A DNA stretch of 64,000 nt from NCBI GenBank assembly GCA_037447655.1, contig JBBHKE010002622.1, positions 18,866-82,865 on the forward strand, written 5' to 3'. The notes below the pieces were generated by a model that worked only from the letters and a program-made list of their open reading frames with translations, was not told the DNA's origin and ran no database searches. This document shows positions 1 to 64,000 of this stretch, piece after piece (position 1 is the stretch's first letter; the number at the start of each line of letters is the position of its first letter). The stretch is from Zygnema cylindricum. Lineage: Eukaryota; Streptophyta; Zygnematophyceae; Zygnematales; Zygnemataceae. A program made the position numbers and the translations under genes.

Positions 1-3000
1 TCTTCACAAAGCTAAGAAAGATTCCTACTGTAGAGATAGAGTTTGGGGATGGGAGAGTGGTTACTACAAATCTAGTGGGATCAGTAGATCTGAAAGTCTA
101 AGTGGAGGGTAAGACTTCTATACTTACATTCTCAGATATACTTTACATTCCTCAGCTGAGTAAAAATCTTGTCTCTACGTCTGTGTTAGATGACAAAGAG
201 TTTGATACCTTCCCTAGAAAGGGAGTCTTTACAGCTAAGTATGGGGATGAAGTTTACTTCAGAGCAAATAAGGATAGCCAAGGAATGTTTAGGCTTAACT
301 TGAGTAATGAAAAGAAGAATGCTTACTATGTTGGTGTTCCTAAGGTGATGATTTGGCATAAGCGGTTGGGGCATGTACATTTTGATAGGTTAAGGGAAAT
401 GAAAAAACTTGGGGTAGTAGATGGCATTGAGTTTGGGGATAATGAAATGATGGATGATTGTAGTGGTTGTGCTCAAGGTAAGGCTCACAGACTTCCCTTT
501 CCCAAAGCCGCCACATATAGAGGTGAGAAAGTATTAGATTTAGTCCACACAGATATTTGGGGGCCTGCAAAAGTACCTTCGGTTGGAGGAAAGAGGTTTA
601 TGATGACAATAACTGATGACTGGTCTAGATACTCTAGAGTCTACTTTCTGAAAACAAAGTCTGAAGCATCAACTTACTTCAAAGAATATAAAGCTTGGAG
701 TGAGAAGTTGCATGAAACCCCCATTAAAAGGATAAGGAGTGATAATGGGGGGGAATATACCTCTAACGAGTTTGAGGAATATTTGAGAGATGAGGGAGTG
801 CAGCACCAGAAAACTGTACCATATAACCCGGAACAAAATGGGGTAGCTGAGAGGTTGAATAGAACACTAGGAGATAGTGCATGCAGTATGTTGGCAGACA
901 AGAAAATATGAAAGAGATTTTGGGCAGAGGCAATGAACTGTGCCAACTATATTAAGAATAGAGTCCTCACCTCAGCAGTAAAGGGAGTCACACCTTATGA
1001 GAGATGGGTTGGAAGGAAACCAGATATCCACACCTTAAAGTATTTGGTAGCCAAGTTTACAGTCTTGACACGGATAGGAAAAACTGGAAACTAGATGCTA
1101 AGGGAAAACCTGGATACTTTGTGGGATATGATGAGGATGTTAAGGGATATAGAGTATATGACTTGGCAAAGAAAGATATCATTCTGGTCAAACACTTAGT
1201 TGTCATGGATGAAGGGAAGTCATTTGACCCCTTCAAATATACAAAGAAGATTAGGATCAGATTTGAGTCTGAAAGTGAGGAGAACTCGGTCGTTCCCGAA
1301 AGGGATATGGGTGACACCGTGATTACAGATTCAGGGGAGATCCAAGATACAGGAGACTCACCGGAAACCTCACATACTCCTATGGACTTCGAGGAGATAG
1401 AAGAAGCGGGACAAGAACCGGTTTCCATGGACAGGGGAGCCGATGAAACAGTGAGAAGAAATCCAAGACTTCCATCCATTCTTGCTTCAGAGTTTGAGGG
1501 AGGAAGAAGGAGCAGCAAAAGATTACAGGAAAAACAAGTCGCTCATAAGGTAACTAAGCTATCTCACCCTGATGAGCCTCAGTCTTACTCGGAGGCAGTG
1601 AATAGTCCAGAGAAAGAAAGATGGATTAGAGCTATAAATGATGAGATGGCTTCTATCATGGAAGCAAATACCTGGGAATTAGCAGATTGTCCTCCAGACA
1701 GAAAACCTATTGGGTGTAAATGGGTATTTAAACTAAAATTGAACCCAGATAATACCATTGAAAGATATAAGGCTCGATTGGTAGCGAAGGGGTTCACCCA
1801 AAAGGAAGGGATTGACTATGAGGAGACCTTTGCTCCAGTTGTTCGGTTCCCATCAGTAAGGATTCTCCTCAGCCTGGCAGCAGCGGAAGACATGGAAATC
1901 CATCAGATGGACATTAAGACTGCGTTTCTTAATGGTGAGTTAGAGGAAGAAATTTTCATGAGACAACCCGAGGGGTTCGTGGAGGAAGGAGAAGAGAGCA
2001 AAGTCTGCAGGCTCATAAAGTCCTTATATGGACTAAAGCAGGCTCCCCGACAGTGGAACAAGAAACTAGATGAGTTTCTTACTAGTCTGGGATATATCCG
2101 TATAAGCTCTGACCATTCTATCTATATGTTTGAAGATGAGAATGGTGTCATTTTTATTGCAATTTATGTGGATGATCTGCTTGTGTTGAGTAAATCCTTG
2201 GAAAAAATCAATAAGTTAAAAACAGAACTTAGAAGCAGATTTGATATGAAGGATTTAGGGGAGGCAAAATATATTTTGGGGATTCAGAAGGAGAGAAATA
2301 GGGGGAAGAAGATTATCAGACTTACTCAGAAAGAAGCAATAGGTAATATGCTTGAGAAATTCCAGTGGAAAATGCTAACAGTTGTACCACTCCCATGGAC
2401 TTGAAAAAAGTAAGTGATGGGAGTGTAGAAGGAGGAGTAATTATCTTAGATGATCAAATGAGTATTGAAGAGAGAGAGTTTATGAAGACTATCCCTTATA
2501 GACAGGTCGTAGGAAGTTTAATCTATTTTATGAATTGTACCAGGCCGGACATAGCGGCAGCAGTTGGAGTACTCAGTAGGAGTCTGAATGATCCTAGGAA
2601 GAGGGATTGGGAGGCAGCCAAGAGAGTCATGAGATATCTGGTTGGAACCAGAGAGTTATGGTTGCATTTGGGAGGGGAGCACACTGACATCACTACTTGG
2701 AGTGATGCCAGTTATGGGGACGCACCTATGAGACGATGCACTTCTGGGTATGTGTTGTATGTTGGGGAAGGTGCATGCTGTTGGAGCAGTAAGCAACAAA
2801 AGGTGGTTGCACAGTCCACCATGGAGGCTGAGTACATGGCCTCTTGTTCTGCTGTGAAAGAGTTGATGTGGGTCAAGTCCTTGCTGCAAGAACTTGGGTA
2901 TATGAAGGAGGGAGTGCATGAAGTGTTTTGTGATAATCAAGCGGCCATAGCAATTGCAGCAAATCCAAAACATCATTTTAAGGCTAAACATATGGACATA

Positions 3001-3165
3001 AGATTAAGTTTTGTAAGAGAAAAAGTTGAGAATAAAATAGTGAATCTTGTATATAGATCTGATGAGGAAATGGTAGCGGACATGATGACCAAACCTGTAC
3101 CCTCGCCGAAATTAAAATACTGCAGGGAAAAATGTGGATTAAAAGAAAAATTAAAAATAGACTAG
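1..3165 (+). pseudogene. copia pol: protease end, integrase, RT, RNase H
   Basis: The polyprotein would cut, integrate and copy the element. From the left: the protease C-terminal part; the GAG-pre-integrase zinc domain (HKRLGHVHFDRL, then CSGCAQGK); the integrase core (DIWGP, RSDNGGEYTS, QNGVAERLNRT); reverse transcriptase (KWVFKLKLN, YKARLVAKGFTQKEGIDYEETFAPV, catalytic YVDDLL near 2166-2183); and RNase H (WSDASYGD, AEYMAS, CDNQAAI, KHMDIR). Lesions seen: a stop at 100-102, a TGA at 909-911, a frameshift near 1010-1045, and a one-base loss near 2364 that splits RT from RNase H. The last frame ends at 3165 just before the polypurine tract. No intact polyprotein can be made. Confidence 0.92.
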
Positions 3166-3178
3166 AAAATAAGGGGAG

Positions 3179-4178
3179 TGTTGAAATAAGTAGTTTTTGT
3201 ATTTTCTATTTAAAATAAATTAGCGGAAACATATATAAGATATGATGGCAGCCTGCCTCCATCTCTTCTCTCTTTTCCCCATACTTGTTGTAGTCACTGA
3301 AGGAGAGAGAGAGCGATGGAGCCATGGCTGCCTCAGCGCCATAAGAAGGACTAAAGAGTGACTTAAGTCACTCTCAACAAAAGGTTGAGTCCGGCAGGAC
3401 TCAAACCCCCGACCGGTAGAGCACGGCATAGCCGTTAGCTCTATCCAGTCTGTCGTAGAAGTTCGTTAGATGATATAGGGTTTCATTCATATATAAACTA
3501 TTGTATAGTACCGAAATGATCTAACTAGAATATGAAACGAAACGAACATAGAACTTGTTAAGGTTTAGTGCGAACGTCATTTCGCACGAAACAAATGAAA
3601 CAGACACTTTGAACGGTCGACATTTAATGTCGCATTTAATCCGACGGCGCACGTCGTCGCCGAGATCGCGGAATGGTCACTTTGGATTTTATGGACGTGG
3701 CATGACGTGGCGCCGCGTGGAAGGATGACATTCGGTCGCGGGAATTCCGGAGGAAATACGGACAAGTGGAAAAATGACACGCGTCCACTCAAGAGCCTTG
3801 TCGTACACCGGCCGTACAGAAAGTACATCGGCCATAGTACCTTTCTGTACTTTACAGTAATACGATTGGTTCGTACTTTAGTAGATAGGGGTTGTGAGAG
3901 GGATTTAGGACTTAGGAAATATTTGGTAGACAGACACCTCTCTCTAAGAGAGCTTTGTATAAATTGGCATTTTTGCCGGCTCATAACTTATCGCCTGGTT
4001 GGCCGTTTTCAGTGATTCTTTTTGCTACGGACTCAAGGGAGTCCATGCTACACAGGGGTGCAGTCAAATTCTCAGTTTGCCTTCTTGGGCAGAAGTGGTC
4101 GTGGCTTAAAGTGGGTTAGTTAAATACTATCTAGAGGCTTCCTGTATTCTGTAGTCCAATGGAGGACACAGAATTGCA
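3179..4178 (+). repeat. 3' LTR of the left copia element
   Basis: The LTR starts TGTTGAAAT directly after the purine tract AAATAAGGGGAG and ends in TTGCA at 4178, about 1.0 kb. U3 holds an antisense tRNA-like block (about 3385-3455), a GTAC-rich block (about 3799-3852) and a TATA box TATAAAT at 3958-3964, so transcription should start near 3985. The following R/U5 part (TTTTTGCTACGGACTCAAGG and on) is shared with the other copia LTRs in the window. Confidence 0.88.
3385..3455 (-). other. tRNA-like block inside copia LTR (antisense)
   Basis: Read on the minus strand, the block has a B-box-like GGTTTGAGTCC (3397-3407) with a D-arm-like GGATAGAGCTAACGG upstream at tRNA-like spacing. It is antisense to the LTR. 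The fold is imperfect and no functional tRNA is claimed. Confidence 0.45.
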
Positions 4179-4180
4179 GT

Positions 4181-4495
4181 AACCTCGACCTTGATATCAA
4201 TTTTGTGGTAAACTCTCAAAAGTCATTCTCCGTTAATAGTGTTGCTCCGTCTTTTCCTCTCATGGACACTGTAGCCAAACGCGTCATCCTTAGATCCGGA
4301 TTTAAGCTCAAGCTTGGTCTAACTGCAGACAAGCTTTAAGCCACAACTACACAGCTTCTCATTTCAGCCGGTACCACAAAGTCGGTGCTTGGAATCACCA
4401 ATGAACTGGTCGTCTTTCGATTCCAGAACGGCAATGAAATTGAGTCCGTGAAAATTTTCGTCCAAGCATTGGTCACAAAATTTAACGCTTTTTAA
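4181..4495 (+). pseudogene. possible retroviral-type protease remnant
   Basis: A 105-codon frame between two LTRs is open except for one internal TAA. The product contains MDTVAKRVILRSGFKLKLGL and later LGITNELVVFRFQNGNEIE. This resembles the region after the active site of Ty3/gypsy-type aspartic proteases, but the DTG/DSG triad is not clear (MDT only). It is not related to the neighbouring copia pol. The identification is tentative; it could also be an exon fragment of a host gene. Confidence 0.3.
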
Positions 4496-4523
4496 TACTA
4501 AGTTGGACAAGTTATCATCTTTC

Positions 4524-5590
4524 TGAAACTTTGAGACCTCCATAAGTCCTTAGAGTGGAGAGCTTCCAAGAAGCCTTTAGGATAACTCTGACCCCTTTGT
4601 ATTTTAACAAGAACAACTACCACCCTGGCAGACAAAACCTCTAACCAACTTCACCCCTTTGAAGACAAGACTCCCCTGAGTCGATAGCAAAAAGAATTTC
4701 TGAATTTTCTCCCCTGAGCAGTAAGTTATGGAGGGTCAAAGTTGACCTTTTGTACAGAAGCTCTCTGGGAGAGAGGGTCCTATCTCCTAATTTTTCTAAG
4801 TCCTATCTCTCTCATAGACTCTATCTACTGATGTAGGGAGCCAATTAGATTACTCCTCTGTACATAAAAGTACAGCTGCCGGTGTACTTTCTGTACGATC
4901 ATTGTACGACATGGCCTAAATGTTGACACGTGGTATATCCGGATTCGCTCCCTTAATCCTCGGAGATGCGGCTATCCAATTTCATTCCGCCACGTGTCAT
5001 CCGATGTGGCGATGACCAAAAACTGCTGAAATTCTCTTCCGCGATCTCGTCGTTTAATTCCGGCCGTCCGATTAAATTCACATTTAATCGTAGTCGTAAT
5101 AAATACATGCGCGGTATTCGTTTCGCTAAAGAAATATATGCGCGGTATTTGTTTCTTATCCGTACCGTAATCCGTACTTTTACATTACTGGATCTATGTC
5201 TCCCGTAAAACTATTCGAGTTAAGTGAACTATCCTACGTATTAATTTTTAATTAATTATCAAACCTAACATATGTAACACTATGTCTAGACTTAACGGTT
5301 AAAGCTACCAGCTATCTGCTGTTTACCGGCCGGCAGGTTCCAAGATCAAATCCTGGAGGTGTCTCACATAATTTTAGTAAATAAACCCCTAATTATATAT
5401 AAACTAATATTTATATCCCGTAAACCTCTGGATAGCCTAGTTAGCCATGGCTCTAGCTTCCTCTCCAATTTCTCAGTGACTGCGACAAGTTTGAGAGTTG
5501 GAGAGAGAAGTTAGAGGTAGACTGCCTCGGCTTCTTTCTATATTTCTATTCAGACCTAGAAAATACTTTAAAAGACCATTAATTTCTACA
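4524..5590 (-). repeat. solo copia LTR with 5-bp TSD
   Basis: On the minus strand the LTR starts TGTAGAAATTAATGG (ending at 5590) and finishes GGTCTCAAAGTTTCA (at 4524), 1067 bp. It is flanked by CTTTC at 4519-4523 and CTTTC at 5591-5595. With no internal sequence and an intact TSD, this is a solo LTR left by LTR-LTR recombination. It has the same U3 GTAC block (about 4868-4910) and tRNA-like block as other copia LTRs here. Confidence 0.92.
5285..5362 (+). other. tRNA-like block in solo LTR (antisense to LTR)
   Basis: A D-arm-like TTAACGGTTAAAGCTACC is followed by a T-arm-like CCAAG-loop-CCTGG with B box GATCAAATCC. It lies on the strand opposite to the LTR, as in the other copia LTRs. Confidence 0.5.
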
Positions 5591-6334
5591 CTTTCAAGTC
5601 GGTGGAAGAGTGAACATGCACGATCAAACTTTCTCCTATCGGCCCTCTAACTTTCAAGACGTAAAATCAGCCTTCCTCTCTTTTCGCCCGTAAATGCTGG
5701 CCATTTTGGCACATTTAGCTTCAGCTCTTCCGACGTTCTCTGGAACGCAATTGGAGAAGAAATTTTCAACTCAGTGTCCGAAGAAAAGATAGAACGCCAT
5801 TGGGGAAGAAATTTTCAACTCAGTGTCGGGAAAAAAGATCTTGTGAGACAGCCCATCATTAACAGAAATTTCTAGTGAGCTTGGTTTTCTTATAATCTCG
5901 AGCGATTTTTTTGACATTTTGGACATTGATGTCTCTCCACATATTATCCGTGTGGTGAAGAGGGATACTACAATGATACTAAGTTTGCTGGAGGCGTATC
6001 CGTGGACGGGTGGAGATTATAGGTTCTACGTAGAGTGCCTCACTCCTCAATTGACTATCAAGCAAGATGACCATTGCTGCCGCCATGGCTCTCCCACGCC
6101 CTGGTAGTGTTGGCCAGCTCGTCCGTAGGCTAAAGTGCTGGGGGGGGGAGAATTTTGGGGTTCATGTCACGCCAAAGGAGTATTCTTTCCTTATTCTATT
6201 TCTCATTCACATTGGTAATTTCTCATGATGTATATGATTTTTGTCTTTATTCATTTCATTCTGTTTCATTTCTTGTCTGTATATACTCATGAGCATTACT
6301 TTGCTAGTTATAATGCATGCTTTGCCTTGCTTGC
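5591..6334. other. unassigned stretch with short tandem duplication
   Basis: No gene is supported. A 49-bp unit containing GAAATTTTCAACTCAGTGTC is tandemly duplicated at 5743-5791 and 5792-5840. A run of G lies near 6138-6148. The open frames here (for example 5919-6107) have no recognisable domain. Confidence 0.5.
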
Positions 6335-6458
6335 CTCTCATGCAAGACAACTGTCATGCCGCATCGCGTTGGTTTTATGCACGCACGATTTTTGTACGGA
6401 CGCACGATTCTAACAGACGCGCTTCGGTTCATATTGGCGATTTAGAAAGGGAATTTAT

Positions 6459-6512
6459 CATTTTCGTAAGAAGTTGGGACACTATATGGCGGAATGTACA
6501 AATTTGATGGAA
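6459..6512 (+). pseudogene. copia gag zinc-knuckle fragment
   Basis: The frame reads FRKKLGHYMAECTNLMERER, matching the gag zinc knuckle of the copia elements in this window (CHFCKKPGHYMAEC type). The first cysteine is not preserved. Only about 50 bp is recognisable, which suggests a captured or left-over scrap inside the inverted-repeat segment. Confidence 0.55.
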
Positions 6513-7089
6513 CGAGAAAGGCACGGTTGGATTCGGATGCCTCTCCACACTAGTTTCCATCCACCACTTCTAAAAGACAACACAAGCTTGGAAGGGAAAC
6601 CTTTTGGACTTGGCGTAGGGTCGTGTGGATTTAATGTGTGGGAAGACAAACAAGAGGTAATATTTGTAATCTATCTAGCCTCTACAACTAGCTAACAAGA
6701 AAAAAGGGAGACACGAGGGCAATCGGTGAGAAAAAGTAAGAGAGAAGCGCCGTAACCAAGAGAAAATTCTTGTCCAAAAGGTAAAATAGTCTAAGTTCAA
6801 AATTAGCCTAAGTAGGAGCTATGCTAAGCTTAAGCAAAATTAGCCTAAGTCTAGCCTACGTCACATCAAGGAAAACTACATAAGATGTTGGTTAATAAGG
6901 GGCCAACATCGTCTGTTGAAGCCTAACAAAATATACCTTCCGAGGGTGAAAACCCTTCTTATCTACATGTATGCGTGAATCTATATGGGTTCACGACTTA
7001 AATGCTCACCAATGAGAAAGCGCCGACGAAACGTCCATCGTACATATAGTTAGTACGTCGCGAACTTCCACTTGAGGTCAAAGAAAGAG

Positions 7090-7176
7090 TACCAACGAAA
7101 TCGAAAGTACAAGTGAATTGAAAGTACAAGTGAAACCGAAAGTACAAGTGAAACCAAAGGTACAAATGAAATCGCG
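7090..7176. repeat. 18-bp minisatellite
   Basis: About five tandem units of the form GAAAGTACAAGTGAAACC occur, drifting at the right end. The frames through it (for example on the minus strand) are repeats, not genes. Confidence 0.75.
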
Positions 7177-7436
7177 GGTACGTCTTTCCGTAGCATTTCG
7201 TACGACTTCCAAACGATATCTGCGGACGTCTATTCAAATCGTGTACCTACAAAAATCGCACGAAATTAGTATTTTCTCAACAAGACATGTACGTGAATAG
7301 TGCACATGTCAAAAATAAGTAAATCGCCAATATAAAGGGAAGTGCTCGCGCTGTAATCGTGCGTCAATGCAAAAATCGTGCGTGCATGCCAAATATCGTG
7401 CGTGCATACAACCGACACGATGCGGCATGATAACAT

Positions 7437-7665
7437 TGTTGGATTGGCACGTGAATGCCGGTTCAATACGGGGTAGAATGTGATACGTCACACTTTAACT
7501 CGCCTAAAAGAAATAAGTACGGACACGCCAGGCTCTAGATCGAGTTGGTGGCATAGTGGTTAGTGCGCTGACAGCTCAAGTCAGACGTCCCAGGTTCGAG
7601 CTCTAGCCGCCTCATTTTTCCCTAGTATGGGATATATCGAATCCTGGATTTCACGGAAATCAACA
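7437..7665 (+). mobile_element. solo TRIM-type LTR with 5-bp TSD
   Basis: This 229-bp sequence starts TGTTGGATTGGCACGTGAA and ends ATTTCACGGAAATCAACA, flanked by AACAT at 7432-7436 and AACAT at 7666-7670. It matches, end to end, the 228-bp LTR of the TRIM at 59639-60142. It is therefore a solo LTR of a terminal-repeat retrotransposon in miniature. It carries a tRNA-like sequence in the sense orientation. Confidence 0.9.
7542..7613 (+). other. tRNA-like cloverleaf within TRIM LTR
   Basis: The 72 nt fold as a tRNA: acceptor GAGTTGG/CCGCCTC (one mismatch, one wobble), D-arm GCAT/GTGC with loop AGTGGTTA, anticodon stem CTGAC/GTCAG (perfect), loop AGCTCAA, five-base variable region, T-arm CCAGG-TTCGAGC-TCTAG. 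A box TGGCATAGTGG and B box GGTTCGAGCTC match Pol III internal promoter elements. Position 33 is G rather than the usual T, so it is probably not a working tRNA. The anticodon stem differs from the copies near 59700 by paired, compensatory changes. Confidence 0.8.
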
Positions 7666-8108
7666 AACATCGCCGATGTGTTATAAAAAGAAGTTTGAAG
7701 ACGTCGTGGTCGTGGGTCGAAAAACACAAGATGAAAACGTGTGGTGCACTATAAGTGGAAAGAGGAGGCAAGTTGTACTCAACATTTTTGTAGTTTTTTT
7801 GTACGATTGTAATCTTTTGCTAAGTTAGTTTTAGAGGTAAAAACAGAAAAAAAAACCTTTGCTTTGTTTATGGGGCTGTACCTTTAAGATAAACATATAA
7901 TGTATGACTTGTATTTTGTCGTTTTAAATCTTTAAGTCATTTTGAACAATACGAAAAATAATAACAGAGCGTTGTAGACTCACGACATGGTAGGCAAAAA
8001 CTTCTTACCATCAAACCACTTCCAATTTTTGATCAAAAAATACGTAATATATAGAAATGCAATTTTGTTTTGTTTAAAACTACTTACAAAGAGTATACTA
8101 TAGTTTTT
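7666..8108. other. unassigned AT-rich stretch
   Basis: No gene or repeat is supported beyond the TSD of the preceding solo LTR. The open frame on the minus strand here runs into the CA microsatellite and is not credible. Confidence 0.4.
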
Positions 8109-8117
8109 CAAGTTCCA

Positions 8118-8252
8118 ACACACACACACACACACACATTCAAGTTCACACACACACACACACGCACGCAGACACACGCGCGTAAACACACGCGTGTAAA
8201 CACACGCGCGTAAACACACGCGTGTAAACACACGTGCGTAAACACATGCGCA
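8118..8252. repeat. CA microsatellite grading into a 14-bp minisatellite
   Basis: (CA)n tracts at about 8118-8138 and 8148-8162 pass into tandem ACACACGCGTGTAA / ACACACGCGCGTAA units to about 8240. The Cys/Val/Arg-rich frames on the minus strand are translations of this repeat. Confidence 0.9.
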
Positions 8253-8282
8253 CACACAACTCCATACACCACTCACACATGG

Positions 8283-9900
8283 TGTTTTGTTCTATTTTTT
8301 CTGTCTTTTTTTTGTTTTTTTTTTTTTTCATATGTTTTATTTGTTTAGGTTTGTTTTGTTCCTTTTTGTAGTGTCTAATGCTTTTTAAATGCTTTTTAGT
8401 TTTGTTTTGTTTTTGTTTTTTTAATTTTTTTTTTAATGTTTTTGATCTTTTTCATTAATTTAGATTATTCACATTCCGTAATTTTTGTTCCAAACCTTAG
8501 GACACATTTTTGTGTCCTATACTTTTCATTTAAGTTCTTCTAGTTTTTTTAGTTCTTTTAGTGTATGTCAATTTAGCTATTAAAAAAATATAAAAAAAAT
8601 ACCATAATTTTTTTTCTAAAATAGTCGAAAAAAGACAGAAGAAAAAAAAAAAAGTGAACGAGATATTAAAAAGGAAAAAATAAATGTTTTAATTAAAAAA
8701 AAATGAAATATTTAACGAAATAAAAATAAGCAAAAAAAAAGAGCAGATATAAATTTATTCTCCCCCTATCGTTCTTCTATTCTTTTTTTCACCACTAATT
8801 ATTCTCTCTTCTTCTTCTTCTTTTTTTTAATTTCAAATATTTAATTATTATTTGAAAACATAAATTATTTGTTCGTAAATTGATAGGGAGGTTACAAAAA
8901 AATGAAAAAAGAGATGAGAATAAGGTGGATAAGAGGAAAAAGGCGGCAAAAGAGTAAAAAACATCACATCGATAATAATAAAGAAAAAACTCGACGAATT
9001 TCTTTTTTTATTTTAAAAATGTTTAAGAATAAGAAAAAGAGTCGAATATCGGGTAGAGGGATGAAGAACTAACTTTTTTTTCTATATTTAATCATGTATT
9101 CAATTTATTTCAATTTTTCATTGTTTTATATTTTTAATTCTATTTTTATTATATTTTTCATTTAGGCTTTTTATATATATTTTAATTTATTTATTTGTTT
9201 TGTTTTTTCTAAAATTAAAGTGGAAAGACTAGAGATGAATAAAGAGAGAAATAATAAACTAAAAAAAGAAAAATTGAACAAAGCGTGATCCGGAGAAAGG
9301 GAGGATCATCAAACGGCATGAGAGGAAAAAAAAAAAACAGAATAACAGGCATAAAGAGGAAGAGAAAATTGAAGGAAGGATAGGCAGATCGATCAATCGG
9401 ATCAGAAGGATTGTTGAGTTATCGAAGAGGAAATGAGCGAATGCGAATGAACAACGTCTAATTACTACAAAGGTTAAACACGGCTTTTTTCACGCATGGT
9501 TAAAGTGGTGAGAAAGAATAAGAAACTTCTCACGGGCATACAAAGAGCGAATAGAAAGGCGAGAAAGACAAATAAAGACATCAATTTTGACAATTTCTTC
9601 AAATTTTGAAGTTGGAAATTAAAAGCTTGAAAAGTAGAGAGGAAATCAAAAAGGGGTGTGAGGGAGAGATAACAGGAAAGTAATAAAAATAAAAAAAATG
9701 ATGAGATGGTTTATCGTCTCCGAAAGTTGCTAAGAGAATCTCTATTCTTGATCTTTATCATATCTGAGGGATTCTATTGATAGAAAGGGGACAAGAGAGA
9801 GAGTTAGACAAGAGTAAACGAGAGAGAGAGAGAGAGTAAGACAAGAGTAAACCACAGCTGCCCCCTTGTTTACCTAAGGTGGCAAAGTAAGGCAAGTATG
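8283..9900. other. AT-rich low-complexity region
   Basis: Long poly-T and poly-A tracts dominate to about 9300. The rest is AT-rich with a GA microsatellite at about 9780-9838. No coding frame, RNA gene or element end is recognisable. Confidence 0.6.
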
Positions 9901-10675
9901 AGAGAGAGATAGAGTGGACTGGCCTAGATTTGATCCTAGGCCCTACATAATTGGCAGCAGTCATCCGCTATATCCGGTAAGTGGTAATAGATTTGTTACA
10001 GAAATACAGTTCGATGTTGTGATAAACCATTCACACAAACTAAATTCATTTAACAACTTCAGACGAACTAAAGATCATGGAAGAAGAACTGTACCACCGC
10101 TGCAAAGAACATTCTGCGCGTCGTCAAAATTGAACCGATAACATTTTTTTAGGAAATCAGGGAAGCGGACGACCCGCTTGAGCGTCGGCATCGCGGAATG
10201 GCTCTTTTGACATTTTATGCCAAAATAGCCGACAGAATGACACATGGCATGTCACTAGAGATAAACAAAGGGAGACATGTTAAATCTGTAGCGTCGAACA
10301 TGAAAGGCACAAAAGTCGCTGTACCTTACCTTCTACAAATTCTACATTACTATGTTCTGATTAGTAAGTTGTTCAATGGATAGGGGTTGTGAGTAGTGGT
10401 TGAGGACTTAAATAGTTTTCTAGTATCGCTCTCATAGAGAGCTTAGGTATATATTTGCTGACTTTGATCAGCCGTATTATTCTGCTCAGTGGAGAATTTT
10501 CAATGAATTTTTTTGTCGCAGACTCAAAGAAATCATGCTTTCACTATGGTGAAGCCTGTCAACGCTTATGTTTGCCATGGTGGCATCTATTCTTGTGTAA
10601 ACTAAAGTGGGTCAGGGCTTTCTTAGAAGCTTAATTTGAGCTGCCAATTCTGTGAGACTATGCAACTCACAGAAT
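9900..10675 (+). repeat. degenerate copia LTR fragment
   Basis: The order of conserved blocks matches the copia LTRs: an antisense tRNA-like B box (GATTTGATCC near 9926-9940), the GCGGAATGGC block, GGATAGGGGTTGTGAG, CTCTCATAGAGAGCTTAGGTATATAT, and a terminal CTCACAGAATTTCA at about 10662-10675. The 5' end is not recognisable and no TSD was found. This is an old copy. Confidence 0.65.
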
Positions 10676-10747
10676 TTCAAATTGTTATTAGGGTTACAAG
10701 TTTAGAAACATGGCGGTTTTATATCTCGCCATTTTGTCAATACTCTG

Positions 10748-12235
10748 TTGTCAATACTTTGCGACAAGTCGGACCACATTGGCCCACAGTGCTATGCTAA
10801 AAAAGACGTTAAAGATGGAAAAGAGGGTCAGAACAAGCTTTCGGTCATATTCGCGACCATGGTGACCATAACGATTGTTCTGGCAAAAAAAAATTCATGG
10901 CGGGCAGAAGTTGGGAAGAATAAGAGGTTGCTCAGATCTCTTCGTCACCAAACTTTTTGATTGATATGTTAAATAGAGAAAAAAACCTCGAAAGAGAGGG
11001 GATTATAGATTGGTAACGGTCATATCATGTTTATGCGGATGCCAAGTCATTTGACAATATACGCCTTCTAACAATACCAAAACGAAACACTTTTCTATCA
11101 CTAGTGGCCAAGTAATTTTAGTCAGCAAAATTTGTAAGATGCGGTTAGATCTTCCCAAGCAACACTCGTATGGATCCAAATGCAGTATTGAAGATTGGTT
11201 AATGTGCTCTAAATACTTGATGAGTCTTTAAACTTTGTAAACCTGCAAAGTGTTCACTAACGTTGACGCGCGGACGAAAGTGCACATGACTTAGGCGGTT
11301 TTAAGATCTCAAAATTGAGATTAGATTCCTTATTAGAAAACGAGAGGTGATAGATTTAATACACAATCGTCTTTTATGAAAGCGATCAAATATGTGCATT
11401 AATTGATGGTATATTAAGTCAAATATCTAAACAAAAGTTTGGTTTAAGCCTTTGGCATCACCAAATGTATTATATATCCGAGGATAACCTATGTTGAATG
11501 ATACAAAATATATGTATGAGGGGATTGAATTCGCCACCCAAAGGGAAAATCAATGGATCTAAGTGATGGTCAAAGCCGTAAACAATCATCCGATAAAAAA
11601 TACAAAATTTTGCGCCCAACATCTGCTCCAATTGGTACATGTCAATCTATGCTAAAATATAAGTCTTAGAGTCATAGAAGAAACTGATATACGATCATTG
11701 ATGATTTTTTGTGATTTACTTCATTATTCCTCATAAGGAAAGAGTTTGAGGCGTTTGAACAATTTCAATAGTTGCATGTTATAATGGTACGACATGCAAA
11801 GGAAACTAAAGCCAATTATATATTTCAGAACGGAGGCGAATTGATCGTTTTTAATGGGTGTTGTAAACAATAGGGATAAAGCATCTGTGTATCGCACTTT
11901 ACTTCTCAAAATAAATACGGTCATCGTGAGAGAGAGTCAGACTTTACAAAAAATGGTTTGTCTAATGATCCACGGATCCGGACAACAAATTTTCTTTTGG
12001 AGAGATGCGATTTTTATCGTTAACTATATGTGCAATTCTCAACATGTATCGTTCTTTTGTAGTAAACCACCCCATAGGCTTTGGTATTGCCAAAAGTCAA
12101 CTCTCCATCATTTTTTTGAGCCACCGTCTATGTGGATCATCAAAAGTGACGACGTAAATTTGAGGCAAAAAGTTGGTTATAAATATTTGTCGGATATAGT
12201 GCGAATGGTAACCATTCCTGTCTAGAATCCATTTC
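10748..12235 (+). pseudogene. degenerate copia element: gag and integrase remnants
   Basis: A gag zinc-knuckle-like CDKSDHIGPQC lies near 10757. Near 11810 the frame reads NGGE, corresponding to the integrase core. At 11930-12160 it reads RESQTLQKMVCLMIHGSG and FFWRDAIFIVNYMCN, typical of copia integrase after the catalytic Glu. Multiple stops and frameshifts are present. The sequence belongs to a copia lineage different from the dominant one in this window. No LTRs could be assigned. Confidence 0.65.
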
Positions 12236-12395
12236 TGTATACTGTTGAGGAATTCTGAAATGTCAATTTTCCTAAGGATCTTAAATTTGCAATTAAAAAG
12301 GCGGAAAAATTGAAAGAAATCTCATTTTTAATAAGGAAAAGGTTATTACAAGTTTTAAAGAAAACGAGGACTCGGATTAGGACAATAAGTCAAAA
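12236..12395. other. junction region, nothing assigned
   Basis: This short stretch lies between a plus-strand integrase remnant and a minus-strand gag fragment. No feature is recognised. Confidence 0.3.
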
Positions 12396-12399
12396 TTGA

Positions 12400-12600
12400 T
12401 TAGGACATCAAAATCCGATGCGGATACGAAATCCTTAACATTGATATTGATGTCCAAAACGGAAACACTCGAAATTCTCCAAGTCAATTCTACAAATTGT
12501 GCGCAAAGAAGAGAGAGAAAACAAGAGTGGAATTTGTTGTTCTATGCCAATTGGTGTAGGTGGAGCTGCAACATTTGTTGTAGAAGTTGACATTATTAAA
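12400..12600 (-). pseudogene. gag N-terminal fragment of a tandem copia copy
   Basis: Immediately downstream of the left LTR on the minus strand is an ATG followed by STSTTNVAAPPTPIGIEQQ. The corresponding position after the right LTR is also a gag start. The coding part is lost after about 60 codons. The ATG lies only a few bases from the LTR end. Confidence 0.5.
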
Positions 12601-13524
12601 ATAGAAACTAACAAGTATCCTATCAAACAGTTGTTTTCAAGAAACCACAAAGTGCAACCCAGAAGTTGAATTCACACCAAATTAAACACAGATAGAGTAC
12701 ATTTTACACAATAACACTTCCCAAAATCGCAGCTCAATTAACACAGTAAACCATAATACATAGCATCTAGAAGTTCTCTATAAAATGTCTTCTGAATATC
12801 ATAGTCCCAAAACTGGATAGATAAATTTCTCTAAGTCCTAAACTTTATACACTGAGTGAGTGTTAACTGCCCACTTTCAAATCACGCGCATATACGTAGA
12901 ATAGTAATACTGTATTGTGATACGACAAAGTACCTAAAGTGTACGTCACTGTATTGATACTACTTCTAAAACCATAATTGCTACTTGCCGCAAAATAAAC
13001 AATGAAACAATATTTACTAATGCGCTAAACTAAAAACAATTGTCCTCCAAATATTTACAGATACAAACCGTATAATTAATGTTGTCGTCGCTTAGTCAAC
13101 ATTGGTCAAAAAAGTCTAGCCGACTGTAGTCATGTAGTACAAAACTTTTGAGTGCGTACGGTGTACTTTGTCACTTGTGGTCCCTGCTCGAATCGCGTTC
13201 GTCAACTCGATTTGCATCAACGATTCATACTTGATTTCGTACAAGATATTTCTTGGATGTTTTGTTTAGACTCAGTCTGTTCAATTGTGCGAATCCACTC
13301 GTTCGATGTGAGACACATGTATGTGGGCATTGGTGCCATTCCAAAATACTTACACTATCCTGAGGTACCCGACGTGTGTCACGCAAAAAGTACAATACAC
13401 TCTATTGTCCTTCTACTGCAGCAACACTATCAAAGGTAAGTACTACATCTTAAAAAAATATTATAAAACCTAGACCTCCCCTCACAACAGCATTTATTGA
13501 GGACAAAGCTTTCAAAATTCAACA
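12590..13524 (-). repeat. 3' LTR of old copia element
   Basis: On the minus strand it starts TGTTGAATTTTGAAAGC (ending at 13524), preceded by the purine tract AAAGGAG. It aligns along its length with 18060-19044, sharing TAGTCCCAAAACTGGAT and CTTGCCGCAAAATAAAC. The 3' end is approximate. Confidence 0.8.
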
Positions 13525-15160
13525 CTCCTTTAAAGCGTTAGACTTAGTTACTCACTTAGCCCAATAACATCTATATAAAAATGCAAAACTCTAAATTAGG
13601 GATGAGAAGGGCTTTGGTTAACATATCAGCCACCATACGTTCATCCGGTAAATAACACGGTTAATGATTTTAGCAAGCACCTTTACTCAAACAAAATGCA
13701 GTTTGACATCGTTATTTTTACTCTTAAAATGATGACAGGGATTGGAGACAATGACAATGGGTGCCTGGTTTTCACACCAGAAAACCACCAGATGACTTGA
13801 GGTCTTATTTACATGTAGCCAAGTTTGTGCAAAAGAGTTATTTCAAGGCAGAACTTGCTACCATGTATTCAAACTCCATTGTAGACTGACGAGTGACCTT
13901 CTAGAGCTTACTGCTCTAGCAACAAGTTCCATTTCCAATCTATAGGACAAAGTCGATCGTTGATTAACTTCTAGGCATGTCGCTATAGCTAGCGTCGCTC
14001 TAAGTGTGTAATTTCACTTTTCCTCCTCTAAGGACAAGTTTAAGGTTCTTAGTCCCAGCCAAATATCTTAGAAACCTCTTTACAGCTTCTCAAAACCCTC
14101 TTTGTAGCTTCCTATTATGCTTTTTAGGATTTTGGAAATTCCAGCTTAAAACACAACAACAGTTGCAACTTCAGGCCTCGTACAATATATAAAATGAATA
14201 AGGCTCTCAACTACCTGTTTATATGGTTTAGTAGCATAAAATCCTCATACCCCGACTCTAGACTCTCACTGACCATAATACCTGATCACAATCACTTCCC
14301 TCTAATTTTTGGGTGAACTCTATTGGAGTACCGTTTTACCTCATTCGTTTCAAACTATTCCAGCATGTTTTTTATAGCCTCTTTTTGAGTTAGCATGATC
14401 AGCTTCTTGTTTCTATCTCTCTCTAGTTGTAGCCCTAATATATACCTGGCCTCACCAAGGTCTTTCATCTCAAATCGTGATCTTAACGCTGCCTTAATGC
14501 AGTTTATTTCACTCATGGATTTGCTGATAAGTAATAAATCATCTATATATATACATCAATATAAAGTACTCCATCTTTATCCTAGAAGACATATATATAG
14601 TGATCTAAACTAATTCTTTTAAAGCGGAGTCATGTTTGAAACTTATCGAACTTCAAGTTACACTTTCTAGGGGCTTGTTTTAGCCCATACAAGGATTGCA
14701 ACAATTTGCACACCAATCTCTCCTATCCTTTCTCTTCATACATTTCAAGTTGTCGCATATTAATGGTTTCCTCAAGCTCTTTATGCAAAAAGGCAGTCTT
14801 GACATCTATTTGGTGTATTTTTATATTTTCAATTGCCGATTGACTTAACAAAATTTTGAAAGTTGGAAACCTCCCAACACGAGAGAAAGTCTCCTAAAAA
14901 TCAATCATTTTTTTATGATTCTACCCCTTCGCCACAATTCAAGCCTTGTACTTTTCAATGGTGTTGTGCAAGTTTAGCTTCACCTTGAACACCCATTTCA
15001 TGTCGATGGCTTTTTCTGTTTGGAGGATGATCCACAAACTCCTATGTTTAAGCCTATATTATTCACTTCATCTCATCATTTGTCGCGTCAATCCAATGGT
15101 TTATTTTTGGTGATAAAAGGCTTTCCAGATGGTTAGTGGTTCACCTGAGGCGGTAAAGTA
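13525..15160 (-). pseudogene. copia RT and RNase H remnants
   Basis: On the minus strand the frames contain RFEMKDLGEARYILGLQLER (about 14450), IHQIDVKTAFLHKELEE (about 14800), SLYGLKQAPR (about 14690), the degraded catalytic region YIDDLL (about 14550), and RNase H traces SDASYSD (about 13985) and MVADMLTKAL (about 13640). Stops and frameshifts occur throughout. Confidence 0.75.
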
Positions 15161-15241
15161 GGCAAAGTGTAAACTTGATTGCAGACGGCTACTGGATCTT
15201 TTTCCCCATAAATTTTGAGGCTGAAACAGATGGATTCCTAC

Positions 15242-15566
15242 CATTCTGTGTCTGTCTGGTAATTGTGTCTGTCTGGTAATTGTTTATGCAGGCTTCGACA
15301 TCAGTTCAAGCACCGATTAAACCGTTGGAGGAGTCGCAAGAACCGTTGGAGGAGTCGGAAGATCTGAAGAAACAGTCTCTTGTTTGTGCAGGCTTGGACA
15401 TCGGTTCAAGCACCGATTAAACCGTTGGAGGAGTCGCAAGAACCGTTGGAGGAGTCGGAAGATCTGAAGAAACAGTCTCTTGTTTGTGCAGGCTTGGACA
15501 TCGGTTCAAGCTTCGAATAAACCGTTGGAGGAGCCGGAAGATCTTAAGAAACAGTCTCTATAAGCG
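15242..15566. repeat. about 100-bp tandem repeat inside copia interior
   Basis: Three units of about 99-100 bp (15282-15380, 15381-15480, 15481-15566) share AAACCGTTGGAGGAGTC and GAAACAGTCTCT; the third has an internal deletion. Just upstream TGTCTGTCTGGTAATTG is itself duplicated (about 15248-15281). The array replaces the hinge between integrase and RT in this dead element. Confidence 0.85.
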
Positions 15567-15659
15567 GAGGCTATTGTACGTGAAAATAAGTCGTCTTTTT
15601 GATGTCTAAAATCACATATTCTTGCACTTTGTGTTGTTGTGGTTGGTGTATCACTTTGA

Positions 15660-16898
15660 ACAGATCAACCAATTTCTCTTCATCTTTTAAAATTATGTTT
15701 ATCTAGAACAAATAATTTATACTCTTTTGAGATATCATCATATCCCATGAGAATACCCTTTAATCCTTTACGCTCCATTTTCCAAGTGTTTTGAGATGTG
15801 TTTAGGATGAAGCACTTACTGCCAAATACTTTGAAATGACTGACTTCAGGTTTCCTGCCTGTCCATAACACATATAAAGTTGTACTAACTGACCTGACCC
15901 AATCATGTTTCTAATGTAAATTGCATAGGTAAGAGCTTCAACCCATAATTTTAGATCCACATTTTTATCTGGAAGCATAAACCTAACACTTTTTGTAACC
16001 GTTCTATTTAGTCTTTAAAAGGCACCATTTTGTTGAGGTGTATAACAAACTGTCAATTAATGACTAAAACCATCATGGAGAACAACTGTTCAAATTCATT
16101 TGACGTAACACCATCTTGGAGAAGAAACTGTTCAAATTCCTTTGACGTGTATTCCCCTCCATGGTCCGGTCTGATCTCCAAAATCGGAACCCCATGTAGT
16201 TTTTTCGCCCAAGCTTTGTAGTGTTTGAAGTGTTCGAACACATCAATCTTTTCTTTCATGAAATATACTTTAGTGAATCTGAAGAAATCATCACTAAAGG
16301 TAACCATAAAGCGTACCTTGCAAGCAGTTGGCACTTGAGCAAGTTTGACAACATCAAAATGGAAAAGCTGTAACAGTTCGTTTGACCGGTGTTTGAATTA
16401 TTGGGGAAATGGTTGTCTTTGTCTTTTTCCCAAAGAGCAGCCATCACAAATTGTAACTAGCTGATTTGTGAGGGAAACACCTTCTACTTTGCCATCATTT
16501 ACGATTTTCTTCAAACTATCATAGTTTGTATGTCCTGATCACTTATGCCATAACTCATTTTCGGACATAACACTTGAGTAGAGAACATCATTTTCCTTAT
16601 ATTCAGCCATATCTATGCGGTACATTTTCCTGGCATCCCTACTTCGTGTAAGTTTTACCTTTCCTAGCTTGTTAACAACTCGACTACCCCCTTTAAGGGT
16701 GACCTCAAAACCTTTGCTTTCAACCAAAGATGTGTAAAACATATTTTTTTTAACGTCTCCCACATACAAAACATTGTGAAAAGTCCTTTCAACTAACTTC
16801 CCTCCCACATCAACTAGCAAAGAAACATTACCCTGAGCACTAGTTTCGACACTCATGCCAAAATTATTGTAGAAATAATTTGCAAGTGTTGCTTTCAT
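15660..16898 (-). pseudogene. copia protease-tail and integrase remnant
   Basis: The minus-strand frame at 16898-16539 reads through the protease C-terminal region (FHNVLYVGDVKKNMFYTSL) to SENELWHK of the GAG-pre-integrase domain. 16447-16053 carries CDGCSLGK and the core RPDHGGEYTSKEFEQF. 15871-15680 is the integrase C-terminal part (GRKPEVSHFKVFGSKCF). Frames are broken between these blocks. It is a copia lineage distinct from the main family. Confidence 0.78.
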
Positions 16899-17179
16899 AT
16901 AAGTAAAAATGGCTTTGTTTCAGCACATGTGAGTTTAGGATCATGTGTCCATGATCCATCCGACGTCCTTTGAGCCCTCCATTGCTGCCGCCATGGCGAA
17001 TTACTCCGTTTCTTCCTGCACAATGAAACTCAAAGACTCACCATCTTGGATAGCAGAAGCCAAAACTCAAAGACTCATCATCTTTGCTAGGAGAAGCCAA
17101 AAGTCATAGACTCATCATCTTGGCTGGCAGAAGCCAAAAAATAGTGCGTTGTTTTGTGATTGATTTCCTAAAAAACCTT

Positions 17180-18059
17180 TGTTAAACTGACTTTTCTGCC
17201 ACGCAGGCTTGTACAATCCTTTTTATTTGCCTTATACCTTTTTAAGTTTTGGACAGTATTTTTATCCATGACCTCTTTATGACCAATAAAAACATGCAAT
17301 AGAGGACTGTCTATTTTGGCCTCGATTATATTGTTTAAACTGACCTTGATTTTGATTTAATTGATTCCTTTGCTGATTAAACTGATTTTTTGATTGATTA
17401 AACATTTTTTTTTTCATAGTCTGTGCTAAAAGCTTCTACCTGCTTTTCTCCATTTAAGATTTTAGACGTAGCTTCCTCTTCTAATATATGATTGATGGCT
17501 AACTATAGTGTCGAGCTAGACTTATCATGTTGTTTCACCTTAACAGATGCATATTTCATACTACTAAGAACACCCCTCATGAGAAATACAACCTGTTGGA
17601 ATTCACGAAAAGTACTAGGAGCACGGTCATGTGCATCGATAAGAGTGCAAAAATTGTCGCTATACTCCGCCATCGTCCCCCCCGAGTACTTCTAATCCCA
17701 TATTTCCCCTGCCAAAAGAAGTTCACATTGAATATTCGCCTACTTATTAGACGCCTTGAGTGACTTCCAAATATCAATCACTTTTTTCATCTTGAGGCGT
17801 GACATAACTATATTCTCCGATACACATAGCTTCAAAGGAATACGAGTCTGCGAATTCATTTTTGCCCATGTCGTATCTGCTTCATCAAGTGATCCATCCA
17901 CTATATTCAATAAATTTACAATTTTAAAACAAGATTCCACCATATCCGCCCAATAACCATACTTTTGTCCTTTAAAGATAAGAATTCTTGAGAAGGGCTT
18001 ATAAGCTGTTGTTTAATGACAACTAACCCAGGTGGAGATCCAGCAGTAGTTGGTGAATT
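17180..18059 (-). pseudogene. copia gag remnant
   Basis: After the 5' LTR the minus strand reads FKGQKYGYWADMVESCFK, the usual copia gag start region (F-x-G-x-x-Y-x-x-W), then ENIVMSRLKMKKVIDIWKSL. A zinc-knuckle-like region lies near 17250. Several stops occur. Confidence 0.7.
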
Positions 18060-19044
18060 TCATACGATTAAACTAGAAGCCAACAAGTATCATATCAAAC
18101 AAATGTTTTCAAGACAAAAGAAAGTGTAACCCAAAGGTCCAATTCACACCAATTTAAACATAGATATAGTGCACTATACACACTGATACTTCCCAAAATT
18201 GCAGCTTAATTGACCTTGTAAACTATAAAACATAACATCTGGAAGTTCTCGATAAGATGTCCTCAAGATATCATAGTCCCAAAACTGGATGGATGAATTT
18301 CTCTAAGTCCTAAACTTTATACATTGAGTGAGTGTCAACTGCTCACTGTGTGTTAACTACTCATTGTGTGTTAACTGCTCACTGTAAAATTAGGTGCCTA
18401 CACTTGGAATAGTATAATAGTACTGTACTCTAATACAACAAAGGACCTAAAGTGTATGTTAATGTACTTATACTACATCCAAAACCCTAATTGCTGCTTG
18501 CCGCAAAATAAACAATGAAACAATATTTACCAATGCGCTAAACTACAAACAATTGTTCTCCAATTATGCACGGATACAAACCGTACAATTAATGTTGTCG
18601 TCACTTAGTCAGCATTGGTCACAAAAGTCCAGCTGACTATGGTCATGTAGCACGAAAAACTCATGTGTGCGTACGACATACTTTATCACTTGTGGTCCCT
18701 GCTTGAATCGTGTCCATTGACTTGATTTGCATCAGCAATTCATACTTGAACTCGTACAAGACATTTCTCGGATGTTTAGCTCATACTCAGTCTGTCCGAT
18801 TTTGCGAATCTGTTCGTTCAATGTGTGACACATGTATGTGGCCGTCTGTGCCATTCCAAAATACCTCTCCTATCCTCAAGTGTCGATGCATGTCCTTGTA
18901 GAAGTACAATACACTTTATTGTCTTTCTACTACTGTAACACAATGAAAGGTAAGTATAACATATGACTCAGCCAAAAATATTTGAAGTCTTATAGCTCCC
19001 CTCACAACCACATCTACTGAGGACAAAACTTTTAAAATTCAATA
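18060..19044 (-). repeat. 5' LTR of old copia element
   Basis: It aligns with 12590-13524. The terminal TGTTGAA has mutated (TATTGAA on the minus strand, ending at 19044). A GCTCACTGTGTGTTAACT subrepeat near 18342-18380 is unique to this copy. Confidence 0.78.
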
Positions 19045-19320
19045 GAGTTTGGTCATTGAAGTGTCTAAGAAAGACAACTGGAAAGAAATCGGCTCGGTAT
19101 CAATCGATAAAAATGTGAAGATGTGGAGAATACTTATTATTTCATTTTCGACATCGAAACATGAGAAATTCCTCTTATTATAATCAATATGCAAAAATTT
19201 GGACAACGACCCACAATCGTACGCTAAATCTTGGAGATCGTAAGATTAGGAGACAAAGTGGAAGCTAACATGGAAGTACGGACTCGAATGTGTCATTGAT
19301 AAACATATACATAAGAAGGT
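19045..19320. other. unassigned
   Basis: No gene or repeat is recognised between the old LTR and the plus-strand RT remnant. Part may belong to the latter element. Confidence 0.3.
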
Positions 19321-20511
19321 ACGCTAGCCGTAACTGGAGAAAAAAAGACTGACTTCAAATTGGTATTTAAAAAAAAACAAGGACTTCAGGTGAGAAAAAT
19401 AAAACACGTCTTGTATATAAAGGTTTTTGAACAAAAAAAATGTTGGATGATACCAAATCTTACAAACCGGTGGTAAATTTGATTCTTTGACAATGATCAA
19501 CGCAATTCTTGAGGCTAGAAAGACGCACGTACATCAAAAAGATGTAGAATTTCTTTATCTAATTAGGAGAAATCAAGAAGAAGAAGTTTGTGTAAAGGTC
19601 TCGCAGGCAATGTTGTTGCGAGAAAAGAAAGCATGACATCTGTGAAATCCTCTCTACGGATTGAAGCGAGCGCCGCGATTATGGTACCATACCTTGCACA
19701 GAGTTTCATAAGAGTTTGAATTCGTCCGTAACATATCGAATTCAGTCGTCTATGTAAAAAAAGAAGTTGAATAGGTGATATTTTGAATTTGTGCTAACAA
19801 TTTCCAAATGAATTTGGCGACCTTGGAAAATATTATCAAATTGAAGGCTCTTTTATGTATATATTTTTTTAAGGTAACAAACCTTTCGAACGTCGTTGAC
19901 ATTTTAGAAATTCATGTGATTTGTCACCCGAATGTTCATACCAAACTGAGTGAAGCTCAACAGTGTAAGGCAATTTTAACCCGTTTCGCTACGATGATGC
20001 TAATCGGTTTTTACATCATTAGATTCTAAGATGCAATATTGAGAGTGTGATTAGAAAGTGACACTTGAGGTGCCACATTGTGAGGCTATCTGTTGTAAGT
20101 CTGTATTGCTGAGCGCTAAAGAAGTCCCAAGCTAAAGAAGTCCCTCTAGGATCACTATTTTGCCAGAACACTTGATATCGGTTTAGTTTAAAAATGGGAG
20201 TTTTCAATCAAAGTGGCGCTTTGAAGGTTGTTACGTAGAGTATGATTTCCATGGCACTTGTGGGAAATCTAATTTTTCACAAGCCCACAAAACACATCCG
20301 TATTCGATGGCATTTTGTGGATGATGCTATCACAACGAAAGTGGTGGAATTTTCGCACTTGTTAATTTTGGAGGAAGTCGCAGATTCACAGACTAAGTCG
20401 GCTCTCTATGACGTATTGTGGAAGGGACACCCAGATTTCGGTTGTTTTGATTCGGAGCCGATTCACACTATTAGAGGGGGAATATTTTGTTATATAGTAG
20501 AATCGATTTGA
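19320..20511 (+). pseudogene. degenerate copia RT and RNase H
   Basis: Frames read RLVYKGF (about 19412), the region after the catalytic site with NVVDILEIHVICHPNVHTKL (about 19885-19955), and an RNase H end KHIRIRWHFVDDAITTKVVE (about 20294-20353). These match copia pol of yet another lineage. Stops and indels are common. A purine-rich AGAGGGGGAA at about 20474 may be the old polypurine tract. Confidence 0.65.
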
Positions 20512-21497
20512 CGTTGAATCGCACCAGCGCAAACGTATTGGGTTCAATGTACGATTATTGGTTTGGTTTGAGACTGTATTGATTGTTTGTGTACAAACCT
20601 TATATAGCGTAATGGTACTATTTTACTTTTGTTTGTATTGTTGGTGTCAAATAGTTGGAGAACATTTGCACGTTTAATGTACCTTTTAGTAATTTTGTCA
20701 AGATGTAGAATTGCGTATGAGTAGTGGACATGTAGAGGGAGAGAGAAAGACTTGTATTATTATAAAATAAATTTGGTGAGAAATTATAAAATTTTGTTGG
20801 AACTCTGTCTTAACCTTCGGGTGATTTTACATATGTTTCCACTTCTATGAGAGTGCATTCTATTTTATTTTTTACCCTATTTGTATTCTGATCCTTATAG
20901 AACGTCCACCAACTAGAGGACCACGTCAAAGACAAAGACATAAACCCGAAACACAATGGTGCATTATATCATATAAAATATTAAGTAGTGCACACAAAAT
21001 AACTAGAACGCATACATAACAAAAATCCAATTACACAGATGCAAACCCGACTAATATGGCGTGTAAAATACAAGATTTTTCATCACTGCCATCAAACTCA
21101 TTGATGCACATACATCCCACCAAAATCCCTAAGTCGCTTAACATTTCCGTCCATGTATAATTTTTGTGGCATCGCACATAACCTTGTATTTGGCTTCCTT
21201 AGAGCTCAAAATAACTATCTGTTAGAGACGTGAAACAAAACAAACTACCACACCAACAAATACAAAGACACACTCGGCCATAAAAAAATTGGAATAAAAG
21301 TCTCCATCCCAATCTGTACCACAATACCTGAAACCCTCCGATGTTCTTGAAAGCAAACAAAACACAAGACCCAAACTTACGTTTCCCACGAAGTATATAA
21401 AAATCCTTTTTACGGCCTCCGGCACAAACACAGTTGTGAAAACATGGATTATTAAGTCTTAGCATCTACACAATTCTTACCTTTGAAAGATTGTTAG
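20512..21497. other. unassigned
   Basis: This may include a decayed 3' LTR of the preceding remnant. The open frame at 21199-21465 (minus) has no recognisable domain. Confidence 0.3.
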
Positions 21498-21695
21498 GTG
21501 GGGCCCTCTCGGGTGGGCCCTCTCGTTTCCCTTAAGGTGAGATCATCAAATATACTAATTAAGGCGACCCAAAACGTAGGACAAAACCCCTTGAAAGATC
21601 TGCTAAACTCAATCCTGGCAAATGTAAGCCATGAACTACATACTCCACTCAATACAATTATCGGATTTTTAGAAACGATTTTATCTGCGACCTAA
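21498..21695 (+). pseudogene. histidine-kinase H-box-like fragment
   Basis: The frame includes ILANVSHELHTPLNTIIGF, a close match to the phosphoacceptor H-box of HisKA domains (consensus F-x-A-N-x-SHE-x-RTPL-N-x-I-x-G). The predicted phosphoacceptor His is present; the usual Arg after E-L is His. The frame stops soon after and no ATP-binding (HATPase) motifs are visible nearby. It could be a single exon, a pseudogene fragment, or transferred organellar or bacterial DNA. Function in this copy is unlikely. Confidence 0.4.
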
Positions 21696-22070
21696 GGAAA
21701 ATTAGAAAGCACCCAATATAAAGATTCAAAAGCGGTATAAAGCAGTAATATCAAAAAGGGAAGTAATGAATTTACAAGGCTAATAGTAACAACCACCGAA
21801 CTATATAAAATCTCTACCGGTTCATCTATTAATCGAAGAGGCATCAAAGCCCTAATATTGGATTAATTGCAGGTTAAGTCACGCTTCCGCATTTCCCTTG
21901 ATGGGTTTATTTTGGAGAGTTATATTTTTTTACTAGTAAATGAATGCTCGTTACATGGGTGTAGACCATCTCTTGCGTTATCATGCATGTCTATCATGCG
22001 CGTTTATCATGCTCGTTTATCATGCCCGTTACACACACATGGACCGAGTCTTGTTTATCAAAACTTATAA
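21696..22070. other. 13-bp tandem repeat, otherwise unassigned
   Basis: Four units of the type TATCATGCNCGTT lie at about 21979-22031. Nothing else is recognised. Confidence 0.6.
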
Positions 22071-22977
22071 GGGCACTTTTCCATGTAACCGAAACTTAAT
22101 CTTGTAACTTTGTTTTTTAGCAACGGTTTTTGTACTTCTTTCAAAGCTTTCCGCTATAACGCAATAAAATCGTTACTTTAAATTGTGACAGATGAAAACG
22201 TGGGTGTAATTTGTGACGGTTGTAGACAATTACAAAACTCGCGACGATTGATGACGTTTACAAAATAGCGACAGTTGTAAACATCTAGTTTTTTGTGACT
22301 TTGTCAATGTTAGGGGTTTGTGACATTTTGACGTCATGCTCACTATAATAGCGTTGACGTAACTAATCTCAAAACTTTACGTCTTGGTTTCCCGGTTTTG
22401 TTTTTTCGTCCTTTCTCACTCTACTTACCATCAAAATATGTCGTAAAACAGTCAAAAGTAATATTTTTTAGAGATCTTTTATTTGATACCATTATTGCTT
22501 TTTTTCATTGGAAGAATTGTGTGATAGACGCGGTAGTGAAAAAGGGAGAGAGAAAGAGAAGCATTCATGGACTTCGCTTTTGTGGAATGGCATCCGTTGC
22601 TCGAGACCCCTCCACGGCCCCTGCTTGGAAAAAAGTCCGTACATGTTAAAAATATAGATTGGTTTTTTTTGGTACTCCGTCAAAAACATTCGATGCGTGC
22701 CACAACGTTTGTTTATTCGTTCACATCACGAAACTTTAGTTAAAATCACCTCGCGTGGTGATTTGAGTAAAAGTTTGAAGATGAGCTAGAGGGACGCGAA
22801 AGTGGGTCGAAATACGTTAGACGACAAACAACAATACATCTAAAGTTTCAAAGTGACGCATATTGTACTGTGGTAATTTCAATTTTTTGGTACAGCTACG
22901 GATTTTCTCGTTGAGGGTTAAGTTTTGGAGGAAAAAAACAAAACAAAACCCTAACTTTATCACATAGGAAAGTGCCC
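22071..22977 (+). mobile_element. Harbinger-like MITE, copy 1
   Basis: The element begins GGGCACTTTTCC and ends GGAAAGTGCCC, giving about 11-bp terminal inverted repeats with one mismatch, total 907 bp. The flanks TAA (left) and TAT (right) fit a decayed 3-bp TSD. It aligns through its length with the reverse complement of 24158-25122. No transposase is encoded. Internal GTGACGGTTGTAGAC-like subrepeats are present. Confidence 0.7.
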
Positions 22978-23041
22978 TATGTAATATTGTACTATTTAAG
23001 ACGTCCGTACAGACATTTGTAGACACGAACCATAATAACAC

Positions 23042-24105
23042 TGAAACTCTGAGACCTCCATAAGTCCTCAGAGTGGACAACTTCCAAGAAGCCTCTAGGA
23101 TAACCCTGACCCCTTTGTGTTTCAGCAAGATCAAATGACACCCTGGCAGACAAAAACTCTGACCAACTTCACCCCTGTAAATGCAAGACTTCCTTGAGTC
23201 GATAGCAAAAAGAATCTCTGAATTTGCTCCCCTGAGCAGTAAGTTATGGAGGGTCAAATTTGACCTTTTGTACAGAAGCTCTCTGGGAGAGAGGGTCCTA
23301 TCTACCAATTTTTCTAAGTCCTATCTCCCTCACAAACTCTATCTACTGGTGTACGGCACCAATCATCTTAAATTGTCGTACATAAAAGTACAGCCACCGG
23401 TGTACTTTATGTACGGAAATTGTACGACATGGCCTAAAAGTCGACACATGTCATATCCGGATTTGGTGCTGTAATCCCCGGAGATACTGCGATCCAACGC
23501 AATTTCGCCACGTGTCATCCGATGTGGCGATGACCATAAACCGCCGAGAATCTCTTCCGCGATCTCGGCTTTCTTCCCGTTCGTCCGATTAAATGCTGAT
23601 TTCAATCGGAGCGGTCATAAATACATGCGCGGTATTTTTTCGTACAAGAAACAAAATGCGCGGTACTTTTTTCTTGTCCATACCGTAATTCGTACGTTTA
23701 CATAACGGGTTCTATGTAACCCTAAACATCCGCCGTTAAATGAATTTTATGACGTTGTAACATATGAATACAAATCAAACCTAATAGTATGTATCGGAAC
23801 TTCTAGACTTAACGGCTAAGGCTACCGGCTATCGGCGCTTTGAGGGTCGGCAAGTGTCAGGATCAAATCCTGTCACCTACATATACCTTTTAGTAAATAA
23901 ACCTTGTTATCTGTAAATTGAATAATCTATTTCCTGTAAACCTCTGGATAGCCAAAGTAGCCATGGCTCTAGCTTCCTCTCCAACTTCTCAGTGACTGCA
24001 ACAAGTGTGGGAGTTTGAGAGAGAAGTTAGAGGCAGAGTTCCTCAACTTCTTTCTATATTCCAATTCAGACCTAGAAAATCATGAAATAACCATTGATTT
24101 CTACA
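23042..24105 (-). repeat. solo copia LTR with 5-bp TSD
   Basis: This 1064-bp LTR, on the minus strand, starts TGTAGAAATCAATGG (ending at 24105) and ends GGTCTCAGAGTTTCA (at 23042). AACAC flanks both sides (23037-23041 and 24106-24110). It belongs to the same subfamily as the solo LTR at 4524-5590. It carries a tRNA-like block (about 23812-23885, plus strand) and a GTAC-rich U3 block. Confidence 0.92.
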
Positions 24106-24157
24106 AACACATCGATTGACGGATAATTGAGCAAAGAACTAATGACACGATATTTTA

Positions 24158-25122
24158 GGTCATTTTCCTATGTGTTTAAGTTATAGTTTTTTTTTTTCAT
24201 TTTCCTCTATAACTTGGAAAAAATGAGAAAATACGCAGCCGTACCAAAAAATTGAAATTACCAACGTACAAGTTGCGTTACCTTGAAACTTAAACTGTAC
24301 CGTAGTTTGTCGTCTAGCACAATGCAGTTTGTCGTTTAGCGCGTTTCGACCCACTTTCGCGTCCTTTTGGCTCATCTTCAAACTTTATATAAAATCACCT
24401 CGTGAGGTGGTTTTAAACAAAGTTCCACGACATGGGAGAATATGCATATGATTGCGCACGCGACGGAGGTTTTTGACAATTTTTGTGCTTGGAGTACCAA
24501 AAAAATAACATATTGCACGTTTCCAACTTGTACATGACTTTTTTCTGTGCGTTTTTTTTTTGTACAGTAACCGTGGAGGGGTTCTCGACCAACGGACGCC
24601 ATTTCGCAAAAGCGTAGTCCGTGAAAGCGCCTCTCTCTCTCTCTCCCTCTCCCACTCACGCATATATCTCACAATCTTGCAATGTAAAAAAGCAAGAAAG
24701 GTGTCAAATGAAAGATCTCTAAAAAATATTTATTTTGGCTATATTTTAGCTTGTTTTGATTGCAAGTAGAATGAGAACGGATGATTAAACAAAATCGGGA
24801 AACCATGGCGGAATGTTTTAGATTCAGTGACGTTGACGCTATCATAAGTGAGCATGACGTCAAAATGTCACAAACCTTAAACATCTATAATGTCATAAGT
24901 AGCTAGACGTCTACAAACATCGCTATTTTGTAAACGTCATCAATTGTCGTGAGTTTTGTAATCGTCTACAAACCGTCACAAATTACACACACGTCTACAT
25001 CCGTCACGATCTAAAGTAACGATTTGATTTTATAACATACGAATGCTCTGAAAGTAGTACGGAGAATCTTCGCTAAAAACAAAGTTACAAGACTAAAGTT
25101 TCGGTAACATGGGATAGTGCCC
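24158..25122 (-). mobile_element. Harbinger-like MITE, copy 2 (inverted)
   Basis: It is the reverse complement of the element at 22071-22977, ending GGGATAGTGCCC at 25122 and starting GGTCATTTTCC at 24158. The 3-bp TTA on both sides is the expected TSD of PIF/Harbinger elements. A run of CT repeats near 24620-24655 lies inside. The open frames are not conserved as protein. Confidence 0.7.
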
Positions 25123-25817
25123 TTACTTCTTGAAAAGGAAAGTTAGCTTCTGAACTACTAGCAATTTATGACCTGACGCTCACCAACGAAGGATTGATGG
25201 TCGGAGACTCATTGCTGCAGGTGGCTACTTTATCTGTATTTTATCTATATTGATTCACAGGATCGAGCCGCCAAGATCTAGCGGTCAAAAACAATTATAG
25301 AGTGGTTGTTGTTTTGGAAAATATAGTTTCGTGCGTACGCGACATTTCGTGCATACATCATAAAGTGTAGTGTGAAGGTTTGCATGGATTTGCCGATTGG
25401 GGGAGCAAACGTGCGGATAAAATTAAAGTGAAACGAACAAACATCATGAAATGGACGGCGGATCGCAAAGTGATCTGATAGGAAATAATTAGTAATGTTC
25501 GAAATGTAACATAATAAGACAAATGTCAACTGTTTTGTGTATAAGCGTAAAGTTACGGGAACACGTTTTAGTGTGGTACGTAACTCCGGAGGGAGTACAC
25601 AGTTTCGGTACACTCCAAAGGTACGTGTTGGTATGATACGTATCAAAGGGTACGTGTTGGTAAGGAAGTATAGTACGGCGGTTGGAGTACGGTTTGGTTA
25701 AGGGACCGAAATGCCACGTGAAGATTGGTGAACGGTTGTGGGAAGCGGCGGACCAAGTTCGCCGTCAATTATTGGACGACAAATATTGAGTATTTTGTCT
25801 TTTCGGCATCTAAAATG
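25123..25817. other. unassigned
   Basis: No domain is recognised in the 122-codon minus-strand frame at 25278-25646. GGTACGTGTTGGTA occurs twice near 25619-25665. Position 25810-25817 is the left TSD of the following element. Confidence 0.3.
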
Positions 25818-27297
25818 TAGTGTTGTGTATCGGTATAGATTTGCCGATAACCGATATGGACATTTTTTCGGGTATCCGATAATCGATATATTGGTACGAT
25901 ACATCATTATCGGTGTTATCGCCGATAAATAACCGATATTTATCGATATTTATTGGCGATAACACCTAATGATAACTATCAGCAATATATGTACAGACCG
26001 TACATATAAATGTATAGCCAGTACACTCAACTGTACGTCATATTTTCTGGACGCGCCGCGGACCCCTTTCCCCCCCGATTTCGGTAAAAAATCGCGATTT
26101 TCCTTGATTATATATTATTTAAGGGGGTTTACTTGGATTCCACGCTCCCATACCCTTCCTCAATGTCCTTTTGACTATTAGTTAAGCGCATAGATGTCGA
26201 ATTCGTACGGATTTGGACTATTTTGTGAAAATTACGTAATGTTAAAGATTTTCTAGTATTTCGCTTTTCGTACATTTGCATACATGTCCGTACAGAGAAA
26301 TCTATACGAAATTTACGAAAAGTATGAAATCGACGAATATTACGTATTTTTCACACAAAAGTCCACATCCGTACGAATTCGACATCTATGAGCGTAACTA
26401 ACAGTCAAAAGGACATTGAGGAAGGGTATGGGAGCGTGGAACCCAAGTAAACCCCCTAAAATAATATATAATCAATGAAAAATCGCAATTTTTTACCGAA
26501 ATCTGGGGGAAGGGGGTCTGCGGCGCGTCCCGGGAATATGACGTACAGTTGAGTGAACTGGCCGTATATATATATGTACGGTCCGTACATATATCGCCGA
26601 TAGTTATCGATATCGGTGTTATAGCCAATAAATATCGATAAATATCGGTTATATATCGGCGATAACACCGATAACGATATATTGTACCAATATATGTCGA
26701 TTATCGGGTACCCGAAAAAAGGTCCATGTCGGTTATCGGCAAATCCTTACCAATACACAACACTAAAAATTACGAACAATTAACATAAATGTACAAAATT
26801 ATACCGAAAGTGCACCTTACAAACCTAAAAATACGGCAAATCTTTGTCAACCGTACTAAATTATATAGGAATGTACGGCAATGTATCCTCCAAACCCTGA
26901 AATTAATATCCCTAACAAGTACGGAAAATACGGCCACTGTACGTACATATATGAAAAGTGTGCGGCAGTTATACTGAAGGTACGGAATTTAAGGAAGTGT
27001 ACTCTAAAACCCTTAAAATCATTTATACAACCCATAAAAAGTACGGACTTATACGGACACTATATATAACTGTACGAAAAATGTACGGTTGCAATGGAAG
27101 GTACTTTATTATACAAAGTCAATAATATAATACAGTATGTTATAAAGTACTATTGTATGTATACTATATTTTTCAAGTTATCGCCGATATGGAATTTGTT
27201 GGTCTCAGAGCGATATATCGAAACCTGACCGTTCGATAACTGGTAACTATCGGTATCGGTGTTATCGCGATAAGTTTTTTACCGATACACAACACTA
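25818..27297 (+). mobile_element. hAT-like non-autonomous element with foldback interior
   Basis: The left end TAGTGTTGTGTATCGGTA and right end ACCGATACACAACACTA form inverted repeats, and the TAGTG start fits hAT ends. An 8-bp TSD CTAAAATG lies at 25810-25817 and 27298-27305. Inside, the left half (25818 to about 26290) is repeated as a near-perfect inverted copy (about 26292-26765), which ends in its own terminal repeat. The 26770-27110 part holds about three diverged AT-rich, GTACGG-containing units. TATCGGCGATA motifs are frequent. No transposase is encoded. Confidence 0.82.
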
Positions 27298-27305
27298 CTA
27301 AAATG

Positions 27306-27900
27306 TTAGCCGCTGAATATTTTAGCACTGGTAAATGAGTGTAAATACATTGTACGGTAGACGGCCGGTTAGTCTTGTTAGGATGACCACGTTAATTATG
27401 GTACGGCGTAGATCAGCTTCAAGTTCACTTGTATATGTGGACTTAGAATATTTTGAGGGAGGAATCCCCTTGTATGGAAAAACTGTGATAGCAATTTCTG
27501 GTATCTTTGAAGGTGAAGATCATTGTGATCTTTGGGCAGAATTCATTGAAATTTTGCATGTTGGTTCCTTGGTATATTTTTTGTACTGTGGAAAATTTGC
27601 ATGTCTATTGTGTACCTGGTTTGCTTGGGGCTTCATTGTGAAGTCGGTCTTTTGTGGGGTTGGTTATGGCGACTGTTTTTCTGCAACTTTGACTGGATGA
27701 TGCGATCACTCTGTTTAGTGGCTCTGTATCAAACTTTGTGAAAGTGTAATTAAATCTAAAAACTACCTATGTATGTAGTTTCAGCTTGTTTTGATAATTT
27801 TGTAGAATTCTTTGTTGATTCAAAGAAGGCAGTTTTTTGGGGTACTCTGTGGTGCCTCCGAGGGTAAATCCATGGTTGAAAATGGCTATGGACAACAGCG
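27306..27900. other. unassigned, one 121-codon frame
   Basis: The plus-strand frame 27335-27700 (121 codons) has no recognisable domain and no support from context; I do not call it a gene. Confidence 0.25.
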
Positions 27901-27904
27901 GTAA

Positions 27905-28235
27905 CCTTGAAAGTTACACGATCGGTGAGGACGTCCGAGGGAAAAAGCTACCTGTTTGCTGACATCGGGCGAGGGACAAATTTACTCGATCGCTGACGTC
28001 AGCCGTGGGACAAAGTTACCCAGTAGGTGACGTTGGCCGAGGGACAAAGTTACCCGGTAGGTGACGTTGGCCGAGGGACAAAGTTACACATTAGGTGACG
28101 TTGGCCGAGGGAAAAAGTTACTCGGTAGGTGACGTCGGCTGAGGGACAAAGTTACCCGATCGCTGACGTCGGCCGAGGGACAAAGCTACCCGGTAGGTGA
28201 CGTCAGCCGAGGGACATCCCATTCAAGGCTGCAGC
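27905..28235. repeat. 34-bp minisatellite
   Basis: About nine tandem units follow the pattern GGTGACGTTGGCCGAGGGAC plus AAAGTTACCCGGTA. Units vary in TGACGTTGG/TGACGTCGG and CGGTAGG/CGATCGC. It is locally GC-rich compared with its surroundings. There are no spacers, so it is not a CRISPR array. Confidence 0.88.
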
Positions 28236-28536
28236 GGAGGGACGTCCCATTCAAGTTTGCAAACGAATAGAAACTCCACCTATTTATTCAAACGGACAAC
28301 CAAAGGTCTATAATTTGTATTGAGATCTTTCTATCAGTTTCTTAGGGTGGCGTTCCATCAGACGAAAAGTGGGGTAATTTACAGAAATCGGCGCCTATCC
28401 GTACCTGGCCGTACTGCTTATTTTGTTTTTATGCGCGAACAATATTACAGAGAATCTTGCCAATATTCTCCAAAGGTCTGGGAGGTAACAATGACCGTTG
28501 GATTTATTTTCGCGAAGCATTCGCTTCGAAATTTTC

Positions 28537-28579
28537 TGTAAATGGTGATGTACCTCGACGAGGTACATCACCATTTACA
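28537..28579. repeat. perfect 43-bp palindrome
   Basis: Two 21-bp arms (28537-28557 and 28559-28579) are exact reverse complements around a single A at 28558. The arm begins TGTAAATGGTGATGTACC. A smaller hairpin CGAAGC-ATTC-GCTTCG lies about 10 bp upstream (28513-28528). It could form a tight cruciform or hairpin. No gene is attached. Confidence 0.9.
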
Positions 28580-30772
28580 AAAAAAATTGAGCCGCGACAC
28601 GCTGGATAATGAACATACGTGTCAAGACGGCAACCAAGGGAAATCGAAAAATTTCGCACATGATACATCCATAGAAAGATCCTAACCGAAATCACAAAAG
28701 TATTCTCGTAACGAGCTTTCGTCACGCTATTTTTGTTAGCACCCATTCGTCACACTATTTGTGGCAGCGCTCATTCGTCACGCGAAAAAACAGAAAGTCA
28801 AAACCCCTAAAAAATTTGACCTGGTATCTGACAAGGCGTCTGCAAAGATTACAAAAATTATGTTGTACGATGACCTGGTCCACACGTACATGGTACGCAA
28901 AGGAAGATTTCAAGTTGAAGTTGGTCGGTGAGAAAAAAAAACTGACGATTTTCAAGATAAGATCTTATCCTACGTGGTACCATTCATTTTTGAGCACGTG
29001 GATTACAGACTCTGCGCGATAGAACATCGTTCAAAATGGAGCATCCTGTAATGTTCGCCGTACGATTACAGAATTTCCTGATGTAACGCCACCCTTATCT
29101 AACGAGTAACGACTACCCACTAACCCGTCGATACCTATGTACGCACAATCACGAATAGGCTAACTCTGCGCAGTGTGATGTGTCGCCCATCCAATGGTTC
29201 ACCCGAATAACTCAAATTTGTTCTCGTTAACCTCGTGTCACTTTGATTATGTGTCGCGTGACGTGATTGGTACTGAATCCGTACCCCGATTGTTGTATCG
29301 CTTGAAGTCGCACATTTCAGCAGTGAAGTCATAAATTTCATTCCTTAGAGGCTCATGACGCTAAGGACCCTGTATGTTTCATTAGCAATGGCACTATTAG
29401 CCAATTTGCTACACCTCGGTCCAAAGGTCGGACATCGTTGAACACAAAATGGCATACCGAGTTGGAAAAACAAGAAACCAATTTTGTTGGTTCAATTGTC
29501 AATACACACTTGCGCACTACAGACAAGTTTAACACACAATTTGTGAGCCTTTCTCATTTTGTGACAAGTTAAACTTGCCAAATTAACGCTCTCCATTTAA
29601 TCATATTTCAGTAGCTAAAAAATAATACAGCAAATAATGGGAGGATCTTAAAAAATCTCAAATGAGTCATGTGATCATGCTAGTTTTGATGTACTCGCTC
29701 TCATTAACAGTAGGTAGGCAAGAAATAAATGATTCCATTTTTTTACCATTTCTTGTGTTCAGGATTGGCAGATATACCTCAAATTATTTAAGAGTGATGA
29801 CTATAATGTAAATAACTTGGTAGGTAGCTTAAATTCGAGAGAGAATTTCACAAGGCATAGTGCAAAAATAGACAAAATATACCGAAAAAGAGTCAGCATT
29901 TTAGACATATAACCATAACCATATTGCAATGAAATATTCCATTCTTCATTAAAAAATGAACACATCTTGTGAGCAATTTTTCTTTATCATTTGTATCTCT
30001 ATGTTCTATCACACTTCAATGTCGCTCTTCCGATAAAATCCCACTTCTATTTCTCATGACATAACAGTGGATTCCTTGATGTGAAGAGTTAAAAAAACAT
30101 GCTTTAAATGTAAAGCCTGTCAAAAAAAATCAAATGGCAAATTGGACCATTTTTAAAGTCTCCATTCAAAAATGACCATACGACATCCTCAAATTTTGTG
30201 ACAAATATCACTCAAAAAGACTGAAAAGGTGTTCCGTCTCTTTTCCCAATGGATACTATTGGTGGGTCTCTATTCCACTGCTCCAAATTCCTTTTTTTAC
30301 CCAAACTTCAACAGTTGGGTACCATCATATCTATTTGCACTTGCAACTGTCCTAAAATATCATGTTTAAGTTCAGATATCCGTGAAAAACCATAAAAAAC
30401 CCTAAGAAACTACCCTAAAAATTATCTAGCGCATAGATTATCAATGATGTCCTGCATCCCAAAAAACCACCCTCAAAGTCAGTTTTGTTAAACTTTTTCT
30501 ATGCCCAAAAATCCAAGCAATGACTAGATGGTCAGCTTCTAAAGGTTCAAACAAAAACGGTTTAAATCAGTAGAAAAAATGTTATGAAAGCGGAATAATT
30601 TTCCAATCTTTTGTGTACAAATATGAGCTTTTGTCACAACATGATGGGAGCTAAAAGTTTAAAAGCAAGAGCATCCGTTTTCTTTACCAATCCCATTTTT
30701 TAAATTTTTAACTTTCCAACATCGTTTTTGCCAAAAGCTTTCCAAAAAGCACCATGTCCATTATTGTTCCAT
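28580..30772. other. unassigned AT-rich intergenic DNA
   Basis: No gene, element end or tandem repeat is recognised across this 2.2 kb. Short frames on both strands lack domains. The right end is downstream of the DOMON gene's last exon and should contain its 3' UTR. Confidence 0.4.
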
Positions 30773-31072
30773 TTAAAAACAAAAATAAATAAAAGCCGTA
30801 CCACTAGGAGGAGGACTCTTAGAAGGAGGGCCCTTGGAAGGAGGAGGGCGGCTCTTGGGAGGAGGAGGACTCTTCTTAGTAGGAGGGGGACTCTTCTTAG
30901 GAGGAGGAGGACTTTTCTTAGTAGGAGGACTCTTCTTAGGAGGAGGTGGGCGCTTCTTAGAAGGAGGAGGTGGACTCTTCTTAGAAGGAGGACTCTTCCT
31001 AGGAGGAGGGGGCCTTCTGGAAGGAGGAGGGCTCTTCAAAGGAGGAGGGGTCTTCAAAAGAGGAGGAGAGCT
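30773..31072 (-). CDS. exon 3: Lys/Pro-rich repeat tail
   Basis: The 99 residues consist mostly of SPPPPKK-type units (PPPPRKSPPSKK, PPPPKKSPPTKK). They follow an acceptor GTTTCACAG and stop at TAA 30773-30775. The glycine-rich frames on the opposite strand are shadows. The repeat resembles extensin/PERK-type proline-rich regions but lacks SPPPPYYY-type tyrosines. Confidence 0.65.
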   Translation of the reverse strand, partial: SSPPLLKTPPPLKSPPPSRRPPPPRKSPPSKKSPPPPSKKRPPPPKKSPPTKKSPPPPKKSPPPTKKSPPPPKSRPPPSKGPPSKSPPPSGTAFIYFCF

Positions 31073-32389
31073 CTGTGAAACAACACCAAGCACCAACCAT
31101 TAAAGAAGTTCCAGATAGAAAAAATTATAGCATTCAGAATATGGCTCGTTATTTGATGAAACGAAGGCATCCTGGTATACGAACAATAAAAGCTCTAAGA
31201 AAGGAGTAGGGGAAAGAAAGTGTGTTTACCGGAGGAGTAGATGGTTCAAGAGGAGGAGGAGAGCTCTGCAAAACAAATCCGGGCACCAACAAAAGCAAGA
31301 AGTTTGAGATGGAAATAATGATAGCATTCAGTTTACGGCTAGAATGAGGTCATCCTAATTTTATACTGTCTATGAAATCTTGAGTCCGTAGAAAGAACAT
31401 ATGTCAGGTTTGCTAAGCGCCTTGTTGGACTTTAAAGAGCTAAAAAGTTTTAAAGCTCTTGAGTTTGCTGAATATCGATTTTAATCGTCTAATAGATTGT
31501 CACCAACGCCTTTGAGAGCGAATGTACAATCATACAAAAAGAGTGCTAACATGAATGGACATGGTTTTAGTCTTAAATAAGGGGAAAATGAAAGAGCGAA
31601 TAGGATAGCGGATAAAATCGAGGAGAAAAAAAATGGAAGCGTAAGATATCATAAAAAAATGGAGGAGAGAGAGAAGGAATGAGTGGTCACCAGAGGAGGA
31701 GAAGGTGGCGAAGGCAGAGGAGGTTCGGCGAGGCCAGGGTCGGAAGTTTCCCGGAAGTCACGGAGAACTCTGTCGTGTCTCGCGTCGTGATCTGCATGCG
31801 CCATGATAGCCGTTCCCGCGGCGCCGCCAGATCCGGTGGACGACGTGGGTCCCTTTCCGTACACATGGATGTACTGCGCTTTGGCGCCGAGCGTAATTTC
31901 AAACTGAATGTAAATCCTCTCCGCCGGCACGCCGTCGATCAGTACGGATTGCACGAAGCAATTTTTGCTGGTCACGTTGAGAAATTCCTTGGTGTCGTCT
32001 AGGTACACACCGCCGTAGACGGTGTCGTTGAGCCACAGCTGCACCACTTTCGGTCCGGCGACCGTATTGTAGCACGCCAAAACGGAACTGTTCTGCATCA
32101 GTTTCTGGTCCATGATGTTGAGGCCCCACGCGACCCAGCCGCCGGGCCGCCGCGGTTCGGAAACGTACAGGCCCTTCAAGTACTTCGCGTACGGATTTAG
32201 TGTGTTGTTGTAGCTGAGGGACCACGCAACTGTGGAGTTGTCTCTGAGAGTGTTACACGTGGAGTACTTTGTGGGAACGAATTGGTAGGAGCTGTAGCAA
32301 GTTAGGTTGCTCTGAGCATTTGTACGGATGGGTGCGACGATGAGAAGAGAGGCTGCTAGGAAAAGGAGAATTCGGAGAGAGTGAGCCAT
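30773..32389 (-). CDS. secreted DOMON-domain protein with proline-rich tail (3 exons)
   Basis: Proposed exons on the minus strand: 32389-31691, 31265-31230 and 31072-30773 (699 + 36 + 300 nt, 344 residues). Introns are bounded by GTGACC...TTGCAG and GTAAAC...TCACAG, and all junctions are phase 0. The start has a signal peptide (residues 1-25, ending TNA). The DOMON-like fold covers about 30-180, with GGWVAWGLN at 83-91 and conserved Cys 31, 45, 106 and 144. By comparison with AIR12-type DOMON proteins, Met98 and His175 are candidate heme b ligands. The tail (PPLPSPPSPP, then SPPPPKKSPP repeats) is extensin-like and Lys-rich, which suits a cell-wall or plasma-membrane-outer-face location. There is no cytochrome b561 domain. 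A role in apoplastic redox or ascorbate-linked electron transfer is inferred. This is the only host gene I trust in the window. The end of exon 3 could instead splice further. Confidence 0.78.
31230..31265 (-). CDS. exon 2: 36-nt proline-rich mini-exon
   Basis: Twelve codons (SSPPPLEPSTPP) are bounded by TTTTGCAG and GTAAAC. It starts with the same AGCTCTCCTCCTC as exon 3 and is preceded by intron sequence similar to that before exon 3, which suggests exon duplication. Confidence 0.6.
31691..32389 (-). CDS. exon 1: signal peptide and DOMON domain
   Basis: The ATG at 32389 is chosen because it begins a clean signal peptide (hydrophobic RILLFLAASLLIVAPI) and lies about 105 bp downstream of a TATA box. 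There are no in-frame stops through to the splice donor CTG|GTGACC. Reading on past the donor would add VTTHSFSLSSIFL and stop, an alternative if the intron is retained. Confidence 0.8.
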
Positions 32390-32467
32390 GGTGCTCTGGA
32401 GAAGAGGGGAGAGAGAGAGGGAGAAACGGCACGAGAAGAAGAGAGGAATTCGAGCCTACGGTGAGAT

Positions 32468-32503
32468 TGCTTCTGTTAGGTTATCAGATTCCTTTTTATA
32501 CCA
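32468..32503 (-). promoter_or_regulatory. core promoter of the DOMON gene
   Basis: A TATA box TATAAAAAGG (32500-32491 on the minus strand) lies about 105 bp upstream of the ATG, giving an expected start near 32468 and a 5' UTR of about 80 nt. Confidence 0.6.
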
Positions 32504-33606
32504 GAAGCGTACAGAATTACAGAATCAGTGACGTCGCAAATTTTTAAAGATCGTCAAATTTCATTGGTCCAGCTATAGACGACTGTGTACTCTGTACGGT
32601 AACTGTACGTCAAAATCTTGGCTGGAGTACAAAACTTGTCCGCCGACTTCAAACCGACACGTCGACCAATGAACTCTGCGTTCGACAGCCTGCAAGACGA
32701 CACAGTTTCGCACGCTTTCATTAAATGTGCGAACGCACGTTTGGAATCAATCGACAACCGGGTCCAAAAAGCGGGCAGCGGAAACAAATTCCTTGAAAAC
32801 AAAATTGTACGGATATATTGGAACGAGCCGACAAGTGGCAGATGGACCCAAAAAGGACCTCGTCCGGGTATTTTTTGTCTTTTTTATGGTAGTTCTCAAA
32901 TATTGATTATGCAATTTCTGACCGTCCAGATGAGAATCTTAACTTCTTAACAGTCGTGAACGTTGGGCGAAGCCGAAATGTTGTCGTTTTGTCACCTTGA
33001 ATAGTACGGATTAACCCATATTCAACGAGATATAGAGGTGAACAATACTTAACACCGGTTTGTATCCGAAAAAGCCGAAAAGGTATTCAATAGCCACAGA
33101 ATCAAGTTGGGTGAAATCTGTGTCGTGCAACGATAAAGCAAAAATAAACGACGAAACAAAAAATCGCATGAGAGTGAGTCTTAAACGACAAATGATGCTT
33201 TGAAGGTTGGACAAGATTGGTCGGCGCTATTCTTGCGTGTTTGTCATCGTCGCGGCACGCGATTCTCCCGTGTTTAGCTTGCGCATAGAACAAAATACAC
33301 GCAGTCAGTTGATGAGGCAGTTCCATCCAAATCCGACATCGCAGTGTGCCCAAAAATATTCTAGGTTGTCGGAATGTGGGACACCGACAAATGGACGTGC
33401 CAAAAAAAGTGGACGGTTTGTCAAAGTGTGGCGTGCACGACAATGCGACGATAAGACAGCGTGCCGCATGCAAGCTCTCATTAGTTGGACAGAAGAAAGG
33501 TTTTTGGCGGCGGGCAGAATGAGCTTTTGAAAGTTTGGCCGCGATGTCGTGCGACTCTGATTAGATTCGGTTAGTACGGATTGGGCTGTCAGGTAGGCAT
33601 ATGAAA
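32504..33606. other. upstream region of DOMON gene, otherwise unassigned
   Basis: The plus-strand frames 32618-32950 and 33207-33530 (about 110 codons each) have no recognisable domain and are not called as genes. Confidence 0.3.
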
Positions 33607-33614
33607 GTTATTTG

Positions 33615-34107
33615 AGGTGTTTTGTATAGGTAGCCATTTGTCGATAACCGATATGACAATTTTTTGGGTTACAGATATCCATATATCGAAAAGATATATC
33701 GGTACCGGTGTTATCGCCATGACAAAAAACCGATAGATAATTATCGGTTTTTTTATGGGTTTTTGATCGCGATAACACCGGCTCGATAACTATCGGCGAT
33801 AATTGTACGGATCAAAACCGTATTTATGTACGGTCTGTGCCATTGTATTGAACTGTCGTTCCAACGTTACTCAAGGTAAGTAAAAGATTGTCATACGTGG
33901 CATGCCATGCTATCAACAGTGAAAAACATAACACAACATATTATAAAGTACTATTATATAGCGTACTATATTTTTTCCACTTATCGCCGATAAGAAATTT
34001 GTTGGTCGGAGAGAGATATGTCGGGACCCCTCACTGTTCGATAACCAATAACTATCTCTACCGATTTTATCGCGATAAGTTTCTTACCGATACACAACAC
34101 TACTGTG
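33615..34107 (+). mobile_element. hAT-like MITE, second copy
   Basis: The left end GGTGTTTTGTATAGGTA and right end ACCGATACACAACACTA match the ends of the element at 25818-27297, and the right 170 bp aligns with 27125-27297. GTTATTTG occurs at 33607-33614 and 34108-34115, an 8-bp TSD, though five bases (CTGTG) separate the expected right end from the right TSD. It is about 490 bp with no coding capacity. Confidence 0.72.
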
Positions 34108-34115
34108 GTTATTTG

Positions 34116-34294
34116 ACACTTTATGGTCCTTCACATTTAGGTTGGGGGGGGAAGGGGGTGGGGGGGGGGGGCTATACGTGAATTGCTATTAGGGTTAATA
34201 ACACTAATTCGACGCCCCCAAATTTTGAACCTCGAACCTAAAATAGAATTACTAACTCTATTTTTTTTTTATGTTAACATAGGTACTGTTCAAT
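34116..34294. other. G-run and unassigned sequence
   Basis: A G-rich run (about 34144-34171) is the main feature. A terminal-repeat-like TAGGGTTAATAACACTAA starts at 34190 and resembles the ends of the next element. Confidence 0.4.
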
Positions 34295-34654
34295 TAGCGT
34301 TAATAACTCTAAGTTGGACAGTTTTCAATTGTGTAGAGTACGAAATGTGTCACTCTTTACTATAACTGCTCATTATTCCGTACACATATGCAGTATAAGT
34401 GTCACACAAAGGCGTTGACACTAAAAATTGAGTGCGTCGCCGTGTAAAAGTGCACTCAGGTTTGGTTCCCAATGATAAAGTTGAGGAAAAATCACGCAAA
34501 TTTGTCCTCACATGTCTAAACGTCTTTTGTGTGAGCACAGGTTATACAAGCTACACTCTGGGAGAAGTGTAACCAAATTAGCGTTATTGAATAAATTAGA
34601 GTATTTTTTTTTTTGGCGAAGTGCCATCAACCTAAATTAGAGTTATTAACGCTA
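34295..34654. mobile_element. candidate 360-bp MITE
   Basis: Perfect 18-bp inverted repeats TAGCGTTAATAACTCTAA (34295-34312) and its reverse complement (34637-34654) bound a non-coding interior. No TSD is evident, so the superfamily is uncertain. Confidence 0.5.
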
Positions 34655-35355
34655 CATGTTTTTTACAATAATTATTTTTTAACGCTAATTGCGATTCACG
34701 ATGTACGTAATGCAGTTTTGTAGTCAAAAATAACTATTTTTTCGAGATTAAGGTTGGCCATTTGCGTCAACCACGTCAAAATTTAAGCCTACAAATTTGT
34801 CAAGTCAAATAAATAAAAAAGGTAAAGGAAAAAAAATTGTGAAAAGTAATGTGTGTATAGCTGCATTTCATATCGCCATACTTCCAATGACTGATACTAT
34901 TGGTAATCAAAAGGCGCCCAACAAATTGCTACGGGTCGAATTAGTTTGTTATTGACACTCTATACATAAGAGGAGGGGGGGGGGGGGGGTGGGGGTAAGA
35001 TCCTTTTATAAAACGAGAGTAAGTAACTATAATAAAGACATCGTATCACTTGTGCACAAAAAATTAGTACGTATACATTTATGAGTTACAATTATAGATT
35101 ATTTTCTTAACCAATATGCAAAAATAATAATATTTATTACTATAAGTTAAAATAAGGTACATGTCGATTATAACGGTAAAAAAAAAAATTGTCACGGTTG
35201 TTTAAAGTGTCTCCAAATTGTTGGAGGGTTTAATCTTAGTTAAGTCATGTATCGTATCATTTTTTCCTTAATAAATCTCCATGCGATTTGTACATTGTAT
35301 ATAAAATAAATCAACTCCAATTTGTAGTGCAATTTAATATCACAAAGGATATTTC
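34655..35355. other. unassigned AT-rich stretch with G-run
   Basis: It contains a run of about 16 G with one T near 34975-34996. No gene or element end is recognised. Confidence 0.35.
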
Positions 35356-35855
35356 TGTAAAGATTCGTAAAATCGACAAATAGATGGACAATCGTGTTCA
35401 AAAGAATGATAAGCCAACAAGATTTGAACTTGGGACATTTTTTGTAGTTGTGAATATAACGATTGCACCATCTTTCGGATATTGTTGTTGGTAAGTCCAT
35501 TTTTGTAACATAGTTTAGAGTGGGTGCACCCCACATCGAGGTATCAATATGTATTCTTTGCGTACGTCAACACCACCTCTCGAGAGGTAGCCGTTCATAT
35601 ATCCAACTTCGTCTCTTAAGCTCCGATAACATATTAAGATTTGTAAAATTGAAGGATAAAGTGGAAAATTTCGTTAAAGGGAATGATGAGCCAGTCAAGG
35701 TTTATACCTGGGACATTTCACTAAAGTTGTGAATACGTTAACCACTACGCCACCACCGAGGATGCCAATGTTGGCGAGTCTATTTTTATTAGCTGTTTAA
35801 AAGTAAGTGCACCCCACATCTTCGTATCGATCATCATTATTTGCGTACGTCAACA
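35356..35855 (-). mobile_element. TRIM element, diverged family
   Basis: Two LTRs of about 217-224 bp (35356-35572 and 35632-35855) start TGTTGACGTACGCAAA on the minus strand. They flank only about 59 bp, which contains a degenerate primer-binding site TTATCGGAGC (35620-35630) next to the right LTR and a purine stretch beside the left LTR. Both LTRs carry a tRNA-like block in sense orientation at the same place as in the TRIM at 59639. No TSD is evident. No protein is encoded. Confidence 0.75.
35688..35759 (-). other. tRNA-like sequence in TRIM LTR
   Basis: D stem GCGT/ACGT, anticodon stem TTCAC/GTGAA (perfect), loop AACTTTA, and T arm CCAGG-TATAAAC-CTTGA. The acceptor stem is decayed. The partner LTR has a more degraded copy (about 35407-35475) with B box GTTCAAATC. 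Confidence 0.65.
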
Positions 35856-35985
35856 AATTATTCTAGTTAGGATGTGCGATACATATCGGGCCTATACTAC
35901 TAGAGTTATTGTAACAAAAATAAAACAAAAAATACTACAAAAAAATTATCAGCTAGGTTACTTAGATTGAATGGCACGGTGCTTT

Positions 35986-36403
35986 TGCAATTCTGAAACC
36001 TCCATAGGTCCTCAGAATGGGCAGTTCACACGAAGCCCTTAGGATAACCTTGACCCCTTTGTGTTTCGACAAGAATAACTACCACCGTGGCAAACAAAAA
36101 CTCTGACCACTTTCACCCTTGTAAAGAAAAGACCCCCTTGAGTTAATAGCAAAAAAGAAAAAAATCTCAATTTACTCCCCTAAGCAGTAAGTTATGGAGG
36201 ATCAAAGTTGACATTTTTGTACAGAAGCACTCAGAGAGAGGCGGCTACTTACCAATTTTTCTAAGTTAAAAAAACCCTATCTAAACCCTCTACTACTAGT
36301 GTACGCCACCAATCACAATGTTGTGTTGTACATAAAGGTACAGAAGCCACATTACTTTCAATATGACCATCTACGACATGGCCAAAAAGTTGACGCTTGC
36401 CAT
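35986..36403 (-). repeat. truncated copia LTR fragment (R/U5 end)
   Basis: On the minus strand it ends GGTTTCAGAATTGCA at 35986, as other copia LTRs of the window. It abuts another LTR at about 36404, so two LTR 3' portions lie in tandem. No primer-binding site follows. Confidence 0.65.
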
Positions 36404-37300
36404 ATGTATATTATATTGTATGGTCTCCATTGACCCACAAAATCAACAGCCTATGTAAAGCCTCTAGGATAATATTTGCCCCTTCCACTTTCCCACTGAA
36501 TAAGTGCCACCTAGGCACATAAATATTGTGACCACCCTGGCCCCAATGAAGACAAGACTCTTTTGAGTAAAACGCAAAAAGAAGCACTGAATTTGCTCCC
36601 CTAAGCAGTAACTTATGGCTGGTCAAAGATGACATTTATACTTACAAGCTCTTTTAGAGAAATGTACCTTAATATCACTAAGTCTTGGTCTGCCTACTCA
36701 CTACTACCTTGTACTAAACCCTAGTCCAATAGTAACACTATATAGTAGAAGAGGGTATAATGGGCGATGTACTTATTGTACGTCCTTTGTACGAGATTGT
36801 CGATAAGGTGACACCTCTCAAATCAAGAGCCACGGTTCCTCATCCCATCTTCACTCGTATCAAATAATGCGGCGCCATGTGGCATCTCGTGACGCAATCT
36901 CCGAATGCCGCCAAAAGTTCACTTCGGGTGGCGGCTACAATGCTGGCTAACCGATCAAAACATATTTTACACGGTTCAGATTCGCGTAAGTGCACGAATT
37001 GTTCCTCTTCGCTAGTTTGGTGTGAATTAGCCGTGTTGTTAATGTTTATATATCTTTGAAATCCGTCATGTGTTTTTTTTTTTGGTGACGCTTTAGTGGA
37101 TAAGGCTAGCGACTACATACTAAACCACACACCCAGGTTCAAATCCGGAAGTATGCAATATTTTAGTAAAATATCCTCTATTTCAAAATCTGCCACTTTC
37201 TAAATATGGCAGCAGCCATGGCGTGCCTTTGATCCTCACTCTCTCTCATCAAAGTATAACTAAAATAGAGAAGTGAACTATTAATAACCTATTTTCAACA
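36404..37300 (-). repeat. 3' LTR of minus-strand copia element C
   Basis: It starts TGTTGAAAATAGG on the minus strand (ending at 37300) after the purine tract AATTAAGGCGAG. Its U5 matches the 52254 LTR family (CCACTGAATAAGTGCCACC in plus orientation). A tRNA-like block lies at 37088-37160 (plus strand). Confidence 0.75.
37088..37160 (+). other. tRNA-like block in LTR (antisense to LTR)
   Basis: A-box-like TTTAGTGGATAAGGC is followed by B box GGTTCAAATCC. The D-arm segment resembles plant tRNA-Arg; the anticodon arm does not pair. Confidence 0.5.
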
Positions 37301-40300
37301 CTCGCCTTAATTTTTAGTCACTTTTCAATTTTAATCCATAGTTTTATCAGCAATAAATCAACTTGGGGGAAGGCACTTGTTTTGTCATCATGTCTGCAAT
37401 CATTTCTCTATCATTTTTATGAACCAGTTTAATGATTTTATTTTCAACCTTTTCTTTGACAAAACTTAGTCTAATATCCATATGCTTAGCTTTGAAGTGA
37501 TGTTTTGGATTAGCTGCAATAGAGATAACAACTTGATTATCACAAAAAACATTTTGAGTTCAAGACTTCATGAACCCAAGTTCTTCAAGAAGAGATTTAA
37601 CCCACATTAATTCTTTGGTGACGACACAAGAAGCCATGTATTCAGCCTCCATAGTGGACCAAGCAGCTACTTTTTGTTGCTTGCTACTCCAACAACATGC
37701 ACCAGATCCAATTTGCAACCCATATCCAGTTGTACACCGCCTTAAAGGCACATCTCCATAACTGGCATCACTCGAGGTGGTGATGTTAGTGTGTTCTCCT
37801 CCCAAATGCAACCACAATTCCCTTGTCCTCACCATATACCTCATCACCCTTTTGGCAGCCTCCCAATCTCTCTTTTCTTAGTTCATTTAGACTTCTACTA
37901 AGGACCCCTATAGCTGCAGCTATATCCGGACCAGTATAGTTCATAAAATAGATTAAAGTTTCTACAATCTGCCGATAAGGGATATTTTCCATAAATTTTC
38001 TTTCTATCTCATCCATCTCATCATTAATGATCAATATTCCTTTCTATTCACTCCCCTCAAACACTTTCTTCAGATCCATGAGAGTAGAACATCCGTTTGC
38101 TTTTTCCATCTAAATTTTTTCTAGCATATTACCGATTGCTTCTTTCTAAGTGAGTCTTATAATCCTTTCCCTCTATCTCTCTCCATGTGAATTCCCAAAA
38201 CGTACTTTGCTTTGACGAGATCTTTCATATCAAAATGGCTTTTAAGATCCCGTTTTAGTTTGTTAATCTTATCTAACGACTTGCTTAAGACCAACATATC
38301 ATCCACATAAATAGGAATAAATATCACTCTATTCTCATCCTCAAATAAATATATGGAGTGATCTGAACTTATTATGATATACCCTAAACGAGTTAGAAAT
38401 TCGTGTAGCTTTACATTCCATTGGCGCGGGGCTTGTTTAAGCCTATAAAGTGATTTTATCATTTTGCATACCTTGCTTTCTTCCCCACTAACCACGAATC
38501 CTTGCGGTTGCCTCATGTAAATTTCTTCTTCGTATTCTCCGTGCAAAAAAGTCGTTTAAATATCCATCTGGTGTATTTCCATATCCTCTGATGCAGCTAA
38601 ACTTAAGAGAATTCTAACATAAGGAAATCTGACTACTGGTGCAAAGGTTTTTTCATAGTCTATCCCCTCCTTTTGCGTATAACATTTTGCAACCAACCTA
38701 GCTTTGTACCTATCAATGGTATTGTTACGGTTTAATTTAAGTTAAAAAGCCCACTTACATCTGATCGGTTTTTGGTTCGGTGGGCAATCTAACAACTCCC
38801 ATATATTGGCTTCCATGATAGAGGCCATTTCTTCATTCATAGCAGTGATCCAACGGGTACTTTCTAATGTGTTTATGGCCTCTACGTATGTTTGAGGTTC
38901 ATCAAGGTGAGACATCTTTGTGAGTTGGTTATTTACTTGTCTTTCTTGAAGTCGTTTACTACTTCTTCTTACCCCTTCAAAAGCGGACGCCGTTTTGAAA
39001 ACCATATTTGGGTATCGTTTAGGAAGATTTTCAACTCCCCTATCTTCCAATTCCATTGTATCATTAAGTTCCTTATCGGTTTCCACTTCGTATTGTGGTG
39101 TTACCTCGGATGTTGTCCTTTCCTCGTACTTTGGTAGATCTGCAGATTTTTCTTTTTCTCCATCTTCATTCTTTTCATTTTCAAAGTTAAAGTCAGAAAA
39201 CTGATCCGTTTCAAATCTGATTTTGACTTCCTTACTATATTTGAATGGATCAATGGACTTCACTTCATTCATCACCACAATGTGTTTTACCAAAATTATA
39301 TCTCTCTTTTTCAAGTCATACACTCGGTATCTTTTTGTGCTCTCATCATATCCTACAAGATATCCTGGTTTTCCTCCTCCCTTTAACTTCCGCTTATTCT
39401 TTTCAAAATAAAAACAGTAGACTTGACTTTCGAACACCCTCACACTAAACAAATCAGGCTTTCTTCCTATCCACCTCTCATAAGGAGTTTCCTCCTTATT
39501 TGCTGAAGTTAAGACTCTATTTTTGATGAAATTAGCATAGTTCATAGACTCGGCCAAAAAATGCAACCTTGTCCTCTTATCAGTTAACACACTTTTGGAC
39601 ATATCTCCTAAAGTTTATTTACTTTTTCTACTACTCAATTTTGTTGAGGATTATAGGAAACCGTTTTCTCATAATGAATTTTTTCGTCTTTAAGATATTC
39701 TTCGAATTCCCTTGAGGTGTATTCTTTCATATTATCACTTCTGATCACTTTCATTGAGGTTTCATGTAGTTTTTCACTCCATACTTTATACTCTTTGAAA
39801 CATCTTAATACCTCTGATTTTTGACTGATAAAGTATTCCTTCGTGCATCTAGACTAATCATATGTGATGGTTAACATCTATCTCTTCCCCCCATGTGAAC
39901 CATACCTAGCAGGTCCCCAAACATCAGTGTGAATTAGATCTAATACTTTCTCTCTTCTAAATGTGGTTGCTTTTGGAAATTGAAGTATATGAATATTCCC
40001 TTGGGCTCATCCAATACAATCATCGAAAATCTCATCATCCTCAAATGTAATACCCTCCACTATTCCCTATTTTTTCATTTTGTTTAATCTATCTAGGTGC
40101 ACCTGCCCCAACCTTTTGTGTAAAAGCATCATCTCACTTGCTCATGAGTAGAGAACATTCTGTTCATTGCAAAAAACAATTATGAACATTCTTTGACTGC
40201 CTTTCTCAGCTATGAAATAAACCTTATTATCAAAGATTCCTTTCCTAGTTCATGTTTCAAACTCCTTTTCATCGAGGACAGCTGTTGAGACTTGGTTCTT

Positions 40301-41192
40301 GGTAAGCTGTGGAATGTAAAAAACGTCCGAGAATGTTACAATTGAGGCTTTTCCATAAACTAGAATTTAAGTCAACAGTTCTAACTAGACTTGTGGTTTC
40401 TATTCTACCATCTCCGTACTTTATCTCAACTGTTGGGATCTTTCTCTGTTTAGTGAACCACCTCTTATCTTTGCACATGCATTAAGGCCCTTGAGTTTAT
40501 GATCCACCCATCCTCGGGTGGATCCCTCTTACCACCGAAAGCACACTTTTGTCTCCGTGGAATGTGGCCATGCTTTTCAATGTTTTTCGGATTAATAACA
40601 AGCTCCTCAAGCTCATCTTATGGTTTGGTTTCTTTGTCCTGTTCCTCATTATAAACTTGAGTCAGGAAAGCCTTTTTCTTTCCTCCATTCTTTGCGGTTC
40701 ATTGTCCATCTTTCAGTCGACGATATGCAAGTTTGACACACTATGCCATATAGTGTCCCGGTTTGTTGCAGAAGTGACATAATCCTCCTCGAGAAGTTTT
40801 TCTCCCTTGTCTATCAAATTCGCCACCTCGTTGTCGTCTTCCACCAAAGTTTCGATAGGAATCTTTCCCTCTCTCCTCATCACGCTTCTGCCAATCAGAT
40901 CCTATAGACAATGCTTGAACACTTAGACTCCCTCTCCTAAGCTCTATCATGCTTTCTTTCACTAAAATCATTCCTACTATGTCATCCCAATTCTAATTGC
41001 TATCTCCTATGTCCTACAATCGGTTAATGATACTTCTATTTTCTTCTGGTAGTTTCGTCATTAATGTGTTCACTCTTTGTCTCTCATACCATGAGTTACC
41101 TGCACTCTCTAGCTTAACAAACAATGCTCCTAAATCATTGCAATAATTATTCATGCTTTCTCCCTTATAAGTATAAGTTGCAATCTTATTTT
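37301..41192 (-). pseudogene. copia element C gag-pol, 5' part of gag missing
   Basis: From high to low coordinate: mid-gag (41190, CNDLGALFVKLESA type), zinc knuckle CHFCNKPGHYMA (about 40745-40790, followed by a stop), protease region (40478-40269), a decayed integrase core (about 39600-39900), integrase C-terminal part to RT start (39602-38742), RT with IYVDDMLVLSKS (38546-38157), and RNase H (SSDASYGD, AEYMAS; 38034-37560 and on to about 37330). Gag follows the upstream LTR end without any primer-binding site, so the gag N-terminal half has been deleted. Many stops and frameshifts make it inactive. Confidence 0.88.
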
Positions 41193-42227
41193 TGCAACTC
41201 TGAGACCTCCATAGAACCTCAGAGTAGGCAGCTCACACGAAGCCTCTAGGATAACCCTGACCCTTTTGTGTTTCAGCAAGAATTAGTGCCACCCTCGCAG
41301 ACAAAAACTCTAACCACCTTTACCCCTGTAAAGGAAAGACTCCCCTGAGTCGATAGCAAAATGAATCTCTGAATTTGCTCCCCTGAACTGTAAGTTATGA
41401 AGGGTTAAAGTTGACCTTTTTGTACAGCAACTCTTTGGGAGAGAAGGTCCAGTCTATCAAATTTTTCTAAGTCCTATCTCTCTCTAAAACTCTATCTATT
41501 GAAGTACGACACAAATCATAATAGTGTATCATACATAAAGGTACACGTGTCGTTGTACTTTATAAACGGCCATTGTACGACATGGCCAAAAGTCGACACA
41601 TTTCATTTTTTGATTCGTTCCTGGAATCCTTGGAGATGCCGTAATCCAACGTGATTGTGCCACGTGGCGATTGATGTGACGTCGACCGAAAACCGCCAAA
41701 AACCTATTGCGTGATCTCGGTATGCTTCGTGGTCGTCCGATCAAGCTGGATTACAATCGTGGCGGTCATAAATACCTGCGCAATATTTGTTTCGCCTTTG
41801 AAACAAAATGTGCGGTATCCGTTTCGGATGTGCCGTACGCTGTACATTACAAACTGTATCTATGTCTAAATATCCGGTTGAATGAAGATAGCCGACGTGT
41901 AAACATTTAAATAACTATCATACGCTATATCATATATCTCAGGTTTAGACTAGTTGGCTAAGTCTACCGGCTACTAGCTACTTTGACGGACGGTAGGTGC
42001 CCGATTTAAATCTTGGGCCCATCAAATATATTTTGGTAAAATCTACTAACCTAATGTCTATCCCCGTCGGGATAGCATATGCGGCCATGGCTCTATCCCC
42101 CTCTCCAACTTTCAGTGACTACGACAAGTGTGGGAGCTGGAGAGAGGAGTTAGAGGCAGACAGCCTGTGCTTCTTTTCTTCATTTTACAAAACCTAGAAA
42201 ACACTAAAATAACCTTTAATTTCTACA
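41193..42227 (-). repeat. copia LTR shared between two minus-strand interiors
   Basis: This 1035-bp LTR starts TGTAGAAATTAAAGG (ending at 42227) after the purine tract ATAATAAAGGGAG and ends TCTCAGAGTTGCA at 41193. It serves as 3' LTR for the interior at 42228-43512 and sits where the 5' LTR of element C should be. A tRNA-like block lies at about 41945-42020 (plus strand) and a GTAC block at about 41530-41585. Confidence 0.88.
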
Positions 42228-43512
42228 CTCCCTTTATTATCTAGTCACTCTTTTTTTTAAGACCACATTTCTCTCGCCAGAAAATTAGTTTAGGGGAAGG
42301 AACAGGTTTGGTCATTATATCTGCTACCATTTCACTATGTGGTTTATACTCCAAACTGATTATCTTGTTTTCTACTTTCTCCGTAACAAAGCTAAGTCTG
42401 ATATCCATGTGTTTGGCTTTAAAGTGATGTTTAGAATTGGCAGAAATGGCAATGGCAGCTTGATTATCAATAAACACTTTTTGGACACCACTCTTAAGAT
42501 GACCAAGCTCACCAAGCAAAGACTTGACCCACATTAATTTTTTTACAGCAGAGCAAGAAGACATGTACTCAGCCTCCATGGTGGAATGAGCAATGACCTT
42601 TTGCTGCTTGTTGCTCCAGCAGCAAGCCCCATCACCCACATACAATACATATCTAGATGTGCATCTCCTCATAGGAGCATCCCCATAGCTGGCATCACTC
42701 CAAGTGGTGATGTCAGTATTGTTCCTATCCAAGTGCAACCATAGATCCCTAGTTTCTATGAGATATCTAAGGACTCTCTTAGCTGCCTCCCAGTCTTTCT
42801 TAGTGGGAGCATTCAGACTCCTAATTAGTACTCCTACAGCTGCGGCTATGTCCGGACGGGTACAAGTCATGAAATATATGAGGCTGCCCACTAATTGTCT
42901 CTAAGGGATGGTCTGCATAAATCTTTTCTCTTCCGGGCCTACCTCATCATCTAAGATTATAACTCCCTCTTCCTCACTCCCCTCACTTCCCTTCTTTAAT
43001 ATCCTAGGAGTGGTACAACTATTAGCCTTGTCTATTTGGAATTTTTCTAACATGTTTCCAATGGCCTCTTTTTGAGTTAATCTTGTTATCTTTCTATCTC
43101 CGTCTCTCACTACCAGAATTCCCAAAATATACCTTGCTTCTCCCATATCCTTCATCTTAAATCTTCTTTATAGATCATTTTTCAACTTATTTATTTTATT
43201 CATAGATTTACTTAAAACAAGCAAATCGTCAACATAAATTGCAATAAAAATAATTCCTTCCCCATCTGGAAACAAATAAATTGAGTGATCTGAGCTGATC
43301 CGAATATATCCTAAACCTGTAAGAAACTCATCGAGCTTCTTGTTCCATTGCTTGGGCGCCTGTTTCAGCCCATACAAAGATTTGATCAATCGGCATACCT
43401 TGCTTTCCTCCCCTTGCTCCACAAATTCTTCGGGCTGTCGCGTAAAAATTTCCTTTTCCAATTCTCCATGTAAAAAGGTCGTCTTGATGTCTATCTGATG
43501 CACTTCCATGTA
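42228..43512 (-). pseudogene. copia RT-RNase H fragment (duplicated copy A)
   Basis: The frames 43509-43168 (RT core, SLYGLKQAPKQWNKKL, IYVDDLLVLSKS), 43155-42901 and 42891-42241 (RNase H: WSDASYGDAP, AEYMSS, DNQAAI) are complete to the C-terminus. The fragment is cut at 43512 in the middle of RT, where a GC-rich unrelated segment begins. The part below 43084 is essentially identical to 45317-46413. Confidence 0.9.
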
Positions 43513-44203
43513 ATCTGAGAGTGGCTCGGAGAGATCGAGTCAGAGTGGTTAGACCCGTGGGAGGGGTGGTAAATATTTTGAGCAGCTCTTCGGAGAGAAG
43601 CTCTTTACAGTCGGCGCAAGACCGGTCACAGAGAGCTCAATATTCTCGCCCTCCCCCATCTTCCTCTCAGGACACCGCAGTCGGCAAACCCTCCCGCGGG
43701 CGTACCTCTTCGCGGCCTCTTACAGGAGAAGGGGGTATCGAGAGGGAAGCACGAGATCCATTGAGGGGTAAAACGTTTGACCATCGTGACAGCAAGGGGA
43801 GATTTGCACCTCTTCCCAAAGAGGAGACGTCCCTAACCCTTGTGTCAGCCTTAACCGAGAAACCAGCTCCTACACCACCTCGCGGCCGCCCTGTAGGAGG
43901 GCTCTGGCGATTTGAACCAATTGATCCAGAGGTTCCAGGTACGAGACCCGAATATTTGTCCGAGGGATGGTGGCGGACCAGACCCAATGATCCTGAAATT
44001 CCGAGATGGGGATAGCGGATCTCACCAAAGTTGTCGAAAAGGCCAAGGAACTAGTGGAGGTTCTAAAATCCTAGAGACAGGCTACGGCAGGGGCCGGACA
44101 TGCCACCGTAGATTAGGAGGCCTTGGAGGTAAAAAGGAGAAAGGTATGGGAACAGGAATTGATGCTTATTCGGGACGCTTGGCGTAAGACAAGTGGGATT
44201 CTC
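43513..44203 (+). other. GC-rich segment of unknown origin, 164-codon frame
   Basis: This 0.7-kb stretch is clearly richer in G+C than both neighbours. The plus-strand frame 43521-44015 codes for a Pro/Arg/Ser-rich product with two related C-terminal motifs (GGLWRFEPIDPEVPGTRPEY and WWRTRPNDPEIPRWG). Just after it, another frame gives a short charged helix-like segment (LTKVVEKAKELVEVL). I do not recognise it. It may be a gag-like part of a different retroelement captured between the copia RT and the heptamer array. Confidence 0.4.
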
Positions 44204-45316
44204 AGCGAGGATCGACGATCTAGGATCGTGGATCGAGGATCAAGGATCGAGGATCGAGGATCAAGGATCGTGGATCGTGGATCGAGGATCGAGGATCAAG
44301 GATCGTGGATCAAGGATCATGGATCGAGGATCGTGGATCGAGAATCATGGATCGAGGATCGTGGATCGTGGATCGTGGATCCTGGATCGTGAATCCAGGA
44401 TCGAGGATCGAGGATCAAGAATCGAGGATCGAAGATCAAGATCAAGGATCGAGGATCGAGGATCGAGGATTGTGGATCGAGGATCGTGGATTGAGGATCA
44501 TGGATCGAGGATCGAGGATATAGGATTGAGGATCATGGATCGAGGATCGAGGATCGTGGATCGAGGATCGATCGTGGATCGAGGAACGGGGATCGTGGAT
44601 CGAGGATCGAGGATCGTGGATCGTGGATCGAAGATCGAGGATCGAGGATGGAGGATCAAGGATCATGGATCGAGGATCAAGGATCGTGGATCTTAGATAG
44701 AGGATCGAGGATCAAGGATCGAGGATCGAGGATCGAGGATCGAGGATCGTGGATCGAGGATCAAGGATCGAGAATGGATCGAAGATGGATCGAGGATCTG
44801 GAATCGAGGGTCGAGGATCGTGGATCAAGGATCATGGATCAAGGATCGAGGATCGTGGATCGAGGATCGAGGATTGAGGATCGTGGATCGAGGATTGAGG
44901 ATCGAGGATCATGGATCGTGGATCGAGGATCGAGAATCGAGGATCGAGGGTCGAGGATCGAGGAACGAGGATGGAGAATGGATCGATGATGGATCGAGGA
45001 TCGAGGGTCGAGCATCATGGATCGTGGATCAAGGATCATGGATCGAGGATCAAGGATCGTGGATCGTGGATCGAGGATCGAGGATCGATGATCGTGGATC
45101 ATGGACCGAGGATCAAGGATCGAGGATCGAGGATCGAAGATCGTGGATCGAGGATCGAGGATCGAGGATCGAGGATTGAGGATGGTGGATCGAGGATCGA
45201 GGATTGAGGATTGAGGATCAAGGATCATGGATCGTGGATCGAGGATCGAGGATCGAGGATCGAGGATCGAGTATGGATTGAGGATCGTGGATCGTAGATC
45301 AAAGATCGTGGATCGA
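44204..45316. repeat. 1.1-kb heptanucleotide array (GGATCGA)n
   Basis: About 155 near-perfect 7-bp units of GGATCGA, with variants GGATCGT, GGATCAA and GGATCAT, fill the interval. Every unit carries GATC. Because 7 is not a multiple of 3, a 21-bp period codes for a 7-residue repeat in every frame (DRGSRIE-type on plus, DPRSSIL-type on minus), producing several long but meaningless open frames. The right edge meets an LTR at GGACGGTAGG. Confidence 0.95.
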
Positions 45317-45556
45317 GGACGGTAGGTGCCCGATTTAAATCTTGGGCCCATCAAATATATTTTGGTAAAATCTACTAACCTAATGTCTATCCCCGTCGGG
45401 ATAGCATATGCGGCCATGGCTCTATCCCCCTCTCCAACTTTCAGTGACTACGACAAGTGTGGGAGCTGGAGAGAGGAGTTAGAGGCAGACAGCCTGTGCT
45501 TCTTTTCTTCATTTTACAAAACCTAGAAAACACTAAAATAACCTTTAATTTCTACA
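45317..45556 (-). repeat. copia LTR truncated by the heptamer array
   Basis: The first 240 bp of a minus-strand LTR (TGTAGAAATTAAAGG end at 45556) are present, then the LTR stops abruptly at the array. It is the same sequence as 41988-42227. Confidence 0.9.
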
Positions 45557-48500
45557 CTCCCTTTATTATCTAGTCACTCTTTTTTTTAAGACCACATTTC
45601 TCTCGCCAGAAAATTAGTTTAGGGGAAGGAACAGGTTTGGTCATTATATCTGCTACCATTTCACTATGTGGTTTATACTCCAAACTGATTATCTTGTTTT
45701 CTACTTTCTCCGTAACAAAGCTAAGTCTGATATCCATGTGTTTGGCTTTAAAGTGATGTTTAGAATTGGCAGAAATGGCAATGGCAGCTTGATTATCAAT
45801 AAACACTTTTTGGACACCACTCTTAAGATGACCAAGCTCACCAAGCAAAGACTTGACCCACATTAATTTTTTTACAGCAGAGCAAGAAGACATGTACTCA
45901 GCCTCCATGGTGGAATGAGCAATGACCTTTTGCTGCTTGTTGCTCCAGCAGCAAGCCCCATCACCCACATACAATACATATCTAGATGTGCATCTCCTCA
46001 TAGGAGCATCCCCATAGCTGGCATCACTCCAAGTGGTGATGTCAGTATTGTTCCTATCCAAGTGCAACCATAGATCCCTAGTTTCTATGAGATATCTAAG
46101 GACTCTCTTAGCTGCCTCCCAGTCTTTCTTAGTGGGAGCATTCAGACTCCTAATTAGTACTCCTACAGCTGCGGCTATGTCCGGACGGGTACAAGTCATG
46201 AAATATATGAGGCTGCCCACTAATTGTCTCTAAGGGATGGTCTGCATAAATCTTTTCTCTTCCGGGCCTACCTCATCATCTAAGATTATAACTCCCTCTT
46301 CCTCACTCCCCTCACTTCCCTTCTTTAATATCCTAGGAGTGGTACAACTATTAGCCTTGTCTATTTGGAATTTTTCTAACATGTTTCCAATGGCCTCTTT
46401 TTGAGTTAATCTTATTATCTTTTTATCTCTGTCTCTTTCAACGTGAATTCCCAAAATATACCTTGTTTCTCCCATATCCTTCATCTCAAATCTTCGTTTT
46501 AAATAATTCTTCAACTCATTTATTTTATCTATAGATTTACTTAAAACAAGCAAATCATCAACATAAATTGCTATAAAAATAATTCCTTCCTCATCTTCAA
46601 ACAAATAAATTGAGTGATCTGAGCTGATCCTAATATATCCTAAGCTTGTAAAAAACTCATCGAGCTTCTTGTTCCATTGCCGAGGCGCCTTATTCAGCCC
46701 ATAGAAAGATTTGATCAATCGGCATACCTTGCTTTCCTCCCCTTGCTCCACAAATCCTTCGGGCTGTCGCATTAAAATTTCCTCTTCCAACTCTCCATGT
46801 AGGAAGGCCGTCTTGATATCCATCTGCTGCACTTCCATGTCTTCTGCTGCCGCCATACCAAGAAGTATCCGAACTAAAGGAAACCTGACGACCGGAGCAA
46901 AAGTCTCCTCGTAGTCAATTCCCTCTTTCTGGGTAAATCCCTTCGCCACTAACCGAGCCTTGTAGCGCTCAATGGTGTTATCCGGGTTGAGTTTCAGCTT
47001 AAATACCCACTTACACCCAATTCGCTTTCTGTCAGCAGGACAATCCACCAATTCCCATGTATCGGCAACCATAATTGAGGACATCTCCTCATTAATGGCT
47101 GTCTTCCACCGGTTTCTTTCAGGACAAGTCATTGTCTCATTATAAGTTTGAGGTTCATCGGGGTGAGACAATTTGGTTATCTTAATGTTAACTTGTCTCT
47201 CTTGTAGTGTTAGGCTGCTTCTTCTTCCTCCCTCAAACTCGGTTGCCGGAATAGATGGCTCTCTTAGATTCTTCCGAACAGTTTCTACTTCTCCCCTATC
47301 CCTTGATTCCGGTTTGATTTCCACCACGCCTTCCGCTTCAGTTGGAGTTAATACTAGGGGTTCCACATTTGGGTCCTTCTCGATCTGATCCGTACCTGTA
47401 AGATCATCATCTTCTTCAAATCCTGGATAGTTAGGAAGCTCAAAGTCATCAGAATTTTCTAACTCAAATCTGATTTTGACTGTCTTTGTATGCTTAAAGG
47501 GATCTATAGATTTTCCTTCATCCATAACCACCAGATGCTTCACTAGGATAATATCCTAACTTTTGAGATCATAGACTCTCTATCCTTTTACATCTTCATC
47601 ATATCCTAGTAGATATTTTGGTTTTCCATGTGGATCTAACTTCTAGTTTGACCGATCTGTGTCTAAACTGAACACTTGACTACCGAAAACCTTTAATATT
47701 GAAACATCTGGTTTTCGGCCTGTCCATCTCTCATATGGTGTTTGGCTTTTTAGTGCTGAAGTAAAAACTCTATTCTTGAGATAATTTGCACAATTCATTG
47801 CTTCGGTCCAAAACTTCTTTCCTATCTTCTTATCTGACAGCATACTCCTAGCACTATCACTTAGTGTTCTATTTAATCTTTCAGCTACACCGTTCTACTC
47901 AGGATTTTCAGGAACTGTCTTTTGGTGTTGCACTCCATCTTCTCTCAGAAAATCCTCAAACTGGTTAGAGGTATAATCTCCACCATTGTCACTCCTTACT
48001 CTCTTGATTGAGGTTTCATGGAGTTTTTTACTCCATGCTTTATATTGTTTAAAACATTCTTAAGCCTCTGACTTATTTTTCAAAAAATACACCCTGGAAT
48101 ACCGAGACTTATCATCGGTGATAGTCATCATAAATCTCTTCCCCTCGGGTAATGGCACTCTTGCCGGCCCCCAAATATCAATGTGAACTAAATCTAGAAT
48201 CTTTTCTCCCTTATAGGTGGCAGTTTTTGGGAAGGGTAACTTGTGTGATTTACCTTGAGCACATCCACTACAATCACTTAGATTCTCACTTTCACCAAAC
48301 TGAATCCCTTCCACTACTCCCATCTTTTTCATGTCTCTTAACTTATCTAGATTCACATGCCCAAGCCTCTTATGCCACAACATTATATTATGAACACCAG
48401 CATAATAAAGTTTCTTCTTTTCATTGCTTAAAATCAGCCTAAACATCCATTGGCTACCTTTTTCAGCAGTGAAATAAACATCCTCCTCAAAACTAGCAGT

Positions 48501-49620
48501 AAAGACTCCTTTCTTAGTGCTAGTATATAAACCCTTATCATCTAATGCAGACGTAGAGATGAGGTTTTTGTTCAGCTCCGGAATAAATAATACATCTGAG
48601 AATGTAACTATAGATGTCTTTCCTTCTACTAACACTTTTAGATCAACCGATCTTACAAGATTAGTAGTGACTATCCTCCAATCCCCGTACTCTATCTTTA
48701 CGCTGAGAATCTTTCTTATCTTAGTGAAATGGTATTTATCTTTACACATGTGCATGGATGCACCTGAATCTACAATCCAGCCTGCTTCACCTATCAATCC
48801 ACCGAAAGCACATTTTTGCTTTCATGGAATTTCGACCTCGTTTTTCGCTTCCAACTCCTCATCCAATAGGAGTTCATTGTCCTCGTCCTCGGATTCCGCC
48901 TCATGTACCTGTGTCACAAGGGCCTTTTTCTTTCCTCTCGAGGATCCATAGGTTTGCCCCTCCTTTAACCGCAGCTCGGTAAACTTAGTGCTTTCAGGCA
49001 TATAGTGCCCCGGTTTCTTACAAAAATGGCACAAACCCTTGGGAGTCCTTGGTCCGAACTCCTTAGTCTGATTTTTCTGCCCCTCCCCTCGATAATTTCA
49101 GCCTGTTTTATGAAATCATTGTTTCTCCAATCGGTCCCAGCTGCCAACGCTTGCCCACTCTTTCCTCCCCTTCGGATCTCAGTTGCATTCTCCCGAACAA
49201 GAATCATCCCTACCAGTGAATTCCTAATCCACCTTGAGTCAACCAAGTCCTGCACACGGTTGACTAAATTCTCGAACTCATCGGGTAACTTCATCAGTAA
49301 ACAGTTAACCTTTTCCTTTTCACTAAATACTTTTCCAACACTCTCTTGTTCCATGAAAACTGTGGCAAACTCATTGCAAAAATCCAACATCTTCCCTTCT
49401 TTGTATACATACTCCTTAATTTTCTGATCAACCAACTGTTGTTGCTGAATCGTACCACTTCGATACATCTCTATGAGAGCCACCCAAAGATTGGATGCCC
49501 TCTCTACCTGCAAATGGGGAGATGCAAGCCCTTGAGTAAGATGGCGTAGGATGGAGTGCTTAGCCGCCGTATTGTTGTAGTCCCAGGTATCGATATCATT
49601 CTCCTCGTTTCTCGGAATAG
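45557..49620 (-). pseudogene. copia element D gag-pol, nearly complete
   Basis: From high to low coordinate: gag from about 49620 (VERASNLWVALIEMYRSG), zinc knuckle CHFCKKPGHYMPES (near 49030), protease with the active-site motif WIVDSGAS (about 48775), GAG-pre-integrase HKRLGHVNLDKL...CSGCAQGK, integrase core DIWGP (about 48170), a decayed mid-integrase, integrase C-terminal part (47843-47643), RT 47543-46230 (YKARLVAKGFTQKEGIDYEE, IYVDDLLVLSKS) and RNase H 46220-45570. Lesions include stops at about 48060, 47640 and 46229 and frameshifts in gag and integrase. The gag N-terminal third and the 5' LTR are missing at an inversion junction (49620/49621). Confidence 0.92.
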
Positions 49621-50542
49621 CTAACCTCGGCTATCTAGAGGTTTTACGGGATATAAATATTAGTTTATTTACGATTAGGGGTTTATTCACTAAAAGAATA
49701 CATGATGGCTCTAGGATTTGATCCTGGTACCTGCTGGACAGTAAGCTACCGATAGCCAGTAGCCTTATCCGTTAAGTTTAGACCTAGTTCTACGTATTAT
49801 AGGGTTTGATATTTAGTTAAACATTAACACGTAGGATTATTCATTTAACTGAAATTGTTTACGGGAGGCATAGGTCCATTAATGTAAAAGTACGGATTAC
49901 AGTATGGATTAGAAACGAATACTGCGCATTTAATTCTTTAGGGAAACGAATACCGCGTATGTATTTATTACGGCTACGATTAAATGTGAATTTGATCGGA
50001 CGACCGAAATTAAACGTCGCGATCACGGAAGAGGATTTCGGCGGTTTATGGTCATCGCCACATCGGATGACACGTGGCGGAACGACATTGGATCGCGGAA
50101 TCTGCGAGGATTATGGGAGCGAATCCGGATATACCACGTGTCGACATTTAGGCCATGTCGTACAATGTTCGTACAGAAAGTACACCGACAGCTGTACTTT
50201 TGTGTACAGAAGTGTAATCTGATTAGCTCCGTACATGAGTAGATAGAGTCTGTGAGAGAGATAGGACTTAGGAAAATTAGGAGATAGGACACTTAATTCA
50301 GAGAGCTTATGTACAAAAGGTCAACTTTGACCCTCCATAACTTAGAACTCAGGGGAGCGAATTCAGAGAATCTTTTTGCTATCGACTCAAGGGAGTCTTG
50401 CCTTCACAGGGGTGAAGTTGGTTGGTGTTTTTGTTTGCCAGGGTGGCAGTTGTTCTTGCTGAAACAGAAAGGGGTCAAGGTTATCCTAAAGGCTTCTTGG
50501 AAGTTGTCCACTCTGAAGACTTATGGAGGTCTCACAGTTTCA
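49621..50542 (+). repeat. 5' LTR of copia element E, 5'-truncated
   Basis: It lacks roughly the first 120 bp of the LTR and ends GGTCTCACAGTTTCA at 50542, directly followed by the primer-binding site. An antisense tRNA-like block (about 49708-49790) and a GTAC block (about 50155-50205) are present. Confidence 0.85.
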
Positions 50543-50557
50543 GGTTATGGGCCCACC
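50543..50557 (+). other. primer-binding site for half initiator tRNA-Met
   Basis: GGTTATGGGCCCACC directly follows the LTR. It is complementary to the anticodon stem-loop of plant initiator tRNA-Met (GGUGGGCCCAUAACC), not to its 3' end. The gag start ATG (50547-50549) lies within it. Confidence 0.8.
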
Positions 50558-51925
50558 CTCCAGGGTACCAATCTTTAATGGAACTGGCTTCATATACTGG
50601 GAAAGTATGATGATAGGAGATTTATACGAAAAAAGGTTTTGGGGGATAGTGAGTGGACGATTGGGGCGTCCATCAAGTCTTGGAATTCCTCCAAGGTTTG
50701 AAAGAAGCATATTCACAAAGAAAGTGGGTCCATCTTCAATGGAGGAGACAAAGTAAAGAGAGGTGGTGGACAAAGCAGCCGAGAAGGAGACGACCACACC
50801 AATAGCAACTATTTCAGCATTCATGTCACCTATTCTGAGGAACAAGGAGAATGATACTCAAACCTGGAATTTCAACAATATGCGGCAAAGCGCTTCATCC
50901 TACGCCATCTTACTCAAGGACTTGTATGTCCTTATTTGCAGGTAGAAAGGGCATCCGATCTGTGGATGGCTCTCATAGAGATGTATCGAAGTGGTACGAT
51001 TCTGCAACAACAGTTGGCTGACCAGAAAGTTAAGGAATATGTATACAAACGGGGGAAAATGTTGGATTTTTGCAATGAGCTTGCTACACTCTTCATGGAG
51101 CTAGAGAGTGTGGGAAAAGTTTTTAGGGAAAAAGAAAAGGTTAACTGTTTACGGATGAAGTTACCAGATGTGTTCGAGAACATAGTCAACCGTGTGCAGG
51201 ACTTGCCGGACTCAAGGTGGATATGGAACTCAATGGTAAGGATGATTCTCGTTCAGAAGAATACAATTGAGATCCGAAGGGGAGGAAAGAGTGGCCAAGC
51301 CTTTGCAACTTTGACCGATTGCAGGAACAAGGATTCTCGGAAACCGGTCGGAAACTATGGGGGAAGGGAGCAGAAAAATCAGGCCGACGAGTTCGGACCA
51401 AGGGCTCCCAAAGTTTATGTCATTTTTGTAAGAAACCGGGGCACTATATGGTAGAGTGCACTACGCTAACCGAGCTTCAGTAAAGGAGGGGCAGATCGGT
51501 GGTACCCCGAGAGGAAAGAAAAAGGCCCTTGTGACACAGGTACATGAGGCAAAATCCGAGGATTAGGACAATGAGCTTCTTTTGGATGAGGAGTTGGAGG
51601 CAAAAAACGAGGTCGAAATTCCACCAAGGCAGAAATGTGCTTACGGTGGATTGAAAGGTGAAGCAGGCTGGATTATAGATTCAAGTGCCTCCATGCACAT
51701 GTGTAAGGATAGACACTTGTTCACTAAGATAAGAAAGATTCCCACCGTAGAGATAGAGTACGGGGATAGGAGGATAGTCACCACTACTCTTGTAGGATCG
51801 GTAGATTTGAAAGTGTTAGTAGAAGGAAAGACATCCATAGTAACATTCTCCGATATATTGTTTATTCCGAAGCTGAACAAAAACCTCATCTCTACTTCTG
51901 TATTAGATGATAAGGGTTTTTTTCT

Positions 51926-52009
51926 AGCACTAGGGAAGGAGTCTTTACTGCTAGTTTTGAGGAGGATAGCACTAGGGAAGGAGTCTTTACTGCTAGTTTT
52001 GAGGAGGAT
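51926..52009 (+). repeat. 42-bp tandem duplication in element E
   Basis: Two identical 42-bp units beginning AGCACTAGGGAAGGAG lie within the protease to pre-integrase region. It adds 14 codons and is not present in the homologous part of element D. Confidence 0.9.
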
Positions 52010-52439
52010 GTCTATTTCATTGCTGAGAAAGGTAGCCATGGGATGTTTAGGCTGATATTATGTAATGAAACGAATAAACTTTATTATGCTGGTGTTCATG
52101 ATATTATGATGTGGCATAAGAGGCTTGGGCATGTGAATCTTGATAAGTTAAGAGAGATGAAAAAGATAGGAGTGGTGGAAGGGATTCAGTTCAGTGAGAG
52201 TGATAATATAATTGATTGTAGTGGGTGTGCTCAAGGTAAAGCACACAGATTACTGTTAAATTTGTGTATTTTCTAGGTCTGAATTTATTCTATGTGTTTG
52301 TCAAATGGTCTTGTCTAAGTCATCCATACTTGTCGTAGTCACTGGAAGACAGAGATAGCCATGGCTGCCCCCATATTCAAAAAGAAGAAACAGGCAAAAA
52401 TAGGCAGGAAAACTGATGGTGGCCATTATGCTGATCTAG

Positions 52440-52510
52440 ACCGGATTTGAACCTGGGTCTGTGGTTTGCTATGTAATCGTAAGCCTTATCCAATAAGGCG
52501 TTACCGAAAA
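52440..52510 (-). other. tRNA-like block in family B LTR
   Basis: On the minus strand: D-arm-like GCCTTATTGGATAAGGC (self-complementary) and, at tRNA spacing, B box GGTTCAAATCC. The same block occurs at about 55535-55605 and, degraded, at about 57872-57950. Confidence 0.55.
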
Positions 52511-52791
52511 GATACACGTGACGGGTTTCAAAGATATATAAACATTAACGCAACAGCTACTTAACAGCAGACTAACCAAAAGGAGCAATTCATGCATGTA
52601 CGCGAATCTGAACCATGTAAAATATGTTTTGATCGGACGGCCGGCATTATAGCCGCCACGCGAAGTGAGCTTTTGGCGGCATACGGAGATAGCGTCACGC
52701 GGTGCCACGTGGCGCCACATTATTTGATACCGGAGAAGATGGGAGGAGGAACCATGGCTTTCGATTTGACAGGTGTCACCTTGTAGACCTT

Positions 52792-52843
52792 GTCGTACAA
52801 TGGACGTACAATAAGTACATCGTCCATTGTACCTTCTTGTACT
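52792..52843 (+). promoter_or_regulatory. GTAC-rich U3 block
   Basis: Five GTAC cores fall in about 50 bp, two as CGTACAA. GTACAATGGAC and GTCCATTGTAC form an 11-bp inverted repeat. It lies about 110 bp upstream of the TATA box. Equivalent blocks occur in the other copia LTRs. GTAC is the core site of plant SBP-domain regulators; binding here is inference. Confidence 0.5.
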
Positions 52844-53321
52844 TTATAGTGTTCCTATTGGACTAGGGTTTAGTAGTAGGTAGTCGTGAGTAGGCAGACC
52901 AAGACTTAGTGATATTTAGGTACCTCTATCTAAGAGAGCTTGTAACTATAAAGGTCATCTTTGACCAGCCATAACTTAATGCTCGGGTGAGCAAATTCAG
53001 TGATTCTTTTTGCTGCGTACTCAGGGGAGTCCAATCTACACAAGGGTGTAGTCGGTCAGAGTCTTTGCGTGCCAGGGTGGCACTTATTCAGTGGGAAAGT
53101 CAAAGTGGGGAATATTGTCCAAAAAAAATATTGAAGCTTTGCATTTTGTGGTGGAACTGAGCACACGGAAGGTCTTCTCTTCACAGGGGTGAAGGTATAT
53201 TGGGGTTCTTATTGTCAAGGGATCATTTATTTGGGTTTATATCAACTTGGAGTCGGCACTATATAGATTAGCTTCTTTTGGATTTGCGAATTCTGTGGGC
53301 AATGGAGCCCATAGAATTTCA

Positions 53322-53336
53322 GGTTATGGGCCCACC
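53322..53336 (+). other. half-tRNA primer-binding site, family B interior 1
   Basis: GGTTATGGGCCCACC follows the LTR directly, as in element E, and includes the gag ATG (53326-53328). Confidence 0.8.
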
Positions 53337-55431
53337 ATCTAGGGTGCCTATGTTCGATAGAACAGACTTCACTTATTGGGAGTTTATTATGGAGGGATTG
53401 CTTTTCGAGAAGCACTTATGGGGAATTGTTTCGGGACAAGTGAGATGTCCGCCACCTGGCTTTGGAGGAGGTTACTATGGAGAATCATCTGAGGCTGCTC
53501 AGAATATCATTCGGAGTTCAGATGAATCAAAAGGTGAAGGGAAAAACCTTTTCGTGGATGAGGAAAAAGGGGAGAAGGATAAAAAGACACTTATGGTGAG
53601 GGGAGCTATGCTCTCCGCCACATCTTCACTTAGAGGGGTTATAAGTAAAACTGAAGTAAATGATAGTAAAATTTGGGAGTATAAAAATACTATAGCAAAA
53701 CATCTTATACTTAGATATGTGTCTAAGTCCATAGCTATCACTATTTTCAGTCTTACCATGTCTTCGGAAATATGGGAAACACTAAGGCAGATTTATAAGA
53801 GTGAGACTATTTAGAGGCAGCAGTTAGAAAAAAAGGAAATAGAGGCCTATGTTTATAAAGGCGGTAACATGATAGAGTTTTGCAATGATATTGCTGCGTT
53901 ATATGTTGAGCTTGCTAGTGTGGGGTATGTAGAATCTGAGGAGAGAAAGATCAATACACTACTCATGAAACTCCCAGATGAGTACGAAAACATCAGTAAT
54001 CGTATGCAGGCAATGGATGGCTCCTCATGGACTTGGAGCTTTACCATGGGGATAATTCTTGTGAGGGAAAGCACTTTGGAGCTTCGTAGGGGAAGTGAGA
54101 GGGTAACTGCCTTTACAGCTGGTGGTGATTGGCGGAAGCGTGATGAGAGGAACGGTGGTAATTGGCGGAAGCGTGATGAGAGGAACAGCGGTGACGAGCG
54201 GAAGCGTGATGAGAGGAAGAAAGACAAAGGTAAACCTTATCGGAACTTTGGTGGAAAGAGAGGGAGAGGAAAAGAAAGGGGAGCTTTGAAAAAGGGTGTT
54301 TGCTTCTTTTGTAGAGAACTGGGTCACTATATAGAAGAGTGTCCTTGCTTGGAAGAACTTAGAAGTTGGAATGTGAATGAGGAGGAAGAAGGGGAAGAGG
54401 AGAAAGAGGATGAAGAAATATTGGAGCTTCTTCACATCGGTAGAATGGAGAAGAGAGAGAAGTACACAGAAATTACACGAAAGCAACGATGTGCTTTTGG
54501 AGGTATAAGGGAAGTAAAGGGAAGGGAGGTACTTGAGGGAGTTAGAAATGATGAAGATGTCAAGGAGTGTAAAAAGTATAACTTAGAAATGAGTAAGTCA
54601 GATCTAGAATCTATAATTGAAAAAGAGAAAAGTAAAAATAATGAGGATAATTTTATAGATATTTTGGAAACAGAAAACTGGTCGCAAAGGGAGACTTCAA
54701 CGGAGTCCGAGGAAAGGGGAGAAGTAAATCTAGAGGGGGTTTTAAAAGATAGGGGAGAAGAGGAATATTTAATGAAAGGTTTAGGGGAGGAGAAATATTT
54801 ATTGGGAATAAAAATAGAAAGTGATAGCGGAAAGAATTCCTTGGGAGAGAGTGAGGAAAGTTCAAAAAATGGGATGAGTATCAAGGATAAAAATATGAGT
54901 ACGGAAGACGTAGATCTTATGAGGAACTTAGCGGGGATACTTGTTTTTTCGAAAAATTTGGGGGGTAATGGACTTGACATCACTAATGGGAGTGATGCCA
55001 TCTATCAACGTGCGCCTGTAAAAGGGTTAGCATCGGGGTGTGTGTTGCAGATTGAGGATGTGGCTGGCTGTTTGAATTGCAAGAGGGAAATCGGATTTTG
55101 TGTGGATGGAAAAGTGATGAGGTGGATAAAATCTTTGCTCGGATATATAAAAAGTGAGATGCTAAATAAAATGTGTGATCAGCAAGATGGAATGTTAATT
55201 TCAGCTCATCTAATAGACCTTTTAAAATATGAGGGTATATTCTTAAAGTTTAATTATAGGAAAAGAACGAAAAAAAAAAGGATTTTGTTTTTGTTGTTTT
55301 TATTTAGTGGGAGTTGGCGCAATAGAAGACTAAAAAATAAGGGGAGTGTTAAATTTGTGTATTTTCTAGGTCTGAATTTATTCTATGTGTTTGTCAAATG
55401 GTCTTGTCTAAGTCATCCATACTTGTCGTAG
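53326..55431 (+). pseudogene. family B gag plus collapsed pol, interior 1
   Basis: Gag starts MGPPSRVPMFDRTDFTYWEF and continues to a zinc knuckle CFFCRELGHYIEEC (about 54298-54340). After RKQRCAFGGI, where protease should follow, the frame becomes acidic and Ser/Glu-rich. It then shows traces of the end of RT (GLGEEKYLLGIKIE) and of RNase H (DITNGSDAIYQRAPVKGLAS, then MCDQQDGM). Protease, integrase and the RT core are absent. One nonsense codon (TAG at 53812-53814) splits it; the equivalent codon in interior 3 is CAG. The frame then runs 53869-55431 without a stop, passing through the polypurine tract into the LTR because the normal stop is lost. Confidence 0.85.
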
Positions 55432-56406
55432 TCACTGGAAGACAGAGATAGCCATGGCTGCCCCCATAGTCAAAAAGAAGAAACAGGCAAAAACAGGTAG
55501 GAAAACTGATAGGTGGCCATTATGCTGATCTAAACCGGATTTGAATCTAGGTGTGTGGTTAACTATGTAATCGTAAGCCTTATCCAATAAGGCATTACCG
55601 AAAAAATACACGTGACGGGTTTCAAAGATATATAAACATTAACGCAACAGCTACTTAACAGCAGACTAACCAAAAGGAGCAATTCATGCATGTACGCGAA
55701 TCTGAACCATGTAAAATATGTTTTGATCGGACGGCCGGCATTATAGCCGCCACGCGAAGTGAGCTTTTGGCGGCATACGGAGATAGCGTCACGCGGTGCC
55801 ACGTGGCGCCACATTATTTGATACCGGAGAAGATGGGAGGAGGAACCATGGCTTTCGATTTGACAGGTGTCACCTTGTAGACCTTGTCGTACAATGGACG
55901 TACAATAAGTACATCGCCCATTGTACCTTCTTGTACTTTATAGTGTTCCTATTGGACTAGGGTTTAGTAGTAGGTAGTCGTGAGTAGGCAGACCAAGACT
56001 TAGTGATATTTAGGTACCTCTCTCTAAGAGAGCTTGTAACTATAAAGGTCATCTTTGACCAGCCATAACTTAATGCTCGGGTGAGCAAATTCAGTGATTT
56101 TTTTTGCTGCGGACTCAGGGGAGTCCAAGCTACACAAAGGTGTAGTTGGTCAGAGTCTTTGCGTGCCAGGGTGGCACTTATTCAGTGGGAAAGTCAAAGT
56201 GGGGAATATTGTCCAAAACACATATTGAAGCTTTGCATTTTGTGGTGGAACTGAGCACACGGAAGGTCTTCTCTTCACAGGGGTGAAGGTATATTGGGGT
56301 TCTTATTGTCAAGGGATCATTTATTTGGGTTTATATCAACTTGGAGTCGGCACTATCTAGATTAGCTTCTTTTGGATCTGCGAATTCTGTGGGCAATGGA
56401 GCCCAT
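55347..56406 (+). repeat. family B LTR 2
   Basis: It starts after the purine tract AAAAAATAAGGGGAG and lacks its last 12 bp or so (ends ...GAGCCCAT). It then jumps into mid-gag, so the primer-binding site and first ~0.9 kb of interior 2 are deleted. Confidence 0.92.
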
Positions 56407-57503
56407 TTGGTGGAAAGAGAGGGAGAGGAAAAGAAAGGGGAGCTTTGAAAAATGGTGTTTGCTTCTTTTGTAGAGAACCGCGTCACTATATAGAGGAGTG
56501 TCCTTGTTTGGAAGAACTTAGAAGTCGGAATGTGAAAGAGGAGGAAGAAGGGGAAGAGGATGAAGAGGATGAAGAAATTTTGGAGCTTCTTCACATCGTT
56601 AGAATGGAGAAGAGAGAGAAGTACACAAAAATTACACGAAAGCAACGATGTGCTTTTCGAGGTATAAGGGAAGTAAGAGGAAGGGAGGTACTTGAGGGAG
56701 TTAGAAATGATGAGGATGTGAAAGAGTGTAAAAAGTATGACTTAGAAATGAGAAAGTCAAATCTAGGATACATAACTGAAAAAGGGAAAAATAAAAATAA
56801 TGAGGATAATTTTATAAATAGTTTGGAAACAGAAAACTGGTTGGAAGTGGAGACTTCAACGGATTTGGAGGAAAGGGGAGAAGTAAAACTAGAGGGGGTT
56901 TTAAAGGATAGGGGAGAAAAGAAATATTTAATGAAAAGTTTAGGGGAGGAGAAATACTCTTTGAAAATCATTATAGAAAGTGATAGTGGAAAGAATTCCA
57001 TGGGAGAGAGTGAGGAAAGTTCAGAAAATGGGTTGAGTATCATGGATAAAAATATGAGCTCGGAAGATGTAGATTTTATGAGGAACTTAGTGGGGAATCT
57101 TGATATAACGATAAATATGGGGGGTAATGGTTTTGACATCACTAATGGGAGTGATGGCATTTATAGTGGTGTGCATGTAAAAGGGTTAGCATCAGGGTGT
57201 GTGTCGCAGATTGGGGATGGGGCTGGTTTTTTGAATTGCAAGAGGGAAATCGGATTCTGTGTGGATGGAAAAGAGATTAGTGGGATAAAATCTTTGCTTG
57301 GATTTATCGAAAATTGTATGCTTAATAAAATATGTGATCAGCAAGATGGAATGTTTATTTCAGCTCATCTAATGGACCTTTTAAAATACGAGAGCATTCA
57401 CTTAAAGCTTTATGAGGAGAAAAGAAAGAGGAAAAAGAAAAGAAGGAAAAAAAAAAATATTGTATATATATTTTTAGTGGGAGTTGAAAAGAAAGTAGAC
57501 TAG
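56407..57503 (+). CDS. family B gag C-terminus plus collapsed pol, interior 2
   Basis: The open frame 56445-57503 (352 codons) matches the 3' half of interior 1: zinc knuckle CFFCREPRHYIEEC, RKQRCAFRGI, an acidic central region, RNase H-like traces (DITNGSDGIYSGVHVKGLAS, ICDQQDGM), a Lys-rich tail and a stop just before the polypurine tract. It has no start region because of the upstream deletion. The knuckle has Arg in place of the usual Gly before His. Confidence 0.8.
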
Positions 57504-57516
57504 AAAATAAGAGGAG

Positions 57517-58754
57517 TGTTGAAATTTAGGTATTTTCTAGGTCTGTATTGAAAAAATAAATAGAGTAAGTCAGCAAAGGCAACGTGCTTCTCGCTCAACT
57601 CTCTCCGGTCCCCATACTTGTTGCAGTCACTGAGGACAAAAGAGAGAGCTAGAGCCATGGCTGTCTAAAGAGGATAGGCTAATTCGTAGTTTGTACCAAA
57701 ATTGTTGTGACGAACCAGGATTTGATCCTGGTACCTACATCCTATAGTAGACGTTAGCTTTAGCCTATAGCTTAGAGTAAACGGTGGTATGTGTAGGGTA
57801 CAATAGGTCTTTATAAGCGTACAAGAAGAGAGTTCTAACAAACTAACAAATAACCAAAAACTGCTCTAGACCAGATTTGAACCATGGTCTCTAGTTATAT
57901 ATACACTGGTAAGCCTTAACCAATAAGGCTTTATCTAAACGATACACGTAACGGGTTTTATAAATAAATAAACATTACAGCAACAGCTAATTAACAACAG
58001 ACTAACCAAAAGGAGCAATTTCTGCATGTACGCGAATCCGAACCGTGTAAAATATGTTTTGATCGGACGGCCGGCATTATAGCCGCCACGCGAAGTGAGC
58101 TTTTTGGCGGCGTACGGAGATAGCGTCACGCGGTGCCACGTGGCGCCACATTATTTGATATCGGAGAAGATGGGAGGAGGAACCATGGCTTCCGATTTGA
58201 CAAGTGTCACCTTGTAGACCTTGTCGTACAATGGTCGTACAATAAGTACATCTCCCATTGTACCATCTTGTACTATATAGTGTTCCTATTGGACTAGGGT
58301 TTAGTAGTAGGTAGTCGTGAGTAGGCAGACGGAGACTTAGTAATATTTAGGTACCTCTCTCTCTAAGAAAGCTTGTAATTATAAAGGTCATCTTTGACCA
58401 GCCATAACTTAATGCTCGGGTGAGCAAATTCAGTGATTCTTTTTGCTGCGGACTCAGGGGAGTCCAATCTACACAGGGGTGTAGTCGGCCAGAGTCTTTG
58501 CATGCCAGGGTGGCACTTATTCAGTGGGAAAGTCAAATTGGGGAATATTGTCCAAAACACATATTCAAGCTTTGCATTTTGTGGTGGAACTGAGCACACA
58601 GAAGGTCTTCTCTTCACAAGGGTGAAGGTGTATTGGGGTTCTTATTGTCAAGGGATCATTTATTTGGGTTTATATCAACTTCGAGTCGGCACTATCTAGA
58701 TTAGCTTCTTTTGGATCTGCGAATTCTGTGGGCAATGGAGCCCATAGAATTTCA
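57517..58754 (+). repeat. family B LTR 3, longer variant with two tRNA-like blocks
   Basis: At 1238 bp this LTR is about 170 bp longer than LTRs 1 and 2. It starts TGTTGAAATTTAGG after AATAAGAGGAG and ends CATAGAATTTCA. The extra length is an additional tRNA-like block (about 57712-57785) before the one shared with LTRs 1 and 2. Confidence 0.9.
57712..57785 (-). other. extra tRNA-like block in LTR 3
   Basis: On the minus strand a perfect T-arm CCAGG-ATCAAAT-CCTGG (57715-57731) is preceded by a D-arm-like GGCTAAAGCTAACG. The T-arm is close to that of plant initiator tRNA-Met. Confidence 0.55.
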
Positions 58755-59638
58755 GGTTATGGGCCCACCATCTAGGGTGCCTATGTTCGATAGAACAGAC
58801 TTCACTTATTGGGAGTTTATTATGGAGGGATTGCTTTTCGAGAAGCACTTATGGGGAATTGTTTCGGGACAAGTGAGATGTCCGCCACCTGGCTTTGGAG
58901 GAGGTTACTATGGAGAATCATCTGAGGCTGCTCAGAATATCAACCAGAGTTCAGATGAATCAAAAGGTGAAGGGAAAAACCTTTCTGTGGATAGGGAAAT
59001 AGTGGAGAAGGATAAAGGGACACTTATTGTGAGGGGAGCTATGCTCTCCGCCACATCTTCACTTAGAGGGGTTATAAGTAAAACTGAAGTAAATGATAGT
59101 AAAATTTGGGAGTATAAAAACACTATAGCAAAACATCTTATACTTAGATATGTGTCTAAGTCCATAGCTATCACTCTTTTAAGTCTTACCAAGTCTTCGG
59201 AAATATGGGAAACACTAACGCAGATTTATAAGAGTGAGACTATTCAGAGGCAGCAGTTAGTAAAACAGGAAATAGAGGCCTATGTTTATAAAGGCGGTAA
59301 CATGATAGAGTTTTGCAATGATATTGCTGCGTTATATGTTGAGCTTGCTAGTGCGGGGTATGTAGAATCTGAGGAGAGAAAGATCAATACACTACTCATG
59401 AAACTCCCAGATGAGTACGAAAACATCATTAATCGTATGCAGGCAATGGATGGCTCCTCATGGACTTGGAGCTTTACCATGGGGATAATTCTTGTGAGGG
59501 AAAGCACTTTGGAGCTTCGTAGGGGAAGTGAGCTGGTGGTGATTGGCAGAAGCGTGATGAGAGGAACGGTGGTGATTGGCGGAAGCGTGATGAGAGGAAC
59601 AGCGGTGACGAGCGGAAGCGTGATGAGAGGAAGAAAGA
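58755..59638 (+). pseudogene. family B gag, interior 3, cut by TRIM
   Basis: The primer-binding site GGTTATGGGCCCACC (58755-58769) includes the ATG at 58759. Gag reads MGPPSRVPMFDRTDFTYWEF onward with no stop at the position mutated in interior 1. It ends at 59638 within the Arg-rich segment before the zinc knuckle, where the TRIM begins. Confidence 0.88.
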
Positions 59639-59691
59639 TGTTAGATTTCCTAGAAATCCGGGATTCGGCATGTCCCACAGTTGGGAAAATT

Positions 59692-59762
59692 GAGCCGGCC
59701 AGGGTTCGAACCTGGGACCTTTCACTTCAGCTGCGAACACACTACCACTGTGCCACCAGCTC
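59692..59762 (-). other. tRNA-like cloverleaf in TRIM 3' LTR
   Basis: The 71 nt fold completely: acceptor GAGCTGG/CCGGCTC (7 bp), D stem GCAC/GTGT, anticodon stem TTCGC/GTGAA, loop AGCTGAA, variable AGGTC, T arm CCAGG-TTCGAAC-CCTGG (5 bp). A box TGGCACAGTGG and B box GGTTCGAACCC are canonical in form. Position 33 is G, unlike working tRNAs. No CCA is encoded. Confidence 0.85.
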
Positions 59763-59976
59763 GATGTAGAGACTGGCGGGTCCGTACCCTTTTCTTACGT
59801 GCGGCTCGAGTATGGATATTCCATATTCTACCCCGTATTGGACCGGCTTCACGTGCCAATCCAACACCCCCCCTCACGGGGAAGCTGGTCAAACCATCCG
59901 CAATCCCGCTGGCTCCGATACCATGTTAGATTTCCTAGAAATCCGGGATTCGGCATGTCCCACACTTGGGAAAATT

Positions 59977-60047
59977 GAGCCGGCCAGGGTTTGAACCTGG
60001 GACCTTTCACTTCAGCTGCGAACGCACTACCACTGTGCCACCAGCTC
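59977..60047 (-). other. tRNA-like cloverleaf in TRIM 5' LTR
   Basis: It is the same fold as in the partner LTR, with D stem GCAC/GTGC (now fully Watson-Crick) and T loop TTCAAAC. The two LTR copies differ slightly, but every stem remains paired. Confidence 0.85.
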
Positions 60048-60142
60048 GATGTAGAGACTGGCGGGTCCGTACCCTTTATTACGGGCGGCTCGAGTATGAT
60101 ATTCCATATTCTACCCCGTATTGGACCGGCTTCACGTGCCAA

Positions 60143-62073
60143 CCTTTCCTAAAACAACCACCTATAAGAGAGAAAAAATTCTAGATCTAGTACACACAGA
60201 TATTTGGGGACCGGCTAAAGTGCCCTCACCGAGGGGGAAGAGATTTATGATGACTATCACTGATGATTGGTCTCCGTATTCTCGGGTGTATTTTTTGAAA
60301 AACAAGTCCGAAGCTCAGGATTGTTTTAGACAATATAAAGCATGGAGCGAAAAACTCCATGAAACTCCAATCAAGAGAGTAAGTAGTGACAATGGTGGAG
60401 AGTATACTTTTAACCAGTTTGAGGATTTTTTGAGGGAGGATGGGGTCCAACACCAAAAGATAGTTCGAAAAAACCGGGAACAGAATGGGGTAGCTGAAAG
60501 GTTAAATAGAACACTAAGTGATAGTGCTAGAAGTCTGTTGTCAGATAAAATGATAGGAAAAAGGTTTTAGGCAGAAGCAATGAACTGTGCTAATTACCTC
60601 AAAAATAGAGTTCTTACTTCAGCTATAAAAGATCAAACACCTTATGAGAGATGGACAAGCCGGAAACCAGACATATCTCACAAAAAGGTTTCCGGCAGTC
60701 AAGTATTCAGTCTAGAAACAGATCGGTCTAATTGGAAGCTAGATCCTAGAGGAAAAACCGGGATACTTATTAGGATATCATGAGGATGTTAAAGGATATA
60801 GAGTTTATGATCTAAAAAGGGAAGATATAATTTTAGTAAAGCATCAAGTAGTTATCGATGAACGAAAGTCTGTCGATCCCTTCAAATATACAAAGTCAGT
60901 AAAAATCAGATTTGAGTGACAATATTCCGATGACTTTGAGCTCCCTAACTATCCGGGTTTTAGAGAAGATGACATTCTTGCAAGTACAAATCAGACCGAA
61001 AAGGACTCGGCTGTGGAAACTCAAGTGACAACTCTACCCGAAGCGAAAAACGTGGTGGAAATTGATTCGGAATCAAAAGACAGGGGAGAAGCCGAGATTG
61101 TCGAAAGAATCCACGAGAACCATCTATTCCGGGCTCGGATTTTGAAGGGGGGAGGAGAAGTAGCAAAAGATTGCAAGAAAAACAGGTTAATAACAAGGTA
61201 ACAAAACTATCTCATTAAGATGAACCTCAGACTTATGGAGAGGAAATGACTTGTCCAGAAAGAAACTCGTGGAAGACAGCCATCAATGAGGAGATGGCCT
61301 CAATTATGGCAGCCGATACTTGGGAGCTAGTGGATTGTCCACCTAACCGAAAACGAATCGGTTGTAAGCGGGTTTTTTTTAAATTACATAGAGAATTGGA
61401 AGAGGAGATCTTCATGGGACAACCCGAAGGGTTTGTGGAAGAAGGAGAGGAGAGTAAGGTATGTCGGCTGATTAAATCTCTTTATGGTTTGAAACAAGTG
61501 CCTCGACAGTGGAATAAGAAGCTTGATGAGTTTCTTACCGGTCTGGGATATATCCGGATCAGCTCAGATCACTCAATCTATGTTTTCGAAGATGAGGAAG
61601 GTATTATATTTATTGCAATTTATGTTGATGATTTGCTTGTTTTAAGTAAATCAATGGAAAAAATTAATAAACTGAAACCGATCTTAAGGGGAGATTTGAA
61701 ATGAATGATAGGGGGGAAGGAAAATATATTTTGGGAATTCAAGTAGAAAGAGACCGAAAAAGAAAGATTATAAGATTGACTCAAAAGAAAGCAATAGGGT
61801 TCATGGTTGAAAAATTTCAGATGGATAAAGCTAATACTTGTACAACTCCAATGGAGTTGAAAAAGAGAAGTGAGGGGAGTAAGGAAGAAGGAGTCATATT
61901 CTTAGACGAGGAACTATCTCCTGAAGAACAGAAGATCATGCACACTATTCCTTACAGGAAAGTAGTGGGAAGTCTAATGTATTTTATGAATTGTACCCGG
62001 CCGGATTTAGCTGCAGTTGTAGGAGTGCTGAGTAGAAGTCTAAATGCTCCCACTAAGAGGGATTGGGAGGCAG
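60143..62073 (+). pseudogene. copia element E, 3' half: integrase, RT, start of RNase H
   Basis: It continues the integrase from where element E broke at 52253: FPKTTTYKREKILDLVHTDI, then the core SSDNGGEYT and QNGVAERLNRT. A stop lies at 60568-60570; the C-terminal part follows (NCANYLKNRVLTSA) with frameshifts near 60780. The RT N-terminal part (61246) is joined at about 61375-61385 directly to RELEEEIFMGQPEGF, losing about 70 codons with the first RT motifs. IYVDDLLVLSKS is intact near 61620. The last frame ends at NAPTKRDWEAV, where an LTR fragment begins at 62067-62073. RNase H is missing. Confidence 0.9.
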
Positions 62074-63074
62074 TCTACCTCTAACTTCTTTCTTTAAACT
62101 TCTCAAACTTGTCGCAGTCACTAAGAAATTGGAGAGGAAGCTAGAGCCATGGCTACCTAGGCAATCCAGAGGTTTACAAGAAATATATATATTATTTTAT
62201 TTACCGTTAGAGGTTTATTTACTAAAAGGATAAGTGCTGCCCCCAAGATTTGATCCTAGTATCTGCCGGACGGTAAGCAGCCGGTAGCCGGTAGCCTTAT
62301 CCGTTATGTCTAGAGGTAGTGATACGTAATATTGGGTTTGATATTTACTTATATATTACCAAAAATGATAATTCGTTTAACTGAAACTATTTACGAGACA
62401 CATAAATTCAGTAATGTAAAAGTACGAATTGTGATACGGATAAAGAAACGAATAACGCGCATTTGTTTCTTTAGCGAAATGAATACCGGCAGGTATTTGT
62501 AACGGCTACGATTAAATGTGAATTTAATCGGACGGCCGGAATGAACGCCGAGATCGCGAAAGAGGATTTCGGCGGTTTGTGGTCATCGCCACATCGGATG
62601 ACATGTGGCGGAATAACATTGGATCGCGACATCTCCGAGGATTAAGGGAGCAAATCCGGATATACCACGTGTCGACATTTAGGCCATTCCGTACAATGTC
62701 AGTACAAAGAGTACACCAGCAGCTATACTTTTGTATACGGAAGTGGAAAATGATTGGCTCCAAACATCAGTAGATAGAGTCGGTGAGAGAGATAGGACTT
62801 AGAAAAATTAGAAGATAGGACCCTCTCTCCCAGACAGCTTCTGAACAAAAGGTCAACTTTGACCCTCCATAACTTACTGCTCAGAGGAGCAAATTCACAG
62901 ATTCTTTTTGCTATCGATTGAAGGGAGTCTTCCCTTCACATTGGTGAAGGTGGTCACAGTTTTTGTTTGCAAGGGTGGCAGTTGTTCTTGCTGAAACATA
63001 AAGGGGTCAAAGTTATCCTAGAGGCTTCTTAGAAGCTGTTCACTCTGAAGATTTATGGAGGTCTCAGAGTTTCA
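62067..63074 (+). repeat. 3' LTR of element E, 5'-truncated by deletion
   Basis: The LTR lacks its first part and joins RT at GAGGCAG (62067-62073), a 7-bp sequence present in both partners. It ends GGTCTCAGAGTTTCA at 63074. It contains an antisense tRNA-like block (about 62245-62320) and a GTAC block (about 62688-62745). Confidence 0.85.
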
Positions 63075-63314
63075 CTTCTCCTTCCCTTTGTCCACCACCT
63101 CTCCTTGCTTTGTCTCTTCCGTTGAAGATGGATCTGCATCTCTAGTGAATCTGCCTCCTGTAAACCCAGGAGGTATCCCAAGACTGGATTGACGCCTCAC
63201 CCGTCGACTCACTATTCCCCAAAACCGTTTCTCACATAAAGCTCCTCTCATCATACTTACCCAGTATATAAAGCCAGCTCCATTTAATATGGGCACCCTA
63301 GATGGTGGGCCCAT
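63075..63314 (-). pseudogene. copia gag N-terminal fragment
   Basis: On the minus strand, from the ATG at 63314, the frame reads MGPPSRVPILNGAGFIYWVS and continues about 80 codons to 63075, where it meets the end of the plus-strand LTR. It is the same gag family as element E. Confidence 0.88.
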
Positions 63315-63317
63315 AAC
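63304..63317 (-). other. half-tRNA primer-binding site
   Basis: GTTATGGGCCCACC is separated from the LTR end (63319) by one base. As elsewhere, it contains the gag ATG. Confidence 0.75.
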
Positions 63318-63318
63318 G

Positions 63319-64000
63319 TGCAACTTTGAGACCTCCATAGGACCTTAGAGTAGGCAGCTCACACGAAGCCTCTAGGATAACCCTGACCCCTTTCTGTTTC
63401 AGAAAGAATAACTGCCACCTTGGCAGACAAAAACTCTGACCACCTTTACCCTTGTAAAGGGGAGACTCCCTTGAGTCGATAGCAAAAAGAATCTATGAAT
63501 TTGCTCCCCTGAGCTGTAAGTTGTGAAAGGTCAAAGTTGACCTTTTTTTTTCAGCAGCTCTTTGGGAGAGAAGGTCCAGTCTATCAAATTTTTCTAAGTC
63601 CTATCTCTCTCTAAAACTCTATCTACTGAAGTACGGCACCAATCATAATAGTGTTTCGTACATAAAGGTACACGTGCCGTTGTACTTTATGTACGGCCAT
63701 TGTACGACATGGCCAAAAGTCGACACATGTCATTTTTGGATTCGTTCCTGAATCCTTGGAGATGCCGTAATCTAATGTGATCGTGCCACGTGGCGATTAA
63801 TGTGACGTTGACCGCAAACCACCAAAAACTTATTGCGTGATCTCGGCATGTTTCGTGGCCGTCCGATCAAACCGGATTACAATCGTGGCCGTCATAAATA
63901 CTTGCGCAATATTTGTTTCGCCTTTGAAACAAAATGCGCGGTATCCGTTTCGGATGTGCCGTACGCCGTACATTACAAACTGTATCTATGTCTAAATATC
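63319..64000 (-). repeat. copia 5' LTR running off the right edge
   Basis: On the minus strand it ends GGTCTCAAAGTTGCA at 63319. It is closely similar to the LTR at 41193-42227, including the GTAC block (about 63660-63710). Its start lies beyond the window. Confidence 0.88.

Follow-up and report, generated by a model that had tools for sequence, protein, structure and literature searches.

The genome of Zygnema cylindricum contains TRIM elements in which different families are united at the boundary between LTR and PBS, and this is what is new here. The families concerned (A/S, B and D) are all present in the 352.8 Mb genome, and B is also found in the window, by which we mean the whole stretch of 64,000 nucleotides that was analyzed (Table 1). 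Each carries a tRNA-like block in its LTRs. We consider it likely that these are Helenus-type TRIMs with the block as an internal Pol III promoter, that they are mobilized by copia, and that A/S, B and D are packaged together and mix at the PBS.

Genome searches gave at least 81 matches to the A LTR (from 40 scored of 983 candidates), at least 60 to the S LTR (40 scored of 716) and at least 46 to the B LTR plus internal part (40 scored of 146). Sequences were fetched for 40 A places, the window included, and for half of the S matches (30 of 60). Outside the window the search gave 44 B matches, and 36 of these were fetched as well. Family A has LTRs of 228–229 nt in most copies and a 57-nt internal part. 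Two full LTRs and nothing else, with no coding capacity, were found in 19 of the 40 A-family elements examined. Perfect 5-bp TSDs flank 25 of those 40; by class, they occur in 15/19 elements with two full LTRs, 5/7 arrays and 4/9 solo LTRs. LTR pairs of equal length were identical in 6 of 15 cases. Two copies are unusual in form: L146 is an LTR copy that lacks U3 and begins precisely where the tRNA block begins, as from an RNA start, and L068:1178-1443 is an LTR in which a stretch within the block is duplicated.

Family D was uncovered with a pattern derived from a chimeric LTR, which led to 32 places. Its LTR is 246 nt long, its PBS is TGGTATCAGAGC and the spacing is 307–308; its block was called as tRNA-Ala(ggc) in 4/5 D loci scanned. 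Perfect TSDs were present at 4 of 16 distinct D places (L079, L082, L083/L084 and L086/L087) and, among 11 further D loci, at L155, L157 and L158. The D LTR has no similarity to the A LTR beyond the block (best E of about 1.5), and none was listed outside the block when it was compared with an S copy and a single B copy. The block is placed at nt 105–106 of 228–229 and, in D, at nt 113 of 246. Different LTRs thus carry a block at nearly the same place.

Mixed elements were found at L070, L090, L097, L165 and L166, where the LTR of one family is followed at the PBS by the internal part and LTR of another. L165 consists of a D LTR, a B internal part and a B LTR within a perfect TSD (AATTG/AATTG), and L097 has the same order with flanks AGATT/AGATG. 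L070 starts with a truncated S LTR, to which LTRs of B, S and D are added in that order, again within a perfect TSD (ATATT/ATATT); its first S LTR is cut within its block and fused to a B internal part, a breakpoint that is not at the PBS. Among loci L009–L097, with duplicates removed, 4/62 LTR-to-internal junctions were mixed vs 0/66 internal-to-LTR junctions, a borderline difference (one-sided Fisher P = 0.052). A stricter gap rule drops one of the four, the B LTR to S internal junction of L070. Genome-wide, a pattern joining D LTR to B internal part was matched with one mismatch at 7 places, a raw count without a denominator. Four of these are D LTRs (C535, C1766, C2522 and C1404, in L090, L165, L166 and L097), and the other three read as B LTR ends, judged from the pattern matches alone. 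The opposite pattern, in which the PPT of a B internal part leads into an LTR of A, S or D, had 0 exact matches genome-wide (again a raw count with no denominator) and three one-mismatch matches, all of which read as B LTR variants at known B places. Exchange also reaches into the block. At L040, which has a TSD on both sides, the two LTRs are identical except that the block of the 5' LTR (401-631) opens with a D-like segment.

Perfect TSDs enclose L165 and L070 although the two ends of each come from different families, so these elements were probably joined before integration. The PBS is common to A/S, B and D, which are apparently co-packaged. In that case, the plus-strand strong-stop DNA made from one family could pair with the minus strand of another at its PBS end. 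This step would produce the elements with two different LTRs that we observed, and its repetition the mixed tandem arrays; it could be repeated because every plus strand again terminates in LTR-PBS. Our tentative proposal is that tRNA-bearing TRIM families with LTRs dissimilar beyond the block share particles, that PBS strand transfer chains them before integration, and that the cloverleaf is a terminal repeat traded between families. We rate its chances as somewhat short of even. If true, chained PBS strand transfer would also account for same-family arrays. The mixed elements might instead stem from ectopic DNA recombination after integration, among neighboring or dispersed copies, and not from reverse transcription. 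LTR recombination does happen, since L018 and L042, and likewise L017 and the window, have a common flank on one side and different ones on the other, parting at the LTR end. The PBS also offers a shared stretch of about 12–15 nt, and a stretch of 21 nt immediately before the block is common to A and B, at 95% identity (E = 2e-4). We nonetheless regard ectopic recombination as improbable: under assumed base frequencies a chance 5-nt match, as the perfect TSDs around the different end families of L165 and L070 would require, has a probability of about 0.001, and on the PPT side no exact junction leads from a B internal part into an LTR of A, S or D, against four from D LTR to B internal part.

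The block belongs to the LTRs. The exact 18-mer with which the A/S/B block begins was found at 499 places in the genome, and its reversed control at one. Twenty of the 499 sites were sampled by eye from the first 100 listed, favoring single sites. LTR sequence was present on both sides at 17 and on one side at 3, and no site had it on neither side; the 17 include L140, where the upstream LTR piece is 78 nt distant. All 32 D-block sites are within LTRs as well. These comprise 19 + 11 loci, C2640:26758 (the middle LTR of L083/L084) and L040, whose site is an A-type LTR carrying a D-like half block. A preliminary description of this DNA had named a block lying mainly outside LTRs as the sign of an independent SINE inserted by chance. 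With 20/20 A/S/B-type and 32/32 D-block sites in LTRs, a stray SINE is rejected, and we give the idea almost no credence, even if SINE insertion as a remote origin is what Kojima proposed (PMC10886601).

Table 1. Features of the TRIM copies and their tRNA-like blocks in the window.
Feature	Position	Strand	Basis or remark
TRIM, family A	59639..60142	-	within broken Ty1/copia element; copia gag and integrase domains flank either side
3' LTR, 228 nt, TGTTGG...AACA	59639..59866	-	LTR alignment
5' LTR, first 7 nt absent	59924..60142	-	aligns only to LTR positions 8-228
PBS TGGTATCGGAGCCAG, initiator-Met type, immediately 3' of 5' LTR	59909..59923	-	sequence
Polypurine tract GTGAGGGGGGG, abutting start of 3' LTR	59867..59877	-	direct reading
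T4 run immediately past 3'-LTR block; possible Pol III terminator	59686..59689	-	sequence
tRNA-like block of 5' LTR, 72 nt	59976..60047	-	ARAGORN tRNA-Gln(ctg); Rfam tRNA 53.6 bits
tRNA-like block of 3' LTR, 72 nt	59691..59762	-	ARAGORN tRNA-Gln(ctg); Rfam tRNA 51.2 bits
Solo LTR, subfamily S	7437..7665	+	TSD AACAT at 7432-7436 and 7666-7670
tRNA-like block of solo LTR	7542..7614	+	ARAGORN tRNA-Glu(ctc)
Old second TRIM, family B	35360..35855	-	5' LTR ~35632-35855, internal part, 3' LTR ~35360-35572
tRNA-like block, family B 5' LTR	35687..35757	-	covariance model 57.1 bits
Decayed tRNA-like block, family B 3' LTR	35410..35474	-	covariance model 21.6 bits, E 0.0006
PBS TGTTATCGGAGC of family B element	35620..35631	-	sequence

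Read directly from the sequence, the family A TRIM of the window runs on the minus strand from 60142 to 59639 as LTR, 57-nt internal part and LTR, about 0.5 kb in all. The preliminary description had given both LTRs as 228 bp. This is right for the 3' LTR and inexact for the 5' LTR, because the latter aligns only to positions 8–228 and its outermost 7 nt are absent. A TSD was looked for at the ends of this TRIM and none was found. Over window positions 59639-60542, L017 matches 905 bp of copia flank plus TRIM at 99%, and the two diverge from the LTR end onward; one of the two copies must therefore be rearranged. No autonomous helper copia was found, and the two in-window copia ends that were read showed no matching LTR. 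We take the PBS of the window TRIM to be a match to initiator tRNA-Met; it does not fit the block, and the earlier suggestion of primer capture by the block is unsupported. The family B element is older, with LTRs that are 70% identical to each other.

The tRNA-like block had been described as 71 nt long in both LTRs. It is indeed present in both, but ARAGORN gives 72 nt. Both blocks exceed the Rfam tRNA gathering score of 29; with default Rfam filters only the 53.6-bit block is listed, and the solo LTR block is unlisted with or without those filters. A covariance model of the block gave 91.5, 87.5, 79.6 and 57.1 bits at its four best places in the window, the first three of which are included in the model alignment. 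In cmscan, no 5S rRNA was listed in the window up to E = 10, where tRNA was. A further stretch, near 3380-3450, looked tRNA-like by eye; it had no covariance-model match up to E = 10.

Both TRIM blocks fold into the cloverleaf at minimum energy, in agreement with the cloverleaf, including its A and B boxes, that had been reported for each LTR. Their folding is no more stable than that of shuffled sequences (z = -0.76 and -0.86). The cloverleaf is the minimum-energy form in 5/7 blocks folded, the exceptions being the solo LTR of the window and the chimera; z ranged from -0.06 to -2.24 over the seven, values that are mostly uninformative as evidence. The G at position 33 had been held to count against decoding, and it does recur, in 102/111 A/S/B blocks. 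Family D blocks have C at this position in 18/20 and T in 2/20. A functional tRNA gene was rejected on position 33, since U is missing in nearly all A/S/B/D copies.

The solo LTR at 7437-7665 was correctly said to have the same block, and it is a genuine insertion, with the 5-bp TSD AACAT on both sides and a tRNA-Glu(ctc) call by ARAGORN. Its block has two mispairs on inspection and no cloverleaf at minimum energy. The anticodon stems CTGAC/GTCAG and TTCGC/GTGAA differ as claimed, at three of five pairs. Measured against family B, which has TTCAC/GTGAA in most copies, only two pairs differ on both sides, and the third difference is a one-sided G.U in A.

Elsewhere in the window, 26133-26446 is a long inverted repeat, perhaps a MITE-like hairpin, resembling Rfam MIR7533 at 114 bits (gathering score 230). 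A tandem repeat region at 44163-45447, which on paper encodes many near-identical short GSRIEDR-type repeats, adjoins copia remnants. A 268-aa ORF with a signal-like start lies on the minus strand at 31649-32455. To us it recalls plant DOMON/AIR12 proteins, and it had no match in a protein database search or in Pfam.

Under a strict pattern, both the A and B boxes are intact in 37/45 A, 22/29 S, 10/37 B and 14/20 D distinct blocks. A T4 run occurs within 15 nt past the block in 43/45 A and 29/29 S copies and soon after it in only 2/37 B copies; in the 110 nt preceding the block it occurs in 0/45 A and 0/29 S. The A box, B box and T4 are consistent with Pol III transcription of the element, and the block is most likely an internal Pol III promoter. 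The RNA would start at or just before the 5'-LTR block, would sometimes pass the first T4 run without stopping, and would end after the 3'-LTR block. In an RNA of this extent the block would serve as the terminal repeat (R). The proteins would come from a Ty1/copia element, initiator tRNA-Met would prime reverse transcription at the observed PBS, and integration would produce the observed 5-bp TSDs. Several points run counter to this model: T4 directly after the 5' block should terminate many Pol III transcripts early, B copies lack a nearby T4 and most have imperfect boxes, and a TATA-like stretch in B and S copies would suit Pol II as well.

Two of these points, the imperfect B boxes and the TATA-like stretch, also bear on an alternative in which the block is no more than a relic, left by a tRNA or SINE that inserted into an LTR in the past and under no selection, while Pol II transcribes the TRIM. 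With a loose pattern, the TATA-like stretch is found 21–45 nt upstream of the block in 33/37 B and 28/29 S copies (1/45 in A). The low count of intact boxes in B and the mostly unremarkable folding energies favor a relic too, and A copies are too similar to reveal selection. We find a relic quite unlikely all the same, given that A and S are more conserved within the block (90% identity) than upstream (80%) or downstream (86%) of it, that LTR families with no detectable similarity carry it at the same position, and that both boxes are kept in most A, S and D blocks. Selection might, on the other hand, reach past the promoter boxes and act on the folded cloverleaf itself in the element RNA, where it could protect the ends, direct their tRNA-type processing, or serve in packaging or strand transfer. 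This could be examined in 111 A/S/B blocks (46, 28 and 37, excluding the L040 5' block, the first L068 block and, from the B element in the window, the decayed block of the 3' LTR), using a tree built from LTR flanks alone and 1000 simulations for the null. The A/S grouping by motif shifts by one sequence between analyses (46/28 vs 45/29). The anticodon stem, which is free of promoter boxes, shows pairing in 99% of cells in A, 96% in S and 97% in B. Compensatory co-changes within A/S/B numbered 8, where the null averaged 3.0 (P = 0.01), and 0–3 in slid-partner controls; near-identical A copies were uninformative. By arm, the D arm had 4 (P = 0.013), the anticodon arm 1 (P = 0.25), the T arm 2 (P = 0.22) and the acceptor 1 (P = 0.59). 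Covariation within A/S/B is modest overall, and the anticodon arm, with its single event, does not stand out by itself. Because events are few and blocks exchange pieces (L040), the three-of-five anticodon-stem difference alone is not evidence of structural selection.

A second set of 20 hand-chosen blocks, D included, pairs in 95.7% of cells, and 13/21 pairs change on both sides; cells with two-sided changes number 39, vs 7.5 for shuffles, and slid controls never exceeded 7. Part of these changes may reflect separate tRNA ancestors: the 20 were chosen for diversity, D is probably descended from another tRNA, and the changes may predate capture. A and D blocks, moreover, are not unusually stable. 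Selection on the cloverleaf as such therefore seems to us rather unlikely, with a better chance than a passive relic, and an internal Pol III promoter remains our preferred reading of the block.

The preliminary description had pointed to Cassandra, with 5S rRNA sequence in its LTRs, and had proposed a tRNA counterpart, a view that is supported. This kind of element is already known, because the structural features of Helenus that were tested are found here. Helenus was the name given by Kojima in 2024, under the umbrella TRIMp3, to TRIMs with tRNA-like sequence in their LTRs, and one plant host, Selaginella, is reported in that paper (PMC10886601). As described there, Helenus elements are about 0.3–1.3 kb long, and have A and B boxes, PBS and PPT; in plants and fungi their insertion yields a 5-bp TSD. 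They also occur as solo LTRs, and tandem arrays are noted for zebrafish LTR-11_DR (PMC10886601). The window-type TRIM is likewise under 1000 bp and non-coding, with two LTRs that both hold a tRNA-derived block, and PBS and PPT bound its internal part. A/B boxes are kept in most A, S and D blocks (10/37 in B), the 5-bp TSD is found in 25/40 A elements, at the window solo LTR and at 4/16 D places (none at the window TRIM), and solo LTRs and tandem arrays occur here too. Mobilization by copia, as for fungal-type Helenus with its 5-bp TSD (PMC10886601), would be compatible with the 5-bp TSD and initiator-Met-type PBS seen here. Selaginella Helenus differs in size, with an LTR of 120 bp and an internal part of 85 bp vs 228–246 and 57–66 nt across the families here. 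The predicted structures of Helenus do not support tRNA function except in some bivalve and fungal families, whereas here the cloverleaf is kept without U33. Mixed-family elements, found here, are not described for Helenus in the portion available (PMC10886601).

Cassandra resembles these TRIMs in having a Pol III gene in its LTR, in TGGTATCAGAGC, which was part of the search pattern, and in arrays of about three LTRs; it carries 5S rRNA in place of the tRNA-like block, and the available text describes no mixed-family arrays (PMC7215508). Ajax, a 5S rRNA TRIM of nemerteans, is alike in its piece of Pol III promoter and 5-bp TSD, and differs in its partial 5S sequence and animal host (PMC10886601). 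SMART and ordinary plant TRIMs are tiny, non-coding and copia-type, but unlike the TRIM here have no small-RNA gene in the LTR (as cited in PMC10886601). Literature searched by titles and abstracts yielded no second report of tRNA-bearing TRIMs, no PBS-joined mixed arrays and none of these families. The present families add a large, partly young set of tRNA-bearing TRIMs to Helenus, and are a further example of how such blocks can raise the number of tRNA genes called by automatic annotation. Their mixed elements allow a route of array formation to be read, by shared PBS, co-packaging and chained strand transfer, and the origin of TRIM and Cassandra arrays thereby becomes testable.
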